Assembly (NCBI GenBank): GCA_025463265.1
Contig: JAOBWH010000053.1
Coordinates: forward strand, 1-40,076
DNA length: 40,076 nt
Source: Ilumatobacteraceae bacterium
Lineage (GTDB): Bacteria > Actinomycetota > Acidimicrobiia > Acidimicrobiales > Iamiaceae
Reading direction: 5' to 3'
Under the pieces are notes generated by a model. The model was not told where the DNA came from, did not search any database, and saw only the letters and a list, made by a program, of their open reading frames with translations. Made by a program: the position numbers and the translations under genes. Positions within the stretch are counted from its first letter, which is position 1. The number at the start of each line of letters is the position of its first letter. Shown here one piece after another: positions 1 to 40,076 of this stretch.

Positions 1-127
1 CGACGCCCAGCGCGCCGCGCCGGACCGCGAGCGGGCCCACGACCTCGCCGCCACCATGGGCATCCGCCTCGCCCTCGGGCCCACCGAGTACCCGACCTCC
101 GACACAGCACCGGACGCAGCGCAGTGA
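1..127 (+). CDS. C-terminal end of an AfsR-like TPR regulator (partial)
   Basis: Only the last 41 codons are in the window, read from base 2 to the TGA at 125-127. The residues, including ERAHDLAATMGIRLALGP, resemble the tail of the next gene's product (TEARSLAAELGIVLELPVP), so this is probably the TPR C-terminus of a paralogous BTAD/AAA/TPR regulator. Its stop overlaps the next gene's GTG start in a GTGA, so the two are probably translated from one message. The identity of the missing N-terminal part is inference. Confidence 0.55.
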   Translation, partial: DAQRAAPDRERAHDLAATMGIRLALGPTEYPTSDTAPDAAQ

Positions 128-3100
128 GCAGCGACGGACGAGCAGGACGCGACGGACCGCCGGCGCAGGTCCGGGTGTCGGTGCTGGGCCCGGTGCGGGC
201 GTGGTGCGGCGACCAGCCCGCCAACCTCGGCGGCCAGCGCCAGCGCGCCGTGCTCGCCCGCCTCGCCCTGTCCGGCGGCGACGCGGTGCCCGTCGAGCGC
301 CTCATCGATGACCTGTGGTCGGGCGAACCGCCGCCGAGCGCCACCGGCACGCTCCAGAGCTACCTCTCCAACCTGCGCAAGGCGCTGGGCGGGGACCCGG
401 CCCTGATCGAGCGGATCGGCGCCGCCTACCGGCTCCATCTGGCCGACGGCGCCCTCGACGCCGATCGGTTCGTCACGCTCGTCGCCCGCGCGGCGCGCGA
501 GAGCGGAACGGCCCGGCTCGACCTCCTGGACGAGGCGCTCGCCCTCTGGAACGGTGACGCCGTCTCCGACTTCGCCGACGAGCCGTGGGCGCGGGGCGAC
601 GTGGTGCGGCTCGATCAGCTCCACCTCACCGCCCAGCACGACCGCTTCGCCGTCCTGCTCGATCTCGGCCGCCACGCCGTCGCCGTCGGCGAGCTCGAGG
701 CGGCGGTCGCCGCCCATCCGCTCCACGAGCCCTTCGCCGCCCAGCTCGTGCTGGCCCTCTACCGGTGCGGCCGCCAGGCCGAGGCCCTGCGTGCCGTGGA
801 GCGGGCCCGGTCGACCGTGGCCGAGGAGATCGGCCTGCCGCTCGGTCCCGAGCTGACCGAGCTGGCCGATCGGGTGCTGATGCAGGACCCGGGTCTGGCG
901 CTGGACCCAGGCGCGGCGCCCACCGCGTCGGCGGAACGCTCGGGCCCCACCGGGGCCCCCGAACCGCCCGAGACCGCTGAGCCGGCCGAGCCCGCTGAGA
1001 GCCCGCTGCCCCTGCCGCCTGCGGTGACGGAGCGGCGGACCCGCAGCGGCTTCGTCGGGCGCTCGGACGAGCGAGCCGTGCTCGACGAGGCGTGGAGCCA
1101 CGCCATGAGCGGCGAGCGCCACCTCCTCGTGGTGTCGGGCGAGGCCGGCGTCGGCAAGACCCGCCTCGCCCAGGAGACCTGCCGGGCCCTGCACGCCCGG
1201 GGGGCCTACGTGCTGTGGGGCCGCTGCACCCCGGAGCACCTCATCGCCTACCAGCCCATCGTCGAGTCGCTCCGCACCGCACTGCGCTCGCTGCCCGTGG
1301 AGCGGGTGCGCGAACTGGTGGAGCCCCGCCCGCCGCTGGGCCTCCTGCTGCCGGAGCTGGCAGCAGACGGCGTCGACCTGCCCGCCCGCACCGGGCGCTA
1401 CGAGTTGTACGAGGCGCTGGCCGATCTGCTGGGCGAGGTCACGCTCGCCACCCCGATGCTCCTCGTCATCGACGACCTGCAGTGGGCCGACCCCTCGACG
1501 CTGACCCTCCTCGACCAGGTGCTGGCCAACCCGCGCGGCGGTCGCGTCCTCATCATCGCCACCATCCGGCGCCCGGCCGGCCGGCCCACCCAGGAGGTCG
1601 ACCGCTTCCTGGCCGAGGCGCGCCGCGCCCGCCGCTTCTCGGCCGTGGAGCTCGAGGGGCTCGATCGCGAGGCGGCATCCGAGCTGCTGGAGGAGCGCGG
1701 CGTCGCCGTGGCCCCGAGCGACCTCGACGCCGTGCTCGAACGCACCGCGGGCAACCCGCTGTTCATCGAGGCGCTGGCGGATCCGGGCGACGTCTCCTCC
1801 CTCACCGACGCCCGTGACCTGCCCTCCAGCGTCCGGGACCTGTTCGACCAGCGCTTCCACGAGGTGGACGAGCGCACCGCCGCCGTCACCACCGCGGCGG
1901 CCGTCATCGGCCAGCGCGTCGACCTCGACCTGCTCGGCGCAGTGGCCGGCCTGGACCAGGCGAGCCTCCTGGACGCGCTCGACGAGGCCATCGCCGTCGG
2001 CCTCCTGGCCGAGGACGAGGACATCGGGTGGGTCACGTTCCCCCACGCCCTCGTCCGCCAGGCCCTCGTCGCCCGCACGACCCGGAACCGCGAGGCCCGC
2101 CTCCACCTCGCCGTGGCCGACGCCATGGAGGCCCGTCCTCCTGGGCCGGATCACGCCAGCACGCTGGCCCAGCACCTGTTCGCCGCAGGGCGGCTCTGCC
2201 CACCCGAGCGCGCCTCCGGAGCCGCCGTGGCCGCCGGGCGCCGCGCCCTGGAGGTCGTGGCCGACGAGGAGGCGCTCATCTGGGCCCGCCGGGCGCTCGA
2301 CGTGCTCGCCCCTGTGGCCGACCGTGGCGACCCGTGGGCCCGCGCCCAGGCCGAGTCGCTCCTGCTGCTGGCCGAGGCCAACCGCCTGCTGGGCAACCTC
2401 GACGACGCCCGCAGCGCCCTGAGCGCGGTCACCAGCCTGGCCCGCACCCACCGCGACGCGGCGGTGCTGGCCCGGTCGGCCCAGCAGTGGGCGCTGGTCT
2501 CGGGCGCCATCGGTTTCTCCTTCGGTGGGCTCGACGACGCCCTCATCTCGCTCATGGACGAGGCCCTGGCCGCGCTCGGCCCAGACGACCACGCCGAGCG
2601 GGCCACCCTGCTGGCCTGGGGGTCGCTGGCCCTCAACCCCGGCCACGACCGGGACCTCCAGGAGGCCCGGTCCATCGCCGCGCTCGAAGCGGCGGTCCAG
2701 GTCCCCGACCTGGCCCACGTCCATGCGCTCACCCTGTTCGCCCGGCACGTGGCGGTCGGCGGCGCCTCCGGCCTCGACGAGCGCCTCTCCCTGCTGGCGC
2801 CCCTGCGCTCGGCGGCGCGCGGCTGGAGCGAGCTCGAGGTGATCGCCCGGGCCCTGGCGGTGATGGACCTGCTCGAGGCCGACCGGGTCCCCGAGGCCGA
2901 TGCCGCCATGGAGGAGCTGCGGAGCTTCGTGGAGCCGATCCACCGGCCGGCGCTCGACACGTTCGTCACCTTCTTCGATGCCATGTGGGCGACGCTGCGC
3001 GGTGACCTCGACCGGGCCGAGGAGCGGTCGAACCACGGGCTGACCATCGGCACCGAGGCGCACGGGGACAACGCCGCCACCGCGTGGGCCGGCCAGCAGT

Positions 3101-3711
3101 TCCTCATCGCCCTCGAGCGGGGGACGCTCGGTTCCTACACCGGCCAGCTCGCCGAGCTCGTCGAGACCCAGCCGCTCGTCCCCAGCTGGGGCATCGGCCT
3201 GGCTCGTGCCCTCGTGGCTGCGGGCGATCTCGAGGCGGCGACGGAGATCGCGCACCGGTACCTCGGCGATCCCGGCCTCAACGTCCACCCCCGCTCCGTC
3301 GCCCGCTACACGGTCGCGGCGATGGCCGCCGAGGTCTGCTGGCTCACCGACGATGCGGTCCTCGCCGAGCACCTGCTCCTGGAGCTGGCCCCCATCTCCC
3401 ACCGGGTGGTGGTCGCCGGCCTGGCGGCGGCGTCGACCGGGCACCTGGTGCGCCACCACGGCCTGGTCCTCGCCGTGGCCGGCGATCTCGATGCCGGCGA
3501 GGCGCTCCTCGACGTGGCGGTGGCGTCGTCGGCGGCCGCCGGGTTCCTCCCCGCCAAGGCCCACGCCCTCTGGGAGCGGGCCATCGTGCTGCGGCGGCGA
3601 GGTGGCGAGGGCGATGAGGCCGAGGCCGAGCGGTGCGCCACGGAGGCCCGCTCCCTGGCGGCCGAGCTCGGGATCGTGCTGGAGCTCCCCGTCCCGGAGC
3701 GGACCGGCTGA
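124..3711 (+). CDS. AfsR/SARP-family transcriptional regulator (winged helix, BTAD, AAA ATPase, TPR)
   Basis: This 1195-residue protein is a large SARP-type activator. Residues ~14-105 form an OmpR-like winged helix (VLGPVRAW, LIDDLWSGEPP, LQSYLSNLRKAL). Residues ~112-255 are the bacterial transcriptional activation domain. A Pro/Glu/Ala linker (~262-305) leads to an AAA/STAND ATPase with Walker A GEAGVGKTR at 339-347 and Walker B LLVIDDLQWAD around Asp450-Asp451. The remaining ~600 residues are Ala/Leu-rich helical repeats of TPR type. The length matches full AfsR-like proteins rather than short SARPs. The GTG start at 124 overlaps the upstream stop, so it is likely translationally coupled. 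Family members bind direct heptamers spaced 11 bp, and exactly such a site lies in the next intergenic region, so the giant gene at 3887 is the obvious target. The signal sensed is unknown. Confidence 0.9.
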   Translation: MSSDGRAGRDGPPAQVRVSVLGPVRAWCGDQPANLGGQRQRAVLARLALSGGDAVPVERLIDDLWSGEPPPSATGTLQSYLSNLRKALGGDPALIERIGAAYRLHLADGALDADRFVTLVARAARESGTARLDLLDEALALWNGDAVSDFADEPWARGDVVRLDQLHLTAQHDRFAVLLDLGRHAVAVGELEAAVAAHPLHEPFAAQLVLALYRCGRQAEALRAVERARSTVAEEIGLPLGPELTELADRVLMQDPGLALDPGAAPTASAERSGPTGAPEPPETAEPAEPAESPLPLPPAVTERRTRSGFVGRSDERAVLDEAWSHAMSGERHLLVVSGEAGVGKTRLAQETCRALHARGAYVLWGRCTPEHLIAYQPIVESLRTALRSLPVERVRELVEPRPPLGLLLPELAADGVDLPARTGRYELYEALADLLGEVTLATPMLLVIDDLQWADPSTLTLLDQVLANPRGGRVLIIATIRRPAGRPTQEVDRFLAEARRARRFSAVELEGLDREAASELLEERGVAVAPSDLDAVLERTAGNPLFIEALADPGDVSSLTDARDLPSSVRDLFDQRFHEVDERTAAVTTAAAVIGQRVDLDLLGAVAGLDQASLLDALDEAIAVGLLAEDEDIGWVTFPHALVRQALVARTTRNREARLHLAVADAMEARPPGPDHASTLAQHLFAAGRLCPPERASGAAVAAGRRALEVVADEEALIWARRALDVLAPVADRGDPWARAQAESLLLLAEANRLLGNLDDARSALSAVTSLARTHRDAAVLARSAQQWALVSGAIGFSFGGLDDALISLMDEALAALGPDDHAERATLLAWGSLALNPGHDRDLQEARSIAALEAAVQVPDLAHVHALTLFARHVAVGGASGLDERLSLLAPLRSAARGWSELEVIARALAVMDLLEADRVPEADAAMEELRSFVEPIHRPALDTFVTFFDAMWATLRGDLDRAEERSNHGLTIGTEAHGDNAATAWAGQQFLIALERGTLGSYTGQLAELVETQPLVPSWGIGLARALVAAGDLEAATEIAHRYLGDPGLNVHPRSVARYTVAAMAAEVCWLTDDAVLAEHLLLELAPISHRVVVAGLAAASTGHLVRHHGLVLAVAGDLDAGEALLDVAVASSAAAGFLPAKAHALWERAIVLRRRGGEGDEAEAERCATEARSLAAELGIVLELPVPERTG

Positions 3712-3749
3712 ACGAGCCGACAGAGCGAGCCCCGCCTCCGGCGCACCGC

Positions 3750-3767
3750 TCCGACCTGCCCGTCGGA
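3750..3767 (+). terminator. Weak hairpin after the AfsR-like gene
   Basis: TCCGAC and GTCGGA form a perfect 6-bp stem around a 6-base loop, about 40 bases after the regulator's stop. There is no T tract, so it may be a weak terminator or chance. Confidence 0.25.
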
Positions 3768-3793
3768 CTCGTGTCAAGACCCTGCCAGCGGCT

Positions 3794-3866
3794 CCAAGCG
3801 CGGGGCAGAAGCGCAGGTCAGCGGCATCGTCTTGGTTCCAAGCGGGTCCCAAGCGGGCTCCAAGTG
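3794..3866 (+). promoter_or_regulatory. Candidate SARP/AfsR operator: CCAAGCG heptamers at 11-bp spacing
   Basis: CCAAGCG at 3838-3844, CCAAGCG at 3849-3855 and CCAAGTG at 3860-3866 are spaced exactly 11 bp apart, inside three adjacent 11-mers (3836-3868). A further CCAAGCG at 3794-3800 is 44 bp (four periods) upstream of the first. Direct heptamers with an 11-bp period are the known target architecture of OmpR-fold SARP regulators, where the last repeat lies about 8 bp before the -10. The adjacent AfsR-like gene supplies a likely ligand. The motif is seen directly; the regulator-site pairing is inference. Confidence 0.7.
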
Positions 3867-3874
3867 GCCCGGCG

Positions 3875-3880
3875 GATCGT
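3875..3880 (+). promoter_or_regulatory. Candidate -10 element giving a leaderless start
   Basis: GATCGT lies 8 bp after the last heptamer, the spacing known for SARP-activated promoters, and keeps the A at position 2 and T at position 6 of a -10 hexamer. A start 6-7 bases downstream falls on the ATG at 3887. No Shine-Dalgarno sequence is visible between it and the ATG, which fits a leaderless mRNA. Confidence 0.4.
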
Positions 3881-3886
3881 GTTGGC

Positions 3887-6800
3887 ATGGACACGACCGC
3901 CATCTCCATCCCCGCCCCGAGCGACGCCCCGAAGCGTCGGCGACGGGTCAAGCTCCTCGCCCTCGTGGCGGGTGTCATCCTCGTCGCCCTGGGCGCCGGG
4001 GCCACTGCCGCGCTGGCGGCCGGGCCCGACAAGGGGACGTTGCGCTACGAGTGGTCCATCGGTGACCGCTACGGGCTCGATGCCGACAGCGACGGCATCG
4101 TCGACAACCCCGACGGCATCAAGGACCTGGCCAAGGACAAGGCGTGGATCCAGAACCCGACGTACCAGCTGACGTTCGACAGCTGCGCCTCGCCGGCGGT
4201 CACCGAGCGCAGCGTCACGGGCTACACGCTCAAGCTGACCGGTCCGGAGAACAAGACGGTCGACGGCACCAGCTGCAAGATGACCGTGCCCGTCACCAAG
4301 CTCGGTGAGTACAAGGCCAACCTCGACATCAAGGTCGGCCCGGTCGTCGTCGACAGCCGCGAGGAGACCATCACCCCCAAGGACAACCTGATCGTCTCGG
4401 TCGGCGATTCGGTTGCTTCGGGTGAGGGCAACCCCGACACGCTCGAGTCCGGCACGTTCTGGTCGCCCAAGTGGCAGAACAAGCAGTGCCACCGCACGAG
4501 CCTCGCCGGTCCGGCGCAGGCCGCCCTCCGCATGGAGCGGCGCGACAAGCACTCGGCAGTCACCTTCGTCCACCTCGCCTGCTCCGGTGCGTCCATCACC
4601 TCGGGCCTGCTCGGCGACTACGACGGCCAGGACCCCTCGGCCGGCACCAAGCTCAAGCCCCAGATGGACCAGCTCAAGGAGCTGGTCGGCACCCGTCCCG
4701 TCGACGCCATGACGGTGTCCATCGGCGCCAACGACGCCGAGTTCTCGGCGGTCGTGAAGGCGTGCCTCATCCAGACCAACTGCCACCTGCCCAACGGCTC
4801 CGGCCAGAAGAACGGCGTGGAGCTCTTCGACGAGAAGGCCCCCCTCATCACCAACAACTACGCCCTGCTCGACGCCCGCCTCGACAAGATGGCGAAGCAG
4901 GAGGCCGGCGACGTGAAGCTGCGCGGCAAGGTCTTCGTCACCGAGTACATGGACGTCACCAAGGACGACGACGGCAGCTACTGCACCGGCAAGACCGCCA
5001 AGGAGCGCGAGGCCGGCAAGGACGCCGGCGGCACCGCCAACACCGACGGCATCAACGCCGCCGAGATGCAGTGGGCCGACACCTACGTCCAAGACGGCCT
5101 CAACAAGCGGGTCACCGACGCCATCGAGAAGGCCAACAGCAACGGCGGCGCCGAGATCCAGTTCGTCGGCGGCATCAAGGCCAAGTTCGCCAAGCACGGC
5201 TACTGCGCCCAGGACCGCTACATCCGCACGCTCACGGAGTCCGGCCTCTACCAGCGCGGGGTCGACGGCGCCTTCCACCCGAACGCCGAAGGCCACCTGT
5301 TCGGCTACGCCGACCGGATCGAAGACACCGTGGCCCCCGCGCTGAAGATCGAGGGCACCAAGGCTCCGCTGGAGTTCGACGCCGCCGGCCAGCTCGGCGA
5401 CGACCTCGGCTCCTGGCTCGCCACGCTCGACCAGACCGGCGCCCTGGACCAGGTCACGAACGCCCTGCCGTTCGGCGCCCGCGAAGAGGTGCAGCGGTTC
5501 ATGCGGGACAAGTTCTTCGGCAAGTTCCTCCCCTTCGTGCAGGACACCCTCACCGACGGCAACACCAAGATCACCGAGCTGTCCGAGAAGCTCGATGACC
5601 TCGACGGCGACGGCAAGCCCGGCGTCGATGCGTTCGGCGTGGCCAACCTCGACGTGGACATGACCGGCGACATCCAGCCCAAGCTCCCGTCGAAGACCTA
5701 CGACATCACCTTCACCGTGAAGGGCTCCGTGGCCCTCGACCCCGACATCGCCCTCAGGGCGGGCAAGCTCGGCCTCGCCGGCCAGAAGACCGAGGGCAAG
5801 GCCGAGTTCTCCCAGACGGTGAAGCTCCACATCGACTTCACCAAGCCCAAGACCGACCGCTTCCACCTGACCATCCCCTCCGACGGGCTGAACGGTGAGA
5901 TCAAGATCAACCTCGGCGGCGACTTCGGCGCCACCGACCCGACCGTCGGCCCCGACCGCGACCCGATCTCGTTCACCTCCGGCGGCCTCGGCCTGAAGGC
6001 CAAGGGCGTGGCCAAGGCCGACCTGGCCATGGGCTACACGATCAAGGACCCCAGCGGCGACGGCAGGATCGACGCCACCGAGATCGGCAACCCCCTCGAC
6101 TGGGTGAAGGCCCGCTGCACCAGCGGCTCGGCCAAGGTGGACCTCAAGGCGTCGAGCACGCTCGTCGGCTTCACCAACACCATCGGCAAGGTCCAGCTCG
6201 ACGACACCAACCTGTGCGACGGCGTCAACGCCCCCACGGTGGACCTGTCGGACCTCGGCACCTTCGAGGGCGTCACGGTCGTCGACTTCGTCAACGGCCT
6301 GGCCCAGATGACCACGGCGCTCAAGAACATCCAGGACGCCAACGAGGTCGACCTCCCGTTCGTGAAGGAGGGCCTGTCGGGCCTCATCTCCACCAACGAG
6401 AAGCTGGTGAAGTTCTTCACCGACAACGGCCTGACCGACCCGAACAACCCGATGGCCACGGTCACCTTCGACCCCACCAAGAAGCCCGACCTGGACACGA
6501 TCGACGAGATCCTGCCCAAGCTGGCGCAGTCGCTGGGCGTCCCGCTCGACCAGCTCAAGCCCCGCGTGGTCGACAAGCGCCTGCTGCTCGACCTCAACCT
6601 CAACCTGGACCCGCCCGCCCAGACCAACAAGGGCACGCTCGACTTCGGTGATCAGCTGTCGAAGACCGGCGTGGTGGACATCACCGCCTCCACGAAGGCC
6701 ACGATCGACCCCGCCCTGACCGTGAAGCTCGGCCTCGGCATCGACCTGCGGCCCGACCTCGAGGTCGCCGACCGCTTCTTCTTCCAGGTGGGCGATGGCC

Positions 6801-9800
6801 CCGAGATCACGGCCGACGCCAAGATCACCGCCGACGCCAAGCTGAGCGCCAAGCTCGCGCTGCTGGACCTCGACCTGGCCGACGACAACGCGGCCGGCGC
6901 CGTCACCCTGCTGGACCGCAAGGACGCCACCAAGCCGCTGCTGTCGATCGATCTCAAGGGCACCGTCGACGCCACGCCCGACGACAACCGGCTGACCTTG
7001 AAGGAGCTGACGACGCCGTCGGCCAAGTCGCCCTTCGCCGTCACGCTCAACGGCAAGGTCCCGGCCTTCGGCCTCACCGCCGACGCCAAGCTCGCCGGCA
7101 CCACCTTCGCCTCCGGCAAGGTCAACATCGCCTGGCCCGACATCTCGGACCCGAAGCTGCTGACGGTCTCGGCCGACGCCAACTTCAAGGACAACCTGCT
7201 CCCGTTCGCCTACGACCCCGCCAACCCCCGGGCCACGATCACCCAGATCCTCAAGGCCGCCCACACCGCGGTGAAGCAGCTGCGCTCGGGCCTGACCACC
7301 AACCCGGCCATCGCCCGCAGCCTGCCGCTCACCGGCAAGTCAGCAGCCGAGATCGAGCCGGTCCTGGCCAAGGTCGAGGACAAGCTGGCCCAGCTCATCG
7401 AACTGGACGAGACCCTCACCCTCACCCAGCTCGAACAGCGGGTGGAGAAGGAGCTGGGCAGCGCCCTCGGCGTGGCCAACGACCAGCTCCCCGGCCTGCT
7501 CACCTTCCGCCTGCAGAAGCAGACCACGGACAAGCCCGCCGCCCTGGTGATGGACCTGAAGGTCGGCTTCTGCTCCAACAGCCGCAAGGCCCTGGCCGGC
7601 TGCAACAAGATCAGCGAGCTCGGCCCGTACCCGCTCAACCTGAGCCTCGGCCAGAGCGCCGACTCGATGGCCGCCGTCACCGCCGACGGCCGGGTCACCA
7701 TCGGCTACGACGCCCGCATCAACCTGACGGTCGGCGTCGAGTTCCCCCGGGTGAACGTGGACGCCAACGGCGTGCCCGTCGCCCTCCCCACCGGCAGCCT
7801 CCCCAAGGTGTTCGTCCAGGACACGTCGTCGTTCGAGCTCGGGATCGGCGCCAGCGTGACCGGCCAGTTCGCCGGCGTGCTCGGCCCGGTCGAGGTGAAG
7901 ATCGGCAACGGCACCAAGGCCGCCGACGCCCGCCTGGCCGCCCGCTACGTCATCCGCTCCAAGACGGCCGACGCCGCCAACCCGCAGCGCATCTATGACG
8001 CCGCCATCCTCGACTGGGTCAAGTCGATCATCCCCGACCCCACCAAGGGCGGGACGATCAAGGACACCACCGCCACCAAGTCGAACTGCCCCGACGCGGC
8101 CGACGCCTGCGCCACCTTGCCCATCACGATCAACGGCGCCTACGTGGGCGACGTGACCTTCTCCGCCCCCGACCTGCTGAGCCCCTCGGCCTGGGTCGTC
8201 CACGGCGAGGACGTCATCGACAACCTCGGCAACGAGAACATCCAGTACGCCATCCTCATCGGCGGCATCGAGTCGTTCGTGCAGCGCCTCGAGGCCAGCC
8301 TCAAGGCCATGCCGGCGGGCAAGAACATCCCGCTGCTCGGCGTCGACCCGATGGCCGGCGCCAAGGTCCTCGAGGACTTCCGCACCGGCTTCGTGGTGCC
8401 GGCCCAGGAGCTGGTCAACAAGATCAACGCCGCCAACAAGGCCAGCGTGGTCCAGACCAACATCCAGGACTTCCTCTACGACAAGATCGGCCCAGAGAGC
8501 AGCCTGAAGCTGCTGCGTGACGGACCCGACGCGGACACCGCCGTCACCAAGGCCGACATCGTCGTCGACCTGAAGTGCAAGATCAGCGGCGTCGTCAAGA
8601 CCTGCGAGCCCAACGACAACGCCACCACCATCGAGGACCTCCAGATCAAGGTCCCGCTGGCCAAGGGCGGCGAGGTCACCTCGAAGCCGCTGGACTCGGG
8701 CTTCCCCGGGCTCCGGCTCAAGAGCACCGACGGCTTCTCCGCCAAGGCCGGCTTCGAGATGGACCTGGCGTTCGGCATCGACCGGACCAACGGCTTCTAC
8801 ATCCCGACCAACGCCTTCGGCACCCAGCCCGAGCTGCGGGTCCAGGCCACCGCCTCCCTGCCCTCCCAGATGGACGCCCAGCTGGCGTTCATCCCGGTGA
8901 AGATCGTCGACAAGACGCCGGGCGTGCCCGAGGTGGCCGCCGTGGTCGGCGTCGACCTCGCCGCCGGCGGGTCGGACAACAAGATCACGCTGGGCCAGCT
9001 GGGCAACGCCCAGATCACCCCGTCGCTCCAGGCGTGCGCCAACGTCAAGCTCGGCCTCGAGACCGGGGGCTCCAAGAAGTTCCCCGCCTTCAAGACCGAC
9101 CTGTCGCTGACCGGCGGCTACACCTGCCAGGCCGGCGGCGTCACGGGCGCCCCCGCCAACGACGGCGGCATCGCCATCGCCTTCGACAACGTCCGGGTGA
9201 ACGCGGGCTCGGTGATCAACGACTTCGTCGGCCCGGTCGCCAAGACCGTCCAGAAGTACACGAGCCCCATCAAGCCCACGATGGACGCCCTCCAGAAGCC
9301 GATCCCCGGCGTCAAGGAGGCGGCCCGCACCATCGGTGCCAAGCCCCCCACCTGGTGGGAGCTCATGGAGCTCGTGAACCAGATCAAGATGGGTGCCGGC
9401 GGCGATGACCAGATGGCCATGCTCCGGAAGGTCAAGACCGTCATGGACCTGGCCGACCAGCTGGCGCCCGGCGTGGGCAACGCCCAGGACATCGCCCTCG
9501 GCTCGTTCAAGCTCGACCCGAAGGTCGCCGCCGATCCGAGCGCCTCCACCAACTTCGACGCCCTCCTGCCCAGCGGCAACATGAACACCGGAGGCAACAA
9601 CACCGACGTCATGACCCGCCTCCAGGCGGCCGGCATCCCGGTGGCGCTCTCCAGCAAGATCCAGAAGACGGCGCCCTACCAGTCGTTGACCTTCCCGGCC
9701 TTCGAGAAGCCCCAGACGCTGTTCCAGCTCCTCCTCGGCAAGGACGTGCCGCTGGTCCGCTTCGAGACGGGCGGCTCCTTCCTCCACGTGCCGATCGGCC

Positions 9801-12800
9801 CCTACCGGTTCCCGATCGGCCCGGCCCAGGTGTACTTCGGCGGCGCCCTCGACGTGCAGGGCCACTTCGCCGCCGGCTTCGACACCTACGGCATCCGCCA
9901 GGCGTACTCGATGCTCACCGACGACGACCCCAGCAACGACGGCTTCGGCTCGGTCGCAGCCGGCGTGCTCGGCGGGTTCTACCTCGACGACAACGATGCG
10001 GCGGGCAACGACGTACCCGAGCTGCGGGCCCAGGCCGAGGTCACGGTCGGCGCCGGCGCCGGCATCCCCGGCTTCGGCATCTTCGTCGAGGGCGGCGTCC
10101 ACGCCGACGCCAACGTCGACCTGAAGAGCACCGACGGCAAGGTCCGCCCGCAGCAGGTGATCACCCAGCTGCGCAAGAACCCGAACCCGGTCTGCCTGTT
10201 CGACGCCAAGGCCCGCATGGACGCCTTCGTCCGGGTGGTGGCCTCCAACCCCATCAAGGACGTGGTCTTCCCGGTGGCCGACACGGTCGTCCTCGACGAG
10301 CCCGACCTGACCGACTTCTGCAACACCCAGCAGGACGACTCCCTGGAGAAGGTCACCGGCCGCCAGTACACCGACGGCACCCTCGAGCTGTTCACCAGCG
10401 CCGACACCGACGCCATCTTCGTGACCCAGCGGGCCAACGGGAAGGTCGACGTGTCGTCCAAGGGCGTGGTCGAGACCTTCGAGGGGATCTCCAAGATCTT
10501 CGTCGACGGCGCCGGCGGCAACGACCAGATCACCCTGGTCAAGGACAGCGCCAGCTACACGGCCATCCCCGCCCACGTGTGCGGCGGCGTCGGCAAGGAC
10601 CACCTCACCATCGAGATCGGTCCCGCCACCGTCTACGGCGACGTGGGCACCGGCACCAAGGCCGTCCAGAACGGCGTCGACAAGCCCCTCCCCTGCGCCA
10701 CTGGCGCCGGACCGGGCGCCGACTCCATCCAGACCGGCGCCTACGCCGACACGGTGAACGGCCAGGACGGCGGCGACGAGATCGCCTCGGGTGCCGGCAA
10801 CGACACCGTCAACGGCGGCAACGCCGATGACGTCCTCCTCCCCGGCAGCGGTGACGACACCGTCGACGGCGGCGGCAACAACGACACGGTCAGCTACGTG
10901 GACCGCTCCGCCGAGCCGATGACCGTGGACCTCCGCGACGGCAAGACCAGCGGGGCCACCGGCACCGCCGAGAAGGACGCCCTCACGAGCATCGAGGCGG
11001 CCATCGGCGGTCCCGACAACGACACCATGTGGGGCAGCACCTCGGTCCCCGTCCTCGACGGCGGCACCGGCGACGACACCCTCAACGGGAGCTCGGGCAC
11101 CGACGTGCTGATCGGCTCCGGCAACAACGACGTGCTCATCGGCAACGGCGGCGCCGACATGCTGTACGGCTCCTTCGGCAACGACCGCATGGTCGGCGGC
11201 GAGGGCGGCGACATCTACGAGGGCGGCGAGGACGCCGGCGACATCGCCGACTTCACCGCCGAGACCGACCCGGTCAGCGTGACCCTGGACGGCAAGGCCG
11301 ACGACGGCAAGGCCGACCAGACGGTCATGGACAACGTCGCCGCCTCCACCGACATCGTGTGGGGTACGCCCAAGGACGACCGCCTGGCGGCCGGCACCAA
11401 GCCGGCCGAGCTCCAGGGCCGAGGCGGCGACGACACCGTCGACGGTCCCGGCCTGCTCATCGGCGGCGACGGTGACGACCTGGTCCGCGGCTCGGACCAG
11501 AAGGACACCCTCCAGGGCAACGCCGGCAAGGACGAGCTGTACGGCGGCGCCGAGGAGGACACCCTGGACGGCGGCACCCAGGACGACTACCTCGAAGGTG
11601 GCCTCGGTCCGGACCGCATGGCGGGCGGCGACGGCTTCGACGAGGTCAACTACGCCAACCGCACCAACACCATCGTGGTCCGTCTCACCGACGGCGCCCG
11701 CGACGGCGAGGGCGTCGGGGGCTCCAGCAGCGTCAACAGCGCCGACTGCGTCGGCCTCTATTGCGACGAGGTCAAGCCCGACAACGAGAAGATCGTGGGC
11801 GGCTCCGGCGACGACACGCTCGAGGGCGACGTCTTCGACCAGACCCTCGTGGGCGGTCCCGGCGAGGACTACCTGCGGGGCCACGCCGGCATCGACCGGT
11901 TCGAGGGCGGTCCGAACAAGGACGACGCCCGAGACGAGGACTTCTACTACTCGAAGCCGGATGCAGCCGGAACGGGTGACACCTACCTCATGGGCGACGG
12001 CGACGACTACGTCGGCGGCACGGGCGGCGACGAGCACATCGAGCTCGGCACCGGCAACGACCGCGGCGCACTCAGCGGCACCGGCAAGGTGTTCCTGGAC
12101 ATGGGCACGGGCAGCGACAGCTTCGGCACCGACAAGGGTGATCACACCGTCATCGGCGGCGAGGGCGACGACAGCCTGGACACCTACGCCGGCACCAAGG
12201 ACATCGACATGGGCGATGGCGACGACGTCGTCATCCTCCGCACCGGCGCCTCGGCCAAGCGGGCCGTGATGGGCCAGGGCGACGACGAGTTCGACGGCGC
12301 CGACGGCAACGACACCGTCGACGGTGGGCCCGGCGCCGACTTCCTCACGGTCGGTTCCGGAAACGACACGGTCACCGACCTCGAGGGTGCCAACACCATC
12401 TACGCCGGCACGGGCAACGACACGGTCACCACCGGCCCCGGCTCCGACGAGGTCCGCGGCGAGGACGGCACCGACGTCCTGGTCGACGGCGGCAACGACG
12501 GCATCGCCCGCACCGGGTTCGGCCCCGCTCAGTACATCTGGGGCGGCGCCGGCGACGACACCCTCACCGTCAACGGCACCAGCCCGGTGGAGGACAACGT
12601 GACGGGCGATGCCGGCAAGGACACCATCCGAGCCGGAGCCGGACCGCAGTCCATCCAGGGCGGCGAGGACGCCGACGACATCGACGGCGGAGCCGGCGAC
12701 GACCGCATCAACGGTGGCAACGGCGATGACGTCCTGCGGGGCGGCGCCGGTGACGACCTGGTGCAGGGCGGCGAGGGCACCAACGTCCTCTTCGGCGGCG

Positions 12801-15787
12801 AAGACGCCGACCGCATCGAGGGCGGCGCCGGACAGGACACGGTCAGCTACGCCGACCGCACCAGTCCGGTCCGGGTCTCCATCGGAACCGGCGGCGCCGA
12901 CGACGGCAACGCCACCGATGAGTCCGAGACCGTGCCCGCCAAGCGAGACGACATCTCGTACCAGGTGGAGACCGTCATCGGCACCGAGCTCGATGACGTG
13001 ATCCGAGTCGGATCGCTCAACTCGAGCGAGATCGGCAACATCGACGGCAAGGGCGGCAAGGACACCCTCATCGCCGAGCGCCGCTCGAAGCTCGTGGGCG
13101 CAGCCGGCGACGACACCCTGATCGGCAGCCCCTTCGCCGACGTCCTCGAAGGCGGGATCGGCAACGACCTGCTCGCAGGCGGTGCCGAGGCTGACACCGA
13201 GAACGGTGGCGACGGCAACGATCGCCTCGACCAGGGCACCGCCGTCGACGGTGGCGACGCCCTCGTCGGCGGTCCGGGCACCGACCTGGCCGACTACTCG
13301 GCCCGTCCCGCCGGCCAGGCGATCGCCTTCACCCCCGGGGCCGGCGGCGCCAACGACGGCGCCAGCGGCGAGGCGGACAACGCCGATGCCACCGTGGAAT
13401 CGGCCCGGACCCAGGGCTCCCCCACCAAGGCGCCGACGGTCACGGTCACCATGGCCAAGACCACCGCCGCCGTAGGCGAGACCGTGAACGCCACGGTCAC
13501 CGTCACCGGCACGGAGGGCATCCCGGTCGGCTCGGTCGAGGTGACCGAGAACATCGTGGTCGGCGCCGCCGCCCTCGACTCCACCGGCAAGGCCACGATT
13601 CCGGTCCGGTTCGTGAACGCCGGCAACCGCAACGTCACCGCCACCTTCAAGGGCGGCGCCACCTACCGCTCGGCGACCTCGGCTCCGGCTGCGGTCACCG
13701 TCGGCAAGGTCACGACCGAGGTGAAGCTCACCCCGCTGAACTCGCCCACGAAGACCGGCGACCTCTCGAAACTGCAGATCGAGCTGCGCCCGACCGTGGG
13801 CAACGCCGAGATCAGCGGGGTGGTGAAGGTCACCGAGGGCGCCACGCAGCTGTGGAGCGGCAACGTCACCACCAAGGCGGAGATCACCCTCCCGACGGCA
13901 CTGGCCGCCGGCCGCCACGATCTGGTGGCCACCTGGCCCGGCACCAACGAGACCACCCCGGCCACCGGCACCGCCACCGTCATGGTGACCGCCGACGGCA
14001 AGGGCACCACCGCCACCACCGTGGCATCGAGCCTCAACCCGGCGGCGAACGACACCGCGGTGACCCTCACCGCCACGGTCGTCCGCACCTCGGGCTCGGG
14101 GTCCCCCACCGGGAAGGTCACCTTCCTGGCCGGGTCGGGCGCCACGGCCGAGGTCCTCGGCACGGCCACCGTCAACGAGGCCGGCACGGCATCGATCAAC
14201 CGGGCGCTGCTCGCCGGCACCCACCAGATCACCGCCCGCTACGAGGGCAACGACACCCTCGGTGCCTCGACCTCGGCGGCCATCACCCAGCAGGTCACGG
14301 GCACGAGCGGCCCGACCAAGGTGGCCACCACCACCAAGGTCGTCCGCACGGGCGACGACCTGGTGGCCACCGTGACGCCCGCCTCGGGCACCGCCACCGG
14401 CCAGGTGCGCTTCAGCATCGACGGCATCGACCAGGCGCCGGTGGCGCTCACCGGCACCACCGCCAAGCTGGCGCTGCCGGCCCTGGCCGCCGGCGACCAC
14501 ACGGTCACCGCCCGGTACCTCGGGTCGACGACGCACGCGCCGTCCACCTCCCCCGAGCTGGTCGTCACCGTCACGGTGACCAAGGTCAACACCACCACGG
14601 CCCTGGTCCGCTTCGGCGACAGCCTGGTGGCCACGGTGACGCCCGCCTCGGGCAGCGCCGTCCCCGCCGGCACGGTGACGTTCACCATCGACGGGGCGTC
14701 CAAGCCCCCGGTGACCGTCGCCGACGGCAAGGCGACCCTGCCCCTGCCCGCCCTGGCGCCCGGTGACCACACGGCCACCGCCGCTTACTCGGGCTCGACC
14801 GGCCACAACGCCTCGACCTCGGCCTCGCTGAAGATCACCGTCAGCACCGGTGCCACCCCTGGCGCCCCCGCCGCCCCCACGGTCTCGGCCATCACGGCCA
14901 CCACGGGGACGGTCACCTGGAAGGCGCCCACCAACACGGGCGGCAGCGCCATCACGGCGTACCGGGTGACGGTGAGGGCCGATGCGGCCGGCACCGTGGT
15001 GGCCCAGTTCGAGACGGCCAGCGCCAACCCGACCGCATCGGTCACCGGGCTCGCCCCCGGCCGGCTGTACCGGTTCAGCGTGGCGGCCCGCAACGGGTCC
15101 GGCATCGGCAGTGAGTCGGCCCTGTCGGCCCACGCCCTGCCCCCGTTCAAGACCATCGACGCCTTCACCACCCAGCAGTACACGGACTTCGCCAACCGGG
15201 TCCCCACCGCTGCTGAGCTGACGACCTGGCGCTCGAAGGTCGCAGGCGGGACCGCCCCGAAGGACCTCCTGAGCGAGGCGGTGGACTTCCCCTACGCCGC
15301 CCGGTACGCCCCCATCGTCCGGCTGTTCAACGCCTACTTCGGCCGCCTGCCGGACAAGTCGGGCCTGGACTACTGGACCGGGAAGTACCGCAACGGCACC
15401 GGCCTCAACACCATCTCGGCCAACTTCGCCGGCTCCAACGAGTTCAAGAACAAGTACGGGGCCCTCAACAACCGGGACTTCGTCCTGCTCATCTACACCA
15501 ACGTGCTCCAGCGCACCCCCGACGCCAGCGGCGTCAACTACTGGACGGGCAAGCTCGACAAGGGCACGTCGCGAGGCGTGGTCATGACGAACTTCTCCGA
15601 GAGCAGCGAGTACCTGCGCAAGGCCAAGCCGACGACGGACCTCGTGGTCTCGATGCGGTCCATGCTCCAGCGGGTCCCCACGGTGGCCGAGCGCACCGAG
15701 TGGGAGGCCGCCCTCAAGGCCGGAACCCCTCGCTCGGAGCTCCTGAACTGGATCCTCACCCAGCCCGCCTACGACGCCCGGGTGTAG
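3887..15787 (+). CDS. Giant secreted SGNH-hydrolase / RTX / Ig-like / DUF4214 surface protein
   Basis: The 3966-residue product starts at ATG 3887; the frame stays open further upstream but overlaps the regulator and lacks signal-peptide character there. A basic KRRRR patch and a hydrophobic stretch (~17-44) form a signal peptide or anchor. Residues ~165-475 are a secreted SGNH/GDSL hydrolase: SVGDSVASGEG with Ser175, GAND at 280-283, and DGAFHPN with Asp460 and His464. Residues ~620-2090 hold four beta/helix repeat units not matched to a known family. Residues ~2207-3140 are an RTX array of GGxGxDxxx-type nonapeptides, calcium-binding in known families. Ig-like repeats (~3183-3654), one FN3 domain (~3657-3753) and DUF4214 repeats (~3755-3966, LFNAYFGRLPDKSG, NVLQRTPDASG) follow. 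It is probably an exported, calcium-stiffened adhesin carrying an esterase or lipase head. The substrate is unknown. The gene is followed by two hairpins. Confidence 0.88.
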   Translation: MDTTAISIPAPSDAPKRRRRVKLLALVAGVILVALGAGATAALAAGPDKGTLRYEWSIGDRYGLDADSDGIVDNPDGIKDLAKDKAWIQNPTYQLTFDSCASPAVTERSVTGYTLKLTGPENKTVDGTSCKMTVPVTKLGEYKANLDIKVGPVVVDSREETITPKDNLIVSVGDSVASGEGNPDTLESGTFWSPKWQNKQCHRTSLAGPAQAALRMERRDKHSAVTFVHLACSGASITSGLLGDYDGQDPSAGTKLKPQMDQLKELVGTRPVDAMTVSIGANDAEFSAVVKACLIQTNCHLPNGSGQKNGVELFDEKAPLITNNYALLDARLDKMAKQEAGDVKLRGKVFVTEYMDVTKDDDGSYCTGKTAKEREAGKDAGGTANTDGINAAEMQWADTYVQDGLNKRVTDAIEKANSNGGAEIQFVGGIKAKFAKHGYCAQDRYIRTLTESGLYQRGVDGAFHPNAEGHLFGYADRIEDTVAPALKIEGTKAPLEFDAAGQLGDDLGSWLATLDQTGALDQVTNALPFGAREEVQRFMRDKFFGKFLPFVQDTLTDGNTKITELSEKLDDLDGDGKPGVDAFGVANLDVDMTGDIQPKLPSKTYDITFTVKGSVALDPDIALRAGKLGLAGQKTEGKAEFSQTVKLHIDFTKPKTDRFHLTIPSDGLNGEIKINLGGDFGATDPTVGPDRDPISFTSGGLGLKAKGVAKADLAMGYTIKDPSGDGRIDATEIGNPLDWVKARCTSGSAKVDLKASSTLVGFTNTIGKVQLDDTNLCDGVNAPTVDLSDLGTFEGVTVVDFVNGLAQMTTALKNIQDANEVDLPFVKEGLSGLISTNEKLVKFFTDNGLTDPNNPMATVTFDPTKKPDLDTIDEILPKLAQSLGVPLDQLKPRVVDKRLLLDLNLNLDPPAQTNKGTLDFGDQLSKTGVVDITASTKATIDPALTVKLGLGIDLRPDLEVADRFFFQVGDGPEITADAKITADAKLSAKLALLDLDLADDNAAGAVTLLDRKDATKPLLSIDLKGTVDATPDDNRLTLKELTTPSAKSPFAVTLNGKVPAFGLTADAKLAGTTFASGKVNIAWPDISDPKLLTVSADANFKDNLLPFAYDPANPRATITQILKAAHTAVKQLRSGLTTNPAIARSLPLTGKSAAEIEPVLAKVEDKLAQLIELDETLTLTQLEQRVEKELGSALGVANDQLPGLLTFRLQKQTTDKPAALVMDLKVGFCSNSRKALAGCNKISELGPYPLNLSLGQSADSMAAVTADGRVTIGYDARINLTVGVEFPRVNVDANGVPVALPTGSLPKVFVQDTSSFELGIGASVTGQFAGVLGPVEVKIGNGTKAADARLAARYVIRSKTADAANPQRIYDAAILDWVKSIIPDPTKGGTIKDTTATKSNCPDAADACATLPITINGAYVGDVTFSAPDLLSPSAWVVHGEDVIDNLGNENIQYAILIGGIESFVQRLEASLKAMPAGKNIPLLGVDPMAGAKVLEDFRTGFVVPAQELVNKINAANKASVVQTNIQDFLYDKIGPESSLKLLRDGPDADTAVTKADIVVDLKCKISGVVKTCEPNDNATTIEDLQIKVPLAKGGEVTSKPLDSGFPGLRLKSTDGFSAKAGFEMDLAFGIDRTNGFYIPTNAFGTQPELRVQATASLPSQMDAQLAFIPVKIVDKTPGVPEVAAVVGVDLAAGGSDNKITLGQLGNAQITPSLQACANVKLGLETGGSKKFPAFKTDLSLTGGYTCQAGGVTGAPANDGGIAIAFDNVRVNAGSVINDFVGPVAKTVQKYTSPIKPTMDALQKPIPGVKEAARTIGAKPPTWWELMELVNQIKMGAGGDDQMAMLRKVKTVMDLADQLAPGVGNAQDIALGSFKLDPKVAADPSASTNFDALLPSGNMNTGGNNTDVMTRLQAAGIPVALSSKIQKTAPYQSLTFPAFEKPQTLFQLLLGKDVPLVRFETGGSFLHVPIGPYRFPIGPAQVYFGGALDVQGHFAAGFDTYGIRQAYSMLTDDDPSNDGFGSVAAGVLGGFYLDDNDAAGNDVPELRAQAEVTVGAGAGIPGFGIFVEGGVHADANVDLKSTDGKVRPQQVITQLRKNPNPVCLFDAKARMDAFVRVVASNPIKDVVFPVADTVVLDEPDLTDFCNTQQDDSLEKVTGRQYTDGTLELFTSADTDAIFVTQRANGKVDVSSKGVVETFEGISKIFVDGAGGNDQITLVKDSASYTAIPAHVCGGVGKDHLTIEIGPATVYGDVGTGTKAVQNGVDKPLPCATGAGPGADSIQTGAYADTVNGQDGGDEIASGAGNDTVNGGNADDVLLPGSGDDTVDGGGNNDTVSYVDRSAEPMTVDLRDGKTSGATGTAEKDALTSIEAAIGGPDNDTMWGSTSVPVLDGGTGDDTLNGSSGTDVLIGSGNNDVLIGNGGADMLYGSFGNDRMVGGEGGDIYEGGEDAGDIADFTAETDPVSVTLDGKADDGKADQTVMDNVAASTDIVWGTPKDDRLAAGTKPAELQGRGGDDTVDGPGLLIGGDGDDLVRGSDQKDTLQGNAGKDELYGGAEEDTLDGGTQDDYLEGGLGPDRMAGGDGFDEVNYANRTNTIVVRLTDGARDGEGVGGSSSVNSADCVGLYCDEVKPDNEKIVGGSGDDTLEGDVFDQTLVGGPGEDYLRGHAGIDRFEGGPNKDDARDEDFYYSKPDAAGTGDTYLMGDGDDYVGGTGGDEHIELGTGNDRGALSGTGKVFLDMGTGSDSFGTDKGDHTVIGGEGDDSLDTYAGTKDIDMGDGDDVVILRTGASAKRAVMGQGDDEFDGADGNDTVDGGPGADFLTVGSGNDTVTDLEGANTIYAGTGNDTVTTGPGSDEVRGEDGTDVLVDGGNDGIARTGFGPAQYIWGGAGDDTLTVNGTSPVEDNVTGDAGKDTIRAGAGPQSIQGGEDADDIDGGAGDDRINGGNGDDVLRGGAGDDLVQGGEGTNVLFGGEDADRIEGGAGQDTVSYADRTSPVRVSIGTGGADDGNATDESETVPAKRDDISYQVETVIGTELDDVIRVGSLNSSEIGNIDGKGGKDTLIAERRSKLVGAAGDDTLIGSPFADVLEGGIGNDLLAGGAEADTENGGDGNDRLDQGTAVDGGDALVGGPGTDLADYSARPAGQAIAFTPGAGGANDGASGEADNADATVESARTQGSPTKAPTVTVTMAKTTAAVGETVNATVTVTGTEGIPVGSVEVTENIVVGAAALDSTGKATIPVRFVNAGNRNVTATFKGGATYRSATSAPAAVTVGKVTTEVKLTPLNSPTKTGDLSKLQIELRPTVGNAEISGVVKVTEGATQLWSGNVTTKAEITLPTALAAGRHDLVATWPGTNETTPATGTATVMVTADGKGTTATTVASSLNPAANDTAVTLTATVVRTSGSGSPTGKVTFLAGSGATAEVLGTATVNEAGTASINRALLAGTHQITARYEGNDTLGASTSAAITQQVTGTSGPTKVATTTKVVRTGDDLVATVTPASGTATGQVRFSIDGIDQAPVALTGTTAKLALPALAAGDHTVTARYLGSTTHAPSTSPELVVTVTVTKVNTTTALVRFGDSLVATVTPASGSAVPAGTVTFTIDGASKPPVTVADGKATLPLPALAPGDHTATAAYSGSTGHNASTSASLKITVSTGATPGAPAAPTVSAITATTGTVTWKAPTNTGGSAITAYRVTVRADAAGTVVAQFETASANPTASVTGLAPGRLYRFSVAARNGSGIGSESALSAHALPPFKTIDAFTTQQYTDFANRVPTAAELTTWRSKVAGGTAPKDLLSEAVDFPYAARYAPIVRLFNAYFGRLPDKSGLDYWTGKYRNGTGLNTISANFAGSNEFKNKYGALNNRDFVLLIYTNVLQRTPDASGVNYWTGKLDKGTSRGVVMTNFSESSEYLRKAKPTTDLVVSMRSMLQRVPTVAERTEWEAALKAGTPRSELLNWILTQPAYDARV
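5740..10150 (+). repeat. Coding region of four ~320-340-residue repeat units
   Basis: A helical segment recurs at residues 798, 1118, 1454 and 1777 (INDFV, FVQRL, then a LPL or IPLLG turn), 320-340 residues apart. A beta segment with the pattern GID/GFD, then F-F/Y, then PE(I/L/V)xxxA recurs near residues ~945, ~1282, ~1622 and ~1980. The DNA copies are strongly diverged, so the repeat shows only in the protein. The alignment was made by eye. Confidence 0.55.
10507..13306 (+). repeat. RTX calcium-binding nonapeptide array
   Basis: About 2.8 kb encodes dozens of Gly/Asp-rich nonapeptides such as GAGNDTVNG, GSGDDTVDG and GGAGDDLVQG. At DNA level, ggcgacgacacc-like units recur. In known RTX proteins these form a parallel beta roll that folds on binding calcium outside the cell. 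Runs are interrupted by non-repeat spacers with a DTVSYADR/DEVNYANR motif, dividing the array into several blocks. Confidence 0.85.
13433..14846 (+). repeat. Tandem bacterial Ig-like domains, last two nearly duplicated
   Basis: Four Ig-like modules of roughly 90-140 residues each contain a TxTVTxxxG, then GxVxF or GSVEV, then AGxHxxTAxYxG pattern. The final two are 264 bp (88 codons) apart and share a stretch around 14360-14395 and 14624-14659 with only two base differences, showing recent duplication or conversion. Confidence 0.75.
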
Positions 15788-15812
15788 GGCTCAGGAGAAA
15801 ACTGGGAAATAT

Positions 15813-15844
15813 CCGGTCGGAGGGTTTGGATCCCTTCCGACCGG
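15813..15844 (+). terminator. Hairpin after the giant gene
   Basis: CCGGTCGGAGGG pairs with CCCTTCCGACCGG with one bulged base around a 7-base loop, starting 26 bases after the stop. There is no T tract, as is common in high-GC actinobacteria. Confidence 0.6.
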
Positions 15845-15887
15845 GTATCGCCCCGGTATCCCACATACGTCGTCAACGACGACCGTA

Positions 15888-15932
15888 GATCGTGCCCGCC
15901 GCTCCCTCCCTCCCACATCGGCGGGCACGGTC
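15888..15932. terminator. Second, long hairpin between convergent genes
   Basis: CGTGCCCGCCG (15891-15901) and CGGCGGGCACG (15919-15929) are perfect inverted copies; the stem extends to 14 bp with one G-T pair, around a 17-base loop. It lies between the giant gene and the oppositely oriented PAP2 gene and could serve both strands. Confidence 0.6.
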
Positions 15933-15969
15933 GCGTCTGGCCTCGACTCCCGCCGTGTTCGAGGGACCT

Positions 15970-16827
15970 TCAGCTGGTGGGGACGAGCTCGGGGTCGGGG
16001 TCGTTCTCAGCGCCGGATGGCTGCTCCAGCGGGGAGCGGCGGGCGCGCCAGGCGGCGGCGACCTTGCGGGCGCCGTCGTCGATGAACAGAGCGAGGACCA
16101 CGAGGCCCACCGCGACCAGCCCGTCGAGCCACCAGTGGTTGGCGGTGGCCATGACCGCCCAGAACGTGAGCACGAGGTGGAGCGGGCCGATGAACCGCCA
16201 CCGGCTGTTGGCGCAGTGCCAGATGCCGAACGCCACGATGCACGCCCAGGCGATGTGGATGCTGGGCATGGCGGCGAACTGGTCCGATGCGCCGGTGCCC
16301 ACCGGCCCGTAGATGTCCCGGCCGAGCTGAGCGCTCAGGTCCCAGAAGCCGTGGCCCGGCGTGAGGCGGGGCGGTGACACCCGGACGAACCGGATGAACA
16401 GGCAGAACCCCGTGGTGATGGCCAGGGCGTTGCGCCAGCGCGGGTACTGATCGCGGTGGCGGACCCACAGCCACACCAAGAAGCACAGCAGCCCCGGAAC
16501 GTGGACGGTGGCGTAGTAGTCGACCGTGAGCTCAGCGAGCCAGTGGTGCTTGACCAGCCACTGCTCCATGCTCAGCTCGCTGGGCAGGTGGATCGCCCTC
16601 TGGAAGTCGAAGATCCACTGGCCCCGCTCGATCGCGCCCTCCTCGTGGAGCAGCGGCAGCTGCCGGGCCAGGCGCCACAGCATGTAGAGGAACGAGATCA
16701 GCGCCACCTCCTGGGCGAAGGCGGCGACGACCCGGGCGTCGCGTCGGTCGACGCGGCGCAGAGCGAGGGAGAGGACGGTGAGCACGACCGCGGCGGTCGC
16801 TGCTTCTTGCCACGTTGGCCAGGGCAT
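15970..16827 (-). CDS. PAP2-superfamily membrane phosphatase (AUR1/PAP2_3-like)
   Basis: This is a 285-residue multi-pass membrane protein with roughly six hydrophobic segments. The PAP2 signature is recognisable: PPRL at 152-155, MPSIHIAW with Ser189-His191, and NHWWLDG with His231 and Asp235, the proposed catalytic histidine and its partner. The layout resembles the PAP2_3 subgroup, which contains inositolphosphorylceramide-synthase-like and phosphatidic-acid-phosphatase-like enzymes; the substrate cannot be told from sequence. The acidic C-terminus is probably cytoplasmic. ATG 16827 has no strong Shine-Dalgarno sequence. The gene lies 58 bp downstream of the multicopper oxidase on the same strand and may be cotranscribed with it. 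Confidence 0.8.
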   Translation of the reverse strand: MPWPTWQEAATAAVVLTVLSLALRRVDRRDARVVAAFAQEVALISFLYMLWRLARQLPLLHEEGAIERGQWIFDFQRAIHLPSELSMEQWLVKHHWLAELTVDYYATVHVPGLLCFLVWLWVRHRDQYPRWRNALAITTGFCLFIRFVRVSPPRLTPGHGFWDLSAQLGRDIYGPVGTGASDQFAAMPSIHIAWACIVAFGIWHCANSRWRFIGPLHLVLTFWAVMATANHWWLDGLVAVGLVVLALFIDDGARKVAAAWRARRSPLEQPSGAENDPDPELVPTS

Positions 16828-16885
16828 GGTCCGGGAAGCCTGGCAAGGCGTTCACCTCACGGCAACCCGGGGCGCCCGACCGGGG

Positions 16886-18349
16886 TCAGCCGGCCTTGGC
16901 GTCGGGGTCGGGGACCACCATCGCCGTGACCATGCCGAGCAGGCCGTTGTCGCCCTCGGCGTGGTTGAGGATGTGGCAGTGGAAGGCCCACGTGCCCACC
17001 TCGGACGCCTTGATGAGCACCGTGTAGCGCTCGCCGGGCGCCACCCACAACGTGTCCACCTGATACGGGGAGTTCAGGGCGAACCCGTCTTTGGCGATCA
17101 CGATGTGGGGCTGGCGGTGGAGGTGCATCGGGTGCCCCACCAGGCCCTCGTTGTAGTAGTGGAGCATCACGTAGGTGTCCTTCTCGGCCACGATCGGCTC
17201 GGTCTCCGGAAAGGCCTTGCCGTTGAGCGACAGACCGATCACGCCGGCGTCGTTCAGCACCATGGGGATCTCCTGGCTGACCTTCACGTCGGCCGGCATC
17301 GCGAACTGGCCGTAGGTGCCCGCCGGCGGGATCGGCACCTCGCCGACCTGGAACACCGAGAACAGGCCGTTCAGGACCGCCTCCTGCCCGTGGTAGTGGG
17401 CGTGGTACATCGCCTGCTGGTTGTTGGGCCCGACGTTGAAGCGGTACGTGTAGGTGGTGTTCGGCTTGATGTAGTCCTGGGTGATGCCGGCCACGCCGTC
17501 CTGGTCGTTGGGGACGTCGACGCCGTGGAAGTGGATGTCGGTGCTGATGGGCAGGTTGTTGGTCAAGACGATCTCGACGTCATCGTCGGGGTCCACCTTG
17601 ATCCACGGGCCGGGGACGGTGCCGTTGTAGGTCCAGGCCTTCACGACCTTGCCCGGGCTGACCTCCCAGTCGGTGATGGCGGCGGTCAGGTGGAACTGCT
17701 TGGTGCCGTCCGGGAGGATCTTCGGCTCCAGGATCTGGTTCCCCTTCTCGATCTCGCCGTCGGCGTACTTCGTGGCGTTCGCCAGGAACGTGGCGACGCC
17801 GTCGTCCATGCCCTGCTGCATCTGCTTGTCGATGCGCTTGGCCATGGCATCCGTGGACTCGAGCGAGCCGATGTCAGCGGTTGCGTGGTCGGCGTGCTGG
17901 CCCTCGGCCGCGCTGGCGTCCTCCTTGGCTGCGGCGGCGCCGCCTCCGGTCCCGTCGGTGATGGTGAGGGTCGCCGTCATCCCGGAGTCCTTGTGCCCGG
18001 TGATGGCGCAGAACAGCTCGTACGCTCCCGGCTCCAGCGACGACAGGTCCACCGGGGCGCTCTCGCCTGCGGCGAGGTCGCTCGTCTTGATGGCGGTGTC
18101 GACGACCGACACGTTGTGGGCCATCGTCCCGTTGTTGGTCACGTCGAGCGACCCGCCCAGCGGCACGACGATCGCCGCCGGGGCGATGGTGAACTCGGAG
18201 AGCGCCACGCCGACGGGCGCCGCCTCGGCCGCGTCTCCGGACCCGCCGGAACCGCTGCCGTTGACGGCGACGACGCCGACCATCAACAGGGCGAACATGG
18301 AGGTGGCCACGGCGAAGCGGGCGAGCATGGTCTGGTTGGCGGGACTCAC
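16886..18349 (-). CDS. Multicopper oxidase with an N-terminal cupredoxin domain
   Basis: The product is 487 residues from GTG 18349, chosen because AGAGG lies 8 bases upstream and the N-terminus becomes a compact signal anchor (~9-30); the frame remains open to TTG 18451. Residues ~45-131 form a type 1 copper cupredoxin with His78, Cys114, His119 and Met124. Residues ~215-480 are a two-domain multicopper oxidase with all four copper motifs: HFHG at 273-276, HAHYH at 316-320, HPMHLH at 406-411 and HCHILNH at 457-463. The extra cupredoxin could hand electrons to the oxidase core. The spacing after the last motif (HAEGDNGLLGM) is longer than in classic laccases, so the axial ligand is uncertain. 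The substrate (phenols, metal ions, nitrite) is not determined. Its promoter region shares a DosR-box-like palindrome with the divergent regulator. Confidence 0.85.
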   Translation of the reverse strand: MSPANQTMLARFAVATSMFALLMVGVVAVNGSGSGGSGDAAEAAPVGVALSEFTIAPAAIVVPLGGSLDVTNNGTMAHNVSVVDTAIKTSDLAAGESAPVDLSSLEPGAYELFCAITGHKDSGMTATLTITDGTGGGAAAAKEDASAAEGQHADHATADIGSLESTDAMAKRIDKQMQQGMDDGVATFLANATKYADGEIEKGNQILEPKILPDGTKQFHLTAAITDWEVSPGKVVKAWTYNGTVPGPWIKVDPDDDVEIVLTNNLPISTDIHFHGVDVPNDQDGVAGITQDYIKPNTTYTYRFNVGPNNQQAMYHAHYHGQEAVLNGLFSVFQVGEVPIPPAGTYGQFAMPADVKVSQEIPMVLNDAGVIGLSLNGKAFPETEPIVAEKDTYVMLHYYNEGLVGHPMHLHRQPHIVIAKDGFALNSPYQVDTLWVAPGERYTVLIKASEVGTWAFHCHILNHAEGDNGLLGMVTAMVVPDPDAKAG

Positions 18350-18428
18350 GGCAGGAACCTCTGGCTGAGGGGGCGGGATGCGGGCCTGGTCATCGTCCTC
18401 CCCACGGTTGCCTGCGGACAGAGGCCGA

Positions 18429-18449
18429 GGTCCCGACCCGGTCGGGACC
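18429..18449. promoter_or_regulatory. 21-bp perfect palindrome in a divergent promoter region
   Basis: The arms GGTCCCGACC and GGTCGGGACC flank a single C. It lies between the divergent multicopper oxidase (start 18349) and response regulator (start 18493) and overlaps the DosR-box-like site next to it. It is probably an operator, since it is perfect and intergenic. Confidence 0.6.
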
Positions 18450-18460
18450 AAGGTCCCTGG
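18441..18460. promoter_or_regulatory. DosR-box-like site
   Basis: The core GGGACCAAGGTCCC (18444-18457) matches 12 of 14 positions of the mycobacterial DosR core GGGACTWWAGTCCC; over the full 20-bp consensus I count 14 matches. It is 33 bp before the DosR-like regulator's ATG and about 92 bp before the oxidase GTG. Autoregulation and control of the oxidase are inferred. Confidence 0.55.
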
Positions 18461-18492
18461 TGACGGGCGCCGCCACCTGCGACGATGAGCCG

Positions 18493-19182
18493 ATGACCAC
18501 TCGGGTGTTCCTCCTCGACGACCACGAGGTCGTGCGCCGCGGGGTCCGGGACCTCCTCGAGAGCGAGGACGACATCACCGTCGTCGGGGAGGCGTCGACG
18601 GGGACCGAGGCCATCGAGCGCATCGCGGTCGCCCACCCCGACGTCGCCGTCCTGGACGTGCAGCTCGAGCAGGGCTCGGGCATCGAGGTGGCCCGCGAGA
18701 TCCGCTCCCGGCACCCCGAGGTGCGCTGCGTGATGCTCACCTCGTTCGCCGACGACGAGGCCATGGTCGGCAGCGTCATGGCCGGCGCCTCCGGCTACAT
18801 CCTCAAGCAGGTGCGCGGCCACGACCTGGTCGAGGGCGTCCGCACGGTCGGCGCCGGCGGCTCCCTGCTCGACCCGGTCATGACGGCCCGGGTGCTGGAG
18901 CGGCTGCGCCACGGCAGCGCCGAGGACCAGCGCATCGCGTCGCTCACCCCGCAGGAGCGCAGGATCCTCGACCTGCTCGCCGAGGGCCTCACCAACCGCC
19001 AGATCGGCGAGCGCCTGCACCTCGCGGAGAAGACCATCAAGAACTACGTGTCGAACGTGCTCATGAAGCTGGGCATGGCCCGGCGCACCGAGGCGGCGGT
19101 GTACGCCGCACGCCAGACCGACCGCCAGGTTCGCACCGGCGGCTCCACCGGATGGCCCCGCTCACCTGAGGTGCGTGGGTAG
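18493..19182 (+). CDS. NarL/LuxR-family response regulator, DosR/DevR-like
   Basis: This is a 229-residue response regulator. The receiver domain (~4-120) has the acidic pair Asp9-Asp10, phosphoacceptor Asp55 (AVLDVQL), Thr83 and Lys105. A LuxR-type helix-turn-helix occupies ~150-205. The recognition helix reads AEKTIKNYV; its Lys180, Lys183 and Asn184 match the DNA-contacting residues of mycobacterial DosR (AEKTVKNYV), and GASGY and VGAGGSLLD also match DosR. ATG 18493 was preferred to in-frame starts upstream because FLLDDHEVVRRG must lie at the N-terminus. No sensor kinase is adjacent. The DosR-like site in its promoter suggests autoregulation, by analogy in response to hypoxia, NO or redox state. 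Confidence 0.88.
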   Translation: MTTRVFLLDDHEVVRRGVRDLLESEDDITVVGEASTGTEAIERIAVAHPDVAVLDVQLEQGSGIEVAREIRSRHPEVRCVMLTSFADDEAMVGSVMAGASGYILKQVRGHDLVEGVRTVGAGGSLLDPVMTARVLERLRHGSAEDQRIASLTPQERRILDLLAEGLTNRQIGERLHLAEKTIKNYVSNVLMKLGMARRTEAAVYAARQTDRQVRTGGSTGWPRSPEVRG

Positions 19183-19193
19183 GGTCCGCAGCG

Positions 19194-19724
19194 ATGGCGA
19201 AGCAGCAGGTGGCGTTCCTCCGAGCGGTCAACGTCGGGCGGCGGCGGGTGGCCATGGCCGACCTCAAGGCCGACCTCGAAGGCCTCGGCTTCGACGACGT
19301 GTGGACCTACATCAACAGCGGCTACGCCGTGTTCCGGTCGCCGCTCGGCCGGGCGAGGCTCGAACCGCAGATCGAGGGGTGCCTGGCCGCTTCGCTGGGC
19401 TTCGAGGTCGAGACCTTCGTGCGCACCGCAGCGCAGGTCGAGGCGGCGGTCGCCCTGCGCCCGTTCGGCGACCTGCCCGACGGCGTCACCCACCTGGTGG
19501 CGTTCCTGCGGGCGGCGCCCAGCGCGTCGGCCGCACGGACCATCGAGGGACTGTCGGGCGAGGTCGACCAGCTCGTGGTCGAGGGAGCGGACGTGCACTG
19601 GCGCATCGAGGGCGCATCCCTCGACACCGCGCTGAAGCCGAAAAACTGGAAGGCCGCCGGCGCCGGCCTCACCACCACCCGCAACGTCACGATGCTCACC
19701 AAGCTCGCCGCCAAGCTCGGCTGA
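19194..19724 (+). CDS. DUF1697 domain protein
   Basis: The product is 176 residues and spans essentially the whole DUF1697 family: FLRAVNVGRRRVAMADLK at the N-terminus, LGFDDVWTYINSGYAVF in the middle, and a C-terminal RNVTMLTKLA. The usual family motif has SGN where this protein has SGY. The function of the family is unknown. It starts 11 bp after the response regulator stop on the same strand, so it may be read from the same message. It ends 9 bp before a convergent gene with no terminator between them. Confidence 0.85.
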   Translation: MAKQQVAFLRAVNVGRRRVAMADLKADLEGLGFDDVWTYINSGYAVFRSPLGRARLEPQIEGCLAASLGFEVETFVRTAAQVEAAVALRPFGDLPDGVTHLVAFLRAAPSASAARTIEGLSGEVDQLVVEGADVHWRIEGASLDTALKPKNWKAAGAGLTTTRNVTMLTKLAAKLG

Positions 19725-19733
19725 GCCGCGGCG

Positions 19734-20222
19734 TCAGCCGGCCTTGCCCCGGCGCCCCGGCGGCAGCAGCTCCCGCCTCCGGGCCTCCTTCACCCAGCGC
19801 TGGGCGGTGGTGAGCGGGACCTCGTTCGCCTCGGCCAGCTCCACGATGGGCCGGGGGCTGTCGGCCGCCAGCACCCGGTAGGCGCGGGCGATCACCTCGT
19901 AGAACTCGTCGGGGTAGCCCGGCACCGAGTGCTCCCGCAGCTTCTCGGGCACCCGGGCCTCGGCCGGCGCGCGGCGCGGGTCGTGGCCGTGGCGGACGAG
20001 CGCGTTCACCGCCGCCTCGATGCGGCCGACCGGGATCGTCCGCAGCACGGTGGCCGAGACGGGCCCCTCGTAGTCGATGGCGTCGAGGTGGTAGCGCCCG
20101 TCGTCGGCCACGGTCGCGTGCACCCGGAGCTGCGCTCCCTCGGGCATGCCGTCGGCCCACGCGTACCAGTGATCGCCGAGCGATCGGAGGTGGCCGATCG
20201 TGCGCATCGCCGGGGAGGCCAT
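19734..20222 (-). CDS. Small protein with C-terminal helix-turn-helix
   Basis: This 162-residue protein has an N-terminal half of mixed beta character (~10-75) that matches no domain I know. Its C-terminal half has a helix-turn-helix-like pattern: IVELAEANEVPLTTAQRWVKEARRRELL at about 124-151 followed by a basic PPGRRGKAG tail. The tail resembles small actinobacterial proteins that combine an unknown N-terminal region with a phage-repressor-like HTH. It is divergent from the SPFH gene across a 99-bp gap and could regulate it, but this is inference only. ATG 20222 has GGAGG nearby in its own coding strand but no clear upstream Shine-Dalgarno sequence. Confidence 0.65.
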   Translation of the reverse strand: MASPAMRTIGHLRSLGDHWYAWADGMPEGAQLRVHATVADDGRYHLDAIDYEGPVSATVLRTIPVGRIEAAVNALVRHGHDPRRAPAEARVPEKLREHSVPGYPDEFYEVIARAYRVLAADSPRPIVELAEANEVPLTTAQRWVKEARRRELLPPGRRGKAG

Positions 20223-20321
20223 GGGCGGACACTAGCCCAAACATCCACTTTCGCTTATTCAGACGTCTTGGTACGCTCACCACGACTCGGCATCGTGCCG
20301 AGCGGTGGAAAGTGAGAACAG

Positions 20322-22382
20322 ATGTCCGTATCGACCATCGTGATCCTCGTCGTGCTGGCGTTGATCGCGTACGTGCTGCTGAAGTCGATCCACAAGATCG
20401 GCCCGGCAGAGGTGGGGTTGGTCAACAAGCGGATCGGGTTGCGCAAGCTCAAAGACGACAACCCGGTCGCCTTCCGTGGAGAGGCCGGCTACCAGGCCAC
20501 CCTCCTGATGCCCGGTCTCCGGGTCCGGATCTGGCCCGTCTTCGGCGTCATCAAGTTCCCGTGGGTGCAGATCCCCGCCGGTGAGATCGGTGTCGTCATC
20601 GCCCAGGTCGGCGCCCCGGTCCCGATCGGCGCCAAGAGCGCCGAGTTCCGCGCCGAGTTCGGGAACTTCTCGAACCTCCAGGGCTTCCTCAGCGGCGGCG
20701 GCCAGAAGGGCGTGCAGCGTCCGGTGCTGCCCCCCGGCACGCTGGTGCCGCTGCACCCCGTGGCGTTCATGGTCATCGGCAGCCGCCAGGTGTTCGGCCT
20801 CCCGGTCGCACCCGAGCTGGCGCACATGAGCCGCGGCAACACCCTCACCCCGGAGTCGTTCGGGCTCGACCCGCGCCAGCTCCAGGTGGTGGTCATCGCT
20901 CCCAGCAGCGGCCAGGACGTGGTCGGCATCGTCACCACGCTGGAGGGCCAGCCGCTCGAGTCAGGCGACATCGCCAGCCGCCTCGGCGGCTTCCAGGACA
21001 TCGAGGTGATGGAGCAGCAGCCGGCCGTCACCGACGCCGAGCTCATCGACACCCTCCTCGGCTCGAAGAACGACGAGCACAACAACTACCAGGACTTCCA
21101 GAAGTTCCTCGACGCCGGCGGCCGCATCGGCCTCCAGCACGACCCGATCCAGTACGGCGCCTACCTGCTGAACCCGTTCCTGGTCCGCGTCGACATGGTC
21201 CCCATGCTGGTGGTGAACCAGGGCGAGGTCGCCGTGATCAAGGGCTTCGTGGGCCTGCCCACGCTGGACACATCGGGCTCGGAGTTCAAGTTCGGCTCCA
21301 TCGTCCGCCCGGGCCACCGCGGCATCTGGCAGGAGCCGCTGCGCACCGGCAAGTACCCCATCAACCCTCGCGTGTACGCGGCAGAGGTGGTGCCGACGTT
21401 CATCTTGACGCTCAACTGGTCCACGTCGAACTCGCAGGCGCACGACCTGGACTCCCGCCTCGAGCCCATCATCGGCAAGAGCCGGGAGGGCTTCGTGTTC
21501 ACCATCGACCTCCAGGTGCAGATCCACGTGTCCGACACCCGGGCACCGAAGGTGATCTCCATGGTCGGCACCATGGTCAACCTGGTCAACGAGGTCCTGC
21601 AGTCTGCGGTGGGCAACCACTTCCGCAACACCCTCCAGGCGCTCGAGGCCGTGCAGTTCATCGAGACCCGTCAGGCCGTGCAGCGAGCCGCCCTCGAGGC
21701 GGTCACCCAGTACCTGGCGGCCTACGAGGTGGAGACCCGCGGCGTCTACATCCAAGACGTGGTGTTCCCCGAGGAGCTGGTCGAGGTGCTGACCCGACGG
21801 GAGATCGCCAACCAGGAGCGGGCGACGTTCGTCGAGCAGCAGAAGGCGGAGACGGCCCGCATCGAGACCGAGAAGGCCAAGGGCACCGCCGACATGCAGT
21901 CCCAGCTGGCCAGCTCGGCGGTGTCGGTCGACATCAACCGGAACCAGGCTCAAGCTCGTGAGGCCCAGGCCAGTGGTGAAGCCGCCTACGTGCGGCTCAC
22001 CGGTGAGGCCGAGGCCGACAAGCTGCGTGCCATCGGCCTCGCCGAGGCCAAGGCCACCGAGGCCCTCGGCGTCGCCAAGGCCACCGGCTACGAGGCCCAG
22101 CGCGAAGCGATCGGCGAGATGTCGACCGCACTGGTCGCGGTGGCCGGCGCCATCGGCGAGGGCGGCATCGACATCATGCCGGAGGTCCTCGTGACCGGCG
22201 GCGGGGGGTCCTTCGAGGGCTTGGCCGCCACGCTCATGCAGGCGCTGCGCAACGGCAACCTCACGATGGGCTCCGGTCCCCGGTCCGACGGCAGCACCCC
22301 GGTGCGCCGCACCGAGCTCGGCGAGGCCCTCGCCGAGACCGCCCAGGAGGTCGAAGCCACCGAGGAGCCCCTCGGCAGCTGA
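20322..22382 (+). CDS. SPFH/Band-7 (flotillin-like) membrane scaffold protein
   Basis: The 686-residue protein has an N-terminal membrane segment (STIVILVVLALIAYVLL, 3-19) and a large SPFH-containing middle (VGLVNKRIG, IPAGEIGVVIAQ, GEVAVIKGFVG, FVFTIDLQVQIHV). A long Ala/Glu/Gln-rich coiled coil (~510-615, with EREIANQERATF and GEAEADKLRAIGLAEAKA-type repeats) follows, then a flexible acidic tail. This is the organisation of flotillins, which oligomerise on membranes and organise microdomains. The region before the classic SPFH core is longer than in typical flotillins. The start is supported by a purine-rich GGAAAGTGAG 5 bases before the ATG. It is single-cistron: divergent promoter upstream, strong hairpin downstream. 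No NfeD partner is adjacent. Confidence 0.88.
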   Translation: MSVSTIVILVVLALIAYVLLKSIHKIGPAEVGLVNKRIGLRKLKDDNPVAFRGEAGYQATLLMPGLRVRIWPVFGVIKFPWVQIPAGEIGVVIAQVGAPVPIGAKSAEFRAEFGNFSNLQGFLSGGGQKGVQRPVLPPGTLVPLHPVAFMVIGSRQVFGLPVAPELAHMSRGNTLTPESFGLDPRQLQVVVIAPSSGQDVVGIVTTLEGQPLESGDIASRLGGFQDIEVMEQQPAVTDAELIDTLLGSKNDEHNNYQDFQKFLDAGGRIGLQHDPIQYGAYLLNPFLVRVDMVPMLVVNQGEVAVIKGFVGLPTLDTSGSEFKFGSIVRPGHRGIWQEPLRTGKYPINPRVYAAEVVPTFILTLNWSTSNSQAHDLDSRLEPIIGKSREGFVFTIDLQVQIHVSDTRAPKVISMVGTMVNLVNEVLQSAVGNHFRNTLQALEAVQFIETRQAVQRAALEAVTQYLAAYEVETRGVYIQDVVFPEELVEVLTRREIANQERATFVEQQKAETARIETEKAKGTADMQSQLASSAVSVDINRNQAQAREAQASGEAAYVRLTGEAEADKLRAIGLAEAKATEALGVAKATGYEAQREAIGEMSTALVAVAGAIGEGGIDIMPEVLVTGGGGSFEGLAATLMQALRNGNLTMGSGPRSDGSTPVRRTELGEALAETAQEVEATEEPLGS

Positions 22383-22412
22383 CCCCGACGGACCGAACCG
22401 AAGTTCGGACCA

Positions 22413-22451
22413 GCGCAACGGCCCTCGGCACCCCGCCGAGGGCCGTTGCGC
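22413..22451 (+). terminator. Strong terminator hairpin after the SPFH gene
   Basis: GCGCAACGGCCCTCGG and CCGAGGGCCGTTGCGC form a perfect 16-bp stem around a 7-base loop, 30 bases after the stop. No T tract follows. Confidence 0.8.
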
Positions 22452-22947
22452 GCGTCGCGTCGTTCGTCAATCGTCACCTGCGTGACGATCTCGTCGACCC
22501 ATCACGTCGGACGCCGACCACGAGTGGCGCTCCCGAGGCGCTCCTGCCGGCTGGTTCGAAGCCGTGACAGGCTCGCCAGTCCCATGCGACCGACACGAGA
22601 GCCCAGCCGACGGCCTGCCCGACGCCCAGCCCTGCCAGTGCCAGCCCGGCCGCAACCGCGCTCGCCGCAAGCAGGATCAACAGCTGGCAACGGTCCGCTT
22701 CCTCGCACTCGATCCGCTCGAGTTGGGCCATCCTGGGTTCATTCCCGTCACCGTCCTGGGGTCACGACCACGTCAGACGGGCCACCGGATGATCCACGAT
22801 CATCTGCACCGCAACGTCCGCCTACGCCCGGCGGAGCTCGCCGGCCCTCATGCCCACCAGGAACCAGCTCGGTCCTTACGCCGCGAGGCACACGGCTTCG
22901 ATGGGTGCCGCGAACGAGTGCGCGAGGCACGTGGCCGAGACGGGTCC
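22452..22947. other. Gene-poor gap between convergent genes
   Basis: These ~496 bases lie between the SPFH terminator and the stop of the Anbu gene. Codon use in all frames is less GC-biased than in the neighbours. Apart from one weak minus-strand frame (22474-22731), I see no recognisable gene, repeat or RNA. It may be decayed coding DNA. Confidence 0.5.
22474..22731 (-). CDS. Possible small membrane protein, 85 residues
   Basis: This frame begins at ATG 22731 and encodes an acidic start (MAQLERIECEEADRC), one or two hydrophobic segments (LLILLAASAVAAGLALAGLG, then AVGWALVSVAW) and a basic, Ser/Arg-rich tail. Third-position GC is lower than in neighbouring genes and only a weak AGG adjoins the ATG. 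I recognise no family. It could be a real small membrane protein, a gene remnant, or chance. Confidence 0.3.
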   Translation of the reverse strand: MAQLERIECEEADRCQLLILLAASAVAAGLALAGLGVGQAVGWALVSVAWDWRACHGFEPAGRSASGAPLVVGVRRDGSTRSSRR

Positions 22948-23679
22948 TCAGTCCTCCACGCGGACTGGAGGGATGCGATCGATGGCTTCGGTGAGCAGTG
23001 CCAGCCAGGTGTCGTGGAGGACCGCGAGCGTCTCCGAGTCGGCCTCGATGCGGTGCTCGACCATCTTGAGCGACCCGTTGCGGTACACGCCCAGGTCGTA
23101 GGGCGGCCCGACCGACAGGTTGGCGCGGGCCGTGCTGAGCATGGAGCTGAGGGCGATCTTCACCGCGTCGTCGAGCCCCACCTTGGCGTGGACGGCCAGC
23201 TCGAGCATGAACTTGCCGTACTTGGTCTCACCGATCTGGAAGAACGGTCGCTCATCGGAGACCCTGATGTAGTTGCCCTCGGGGTACACGAGGAAGAGGT
23301 CCGGTCGGTCCCCGGCGATCTGGCCGCCGAGGATGAACGTCGACGTGGCGTCGGCGCCGATGGTGGACAGGCCCTCGCGGTGCCGCTTGACGACCGTGCG
23401 GCTGAGCTCGCCGATGTAGAGCGCGGCCTCGAAGAGGTGGTTGACCGTGGCGAGGCTGGTGTGGTCGCCCGGCGTGGTGAGGTCGCGCTCGATGAGGTCG
23501 AGGACCTCGTGGGTGGTGGCGAGGTTCCCGGCGCTCTGCAGGACGAACACCCGGTCGTCGGCCGCGTGCAGCACGTGCAGCTTCCGGTAGGTCCCCACGT
23601 TGTCGACGCCGGCGTTGGTCCGGGTGTCCGCCAGGAAGATCAGGCCTTCGTCGAGGCGCATGGCGAGGCAGTAGGTCAT
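22948..23679 (-). CDS. Anbu-type proteasome-like protease
   Basis: This 243-residue protein looks like the ancestral beta-subunit (Anbu, proteasome-type protease) family. The start MTYCLAMRLDEGLIFLADTR places Thr directly after Met, the expected N-terminal nucleophile after Met removal, with Asp17 (LADTRTNAGVDN) and Lys32 (YRKLHV) in mature numbering as the usual catalytic partners. The internal QSAGNLATT and the ending are also family-like. The start is backed by AGAGAGAG just upstream of the ATG. Known Anbu genes usually sit with alpha-E, transglutaminase-like and ATP-grasp genes; none is visible here, so the gene appears to stand alone. An inverted repeat (23768-23781) lies ~90 bp upstream. 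Confidence 0.85.
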   Translation of the reverse strand: MTYCLAMRLDEGLIFLADTRTNAGVDNVGTYRKLHVLHAADDRVFVLQSAGNLATTHEVLDLIERDLTTPGDHTSLATVNHLFEAALYIGELSRTVVKRHREGLSTIGADATSTFILGGQIAGDRPDLFLVYPEGNYIRVSDERPFFQIGETKYGKFMLELAVHAKVGLDDAVKIALSSMLSTARANLSVGPPYDLGVYRNGSLKMVEHRIEADSETLAVLHDTWLALLTEAIDRIPPVRVED

Positions 23680-23767
23680 CGGGCTCTCTCTGGGCGGGTG
23701 TGCGGCGAGTGATCGCGGGGCGAGCGACGTTACCCCGGCCCACCGTCGGCGAGACCCTGAACGGGGT

Positions 23768-23781
23768 CTGACAGACGTCAG
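23768..23781. promoter_or_regulatory. Inverted repeat CTGAC-N4-GTCAG upstream of the Anbu gene
   Basis: CTGACAGACGTCAG overlaps the stop codon of the upstream gene and lies about 90 bp before the Anbu ATG. It is a plausible operator, short enough to be chance. Confidence 0.3.
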
Positions 23782-24452
23782 TGCGGTGGACCCTCGGGTC
23801 GGATGAGGACCTCGCCACCGATGGGGGTGAAGCCGGCGGCGAGCAGCGCACGGAGGCTGCGGGCGTTGCCGGGGGCGCACGAGGCGAACAGCGCCTCGCC
23901 CTGCGGCGTCTCGGCTCGCAGGTCTTCGATCAGGCCTCGCCCCGCCCGGCGGTCGTGCACTGCGCCGTCGACCAGCTCGAAGCCCAGCTCGGTGCGCCCA
24001 CCCAACCCGCGGCCCAGCGTGACCAGGCCGCGATCGTCGCCGAGCACCAGGACGTCGGTGCGCGTGGTGCGGGCGTAGTGGACGCGGGCGTGGTCGTCGT
24101 AGCGATCGGTGGGGGCCAGGGTGGTCCCGCCCGTGCCGGTGCCGCGGGCCACGAGCACCACGTCGATCACGCCGATCCAGCCGTCAGGCCCGGCCAGCCA
24201 CCGCAGCAGGTCGGGCGCCAGCGCACCCGCCAGCCCGTCGGCGCCGGCGGCGACGACCTCGTCGTGCGTCCGGTCCGTGGCGATGATGGCGTGCCCGGTG
24301 AAGCTGACCACGGCGTGCAGGCCCGTCGTGGCGTCGGGCGCCACGACCGTGACGCCCCCGTCGTCGAGCGGGAACCGTCCCTCGGCAGCGTCGAGCAGGA
24401 TCGGGCGCAGCGCATCGGTCACGGCCGGCCACCGTAGCGACCCCACCCGCAT
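23778..24452 (-). CDS. GNAT-like hypothetical protein
   Basis: The product is 224 residues from ATG 24452; an upstream GTG (24488) lies within a repeat and is less likely, and GTG 24423 is another option. The C-terminus (ALFASCAPGNARSLRALLAAGFTPIGGEVL) resembles the last strand-helix-strand of GNAT acetyltransferases (N-x-x-S-x-R-x-L-x-x-x-GF-x-P-I-G). The N-terminal half (TVVAPDATTGLHAVVSFTGHAIIAT) is of the kind seen in actinobacterial proteins with this tail. An acetyl-CoA loop is not clear, so activity is uncertain. It lies upstream of the Anbu gene on the same strand (98-bp gap). Confidence 0.6.
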   Translation of the reverse strand: MRVGSLRWPAVTDALRPILLDAAEGRFPLDDGGVTVVAPDATTGLHAVVSFTGHAIIATDRTHDEVVAAGADGLAGALAPDLLRWLAGPDGWIGVIDVVLVARGTGTGGTTLAPTDRYDDHARVHYARTTRTDVLVLGDDRGLVTLGRGLGGRTELGFELVDGAVHDRRAGRGLIEDLRAETPQGEALFASCAPGNARSLRALLAAGFTPIGGEVLIRPEGPPH

Positions 24453-24458
24453 GCTCGA

Positions 24459-24503
24459 ACTTGGAGGATCCGTGTCGCATGGCGTCACCTCTCCTCCAAC
24501 ATC
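24459..24503. repeat. Hairpin repeat, copy A
   Basis: The conserved core GTCGCATGGCGTCACC (24474-24489) sits between TTGGAGGA (24461-24468) and TCCTCCAA (24492-24499), a perfect 8-bp stem. The unit ends in AACATC. It starts exactly 60 bp before copy B. Confidence 0.65.
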
Positions 24504-24518
24504 CGCCGCCGATCACCG

Positions 24519-24570
24519 ACTTGGTGGATCGGCGTCGCATGGCGTCACCGATCCGCCAAGTTGGAACATC
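24519..24570. repeat. Hairpin repeat, copy B
   Basis: The same core (24534-24549) lies between ACTTGGTGGATCGG (24519-24532) and CCGATCCGCCAAGT (24548-24561), a 14-bp stem with one G-T pair. It also ends in AACATC. The stems of the two copies differ but stay paired, while the core is unchanged. It follows the ABC ATPase stop by a few bases and might also terminate that operon. Confidence 0.65.
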
Positions 24571-24577
24571 GGGGTGG

Positions 24578-25327
24578 TCAGAGGCGGCCGGCTTCGATGA
24601 CGCGCTTGAGGAACTGGCGGGTGCGCTCCTGGGTGGGGTCCTTCAGGAGCTGGCTGGGCGGGCCGGACTCCAGGACCCGACCCTCGTGGAGGAAGTCGAT
24701 CCGGTGGGCGACCTCTCGGGCGAAGCCCATCTCGTGGGTGGCCATCACGATCGTCATGCCCTCGGCTGCCAGGGAGCGGATCGCGGAGAGCACCTCGCCC
24801 ACCAGCTCCGGATCGAGCGCGGAGGTGACCTCGTCGAGCAGCAGGATCTCGGGGTCGGCCACGAGGGACCGGGCCAGCGCCACCCGCTGCTGCTGGCCGC
24901 CCGAGAGCTGCTCGGGGTACTTCTGGGCGTGCTCGGCGACGGCGAGCCGGTCGAGGAGCTCCATCGCCCGGGCCTCGGCCTCGGCCTTCGGGACCTTGGC
25001 CGCCTTGCGGGGACCGAGCGTGACGTTGTCGAGGACCCGCATGTGCGGGAACAGGTTGAACGACTGGAACACGATGCCGATCCGACGGCGGATCGAGTTG
25101 GCGTTGACGCCCGGAGCGGTGATGTCCTCGCCGTCGAGGAGGACCCTTCCGCCGTCGATCGGCTCGAGCAGGTCGATGCAGCGCAGCAGCGTGGACTTCC
25201 CGGACCCGCTGGGGCCGATGAGGCACACGACCTGGTGCTCGTCCACCGAGAGATCGATGCCGTCGAGCACCACCCGGTCCCCGTAGCGCTTGACCAGCCC
25301 CTCGACCCGGAGCTTCCCGGCGCTCAC
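24578..25327 (-). CDS. Polar amino-acid ABC importer, ATP-binding protein (GlnQ/HisP type)
   Basis: This 249-residue ATPase of the polar amino-acid uptake class has Walker A GPSGSGKST (38-46), Q-loop VFQSFNLFPHM (~87-96), signature LSGGQQQRVALARSL (141-155) and Walker B ILLLDEVTSALD (161-172), with switch histidine in ATHEMGFARE. FNLFPHMRVLDNVT is typical of GlnQ/HisP-type subunits. The start is GTG 25327, overlapping the permease TGA as GTGA, so it is translationally coupled. It is the last gene of a three-gene operon read leftward. Confidence 0.93.
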   Translation of the reverse strand: MSAGKLRVEGLVKRYGDRVVLDGIDLSVDEHQVVCLIGPSGSGKSTLLRCIDLLEPIDGGRVLLDGEDITAPGVNANSIRRRIGIVFQSFNLFPHMRVLDNVTLGPRKAAKVPKAEAEARAMELLDRLAVAEHAQKYPEQLSGGQQQRVALARSLVADPEILLLDEVTSALDPELVGEVLSAIRSLAAEGMTIVMATHEMGFAREVAHRIDFLHEGRVLESGPPSQLLKDPTQERTRQFLKRVIEAGRL

Positions 25328-26208
25328 ACCGCGACCTGGCTGCGCCGGGCGCGGTCGCGCGTGGTGAGGTGGTCGACCACCCGCACCAGCGGGATCGAGA
25401 CGGCGAGGAAGAGCACGGCGGCGGCGACGTAGGACGTGTAGTTGAAGGTGCGCGACGTGTAGATCTGTGCCTCGCGCACCGCCTCGCGCACGCCGAGCAC
25501 GCTGATCAGCGCCACGTCCTTCTGCAGGCTCACCACGGTGTTCATGAGGGCGGGGATCACGTTGCGGATCGCCTGCGGGAGGATGGCGTGGCGCAGCGCC
25601 TGGCCCTGGGTGAGGCCGATGGCACGCGCCGAGGCGCGCTGGCTCTCGGGCACGGCGTCGATGCCCGCCCGGAGGATCTCCGCGGTGTAGGCCGCATACG
25701 ACAGCGCCAGCGCGGCGACCCCCCAGAAGAACGCACCGGAGGGCACCCCGCTCAGCTGGAGCGCCGGCACGCCGAAGCCGAGCAGGAGGATGAGCAGGAT
25801 CATCGGGATGCCGCGCATCACGTCGATGAAGCAGATGGCGAGCGCCTTCAGCGGGAAGAACGCAGGACCCCGGAAGCTCCGGGCGACCGCGAGCACGAGG
25901 GCCAGGACCGGGATGACCACGATCGAGATGGCGAAGATCTTCATGTCGGTCCAGAACCCGTGGAGCACGTCGGGCCACGATTCCCGGAACGCATCGGGAT
26001 CGAAGAACTGGTGGCGGACCTCCGGCCAGTTCGGGCTGCGCGTGATGAGCACGGCGGCCACCACGAGGAACACGACGGTGCTGGCCGTGGCCACGAGCGC
26101 CGCACGGGCGCCCTCCTCGCGCGACCGGCCGGACCCGAGCCGCGCCCCGAAGATCCCCGGACCGGGTCCGGGGACCAACGGGGGCACGACCGGGTCGGGA
26201 CCCGTCAC
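25324..26208 (-). CDS. Polar amino-acid ABC importer, permease (HisM/GlnP type)
   Basis: The protein is 294 residues from GTG 26208, chosen because AAGTGAG lies 6 bases upstream; GTG 26244 would overlap the binding-protein gene. After a Pro/Gly-rich cytoplasmic lead (~1-40), the first membrane segment (ATASTVVFLVVAAVLI) is followed by a large periplasm-side loop and the binding-protein-dependent transport domain. The EAA-type loop reads ASARAIGLTQGQALRHAILPQAIRNVIPAL. A single permease gene implies a homodimer. It sits between the solute-binding lipoprotein and ATPase, with 7 bp and a 4-bp overlap respectively. Confidence 0.9.
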   Translation of the reverse strand: MTGPDPVVPPLVPGPGPGIFGARLGSGRSREEGARAALVATASTVVFLVVAAVLITRSPNWPEVRHQFFDPDAFRESWPDVLHGFWTDMKIFAISIVVIPVLALVLAVARSFRGPAFFPLKALAICFIDVMRGIPMILLILLLGFGVPALQLSGVPSGAFFWGVAALALSYAAYTAEILRAGIDAVPESQRASARAIGLTQGQALRHAILPQAIRNVIPALMNTVVSLQKDVALISVLGVREAVREAQIYTSRTFNYTSYVAAAVLFLAVSIPLVRVVDHLTTRDRARRSQVAV

Positions 26209-26215
26209 GATGGGC

Positions 26216-27097
26216 TCACTTGGTGAGCGTCGGGATGTCGCCACCCTGGTTCAGGTACTGCTCCTCGAGGTCGGCGAGCGTGCCGTCGTCCTTCAGGGCG
26301 GCGAGGGCCTCGTTCACGCACGGGACCAGCGGGCTGCCGTCCTCGAACAGCAGGCCGAGCTCCTCGGCGTCACCCTGCTGGGGCAGGACGCCCACGATGG
26401 TCGAGTCGGTGATCTCGGCGGCGGTGATGTAGTAGGCGGTGGGCAGGTCGAAGACGATCCCGTCGACCTGGCCGGCGTCGAACGCGGCCTTGGCGGCGGC
26501 GTTGTCGTCGAACACCAGCGGCTCCTTCGACGGCTTGATGTACTCGTCGATGTAGTCGAGGCTCGTGGTGCCGATGGCTGCGCCGAGCTGCACGTCTCGG
26601 AGGTCCGTCAGCGATGTGGCGTCGGCGAGGTCGCTGTCGGGGCTGGCGATCACGGCCTGCTCGACGGTGTAGTAGCCGTCGGAGAAGTCGACGACCTCGT
26701 CGCGCTCCGGCGTGATCGAGTACTGCTGGACGTTGAGGTCGTAGTCCTTCTCCCCGGGGGCGACCGCTTCGTCGAAGCCGGTCCGGGTCCAGGTCACGTC
26801 GGCCTTGTCGATGCCGAGCTGGTCGGCGACGGCGTAGACCACGGCGCTCTCGAAGCCCTTGCCGTTCTCGGGCTCGTCGTCGACGACCCAGGGCTCGAAC
26901 GCCGGCTCGCCGGTGGCCACCTGGAGGCTGCCCGCCTCCTTCAGCGGCAGATCGGCGTTGTCGCAGGTGGCCTCGCCGCCCGCGGCCGTGGTGGTGGACT
27001 TCGACGCATCGTCGTCGCTGCCGCTGCTCCCGCAACCGGCGGTGATGACCGCCAGCGTGAGGACGGCCGCGAACAAGGCGGGGGTTCGGCGAGACAT
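26216..27097 (-). CDS. Amino-acid ABC importer, solute-binding lipoprotein
   Basis: This 293-residue SBP family 3 protein has a lipoprotein signal with lipobox ITAGC (Cys22), a Ser/Asp/Thr linker, then a two-lobed binding domain (LQVATGEPAFEPWV, FDEAVAPGEKDYDLNVQQYSITPER, DGYYTVEQAV, AAIGTTSLDYI). The conserved YSITPER is typical of cluster 3 amino-acid binders. The start is strong: GAGGAG six to eight bases before ATG 27097. It is first in the operon. Its upstream region carries a perfect palindrome, a candidate operator. Ligand specificity cannot be read from sequence. Confidence 0.92.
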   Translation of the reverse strand: MSRRTPALFAAVLTLAVITAGCGSSGSDDDASKSTTTAAGGEATCDNADLPLKEAGSLQVATGEPAFEPWVVDDEPENGKGFESAVVYAVADQLGIDKADVTWTRTGFDEAVAPGEKDYDLNVQQYSITPERDEVVDFSDGYYTVEQAVIASPDSDLADATSLTDLRDVQLGAAIGTTSLDYIDEYIKPSKEPLVFDDNAAAKAAFDAGQVDGIVFDLPTAYYITAAEITDSTIVGVLPQQGDAEELGLLFEDGSPLVPCVNEALAALKDDGTLADLEEQYLNQGGDIPTLTK

Positions 27098-27157
27098 GGG
27101 GGTTTCTCCTCAGTGCATCCAGGTCCCGGCTTCCGGTGCCGGGTCCGGACACGATAG

Positions 27158-27174
27158 CCGACCAACTTGGTCGG
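27158..27174. promoter_or_regulatory. Palindromic operator candidate for the amino-acid importer operon
   Basis: CCGACCAA and TTGGTCGG flank a central C, a perfect 17-bp inverted repeat about 61 bp upstream of the lipoprotein ATG. On the minus strand it is immediately followed by TATCGT (a -10-like hexamer), so a protein bound here would cover the spacer between -35 and -10, the position expected of a repressor. Confidence 0.55.
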
Positions 27175-27186
27175 GATTTCGACGAT

Positions 27187-27202
27187 GTGAGGCAGGTCTC
27201 AC
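27187..27202. promoter_or_regulatory. Small inverted repeat GTGAG-N6-CTCAC
   Basis: Perfect 5-bp arms lie 12 bp beyond the larger palindrome in the same 127-bp gap between oxyR and the importer operon. It could be an accessory site or a weak hairpin after oxyR. Confidence 0.25.
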
Positions 27203-27224
27203 CCCCGGCACGGCCGAGGGCCGG

Positions 27225-28133
27225 TCAGGCGCTGGCGACCACCTGGGAGGCGAGCTTGCCGATGAGATCGCCCATGCCGGGGAGCAGGTCCTGGTAGACG
27301 CTGGTGGAGCGCCACAGCATGGCGATCTCCCGTCGGGGCACGGGCTCGGTGAAGCGCAGCAGCTCGATGTCCGCGGACATCGGGACGGGCGGACGCACCG
27401 CGAGCGACGGGAGCAGGGTGATGCCGACGCCGGCCGCCACCATCTGGCGCAGCGTCTCCAGGCTGGTGGCCCGGAAGCCACGGCGCTCGGACGCGCCGGT
27501 GAGCCGGCAGACCGAGAGGGCCTGGTCGCGCAGGCAGTGCCCCTCCTCGAGCAGCAGCACCTGCTCCCCCGCCAGCACCGAGGGGTCGACCGGACCGCCA
27601 GCGGCGGCGAGCGGGTGGCCGGCGGGCACGGCGAGCACGAAGTCCTCGGTGAACAGCGGCTGCTGGTGGAGCGGCTCGCCCGTGACGGGCAGGGCGAGGA
27701 TGCCCACGTCGAGGCGCCCGGCGCGCAGCTGGTCGAGGACGACCTCGGTCTTCTCCTCGATCAGCAGGAGCTCGAGGTTCGGGTAGCGCTCGTGCAGCGC
27801 CGGGACGACGTGGGGCAGGAGGTACGGGGCCAGCGTGGGGAACAGGCCCATGCGGAGGGTGCCGCCCTCGGGATCGGTGGCCTGGCGGGCGAGGGCGCGG
27901 ATGGCGGCCGCCTCGTCGAGGATGACCCGGGAGCGCTCCACCACCCGCTCCCCCGCCGCCGTGAGCACCACGTGGCGCGACGAGCGCTCGATGAGCGCGA
28001 TGCCGAGCTCCTGCTCCAGCTTCTTCAGCTGCGTCGACAGCGTCGGCTGGCTGACGTTGCACGCTTCGGCGGCGCGGCCGAAGTGGCGGTGGTCGCCCAC
28101 GGCCACCAGGTACTCGAGATCACGCAGGTTCAC
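27225..28133 (-). CDS. oxyR: OxyR, LysR-type peroxide sensor
   Basis: This 302-residue LysR-family regulator has an N-terminal helix-turn-helix (LEYLVAVGDHRHFGRAAEACNVSQPTLSTQLKKLE, ~6-40). The effector domain contains LLEEGHCLRDQALSVC with Cys200 and Cys209, matching in sequence and spacing the redox pair Cys199/Cys208 of E. coli OxyR. This makes it a true OxyR rather than a generic LysR protein. It lies downstream of ahpC and ahpF on the same strand, after a hairpin, instead of divergent from ahpC as in many actinobacteria. By family knowledge, it activates ahpCF on oxidation by peroxide. Confidence 0.93.
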   Translation of the reverse strand: MNLRDLEYLVAVGDHRHFGRAAEACNVSQPTLSTQLKKLEQELGIALIERSSRHVVLTAAGERVVERSRVILDEAAAIRALARQATDPEGGTLRMGLFPTLAPYLLPHVVPALHERYPNLELLLIEEKTEVVLDQLRAGRLDVGILALPVTGEPLHQQPLFTEDFVLAVPAGHPLAAAGGPVDPSVLAGEQVLLLEEGHCLRDQALSVCRLTGASERRGFRATSLETLRQMVAAGVGITLLPSLAVRPPVPMSADIELLRFTEPVPRREIAMLWRSTSVYQDLLPGMGDLIGKLASQVVASA

Positions 28134-28180
28134 GTTCGGCCTCCGACCCGTTGCCGGGTCCCTGGAGTCTGTCCCGGTGG

Positions 28181-28217
28181 GGCCGCCGCCGCTCGGCCGG
28201 AGCCGAGGGCGGTGGCC
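28181..28217 (-). terminator. Hairpin between ahpF and oxyR
   Basis: GGCCGCCGCC-g-CTCGGC pairs with GCCGAG-GGCGGTGGCC around CGGA: a 16-bp stem with one bulge and one G-T pair, just after the ahpF stop. It probably terminates or attenuates ahpF transcription before oxyR. Confidence 0.65.
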
Positions 28218-28235
28218 GCCGGGCCGGGCGGGCGG

Positions 28236-29834
28236 TCAGACGACCGCCGGTTCCCGCTCGGCGTCGGGCTGGGCGGGTGCGGGGGTGCGGATGAGGTGGT
28301 CGAAGGCGCTGAGGGCGGCGGTGGCCCCGGCGCCCATGGCGATCACGATCTGCTTGTACGGGACGGTGGTGACGTCGCCCGCCGCGAACACGCCCGGGAT
28401 CGAGGTGGCGCCCCGGTCGTCGATGACGATCTCGCCCCGCGGCGAGAGCTCGATGGTTCCCTCGAGCCACTCGGTGTTGGGCAGCAGACCGATCTGGACG
28501 AACACGCCCTCCAGGTCCACGGTGTGCTTGTCGCCGCTGGTCCGGTCCTCGTAGATGAGCCCGGTGACCTGCTCGCCGTCGCCCACGACCTCGGTGGTGA
28601 GGGCGCTCACGACGGTGTCGACGTTGGGGAGGCTGCGGAGCTTGGCCTGCAGGACCTCGTCGGCTCGCAGCTGCGCGTCGAACTCGATGAGCGTGACGTG
28701 CTTGACCACGCCGGCGAGGTCGATGGCGGCCTCGGCGCCGGAGTTGCCGCCGCCGATGACGGCGACGCGCTTGTCCTTGAAGAGCGGGCCGTCGCAGTGC
28801 GGGCAGTAGGTCACGCCCTTGTTGCGGTACTCGTCCTCGCCGGGCACGTTCATGGAGCGCCACCGGGCGCCGGTGGAGAGCACGACGGTGCGCGAGGACA
28901 AGGTGGCGCCGTTGGCGAGCTCGACGGTCACGTAGCCGCCGGGCTCCTCGGCGGGGATGAGCTTGGTGGCCCGCTGGAGGTTCATCACGTCGACGTCGTA
29001 CTGGTGGACGTGCTGCTCGAGGGAGGCGGCCAGCCTCGGCCCCTCGGTGTAGGAGACCGAGACGAAGTTCTCGATCGCCATGGTGTCGAGGACCTGGCCG
29101 CCGAAGCGCTCGGCGGCGACCCCGGTGCGGATGCCCTTGCGGGCGGCGTAGATGGCCGAGGCGGCCCCAGCGGGACCACCGCCGACGACGAGCACCTCGT
29201 AGGGGGCCTTGTCGGCGAGCTCGGCGGCCACGCGCTCCTCGGCCCCGCTGTCGAGCTTGGCCACGATCTGCTCGAGGCTCATCCGGCCCTGCTCGAACGG
29301 CTCGCCGTTGCGGAACACCGACGGCACCGCCAGCACCTTGCGCTCGTCGACCTCGTCCTGGAAGAGGGCGCCGTCGATGGCGGTGTGGTGGATGTTCGGG
29401 TTCAAGATGCTCATCAGGTTGAGCGCCTGCACCACATCGGGGCAGTTCTGGCAGGTGAGCGAGAAGTAGGTCTCGAAGTGGTGCTCGCCCTCGAGGCCCA
29501 TGATCTGGTCGACCAGCTCGGGCGAGGCCGTGGAGGGGTGGCCGCCGACCTGGAGCAGGGCGAGGACCAGCGAGGTGAACTCGTGGCCCATCGGGATGCC
29601 GGCGAAGCGGACCTCGACGTCGGTGCCGGACCGCCGGATCAGGAACGACGGACGGCGGTCGTCGTCATCGGCGACGAGGACCTCGATCTTGGGCGACAGC
29701 CCGGCGATCTGGTCGAGCAGCTCGCGCAGCTCCGTGGACTTGGGGCTGTCGTCGAGGGAGGTGACCAGCTCGATGGGCTGGGTCAGCTTCTCGAGGTGGG
29801 TCTGCAGTTGGGCGGCGAGGGCGGCATCGAGCAT
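28236..29834 (-). CDS. ahpF: AhpF, alkyl hydroperoxide reductase flavoprotein subunit
   Basis: The protein is 532 residues, close to E. coli AhpF (521). The N-terminal double thioredoxin-like domain carries the CQNC disulfide (Cys128, Cys131). FAD-binding GGGPAG (218-223), the second disulfide CPHC (Cys344, Cys347) and NAD(P)H-binding GGGNSG (361-366) form the thioredoxin-reductase-like part. It transfers electrons from NADH to oxidised AhpC. It sits downstream of ahpC on the same strand; GGAG precedes ATG 29834 by 8 bases. A strong hairpin between the genes suggests AhpF is made at a lower level than AhpC. Confidence 0.95.
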
Positions 29835-29902
29835 GGCAACAGCTCCAGGGGGCGAGGCGAGGATCAGGGGAGGGATCGGCGGACGGGACGAGCGCGTCGG
29901 GG

Positions 29903-29940
29903 ACGACCGAGGGCGGGCCGAAGCGGCCCGCCCTCGTCGT
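29903..29940 (-). terminator. Strong hairpin between ahpC and ahpF (attenuator candidate)
   Basis: GAGGGCGGGCCG (29909-29920) and CGGCCCGCCCTC (29924-29935) form a perfect 12-bp stem with a 3-base loop; a further ACGAC/GTCGT extends it to 17 bp with one bulged C. It starts 20 bp after the ahpC stop. Partial read-through to ahpF is the likely use. Confidence 0.75.
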
Positions 29941-29960
29941 TCACCCGGTGGCGGGTTGGA

Positions 29961-30524
29961 TCAGATCTTGCCGACGAGATCCAGGGAGGGGGTGAGGGTG
30001 TCGTCGCCCTCTTCCCACTTGGCGGGGCACACCTCGCCCGGGTGGGAGGCCACGTACTGGGCGGCCTTCACCTTGCGGAGGAGCTCCACGGCGTTGCGGC
30101 CGATGCCCTCAGCGGTGACCTCGAGGAACTGGATGACGCCCTCGGGGTCGATGAGGAAGGTGCCGCGGTCGGCCAGGCCCTGCCCCTCGCGGAGGATCTC
30201 GAAGTTGCGGGAGATCTCCAGGGTCGGGTCGCCGAGCATCGGGTACTCGATCTTGCCGATGGTGTCGGAGCTGCCGTGCCACGCCTTGTGGGTGAAGTGG
30301 GTGTCGGTGGACACGGAGTACACCTCGACGCCGAGGCGCTGGAACTCGGCGTAGTTGTCGGCCAGGTCGCCCAGCTCGGTGGGGCAGACGAAGGTGAAGT
30401 CGGCCGGGTAGAAGAAGACGACCGACCACTTGCCCTTCAGGTCGGCGTCGGAGACGTCGACGAACTCCCCCTTGTGGAACGCCGTGGTGGAGAAGGGCTT
30501 GATCTCGGTGTTGACGAGCGACAT
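29961..30524 (-). CDS. ahpC: AhpC, alkyl hydroperoxide reductase peroxiredoxin
   Basis: From ATG 30524 the product is 187 residues, the same length as E. coli AhpC. The peroxidatic Cys47 lies in [12 protein letters not shown] and the resolving Cys166 in GEVCPAKW. This is a typical 2-Cys AhpC of the AhpF-dependent type, not the mycobacterial AhpD-linked type. A frame extension to 30569 adds residues not found in the family; GAGAGG about 10 bases before ATG 30524 supports the shorter form. It reduces peroxides with electrons from AhpF. It is divergent from the PhoX-like gene, and the shared gap holds operator-like repeats. Confidence 0.95.
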
Positions 30525-30561
30525 GTCGCAGGAACCTCTCGGGTCTTTGGGTGGTGGAACA

Positions 30562-30574
30562 ATAGGCATCCTAT
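30562..30574. promoter_or_regulatory. Candidate redox operator ATAGG-N3-CCTAT upstream of ahpC
   Basis: ATAGGCATCCTAT is a 13-bp inverted repeat 38 bp before the ahpC ATG, in the most AT-rich stretch of the window. OxyR sites are built from ATAG/CTAT half-sites but with a 7-base gap; here the gap between ATAG and CTAT is 5, so assignment to OxyR is tentative. Confidence 0.4.
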
Positions 30575-30604
30575 ATGAAACTCTACCCTAACCATCACTC
30601 TGGT

Positions 30605-30635
30605 CTATTGATTCTGCCAATGCCTCCGATAGGCA
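30605..30635. promoter_or_regulatory. Second candidate OxyR-type region in the ahpC/PhoX gap
   Basis: CTAT (30605-30608), ATTG-N7-CAAT (30607-30621, T-N11-A like) and a second ATAGGCA (30629-30635) lie together. ATAGGCA also occurs at 30562-30568, 67 bp away. LysR-type proteins often bind two such sites. The elements are seen; the assignment is inferred. Confidence 0.35.
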
Positions 30636-30704
30636 ACGTCGATCGAAACCGCTGGTCAGCGAGACCTCGGCGCCCGTTCGTCCGTCCGGGCTACCGTCTC
30701 GCTC

Positions 30705-32180
30705 ATCGACCGTCGACAGTTCCTCCAGCGGGCCATCGTGGCCGGATCCGGCGCTGCCCTGATCCCGTCCTCGATGGTGTCCGCCCAGTCCGCCACCCCT
30801 GGTCCCAGCCCCTACGGCGAGCTCGCCACCGAGCCCGACGAGAACGGCCTGCTGCTGCCCGCCGGGTTCACCTCGCGCGTCGTCGCCATCGGCGGTGAGG
30901 CCGTCGAGGGGACCGACCACGCCTGGCACGCCTTCCCCGACGGCGCCGCCACCTTCCCCGCCGACGACGGCGGCTGGATCTACGCCTGCAACAGCGAGGT
31001 CACGGCGGCCTTCGCCGCTGACCAGGGCGGCGTGAGCGCGATCCGCTTCGACCGGGACGGCAAGGTCACCGACGCCTACCGCATCCTCTCCGGGAGCACG
31101 TCGAACTGCGCCGGCGGACCCACGCCGTGGGGGACCTGGATGTCCTGCGAGGAGCCGGTCGACAAGCGGGGCCGGCTCTGGGAGTGCGACCCCACCGGCG
31201 AGAAGGAGGCCGTCGCCCACGAGGCGATGGGCCTGTGGAACCGCGAGGCGGCCGCCGTCGACCCCGAGGCCAAGGTGGTCTACATGACCGAGGACGACCC
31301 CGCCGGGCTCCTCTACCGCTACACGCCGACGGCCTACCCGGACCTCTCCGAGGGAGCGGTGCACGCTGCGGTGGTGGCCGGCGACGGCGCCGTCACCTGG
31401 GCGGAGGTCCCGGACCCCTCCGCCGCGTCCAAGCCCACCAAGGACCAGGTCGCCGGGGCCACCACCTTCAACGGAGGTGAGGGCATCTGGTTCGACCGGG
31501 GGTCGATCTACTTCACCAGCAAGGGCGACAACAAGGTCCACCACATCGACCTGACCGAGGAGCGCTACGACGTGATCTGGGACAGCGATCCCGCCTCCGA
31601 GGGCAAGGAGGGCGCCGTGCTGTCCGGCGTCGACAACATCACGGTCGACCACGCCACCGGCGACCTTTTCGTGGCGGAGGACGGCGGCAACCTCGAGGTG
31701 GTGATCATCAGCGCCGACGGCACCGTCGCCCCGTTCGCCCGGGTGGCCGAGGACCCCACCGGCTCGGAGATCACCGGCCCGTGCCTCTCCCCCGACCGCA
31801 GCCGCCTGTACTTCTCCAGCCAGCGCGGGCCGTCGCCGAAGATGCTCAAGGAGGTGATCCCCGGGTGCACCTTCGACTCGCGCAACGCCGGGATCACCTA
31901 CGAGGTCACCGGGCCGTTCCGGAAGGCCGCGGCCGAGCCCGAGGCCCCGACCACCACCCTCGCCAAGGCCAACCCGGCGTCGTCGGAGGGTGGATCCGGC
32001 GGTTCGAAACCGAAGGACGACGACGAGAGCACCAGCGCACCCGTGGTCGTCGGCGGCATCGCGCTGGTGGCTGCCGCCGGCATCGGGGCCACGGTGGCCC
32101 TGCGCCGACGTCGCAACGGCGAGCACGCCCCCGCTGCGCCGGTCGACGACGCTGCGGGCGACGACGCGCCGGAGTCGTAG
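30705..32180 (+). CDS. PhoX/DUF839-family exported protein with Tat signal and C-terminal anchor
   Basis: A Tat signal, IDRRQFLQRAIVAGSGAALIP, reads in frame from 30705, but no ATG, GTG or TTG lies between the in-frame stop at 30630 and GTG 30738. The usual choice would be GTG 30738, which cuts off the twin arginines. I place the start at ATC 30705 tentatively; a base error is the alternative. The mature protein is DUF839/PhoX-like: CAGGPTPWGTWMSCEE, HEAMGLWNREAAAVDP, GGEGIWFD, VDNITVDHATGDLFVAEDGG. PhoX enzymes are calcium/iron-dependent alkaline phosphatases; this short form may or may not be one. A Ser/Gly/Asp linker, one membrane helix (APVVVGGIALVAAAGIGATVAL) and RRRR form a surface anchor. 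It is divergent from ahpC. Confidence 0.8.
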   Translation: MDRRQFLQRAIVAGSGAALIPSSMVSAQSATPGPSPYGELATEPDENGLLLPAGFTSRVVAIGGEAVEGTDHAWHAFPDGAATFPADDGGWIYACNSEVTAAFAADQGGVSAIRFDRDGKVTDAYRILSGSTSNCAGGPTPWGTWMSCEEPVDKRGRLWECDPTGEKEAVAHEAMGLWNREAAAVDPEAKVVYMTEDDPAGLLYRYTPTAYPDLSEGAVHAAVVAGDGAVTWAEVPDPSAASKPTKDQVAGATTFNGGEGIWFDRGSIYFTSKGDNKVHHIDLTEERYDVIWDSDPASEGKEGAVLSGVDNITVDHATGDLFVAEDGGNLEVVIISADGTVAPFARVAEDPTGSEITGPCLSPDRSRLYFSSQRGPSPKMLKEVIPGCTFDSRNAGITYEVTGPFRKAAAEPEAPTTTLAKANPASSEGGSGGSKPKDDDESTSAPVVVGGIALVAAAGIGATVALRRRRNGEHAPAAPVDDAAGDDAPES

Positions 32181-32186
32181 CTACGA
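32175..32186. other. Palindrome joining two abutting convergent stop codons
   Basis: TCGTAGCTACGA contains the TAG of the PhoX-like gene (32178-32180) and the TAG of the kinase-like gene (32181-32183, read on the minus strand). The genes share no base and have no gap. Confidence 0.5.
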
Positions 32187-33233
32187 GGCGCTGTCCTGCC
32201 GCACCGGACCGGTGACGGGCAGGCCGAGCAGGCGCTGGGACACCGGTTCGAGGATCAGCCAGGGATGGCTCGTGGGGCGGGTGCCCGCCGCGTCCCACCC
32301 GGCGAGCTCCACGAGGATGCGCAGGGCGTGGACCTTGCGGTGCCACGCCAGCTCCGCGTCGTCGACCAGGTCCGCAGGCCGGGCCAGCGCCCGGTAGCGC
32401 GCGTGGAAGCGGCGGGCGAGCACACGGCCGATGCGGCCCAGCGCGAGTCCCGCCGGTCCGGGCAGCTCCACCGGAGGGTTCGACAGCATCAGGTCGGTGA
32501 ACCCGAGCGTGAAGCCGGGGTGGGCGACGCGGGCGATGGTCCAGTCGATGAGCACGGGGCCGGTGGCGGTGACGAGCACGTTGAACGGGTGGAGGTCGCC
32601 GTGGCTGATCACCCGCCGCCGACGGGTCGGCTCGGTCGAGATGAGCTGCTCCGCCACGGCGATGAGGTCGGGCCGGTCCGCCACCGCCGCCTGCCAGATC
32701 TGGCCTTCGAGGAAGCCGATCGTGGTGGTTGGGATGCCGCCGTCGAGCGCACCCAGCTCGGCGTCCACCGACCGGGGGTCGAGGGCGTGGAGCTGGGCGG
32801 CCAGCGCGGCGAGCTGGTCGGGCAGCTGGCGGACGATGGCGGGGATCTGGGTGATGATCCGAGCCCCGTTCAGCCCCGAGAGCGTCGAGCTCCCGTCGAC
32901 GAGGTCCATCACCAGGAGGGCCCGGCCGAGCGGCGTGCGCTCGTCGGCGATCAGCCGGACGGCCGGGGTCGGGAAGCCCTGGCGGGCGACGTCGCGCTGC
33001 AGGGCCCCCTCCCAGGCGGCGACCACCGGGTTGGGCACGATCCGGGCGACCAGATCACCCGGCAGCTCGGGCGGAGGGTCGGCCAACGAGAAGCGGACCA
33101 TCTCGGCGTAGTACCCGCCCTGGAGCGAGACCGGAGGCGTGGCGTAGGCGAGGCCGTCTCGACCCGTGGCGTGCTCGAGGGTGGCGAGCAGGGCCGCGGC
33201 CGTGTCGGGCGCCACCGGATGGCCGTCGCTCAC
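32181..33233 (-). CDS. Aminoglycoside-phosphotransferase (APH) family kinase-like protein
   Basis: The product is 350 residues from GTG 33233 (TTG 33242 is an alternative). The kinase-like APH fold is shown by the Brenner motif ISHGDLHPFNVLV with Asp213 and Asn218, and the metal-binding LIDWTIA with Asp230. An N-lobe (~30-120) contains the QGGYYAEMVRF and LVMDLVDG linker motifs. This family includes antibiotic, choline, homoserine and fructosamine kinases; the substrate is unknown. It begins 20 bp after the E1 gene stop on the same strand, so it is probably the third gene of that operon. Confidence 0.82.
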   Translation of the reverse strand: MSDGHPVAPDTAAALLATLEHATGRDGLAYATPPVSLQGGYYAEMVRFSLADPPPELPGDLVARIVPNPVVAAWEGALQRDVARQGFPTPAVRLIADERTPLGRALLVMDLVDGSSTLSGLNGARIITQIPAIVRQLPDQLAALAAQLHALDPRSVDAELGALDGGIPTTTIGFLEGQIWQAAVADRPDLIAVAEQLISTEPTRRRRVISHGDLHPFNVLVTATGPVLIDWTIARVAHPGFTLGFTDLMLSNPPVELPGPAGLALGRIGRVLARRFHARYRALARPADLVDDAELAWHRKVHALRILVELAGWDAAGTRPTSHPWLILEPVSQRLLGLPVTGPVRQDSAS

Positions 33234-33253
33234 GGCCGCCAACCTACTGGCGG

Positions 33254-35359
33254 CTACCAGCCGGCGAGGTCGGTGAGGGCGGCGGCGATGTCATCGACCT
33301 GCGGGAGGATGGCCCGTTCGAGGGTCGGCTCGTAGGCCACCGGGGTGTCGGCGGCGCCGATGCGGCGGACCGGGGCGTCGAGGTCGGCGAAGCAGTGCTC
33401 CCCCACCCACGCCGCCACCTCGGCGCCGAACCCGGCGGTGAGGGTGTCCTCGTGCACGACCAGCACGCGGCTGGTGCGGGCTGCGCTGGCGGCCACGAGG
33501 TCGTGGTCCCAGGGGAGGATCGTGCGGAGGTCGAGGACCTCGGCCTCGATCCCCTCCCGTTCGGCGACCAGCTCGGCGGCGTCGACGGACCGGGCGACCG
33601 TGGCGCCCCAGGTGACGATGGTGACGTCGTCGCCGGGTCGGCGGATGTCGCCGATGCCGAAGGGCAGCACCCAGTCCTCCGGCGGGAACGGGTCGACGGT
33701 GCTGGGCTGGCGCAGGAGGTGCTTGTGCTCGAGGAACAGCACCGGGTCCTCGCAGCGGAACGCGTAGCGCAGGAGGCCGGCAGCATCGCGCGCCCGGCTC
33801 GGCATCGCGATCGACAGACCGGGGATGTGGGCGAAGATCGACTCGCCGCACTGGCTGTGCCAGATGCTGCCGCCGGTCAGGTACCCGCCGATGGGGATCC
33901 GCACCACCATCGGACAGGAGAAGGTCCCGTTCGAGCGCCAGCGGATGGTGGCCGCCTCGCTGCGGAGCTGGGTCATCGCCGGCCAGATGTAGTCGAAGAA
34001 CTGGATCTCCGGTGCCGGCCGCAGACCCCGGATGCCCTGGCCGACCGCGCGGCCGATGATGTTGGCCTCCGACAGCGGCGTGTTGAAGCACCGGGCCTGG
34101 CCGAACGCCCGCTGGAGGCCGTGGGTGGTGCCGAACACGCCGCCCTTGCCCTCGACGCCGGCGAGAACCTGCTCGCGCGCGTCGGCGACGTCTTCGCCGA
34201 AGACCCGGATGCGCTCGTCGGCCGCCATGGCCTCGTGCAGCGTGCGCTTGATGGCCTCCCCGAGCGGCACCGCGTCGGCGTCGTCGTCGTCGGCCCCTGT
34301 GCCGACCGCTGGTGGGCCCGGATCCGGGAGGGCGGGAAGGGCGGTGAGGTGATCTCCGATGGTCGCCGGATCGGGGCGGGGGGCCGCGAGGGCGGCGCTG
34401 GCGGCGTCGGCCACCTCCTGACGGGCCGCGTCTCGCAGGGCGCCCACCTCGGCCTCGGACAGGACCCCGCCTTCGACGAGGTCGCGGGCGAAGCGGTCGA
34501 TCGGGTCGTGGCGCGCCTCCTCGGCCAGCTCCTCGACCGATCGGTACTTGCTCTGGGTGTCGGCGGCCGAGTGCGAGTAGGGCCGCACCACGTCGGCGTG
34601 GATGAGGGCGGGCCCGACGCCGGCGCGGATGTGGGCGACGATCGACGCTGCTGCGTCGCGCACCCCGAAGTAGTCGGTGCCGTCGAGGTGGTGGACCTCC
34701 AGCCCCCGGTAGCCGCGGACCAGCTCGTGGACGGGTGCCGGGGCCTGGTCGGTGACCGGCACCGAGATGGCGAAGCCGTTGTCGGGCACGACGTACAGCA
34801 TGGGCAGGTGGAGGTTGCAGGCCGTGTTCAGGCTCTCCCAGAACTCGCCCTCGCTGCAGGCGCCCTCGCCCAGGCTGACGTAGGTGAGCTCGTCGCCGTG
34901 CGCGGCGCTCGCCCCGCGGTCGGCGGTGAGGTGGGGGCGGCGGACGAGGTAGCGACCGGCTTCGGCGCAACCCACCGCGGGGATGCACTGGCTACCCGTG
35001 GGGCTCGACTGGGTGACGATCTGGCGGGCGGCGTGGCCCCAGTGCGACGGCATCTGCCGGCCGCCGCTCGACGGGTCCGCGGCGGAGCCGACGGCCTGGA
35101 GCAGCACCTCGGTGGGCGTGACCCCGAGGCCGAGCACCAGGGCCTGGTCTCGGTAGTACGGGAAGAACCAGTCGTAGCCGGCCCGCAGGTGGCGGGCGAG
35201 GGCCAGGCCCACCGCCTCGTGACCGGCACCGGAGATCTGGAAGTACACCCGGCTCTGCTTCTGCATGGCGATCTCGCGGTCGTCGATCGCTCGCGACACG
35301 AGGGCGAGCCGGAGGTCGTCGACCAGCTCGTCCGCGGGGTAGCCCCGGAACTCGCTCAC
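33254..35359 (-). CDS. Fused 2-oxoacid dehydrogenase E1 alpha-beta subunit
   Basis: One 701-residue chain joins E1 alpha and E1 beta. Residues ~1-340 are the alpha part with the thiamine-diphosphate motif GEGACSEGEFWESLNTA at 164-180 and Asn194; YSHSAADTQSKYRS is the phosphorylation-loop-like region. A Pro/Asp-rich linker (~345-378) leads to the beta part (~380-701; VPLGEAIKRTLHEAMAADERIRVFGEDVA, FNTPLSEANIIGRAVGQGIRG, IPIGGYLTGGSIWHSQ). It resembles branched-chain (2-oxoisovalerate) dehydrogenase more than pyruvate dehydrogenase. The GTG start at 35359 overlaps the E2 stop in a GTGA. It decarboxylates 2-oxoacids and acylates the E2 lipoyl group. No E3 gene is present here. Confidence 0.92.
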   Translation of the reverse strand: MSEFRGYPADELVDDLRLALVSRAIDDREIAMQKQSRVYFQISGAGHEAVGLALARHLRAGYDWFFPYYRDQALVLGLGVTPTEVLLQAVGSAADPSSGGRQMPSHWGHAARQIVTQSSPTGSQCIPAVGCAEAGRYLVRRPHLTADRGASAAHGDELTYVSLGEGACSEGEFWESLNTACNLHLPMLYVVPDNGFAISVPVTDQAPAPVHELVRGYRGLEVHHLDGTDYFGVRDAAASIVAHIRAGVGPALIHADVVRPYSHSAADTQSKYRSVEELAEEARHDPIDRFARDLVEGGVLSEAEVGALRDAARQEVADAASAALAAPRPDPATIGDHLTALPALPDPGPPAVGTGADDDDADAVPLGEAIKRTLHEAMAADERIRVFGEDVADAREQVLAGVEGKGGVFGTTHGLQRAFGQARCFNTPLSEANIIGRAVGQGIRGLRPAPEIQFFDYIWPAMTQLRSEAATIRWRSNGTFSCPMVVRIPIGGYLTGGSIWHSQCGESIFAHIPGLSIAMPSRARDAAGLLRYAFRCEDPVLFLEHKHLLRQPSTVDPFPPEDWVLPFGIGDIRRPGDDVTIVTWGATVARSVDAAELVAEREGIEAEVLDLRTILPWDHDLVAASAARTSRVLVVHEDTLTAGFGAEVAAWVGEHCFADLDAPVRRIGAADTPVAYEPTLERAILPQVDDIAAALTDLAGW

Positions 35360-36639
35360 CCGGCGACCTCCGTGGACCAGTCCCGGTCCTCCAGCGCGGT
35401 GCGCACGTCGGCGAGGAACGCGGCGGCGTACGCGCCGTCGACGGCGCGGTGATCGAAGCTGAGGCTCAGGTTCCCGATGGGTCGCACGGCCACGCCCCAC
35501 CCGCCGGCGCCGTCGGCCACCGCGGTCGGGCGCATCCGGACCCCGTCGGTGGACAGGATCGCCACCTGCGGCTGGTTGATGATCGGCGCGGCCAGCACCG
35601 TGCCGTAGGAACCGACGTTGGTCACCGTGAACGTGCCGCCGTCGAGCGCGTCGCCGGGGAGGCGGCGACGCCGAGCCTGGTCGGCGGTCTCGGTCACGGC
35701 GGCGGCCAAGGCCTGCAGCCGGAGCTCGTGGGCGTCGCGGACGACGGGGACCAGGAGCGCCTCCTGGCCCACGTCGACGGCGATGCCGAGGTGGATGCGG
35801 CGGTGGACGATGAGGCGGTCGCCGTCGAAGCTGGCGTTCAGGTGGAGGAAGCGGTGCAACCCGTCGACCACGGCTCGGGCGACGAACGGCAGGTAGCTGA
35901 GGCCGGCGGACCGGCGGACCCGGTCGACGGCCGTCCAGTCCACCTCGACCACGACCAGGGCGTGGGCGGCGGTGGCCACCGAGCGGTGCAGGTGCTCGGC
36001 CGTGGCCAGCCGGGCCCTGGAGAGCGAGACGACGTCGTCGTCCGGACCCGGCTCCATCGACGGATCCGACGGATTCGGCGCGTTCGGCGCACTCGGCGTG
36101 CTCGGCGCGTTCGGCGCACTCGGCGTGCTCGGCGTGCTCGATCGCTGGGCGGCGGCCGCCAGGACGTCGTTGCGGGTGATGCGCCCGTCCCGGCCGGATC
36201 CGGCCACGTCGCCCACACCGAGGCCGTGCTCCTCGAGCAGCCGCCGCACCACCGGCGACACGACCGCACTCCGCTGGCCCGACGAGCTGGCCGAGTCGAC
36301 CGATTCGACGGGTTCGACCGCTTCCACGGGTTCGACGGGTTCGACCGGTTCGACGGATCCGACCGGTTCGGTGAGGTCGCCGGGAGGGTCGAAGGGCTCG
36401 TCGGCGGTGGGGGTGATGACGGCGACCGCGGTGCCGATGGGGACGGCATCGCCCTCGGCGACGAGCACCAGGCGGAGGAAGCCGGCCACGGCGGAGGGGA
36501 CCTCGGTGTCGACCTTCTCGGTGGACACCTCGAACAGCGTGTCGTCGACGGCCACCGGGTCGCCGACCGCCTTGGCCCACAGGGTGATGGTCCCCTCCAC
36601 AACCGTCTCGCCGAGCTGCGGCATCACCACCACATCCAT
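35356..36639 (-). CDS. 2-oxoacid dehydrogenase E2 (dihydrolipoamide acyltransferase)
   Basis: The 427-residue protein has one lipoyl domain (1-78) with Lys42 in STEKVDTEV, a Glu/Pro/Val hinge (90-117), a peripheral-subunit binding domain (~125-160, VSPVVRRLLEEHGLGVGDVAGSGRDGRITRNDV), a Ser/Pro/Ala/Asn hinge (166-194) and the acyltransferase domain (~205-427) with catalytic DHRAVDG (His397, Asp401). It forms the core of a branched-chain-type complex with the overlapping E1 gene. Both hinges are encoded by 9-base tandem repeats. CTAGGG lies about 9 bases before ATG 36639. A palindrome upstream is a candidate operator. Confidence 0.92.
   Translation of the reverse strand: MDVVVMPQLGETVVEGTITLWAKAVGDPVAVDDTLFEVSTEKVDTEVPSAVAGFLRLVLVAEGDAVPIGTAVAVITPTADEPFDPPGDLTEPVGSVEPVEPVEPVEAVEPVESVDSASSSGQRSAVVSPVVRRLLEEHGLGVGDVAGSGRDGRITRNDVLAAAAQRSSTPSTPSAPNAPSTPSAPNAPNPSDPSMEPGPDDDVVSLSRARLATAEHLHRSVATAAHALVVVEVDWTAVDRVRRSAGLSYLPFVARAVVDGLHRFLHLNASFDGDRLIVHRRIHLGIAVDVGQEALLVPVVRDAHELRLQALAAAVTETADQARRRRLPGDALDGGTFTVTNVGSYGTVLAAPIINQPQVAILSTDGVRMRPTAVADGAGGWGVAVRPIGNLSLSFDHRAVDGAYAAAFLADVRTALEDRDWSTEVAG
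36059..36146 (-). repeat. Nine-base tandem repeats in the E2 second hinge
   Basis: Units of the form (T/C)TCGGCG(C/T)(A/G) recur in tandem and encode SAPNAP/STPSTP hinge peptides on the minus strand. Such repeats can change length by slippage in steps of three residues without breaking the frame. Confidence 0.7.
36295..36372 (-). repeat. Nine-base tandem repeats in the E2 first hinge
   Basis: GTTCGACGG-like units recur and encode EPVEPVEPVEAVEPVES on the minus strand, between the lipoyl and E1-binding domains. Confidence 0.65.
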
Positions 36640-36675
36640 GACGACGACCCTAGGGATGTGACGCCCGTCTCACAC

Positions 36676-36691
36676 CTGACGCATCCGTCAG
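36676..36691. promoter_or_regulatory. Operator candidate CTGACG-N4-CGTCAG upstream of the E2-E1 operon
   Basis: A perfect inverted repeat lies 36 bp before the E2 ATG, in the only gap of this operon. The form suits a TetR- or GntR-family repressor. No such gene is adjacent. Confidence 0.5.
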
Positions 36692-36745
36692 ATCGCTCGG
36701 CGGCCACCAGACGAGCTCGCCGAGCGACCACGAGGCCTCGGACGC

Positions 36746-38428
36746 TCAGCCGGGCGTGTCCACCCGATCGGCGGGATCGGCGGGACCGGCGGGAGCGGTG
36801 GCATCGGCATCGGCCCCATCTGCCTCGCGGCGACGGCGGAGGGCGAGCACGCCCCCGGCTCCGGCGGCCACCACGGCCAGCCCCGCTCCGGCCAGGATCG
36901 CCGGCGACGGCCCATCGTTCGAGGAGGACGCGGCGGCCCCGGCGGAGGGCGACGTCGCACGGGTGGTGGCGGTCGATGCCGCGATCGCTTGCAGCCCGGA
37001 CAGATCCCGCTCGACCACGGCGTTGCGGTCGGCGACCCGGCTTCCCAGCGAGAACTGCGGCCAGGTTCCCCCGATCTGGGTGCGGCTGCGCTCACTCCAG
37101 GCCCGGGCCTCGTCGCTGCTCGACTTGTGGAAGTTCAAGGCGTACCCGCCCTCGTGCACCCGCAGCAGGGTGAAGCCGCCCGGGTACTCCTTCACCGCCG
37201 CCACCTCCTGGTGGACCACCCCGGGCGCGCCGGCGAGGGCGCTGCGGTGGTTGCGGTGGGTGTGCCCGGCGTGGTGCAGGAACACGCCCGGGTTCGCCCG
37301 GTACAGCGCCTGGATCTCGGCGGCCTGGTCGGCGTCGAGCGCACTGCTCGGCGGCGACGGGTAGGGCGACGCCTCGACGACCAGCGGATGGTGCCCGAAC
37401 ACCAGCGTGGGTTGATCGGCCGACGCCGCCACGGTCTCCTGGAACCAGGCCAGCTGCTCCGGCGACAGCTCGCCGGCCTCGCTCCCCTTGCCGGCCCGGT
37501 CGTAGGTGTCGATGCCGATCACCCGGAGGCCGGCGACCTCGGTGGAGAAGTAGGTGGGCTCGTCGTCGGGGAAGAACTCGTCGACGAAGCAGTCGTGACC
37601 GCCCCACCGCCCGACGCGGCAGCTCGCCCACGCGTCGCCGTCGTGCGCCCGGTCGTGGTTGCCCCGGGTCAGGAACCACTCCCGGTTCCGGCCGCCGAAC
37701 CCGTCGAGGAGCCGACGGGCGGTCGCCAGGTCCACCGGCTCGGCCTCGGCGGTGATGTCGCCCGCCGCCAGCAGGAAGTCGGCGCCCAGCGCAGCGGCGT
37801 CCTCCACCAGCGACTCGAACATCACCTCGGGATAGGGCGGATGACCGGGGACCTGCGACACGCCGGCGAGGGCCGCGATGTCGCCGGAGCGACCGGCGAC
37901 GGTCTCGCCGAAGTGGAAGTCGTTGCAGAGCACCACCGAGAACAGGAACCGCCCCGGCGGCGGCTGCGGCACGGTGAAGGCGTGCGGACCGTCGCCAGCC
38001 GGACCGGCGACCGTGCTCACGGCGTTGCCGTCGATCATCGAGAACGGCGTCGGTTCCGCCACCGCCCCGCCGGAGCGGGCCTCGTAGTGGTAGGTGCGCC
38101 CCGGCTCCAGCCCGGTCAGCTCCACGCGGTGGTACGGCGTGTCGGTCCGATCGCTGCTCGCCGTGCGGTCGAGCCGGGCCGGATCGGTCCCCCACCGCAC
38201 CTCGGCGTCGGCCGGCGCCGGCTCCGACCGGCCCAGCTCGTCGGTGGAACCGGTCGCGCCCGTGTACCAGGTGAGCACCGCCCGGTCCTCGGTCAGCGTC
38301 ACCAGCTCCAGCCCGCTCGGCGTCACGGGCCCGGCCTGGGCGCCCGCCCTCCCCGGAACCAGGAGACCACCGGCGGGCACGGCCGCAGCGGCGAGGGCCG
38401 TCCACCGCAGCAGGTCTCGTCTGGTCAC
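36746..38428 (-). CDS. Tat-exported metallophosphoesterase with C-terminal membrane anchor
   Basis: The product is 560 residues from GTG 38428 (MTRRDLLRW); GTG 38443 would add five residues. TRRDLLR and a following hydrophobic, AGAQA-ending stretch form a Tat signal. Residues ~34-155 are a fibronectin-like N-terminal domain as in purple acid phosphatases. The calcineurin-like domain (~160-420) has all metal motifs: DFHFGE (Asp170, His172), GDI (223-225), RGNHDR (Asn257, His258), GHH (345-347) and GHTHRNH (388-394). A Ser/Ala-rich linker, one helix (ILAGAGLAVVAAGAGGVLAL) and RRRRE anchor it at the surface. It is likely a phosphatase or phosphodiesterase; the substrate is unknown. It lies after the ABC exporter gene on the same strand, 96 bp away. 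Confidence 0.88.
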   Translation of the reverse strand: MTRRDLLRWTALAAAAVPAGGLLVPGRAGAQAGPVTPSGLELVTLTEDRAVLTWYTGATGSTDELGRSEPAPADAEVRWGTDPARLDRTASSDRTDTPYHRVELTGLEPGRTYHYEARSGGAVAEPTPFSMIDGNAVSTVAGPAGDGPHAFTVPQPPPGRFLFSVVLCNDFHFGETVAGRSGDIAALAGVSQVPGHPPYPEVMFESLVEDAAALGADFLLAAGDITAEAEPVDLATARRLLDGFGGRNREWFLTRGNHDRAHDGDAWASCRVGRWGGHDCFVDEFFPDDEPTYFSTEVAGLRVIGIDTYDRAGKGSEAGELSPEQLAWFQETVAASADQPTLVFGHHPLVVEASPYPSPPSSALDADQAAEIQALYRANPGVFLHHAGHTHRNHRSALAGAPGVVHQEVAAVKEYPGGFTLLRVHEGGYALNFHKSSSDEARAWSERSRTQIGGTWPQFSLGSRVADRNAVVERDLSGLQAIAASTATTRATSPSAGAAASSSNDGPSPAILAGAGLAVVAAGAGGVLALRRRREADGADADATAPAGPADPADRVDTPG

Positions 38429-38524
38429 GTAGCAGCCCGGCACGGCGGCGAAGCTACCGGGAGATCGAGAACCACGGGTTGCGGCGCCGTGGCCGGCACG
38501 TGACGCCGCCGGGTACGAGCGGGG

Positions 38525-40076
38525 TCAGGCGACCTCGGCGGCGGCGCCGGCGAACTGGGCGTTGTAGAGGGTGGCGTAGGCGCCGCCGGCGGCGAGGAGC
38601 TCCTCGTGGTTGCCCTGCTCGACGATGCGACCGGCCTCCATCACCAAGATGGTGTCGGCGTCGCGGATCGTCGAGAGCCGGTGGGCGATGACGAAGCTGG
38701 TCCGGTTGGAGCGCAGCGCCGCCATGGCCTGCTGGATCAGCACCTCGGTGCGGGTGTCGACCGAGCTGGTCGCCTCGTCGAGGATCAAGATGGTCGGGTC
38801 GGCGAGGAACGCCCGGGCGATGGTGAGCAGCTGCTTCTCGCCCGCGCTCACGCTGCCGCCCTCGTCGTCGACCAGCGTGTCGTAGCCCTCGGGCAGCGAG
38901 TGCACGAACCGGTCGACGTAGGTGGCCTTGGCCGCCTCGACGATCTTCTCCTCGGTGGCCTCGAGGTTGCCGTAGGCGATGTTCTCGCGGATGGTGCCGC
39001 CGAACATCCAGGTGTCCTGGAGGACCATGCCGATGTTCGACCGCAGGTCGTGGCGGCGCATGTGGGCGATGTCGAGCCCGTCGAGCCGGATCGCCCCCTC
39101 GTCCAGCTCGTAGAACCGCATGATCAGGTTCACCAGCGTGGTCTTGCCCGCACCGGTGGGACCGACGATGGCCACGGTCTGGCCGGGCTCGGCCACCAGC
39201 GACAGGTCCTCGATCAGCTCGGTGCCGGGGAGGTAGCTGAACGACACGTGGTCGAACTCGACCCGGCCACGGGGCCGTTCGTCGATGAGCGGGCGCTCGT
39301 CGTCGGCCGTCTGATCCGGGCCGTCGAGCAGCTCGAAAACCCGCTCGGCCGACGCCACGCCGGACTGGAACACGTTGGCCATCGACGCCAGCTGGGTCAG
39401 CGGCTGGGTGAACTGGCGCGAGTACTGGATGAACGCCTGCATGTCGCCGATGCTGAGCTGCCCCGACGAGATCTTGATGCCGCCCACGACGGCGATCACC
39501 ACGTAGTTCAGGTTGCCGAGGAACATCATCGCCGGCTGGATGATCCCGGAGATGAACTGGGCGCCGAAGCTGGCCTCGTAGAGCTCCTCGTTCTTGGCGT
39601 TGAACCGCGCCTCGACATCCGCGCTGCGCCCGAACACCTTCACGAGCGAGTGGCCGGTGAAGGCCTCCTCCACCTGCGCGTTGAGCGCGCCGGTGTGCGC
39701 CCACTGCGCGATGAACCGCTTCTTCGACCGCTTGGCGATCGTCTTCAGCGTGAACAGCGACGCCGGGATCGTCAGCACCGCGATCGACGCCAGGAGCGGC
39801 GAGATGGTGAACATCATGATGACCACGCCGAAGATGGTGAGCACCGAGGTGAGCATCTGGCTCAAGGTCTGCTGGAGGCTCTGGGCCACGTTGTCGATGT
39901 CGTTGGTGACCCGGCTGAGCAGATCGCCGCGGGGCTGGCGGTCCACGTAGCCGAGGGGCAGCTCGTGGAGCTTGTCCTCGACGTCGGCCCGCAGCCGGAA
40001 CATCGTCTTCTGGACGACGCCGGCCAGCAGCCAGGCCTGGCCGTAGGCCATGGTGGCCGACACGATGTAGAGCACG
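38525..40076 (-). CDS. ABC exporter half-transporter, membrane plus ATPase domains (5' end missing)
   Basis: At least 516 residues are in the window; the N-terminus lies beyond base 40076. The transmembrane domain (~1-255) includes the [23 protein letters not shown] coupling region. The ATPase domain (~272-505) has Walker [14 protein letters not shown]-loop [17 protein letters not shown], an atypical signature [15 protein letters not shown] in place of LSGGQ, Walker [17 protein letters not shown] and switch His in [14 protein letters not shown]. The full catalytic set and VSAGEK signature fit one subunit of a heterodimeric multidrug-type exporter (Rv1272c/Rv1273c-like). The partner gene is expected just beyond the window. 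Confidence 0.9.

Follow-up and report, generated by a model that had tools for sequence, protein, structure and literature searches.

How is the gene for a giant secreted protein switched on in a bacterium of the Ilumatobacteraceae, and where does its mRNA begin? In a 40,076-nt stretch of DNA from this organism (hereafter the window), an AfsR-like regulator gene ends shortly before the giant gene, and a heptameric repeat lies between the two. SARPs are best known for activating antibiotic clusters, and the initial annotation had proposed that a SARP here directly drives a giant surface protein through a leaderless mRNA. Sequence comparison makes it quite probable that positions 3838-3889 form a SARP-activated leaderless promoter, with SARP-B and SARP-A, or a paralog, as putative binders. 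The three-fold repeat is very probably the landing site of the neighboring AfsR-like activators. The layout of the site, its conservation, its recurrence and its linkage to genes are direct observations.

The regulators and the giant protein

SARP-A (P0001; 124-3711, forward strand) is a 1195-residue AfsR-like regulator made up of an OmpR-type DNA-binding domain, a BTAD, an AAA ATPase and a long C-terminal part. Its AfsR-like identity, already proposed in the initial annotation, is borne out by these domains and by its best solved relatives, AfsR (8hvr, 1.9e-39) and EmbR (2fez, 1.6e-31). Pfam recognizes BTAD (PF03704) at 3.9e-34, AAA_16 at 5e-26, and PF00486 with 26.4 bits for a cut-off of 26.2, and the protein has the order that marks the SARP/AfsR type, an N-terminal OmpR-type DNA-binding domain and then BTAD. 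At a Pfam threshold of 0.001 there is no TPR family, nor any LuxR-type or cyclase family as in the PimR/SARP-LAL type. With 159.3 bits against NCBIfam NF053617, for a cut-off of 1430, SARP-A is not an AfsR equivalog.

At the start of the window (2-127, forward strand) lies the 3' end of another AfsR-like gene, SARP-B (named by gene order), whose TGA (125-127) overlaps the GTG start of SARP-A at 124. In the related genome G010, an MBL-fold hydrolase, SARP-B, SARP-A and the giant gene follow one another on one contig and one strand. In the window's own genome (G000), the MBL gene and the 5' part of SARP-B sit on a separate contig (C96), and the middle of SARP-B is absent from the assembly, so the junction between SARP-B and the window is a reconstruction. 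Several SARP paralogs, including one on contig C23, exist in the same genome, and therefore the binder need not be unique: it could be SARP-A, SARP-B or the C23 paralog.

The giant gene (3887-15787, forward strand) encodes 3966 amino acids with RTX repeats and Ig-like, FN3 and DUF4214 domains (Pfam); a signal peptide and SGNH-type esterase motifs are visible by eye. The surface location in the proposed "giant surface protein" is conjectural, and "giant secreted protein" is the better name. The structural model of its N-terminus has low confidence (mean pLDDT 59), and the fold matches include carbohydrate, sialic-acid and acetylxylan esterases, which we take to be SGNH enzymes, as well as chitinases and others. 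Sequence comparison of this N-terminus with solved structures yields E values of 0.013 and 0.085 only, and the SGNH assignment is drawn from motifs seen by eye and a weak model. Of the 24 family genomes, three, among them the own one, have a match to the N-terminus, in every case right behind a relative of SARP-A; the other 21 have none. Some match to the 494-residue N-terminus is found in 46 of 397 order genomes, most of them short or weak, and the strongest, besides those in the own genome and G010, are in G142 and G040.

The proposed operator and promoter

The 175 bp that separate the SARP-A stop from the giant gene, as first reported, hold three forward-strand units: CCAAGCG at 3838-3844, CCAAGCG at 3849-3855 and CCAAGTG at 3860-3866. 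They are followed by an 8-bp gap (3867-3874), a putative -10 (GATCGT, 3875-3880) and, 6 nt after it, the ATG at 3887-3889, which is also the predicted transcription start. All of these elements were found on the sequence exactly where they had been described. When the A of the ATG is taken as +1, the units extend from -49 to -43, -38 to -32 and -27 to -21, and the -10 from -12 to -7. The triple repeat is the single match in the window when up to 3 mismatches are allowed, and none of 100 dinucleotide shuffles reaches it. According to PMC10936776, the direct repeats of SARP promoters are spaced by 11 or 22 bp, and 8 bp separate the final one from the -10. The proposed SARP/AfsR target layout agrees with this rule: heptameric direct repeats stand 11 bp apart over the -35 region, with the 3' repeat 8 bp from the -10.

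A fourth copy had also been claimed, and is indeed present: CCAAGCG at 3794-3800 (from -93), 44 bp or four periods of 11 bp upstream of unit 1. It belongs to an element, TCCAAGCG (3793-3800, forward strand), that lies exactly 44 bp upstream in the own genome, G010 and G006, as counted on the sequences. Roughly halfway from the distal to the proximal repeats, the three-genome alignment shows another conserved element, CAGGTCAG (3814-3821, forward strand), which differs from the CCAAGCG unit. Immediately before unit 1 there is an inverted half-copy (CTTGG-TT-CCAAG, 3831-3842), and inverted copies likewise precede the sites on contigs C23 and C24 of the own genome.

The spacer before the giant gene has conserved islands, which coincide with the repeats, the distal copy, the -10 and the ATG. 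When the three spacers are aligned, the invariant columns number 8/8 in the distal TCCAAGCG, 8/8 in unit 1, 5/8 in unit 2, 6/8 in unit 3, 5/6 in the -10, 5/6 in the 6 nt before the ATG and 3/3 in the ATG itself, against a background of 28/80 in the more distant upstream part, 3/14 and 2/14 in the stretches that separate the elements, and 2/8 within the 8-bp gap. The -10 reads GATCGT in G010 and GATCCT in G006, and is separated from the ATG by 6 nt in all three genomes.

There is no in-frame ATG, GTG or TTG between 3614, within the SARP gene, and 3887. In G010 an in-frame stop lies 81 nt before the ATG, and none of these codons occurs in frame after it until the ATG itself. G006 has one in-frame ATG 36 nt upstream, within its own operator and absent from the other genomes. 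The reported lack of a ribosome binding site fits the three genomes, in which no conserved Shine-Dalgarno is seen by eye. Neither a sigma-70-type promoter nor a terminator scored within 3600-4100. A standard sigma-70 promoter in this interval was accordingly rejected.

Recurrence of the site

The scan pattern comprises three units resembling TCCAAGCG at 11-bp intervals and, 8 bp after the last, xAxxxT, with a score of at least 17; the motif, the form of the -10 and the thresholds were picked after the window had been seen. In 13 stretches (222,693 bp) it detects 10 sites at a spacing of 11 bp and 0 at spacings of 9, 10, 12 and 13, three of the ten being the window and two contigs found via the motif, and the other stretches having come via SARP or giant-gene homology. 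Varying the gap to the -10 in the same stretches gives a clear peak at 8 bp. Without the -10 or at lower scores the 11-bp spacing is unremarkable, with 101 matches at score 15 vs 169 at spacing 9. In 79 named loci fetched with a SARP alignment (1,200,554 bp), a score of 17 leaves 4 sites at spacing 11, two of them overlapping strands of locus L103, vs 0-1 at spacings of 8-10 and 12-14; at score 15 with the -10 there is no excess (14 at spacing 11 vs 19 at spacing 9). The gap to the -10 peaks at 8 bp in these loci as well.

A genome scan for the 11-bp periodicity had been suggested as a check, and its outcome is divided. A simpler pattern (three CAAG cores and xAxxxT, one mismatch), run on the 24 family genomes, finds 20 sites in 11 of them at 11-bp spacing, vs 2 at 10-bp spacing; the reversed controls give 7 and 11, respectively. 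This supports the periodicity, whereas loose counts in the own genome do not: 5 vs 14 in the reversed control for three units with up to 3 mismatches, 16 vs 38 for two units with up to 1 mismatch, and 8 vs 7 in a further scan. Since the loose scans do not clearly rise above their control, and their matches lie mostly in coding-looking DNA (by eye), they are not used as counts, and the other sites proposed in the own genome rest on position, -10 and gene class. Further out, a phylum-wide scan finds 17 sites vs 11 reversed, which is weak as a count. With the ATG included in the pattern, the 397 order genomes yield 13 sites in 11 genomes vs 5 reversed, and several of the 9 contexts read have no SARP within 1.5 kb or no clear start. 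A de novo repeat search that uses no motif returned three matches in 11 loci, one of them a known site (G040).

The start codon and the 5' end

The distance to the start codon was compared in 18 sites, chosen by operator and -10 only. They comprise 10 of the 12 rows of the 13-stretch scan (L074 and a shifted register of L065 left out) and 8 of the 17 other rows, besides the window, of the scan covering the SARP-homology loci. Left out of the latter were the minus strand of L103, which overlaps the plus site, L078, L114 and L127, and five that are from outside actinobacteria by title (L150, L162, L172, L173 and L179); L069, the G040 cupredoxin site, L108 and L117 were kept despite a score of 15. 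In 8 of the 18 the distance from the -10 to an ATG or GTG is exactly 6 nt and in 1 it is 7 nt, and every other offset up to 29 occurs twice at most. The eight are the three giant promoters, the MBL promoter of G010, two sites in G040, and one each in an Actinomycetes MAG and Mycobacterium sp. M26; as the three giant promoters are orthologous, they represent six independent places at most. The remaining 9 sites are leadered, their start codon being at neither offset, so leaderlessness is not obligatory. That the 3887 transcript would be leaderless, as predicted from the position of the -10, is well supported by sequence.

With no terminator scored after SARP-A, transcripts of the SARP operon may also run on into the giant gene. 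It could even be that the operator is a SARP operator and that the gene is read mainly from the MBL-SARP-B-SARP-A operon, or from a start further upstream, on an mRNA that is not leaderless. The missing terminator, the single strand shared by these genes in G010 and the leadered half of the related sites would all fit such an arrangement. We nonetheless find it unlikely, because the -10 stands 6 nt from the ATG in three genomes with no conserved ribosome site (by eye), and because the exact start-codon offset recurs at unrelated targets.

Another pair of genes in the own genome (contig C185; L011, 4871-4922) has a SARP gene divergent from a hemerythrin gene and the repeats CCCACCC, CCGACCC and CCAATCG, found by eye. 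They keep the 11-bp spacing and the 8-bp gap, followed by CACGAT, 6 nt and an ATG.

Comparison with known systems

The closest likeness in the repeat itself is to PimR, the SARP-LAL that acts at pimM of Streptomyces natalensis. Its footprint covers three CGGCAAG heptamers with 4-bp spacers (PMC5930380, PMC3367932); the number of units, the spacers and the CAAG core are the same here, where the consensus is YNCAAGYG. The PimR operator is described as having no overlap with the -35, and the pimM leader as 148 nt long (PMC3367932), whereas the present operator abuts the -10 and the start codon. SARP-A also differs in having no LuxR-type C-terminus in Pfam, and its target is not an antibiotic regulator. 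AfsR at afsS is a large SARP with an ATPase part, to which the AAA domain of SARP-A would correspond, and is the best solved relative of SARP-A. Its box spans -40 to -19 over a poor -35, with repeats 11 bp apart and the same spacing to the -10 (PMC10936776). The differences are the repeat sequence, three units here vs two, the absence of equivalog status for SARP-A, and the target, a giant secreted protein. Because the site matches both the 11-bp/8-bp SARP rule and the CAAG heptamers of PimR, its layout is that of a SARP operator. Leaderless mRNAs, which are ordinary in actinobacteria and make up 22.2% of mRNAs in S. avermitilis (PMC8780764), likewise have the start codon at the 5' end, here a predicted one, and no Shine-Dalgarno. 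What sets the present case apart is that several unrelated targets show the same fixed distance from a SARP operator to the start codon.

The winged helix is common to OmpR-type regulators and SARPs, which can also have direct repeats in common, and the DNA-binding domain of SARPs falls in the Trans_reg_C family, as does that of OmpR-type regulators. A real operator could then belong to a different regulator of the OmpR type, such as a PhoP-like response regulator, instead of a SARP; PhoP also recognizes the AfsR repeats at afsS (PMC10972967). This is less likely still, given where the sites are found. They lie beside or before SARP genes or operons in eight contexts (C29 and C96 of the own genome, G010, G006, G013, two in G015, and G040), as well as near a SARP gene in Gordonia, Nocardia and Mycobacterium loci, these last having been fetched by SARP homology. 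Sites accompany MBL-SARP operons on contig C96 and in G010 and G015, and a cupredoxin-MBL-SARP operon in G015; in G013, a site comes after a SARP gene and before two genes, one without a Pfam family and one MBL-like. The CAAG core, moreover, is that of a footprinted SARP, PimR. A SARP remains the preferred binder.

Genes behind the sites

From the sites and their neighbors, the regulon looks wider than the giant gene. Twelve of the 20 family-genome sites, the window's included, precede four classes of genes: giant (3), cupredoxin lipoprotein (3), hemerythrin (5) and MBL (1; contig C87 of G019, named by eye). All five hemerythrins are confirmed by PF01814, which has 71 matches across the 24 genomes. 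Four further sites stand before a VTT/DedA gene, a subtilase, an intradiol dioxygenase and a methyltransferase-like gene (by eye, G015), and the last four have no clear target. In the own genome, candidate sites precede a cupredoxin gene (C153), a hemerythrin-MMPL pair (C24) and a fatty-acid hydroxylase gene near the C23 paralog. The C24 candidate (L205, 1501-3042) has two mismatches, and the hemerythrin gene comes before the MMPL gene.

For both MBLs of the own genome, the score against the ODP family exceeds the cut-off. The name cupredoxin comes from the fold, because Pfam gave no family: the top fold matches are CuA, auracyanin and azurin-type proteins, and His117, Cys182, His207 and Met212, presumably the type-1 copper ligands, are invariant in four sequences. 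G040, which belongs to another family, gathers a BTAD-AAA SARP, an MBL-like gene, a cupredoxin gene and a giant SGNH-type gene in one locus (L195, 1-9017; contig C196), with two divergent operator-type sites that both have a start codon at offset 6; its MBL-like protein has no Pfam domain, so the name rests on resemblance. On contig C155 of G010 (L222, 1501-2235), a site with an ATG at offset 6 precedes a VTT/DedA gene, and the start of the contig matches part of the giant gene.

Outside the order, in loci that were all fetched by SARP homology, the genes preceded by sites are hemerythrin-like (two Mycobacterium species and a Nocardia), MMPL-like (Mumia) and FAD-oxidase-like (Gordonia); the hemerythrins (L105, L108, L142), the MMPL (L104) and the FAD oxidase (L117) are named by eye. 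The 10 contexts read out of the 17 in the phylum-wide scan hold 3 hemerythrins, 1 MMPL, 2 FAD oxidases and 4 other or unclear genes, with one hemerythrin and one FAD oxidase named by resemblance and the others by Pfam. A literature search, largely without subscription papers, returned no paper linking BTAD, SARP or AfsR regulators to hemerythrin.

A model for the promoter

A model can be proposed for binding, activation, start site and signal, all four of which we infer. Two or three AfsR-like protomers, probably those of SARP-B and SARP-A encoded upstream, would occupy the YNCAAGYG units, which share one face of the DNA and cover the place where a -35 is missing. By contacting RNA polymerase and the sigma factor, as AfsR does, the activator would bring the polymerase to the weak xAxxxT -10, and the transcript would begin with the first letter of the start codon at 3887. 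The distal unit at 3794 may serve as a conserved auxiliary site. The promoter of the SARP operon carries the same type of operator, which would lead to positive autoregulation. The regulon would consist of secreted and O2/metal-binding proteins, namely the giant SGNH/RTX protein, ODP-type metallo-lactamases, the cupredoxin lipoprotein and hemerythrin-MMPL. Given this apparent composition, the regulators could be responding, via their ATPase part, to a signal from redox, O2/NO or the envelope.

That the repeat arose by chance in GC-rich DNA can practically be dismissed: in the own genome the looser matches are not clearly more numerous than in the reversed control, yet none of 100 shuffles reaches the triple repeat, the islands are conserved in two relatives, and sites number 20 vs 2 at 11- vs 10-bp spacing.

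The SARP layout and leaderless mRNAs are already known; what is new is the target set and the ruler that runs from operator to start codon. Because this ruler consists of repeat, 8 bp, xAxxxT, 6 nt and start codon, SARP binding would set the starts of transcription and translation together. More tentatively, and on balance with some reserve, an AfsR-type SARP lineage across the phylum may run an O2/NO- and metal-handling regulon of hemerythrins, ODP-type metallo-lactamases, cupredoxins, MMPL and giant secreted esterase-like proteins through triple YNCAAGYG operators, with many promoters built on the one ruler. If so, the C185 pair, with other repeats and the same ruler, would make geometry rather than sequence the conserved trait. 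Should the proposed reading be right, it would make it possible to test clearly whether a leaderless start can be fixed by an activator, and SARP targets could be read from DNA by one ruler, often down to the start codon, giving a direct route to assign regulons to uncharacterized BTAD regulators. Large SARPs of another actinobacterial lineage would then control secreted and O2/metal-binding proteins.

What the first reader, a model, noticed from the sequence alone, without database searches (positions are those of the whole stretch)
24459..24570. A 60-bp tandem hairpin repeat with constant loop and varying, still-paired stem
Two units share the invariant core GTCGCATGGCGTCACC at exactly 60-bp distance. 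Their flanking arms differ (TTGGAGGA/TCCTCCAA versus ACTTGGTGGATCGG/CCGATCCGCCAAGT) yet remain complementary. Compensating stem changes around a fixed loop suggest selected structure: a REP/BIME-like element, a small RNA motif, or a protein-binding hairpin. I do not recognise it as a named family.
Basis: seen in the sequence. Interest (0 to 1): 0.62.

Follow-up and report, generated by a model that had tools for sequence, protein, structure and literature searches.

The report
Dispersed DNA palindromes tied to nuclease
The repeated hairpin is one of about fourteen copies of a paired DNA palindrome scattered through this bacterium's genome, and in this whole bacterial order such palindromes, different in each genome, bracket the genes of an unstudied DNA-cutting protein that probably recognises them, which looks like a previously undescribed kind of repeat-and-enzyme partnership.

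Summary
The two units are real: 45-bp imperfect palindromes, exactly 60 bp apart, 36/45 identical. The reading "constant loop, varying but paired stem" is wrong family-wide. Across 22 units the outer arms AACTTGG/CCAAGTT and an inner CGC...CG core are conserved, and covariation does not beat shuffles. The element (45+15+45 bp) has 13 complete copies and 1 cut copy in this draft genome, in intergenic DNA wherever context was read, and none in 11 congeners. There is no REP foot (GTAG) and no RAYT/Y1 transposase. Two copies bracket a gene for a fusion protein: AbiEi antitoxin fold (PDB 6y8q, Z 13) plus Vsr/EDxHD homing-endonuclease fold (3r3p, Z 11.8). In relatives, 36 of 57 such genes have matching repeats, mostly palindromic, on both sides, against 2 of 552 control genes, and one of those two proved to be another such gene. 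At least four of these flanking repeats are themselves dispersed through their own genomes, each gene with its own repeat. AbiEi operators are known to be 23-bp inverted-repeat pairs, the same geometry. Best reading: a REPtron-like partnership of dispersed palindromes and a cognate nuclease, built on a non-homologous enzyme. The association is shown; binding, cutting and spreading are inferred.

The parts
24458..24562 (+). Complete dispersed element: palindrome unit 1 + 15-bp linker + palindrome unit 2 (105 bp); 13 complete copies and 1 cut copy in the genome
24458..24502 (+). Palindrome unit 1 (45 bp), 15 of 21 arm positions Watson-Crick paired, 3-nt centre
24503..24517 (+). 15-bp linker; family consensus CCGCCCCCnnnnnCC, conserved in most copies, so the pair behaves as one unit
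24518..24562 (+). Palindrome unit 2 (45 bp), 17 Watson-Crick + 2 G-T pairs of 21
24578..25321 (-). Neighbour: ABC transporter ATPase (amino-acid uptake operon with permease 25324-26244 and solute-binding protein 26216-27097); the element lies just after its stop codon; context only
23778..24453 (-). Neighbour: gene of unassigned family, no Pfam match, looks acetyltransferase-like by eye; its start lies 5 bp from the element; context only

Best explanation
The window element is a gene-less ('solo') copy of a genome-specific family of paired DNA palindromes. Their cognate partner is an AbiEi-Vsr fusion nuclease, encoded once on contig C149 between two further copies of the same element. An AbiEi-type two-domain DNA-binding half (residues ~16-207 of P0001) is proposed to read the palindrome as an operator. 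A Vsr/EDxHD homing-endonuclease-like half (residues ~215-315) is proposed to nick or cut at it. Repair of these breaks from other copies would multiply, array and spread the palindromes, and keep copies on both sides of the nuclease gene. It works like a REPtron (RAYT + REP) but with a non-homologous enzyme. SHOWN: dispersal, lineage-specificity, architecture, bracketing of the genes, one gene to one repeat family, protein fold and conserved active site. INFERRED: binding of the palindrome, cleavage, and spread by the nuclease.
For: (1) Dispersed family of 27 units in 13 complete + 1 cut element, absent from 11 congeners. (2) Contig C149: gene 242-1189 sits between elements 68-171 and 1210-1314, in a genome with only ~14 elements in 4.05 Mb. 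(3) In relatives 36/57 AbiEi_4+REase genes have similar sequences in both 350-bp flanks, against 2/552 control genes (Fisher p 8e-41) and 0/107 controls with long intergenic flanks; 0/8 AbiEi_4 genes without the nuclease domain. The best-scoring control outlier, met blind, is itself an AbiEi_4-DUF559 gene with flanking palindromes. Among five further non-Arachnia loci, four show it. (4) Flanking repeats are dispersed in their own genomes: G020 gene 1 ~50 copies, many in tandem pairs ~62 bp apart, none convincing in three congeners; G020 gene 2 has a different family in ~70-bp arrays, also on both sides of its gene; G028 ~30 copies; G014 three further places in a 400-kb sample, none in G110. 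(5) Fold: AbiEi antitoxin 6y8q Z 13.0, Rv2827c 1zel Z 10.2; I-Bth0305I homing nuclease 3r3p Z 11.8, Vsr 1cw0 Z 10.6. E218, D250, E261, H268, D277, R280 nearly invariant. (6) AbiEi binds two 23-bp inverted repeats 3 bp apart; Rv2827c binds two such pairs in tandem (PMC7319586). The window units have 21-bp arms and a 3-bp centre, two in tandem.
Against: 21 of 57 such genes lack detectable matching flanks. Some flanking families were not found dispersed in samples of about 9-11% of the genome (two in G014, two in G110). A dispersed palindrome family in G036 matches none of the three AbiEi_4 loci examined there. Similarity of proteins predicts similarity of palindromes only weakly (Mantel Spearman 0.11, 108/2000 permutations reach it). 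Three Arachnia relatives show no clear matching flanks. In G028 two non-nuclease genes also lie between two copies. No target-site duplication or empty site was demonstrated. No biochemical evidence.
Confidence: 0.6

Rival explanations
1. Homing only: the palindromes spread by some other route, and the AbiEi-Vsr gene is a free-standing homing endonuclease that targets and inserts among existing palindromes, so the gene is a parasite of the repeats and not their maker.
For: The catalytic half resembles the homing endonuclease I-Bth0305I (Z 11.8); genes lie between repeats; palindrome families without an identified gene exist (G036).
Against: Each gene has its own repeat family, including two families in one genome. 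The gene is flanked by complete repeats, often several units on each side, and not by two halves of one site. Multiple gene copies within one repeat family were not seen.
Confidence: 0.2
2. Regulon: the palindromes are plain operators of an AbiEi-type repressor that gained a nuclease domain; dispersed copies regulate neighbouring genes and the flanking ones autoregulate.
For: AbiEi and Rv2827c autoregulate through inverted repeats of the same geometry (PMC7319586). Copies are mostly intergenic.
Against: Copies also lie downstream of the gene, after stop codons and between convergent genes. Copy sets are lineage-specific. Tandem arrays and conserved linkers point to duplication of the DNA itself. 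Nuclease residues are conserved.
Confidence: 0.12
3. Ordinary hairpins such as transcription terminators or mRNA stabilisers, unrelated to the nuclease.
For: Strong hairpins; the window copy follows an operon's stop codon.
Against: One copy lies between divergent genes (C186). The pair plus linker is conserved as a unit. The nuclease bracket statistics and absence from congeners are unexplained.
Confidence: 0.05

Closest known systems
REP/BIME elements with RAYT (TnpA_REP), 'REPtrons'
   Same: Short intergenic palindromes, dispersed, paired or arrayed, lineage-specific, with a single enzyme gene flanked by copies of its own repeat (PMC8266576, PMC3733652)
   Different: No GTAG foot in the 22 own-genome units, palindromes 45-55 bp with 21-bp arms, no HUH/Y1 transposase found in this genome; the enzyme is an unrelated AbiEi-Vsr nuclease
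AbiEi / Rv2827c type IV antitoxins and their operators
   Same: Same two-domain fold (6y8q, 1zel) and same inverted-repeat pair geometry in the promoter (PMC7319586)
   Different: Fused to a nuclease, no AbiEii toxin gene recognised beside the own-genome copy, operators also downstream and dispersed genome-wide
EDxHD/Vsr-like homing endonucleases (I-Bth0305I, 3r3p)
   Same: Catalytic domain fold (Z 11.8) with conserved acidic residues and histidine
   Different: Not in an intron or intein; sits between complete palindromic repeats in intergenic DNA; DNA reading presumably by an AbiEi module
COG4636 selfish PD-(D/E)XK nucleases (PMC551604)
   Same: Nuclease genes proposed as selfish elements
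   Different: Different family; no occurrence of 'palindrom' in that paper

Membership tests
REP/BIME (GTAG or CGTC REPs) | Palindrome preceded by conserved GTAG (or CGTC) tetranucleotide | tested here: not met
   No GTAG or CTAC in any of 22 aligned units with 2-nt flanks; conserved ends are AACTTGG/CCAAGTT. CGTC was not scanned separately.
REP/BIME (GTAG or CGTC REPs) | Multi-copy, dispersed, mainly intergenic palindromes, often paired | tested here: met
   13 complete + 1 cut paired elements, intergenic where context was read
REPtron (RAYT-associated) | HUH/Y1 tyrosine transposase gene in the genome | tested here: not met
   PF01797 search of the own genome: no match; 5 of 14 control genomes ring. 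Assembly is ~96% complete.
Type IV TA antitoxin AbiEi | AbiEi wHTH + C-terminal domain | tested here: met
   PF13338 E 5e-9; PADLOC AbiEi E 4e-30; 6y8q Z 13.0
Type IV TA antitoxin AbiEi | Adjacent AbiEii nucleotidyltransferase toxin | tested here: inconclusive
   Downstream neighbour is a NifU-like gene; the upstream side is the contig end, so no toxin was seen but the contig is short
EDxHD/Vsr homing endonuclease | Vsr-like catalytic fold with conserved active site | tested here: met
   3r3p Z 11.8, 1cw0 Z 10.6; D250 and E261 invariant, E218 and H268 nearly so
EDxHD/Vsr homing endonuclease | Cleaves an allele lacking its gene and copies itself in | not testable with these tools
   Needs biochemistry
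Structured RNA family (Rfam) | Match to a described family, or covariation | tested here: not met
   No Rfam match at gathering score; covariation no better than shuffles

The most novel reading that the evidence does not exclude
A new class of REP-like system across Acidimicrobiales-type actinobacteria: AbiEi-Vsr fusion nucleases that make and maintain their own dispersed palindromic repeat families, an independent counterpart of RAYT/REP built from an antitoxin-type DNA reader and a homing-type nuclease.
Probability: 0.5. Interest if true: 0.87.

Novelty: categorically new. Interest (0 to 1): 0.76.

Why it matters
RAYT/REP has been the standing example of a bacterial single-copy enzyme paired with its own dispersed palindromes. 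A second, unrelated enzyme class doing the same job would show the arrangement evolved more than once. It would give a function to a large group of genes annotated only as 'DUF559' or 'AbiEi antitoxin domain' proteins, and explain genome-specific palindromes in these bacteria. Because each gene sits beside its own candidate recognition site, specificity and cleavage become directly testable.

Tried and rejected
Rfam: no hit. RAYT/Y1 transposase: none. Compensatory covariation: not above shuffles. Terminator reading: rejected by a copy between divergent genes. Integron attC sites: considered because ends carry AAC/GTT and hairpins bracket a gene, set aside because tandem pairs 60 bp apart hold no cassette; IntI was not searched. 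DUF559 family search alone missed the own-genome gene and AbiEi_4 found it. Two alignments were too diverse for a collection scan. Dispersal in G110 and G019, and of the G036 gene-side palindrome: none in samples. Protein-palindrome co-divergence: weak. Empty-site test in congeners: neighbour gene too diverged to settle it. Viral contigs: one chance match; phage records: no relative of P0001. Literature in the open library: nothing linking DUF559 or AbiEi nucleases to palindromic repeats; subscription journals and bioRxiv are not covered, so prior description cannot be excluded.

Full report
WHAT WAS CHECKED. The 16-base core occurs twice in the window, 60 bp apart. In register the feature is two 45-bp imperfect palindromes, 24458-24502 and 24518-24562, with a 15-bp linker. 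They are 36/45 identical and fold far better than shuffles on either strand. The claim of compensating stem changes is not: unit 1 simply has more mismatches, and only one two-sided change keeps a pair.

THE FAMILY IN THIS GENOME. A BLAST of the region against the window's own genome (4.05 Mb, 204 contigs) found further copies, while 60 relatives gave only chance-level matches. Fetched copies share the design AACTTGGAGGATC-19-GATCCTCCAAGTT, linker CCGCCCCCnnnnnCC, then a second such palindrome, total 105 bp. Covariance models of unit and element found 27 units in 13 complete elements and 1 cut by a contig end: C29 (window), C127, C27, C96, C186, C17, C181 (2), C149 (2), C140 (2), C197 (2). In 98 relatives, including 11 congeners, no such family appears; the weak matches in G016 and G060 are different hairpins. 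Contexts include co-directional, convergent (C17) and divergent (C186) intergenic spaces. What is conserved is the outer arms and the inner CGC...CG, and the pairing is explained by sequence conservation: pairing and covariation do not exceed shuffled controls.

WHAT GOES WITH IT. The genome has no Y1/HUH transposase match and the units have no GTAG foot, so this is not a recognised REP/RAYT system. But two of the ~14 elements lie 1.1 kb apart on C149, bracketing one gene. Its product P0001 (315 aa) matches AbiEi_4 and weakly the Vsr-type MTES_1575/DUF559 nucleases. The AlphaFold2 model (pLDDT 92.7) superposes residues 16-207 on AbiEi antitoxin 6y8q (Z 13.0) and residues 215-315 on the homing endonuclease I-Bth0305I (3r3p, Z 11.8) and Vsr (1cw0, Z 10.6). 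Over 54 relatives, D250 and E261 are invariant and E218, H268, D277 and R280 nearly so, so the nuclease is probably active (inference).

TEST IN RELATIVES. AbiEi_4 genes are common in the order: 85 of 119 genomes. For 57 with the nuclease half, from about 32 genomes, I compared the 350 bp upstream with the 350 bp downstream. 36/57 share a repeat (score 50 or more), mostly one or several 45-55 bp imperfect palindromes on each side. Of 552 other genes of similar size, 2 do (Fisher p 8e-41), and 0 of 107 with long intergenic spaces on both sides. AbiEi_4 genes without the nuclease half: 0/8. The best-scoring of the two control exceptions turned out, when translated, to be another AbiEi_4-DUF559 gene that the domain search had missed, with flanking palindromes. 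That is an unplanned blind confirmation. A separate collection scan gave further loci: four of five outside Arachnia have matching palindromic flanks, three Arachnia loci do not.

ARE THE FLANKING PALINDROMES DISPERSED THERE TOO? Yes for most gene-repeat pairs searched genome-wide, and for some in large samples. G020 gene 1: ~50 copies, many in tandem pairs ~62 bp apart; in three congeners at most one short marginal match. G020 gene 2: a different family in ~70-bp arrays, on both sides of its own gene. G028: ~30 copies. G014: three further places in a 400-kb sample, none in a G110 sample. Two other G014 families and two G110 families had no convincing copy in 9-11% samples. So copy number varies and some genes may have few or no solo copies.

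MECHANISM. AbiEi represses its own promoter by binding two 23-bp inverted repeats separated by 3 bp; the M. tuberculosis homologue Rv2827c binds two such pairs in tandem (PMC7319586). The window element has two palindromes with 21-bp arms and 3-bp centres, in tandem, the same geometry. I therefore infer that the AbiEi half reads the palindrome, probably as a dimer, and places the Vsr/EDxHD half to nick or cut it. Repair from other copies would expand arrays and maintain copies on both sides of the gene. How a palindrome reaches a new site is not explained. Binding, cutting and mobilisation are inferences.

WHAT DOES NOT FIT. 21/57 genes have no detectable matching flanks; a G036 palindrome family has no identified gene; palindrome and protein divergence correlate only weakly, with shared repeat motifs visible mainly above ~55% protein identity; no empty site or target duplication was obtained.

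NOVELTY. REPtrons, AbiEi operators and Vsr-like nucleases are each known. The partnership of dispersed palindromes with AbiEi-Vsr nucleases was not found in the searchable literature. That library omits most subscription journals and preprints. Because defining REP/RAYT features were tested and not met, I do not file it as a REP; it works like one.

Noticed in passing
L037:1814-2008 (G000 contig C181): Upstream of one element, a 45-bp half-unit is repeated in tandem twice more (AACTTGGAGGATCGGTGTCGCTGGGCGTC...), a local array expansion; a near-identical element lies 5.6 kb away.
   Followed up: partly
L042:1400-1722 (G000 contig C140 end): A 188-bp unit holding a classical terminator hairpin plus the element is duplicated and the contig ends inside the second copy.
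   Followed up: no
L238-L247 (G036 contig C44), e.g. L241:14130-14188, L243:4708-4758, L247:12366-12406: Another abundant dispersed palindrome family (core GTACGGATCGCGC-like, roughly ten places in 200 kb) that matches none of the three AbiEi_4 loci examined in that genome; its partner gene, if any, is unknown.
   Followed up: partly
L097:811-1821 (G000 contig C15): A second AbiEi_4-DUF559 gene in the window's own genome, with different GAAC...GTTC-type hairpins on either side; their dispersal was not searched.
   Followed up: partly
L178-L180, L192 (G028): Two other short genes (maleylpyruvate-isomerase-like and F420-oxidoreductase-like by eye) also lie between two copies of the G028 palindrome ~0.9 kb apart.
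   Followed up: partly
window 22413-22451 and 29908-29936: Two perfect GC-rich palindromes, probably ordinary terminators (GCGCAACGGCCCTCGG...CCGAGGGCCGTTGCGC and CGAGGGCGGGCC...GGCCCGCCCTCG).
   Followed up: no
L308 (Arachnia propionica record), downstream of the relative of P0001: A long strong palindrome (CCGCTGCAAACGTGCGGAGCGTTGC...) follows the gene although no matching upstream copy was seen; the association may extend beyond this order.
   Followed up: no
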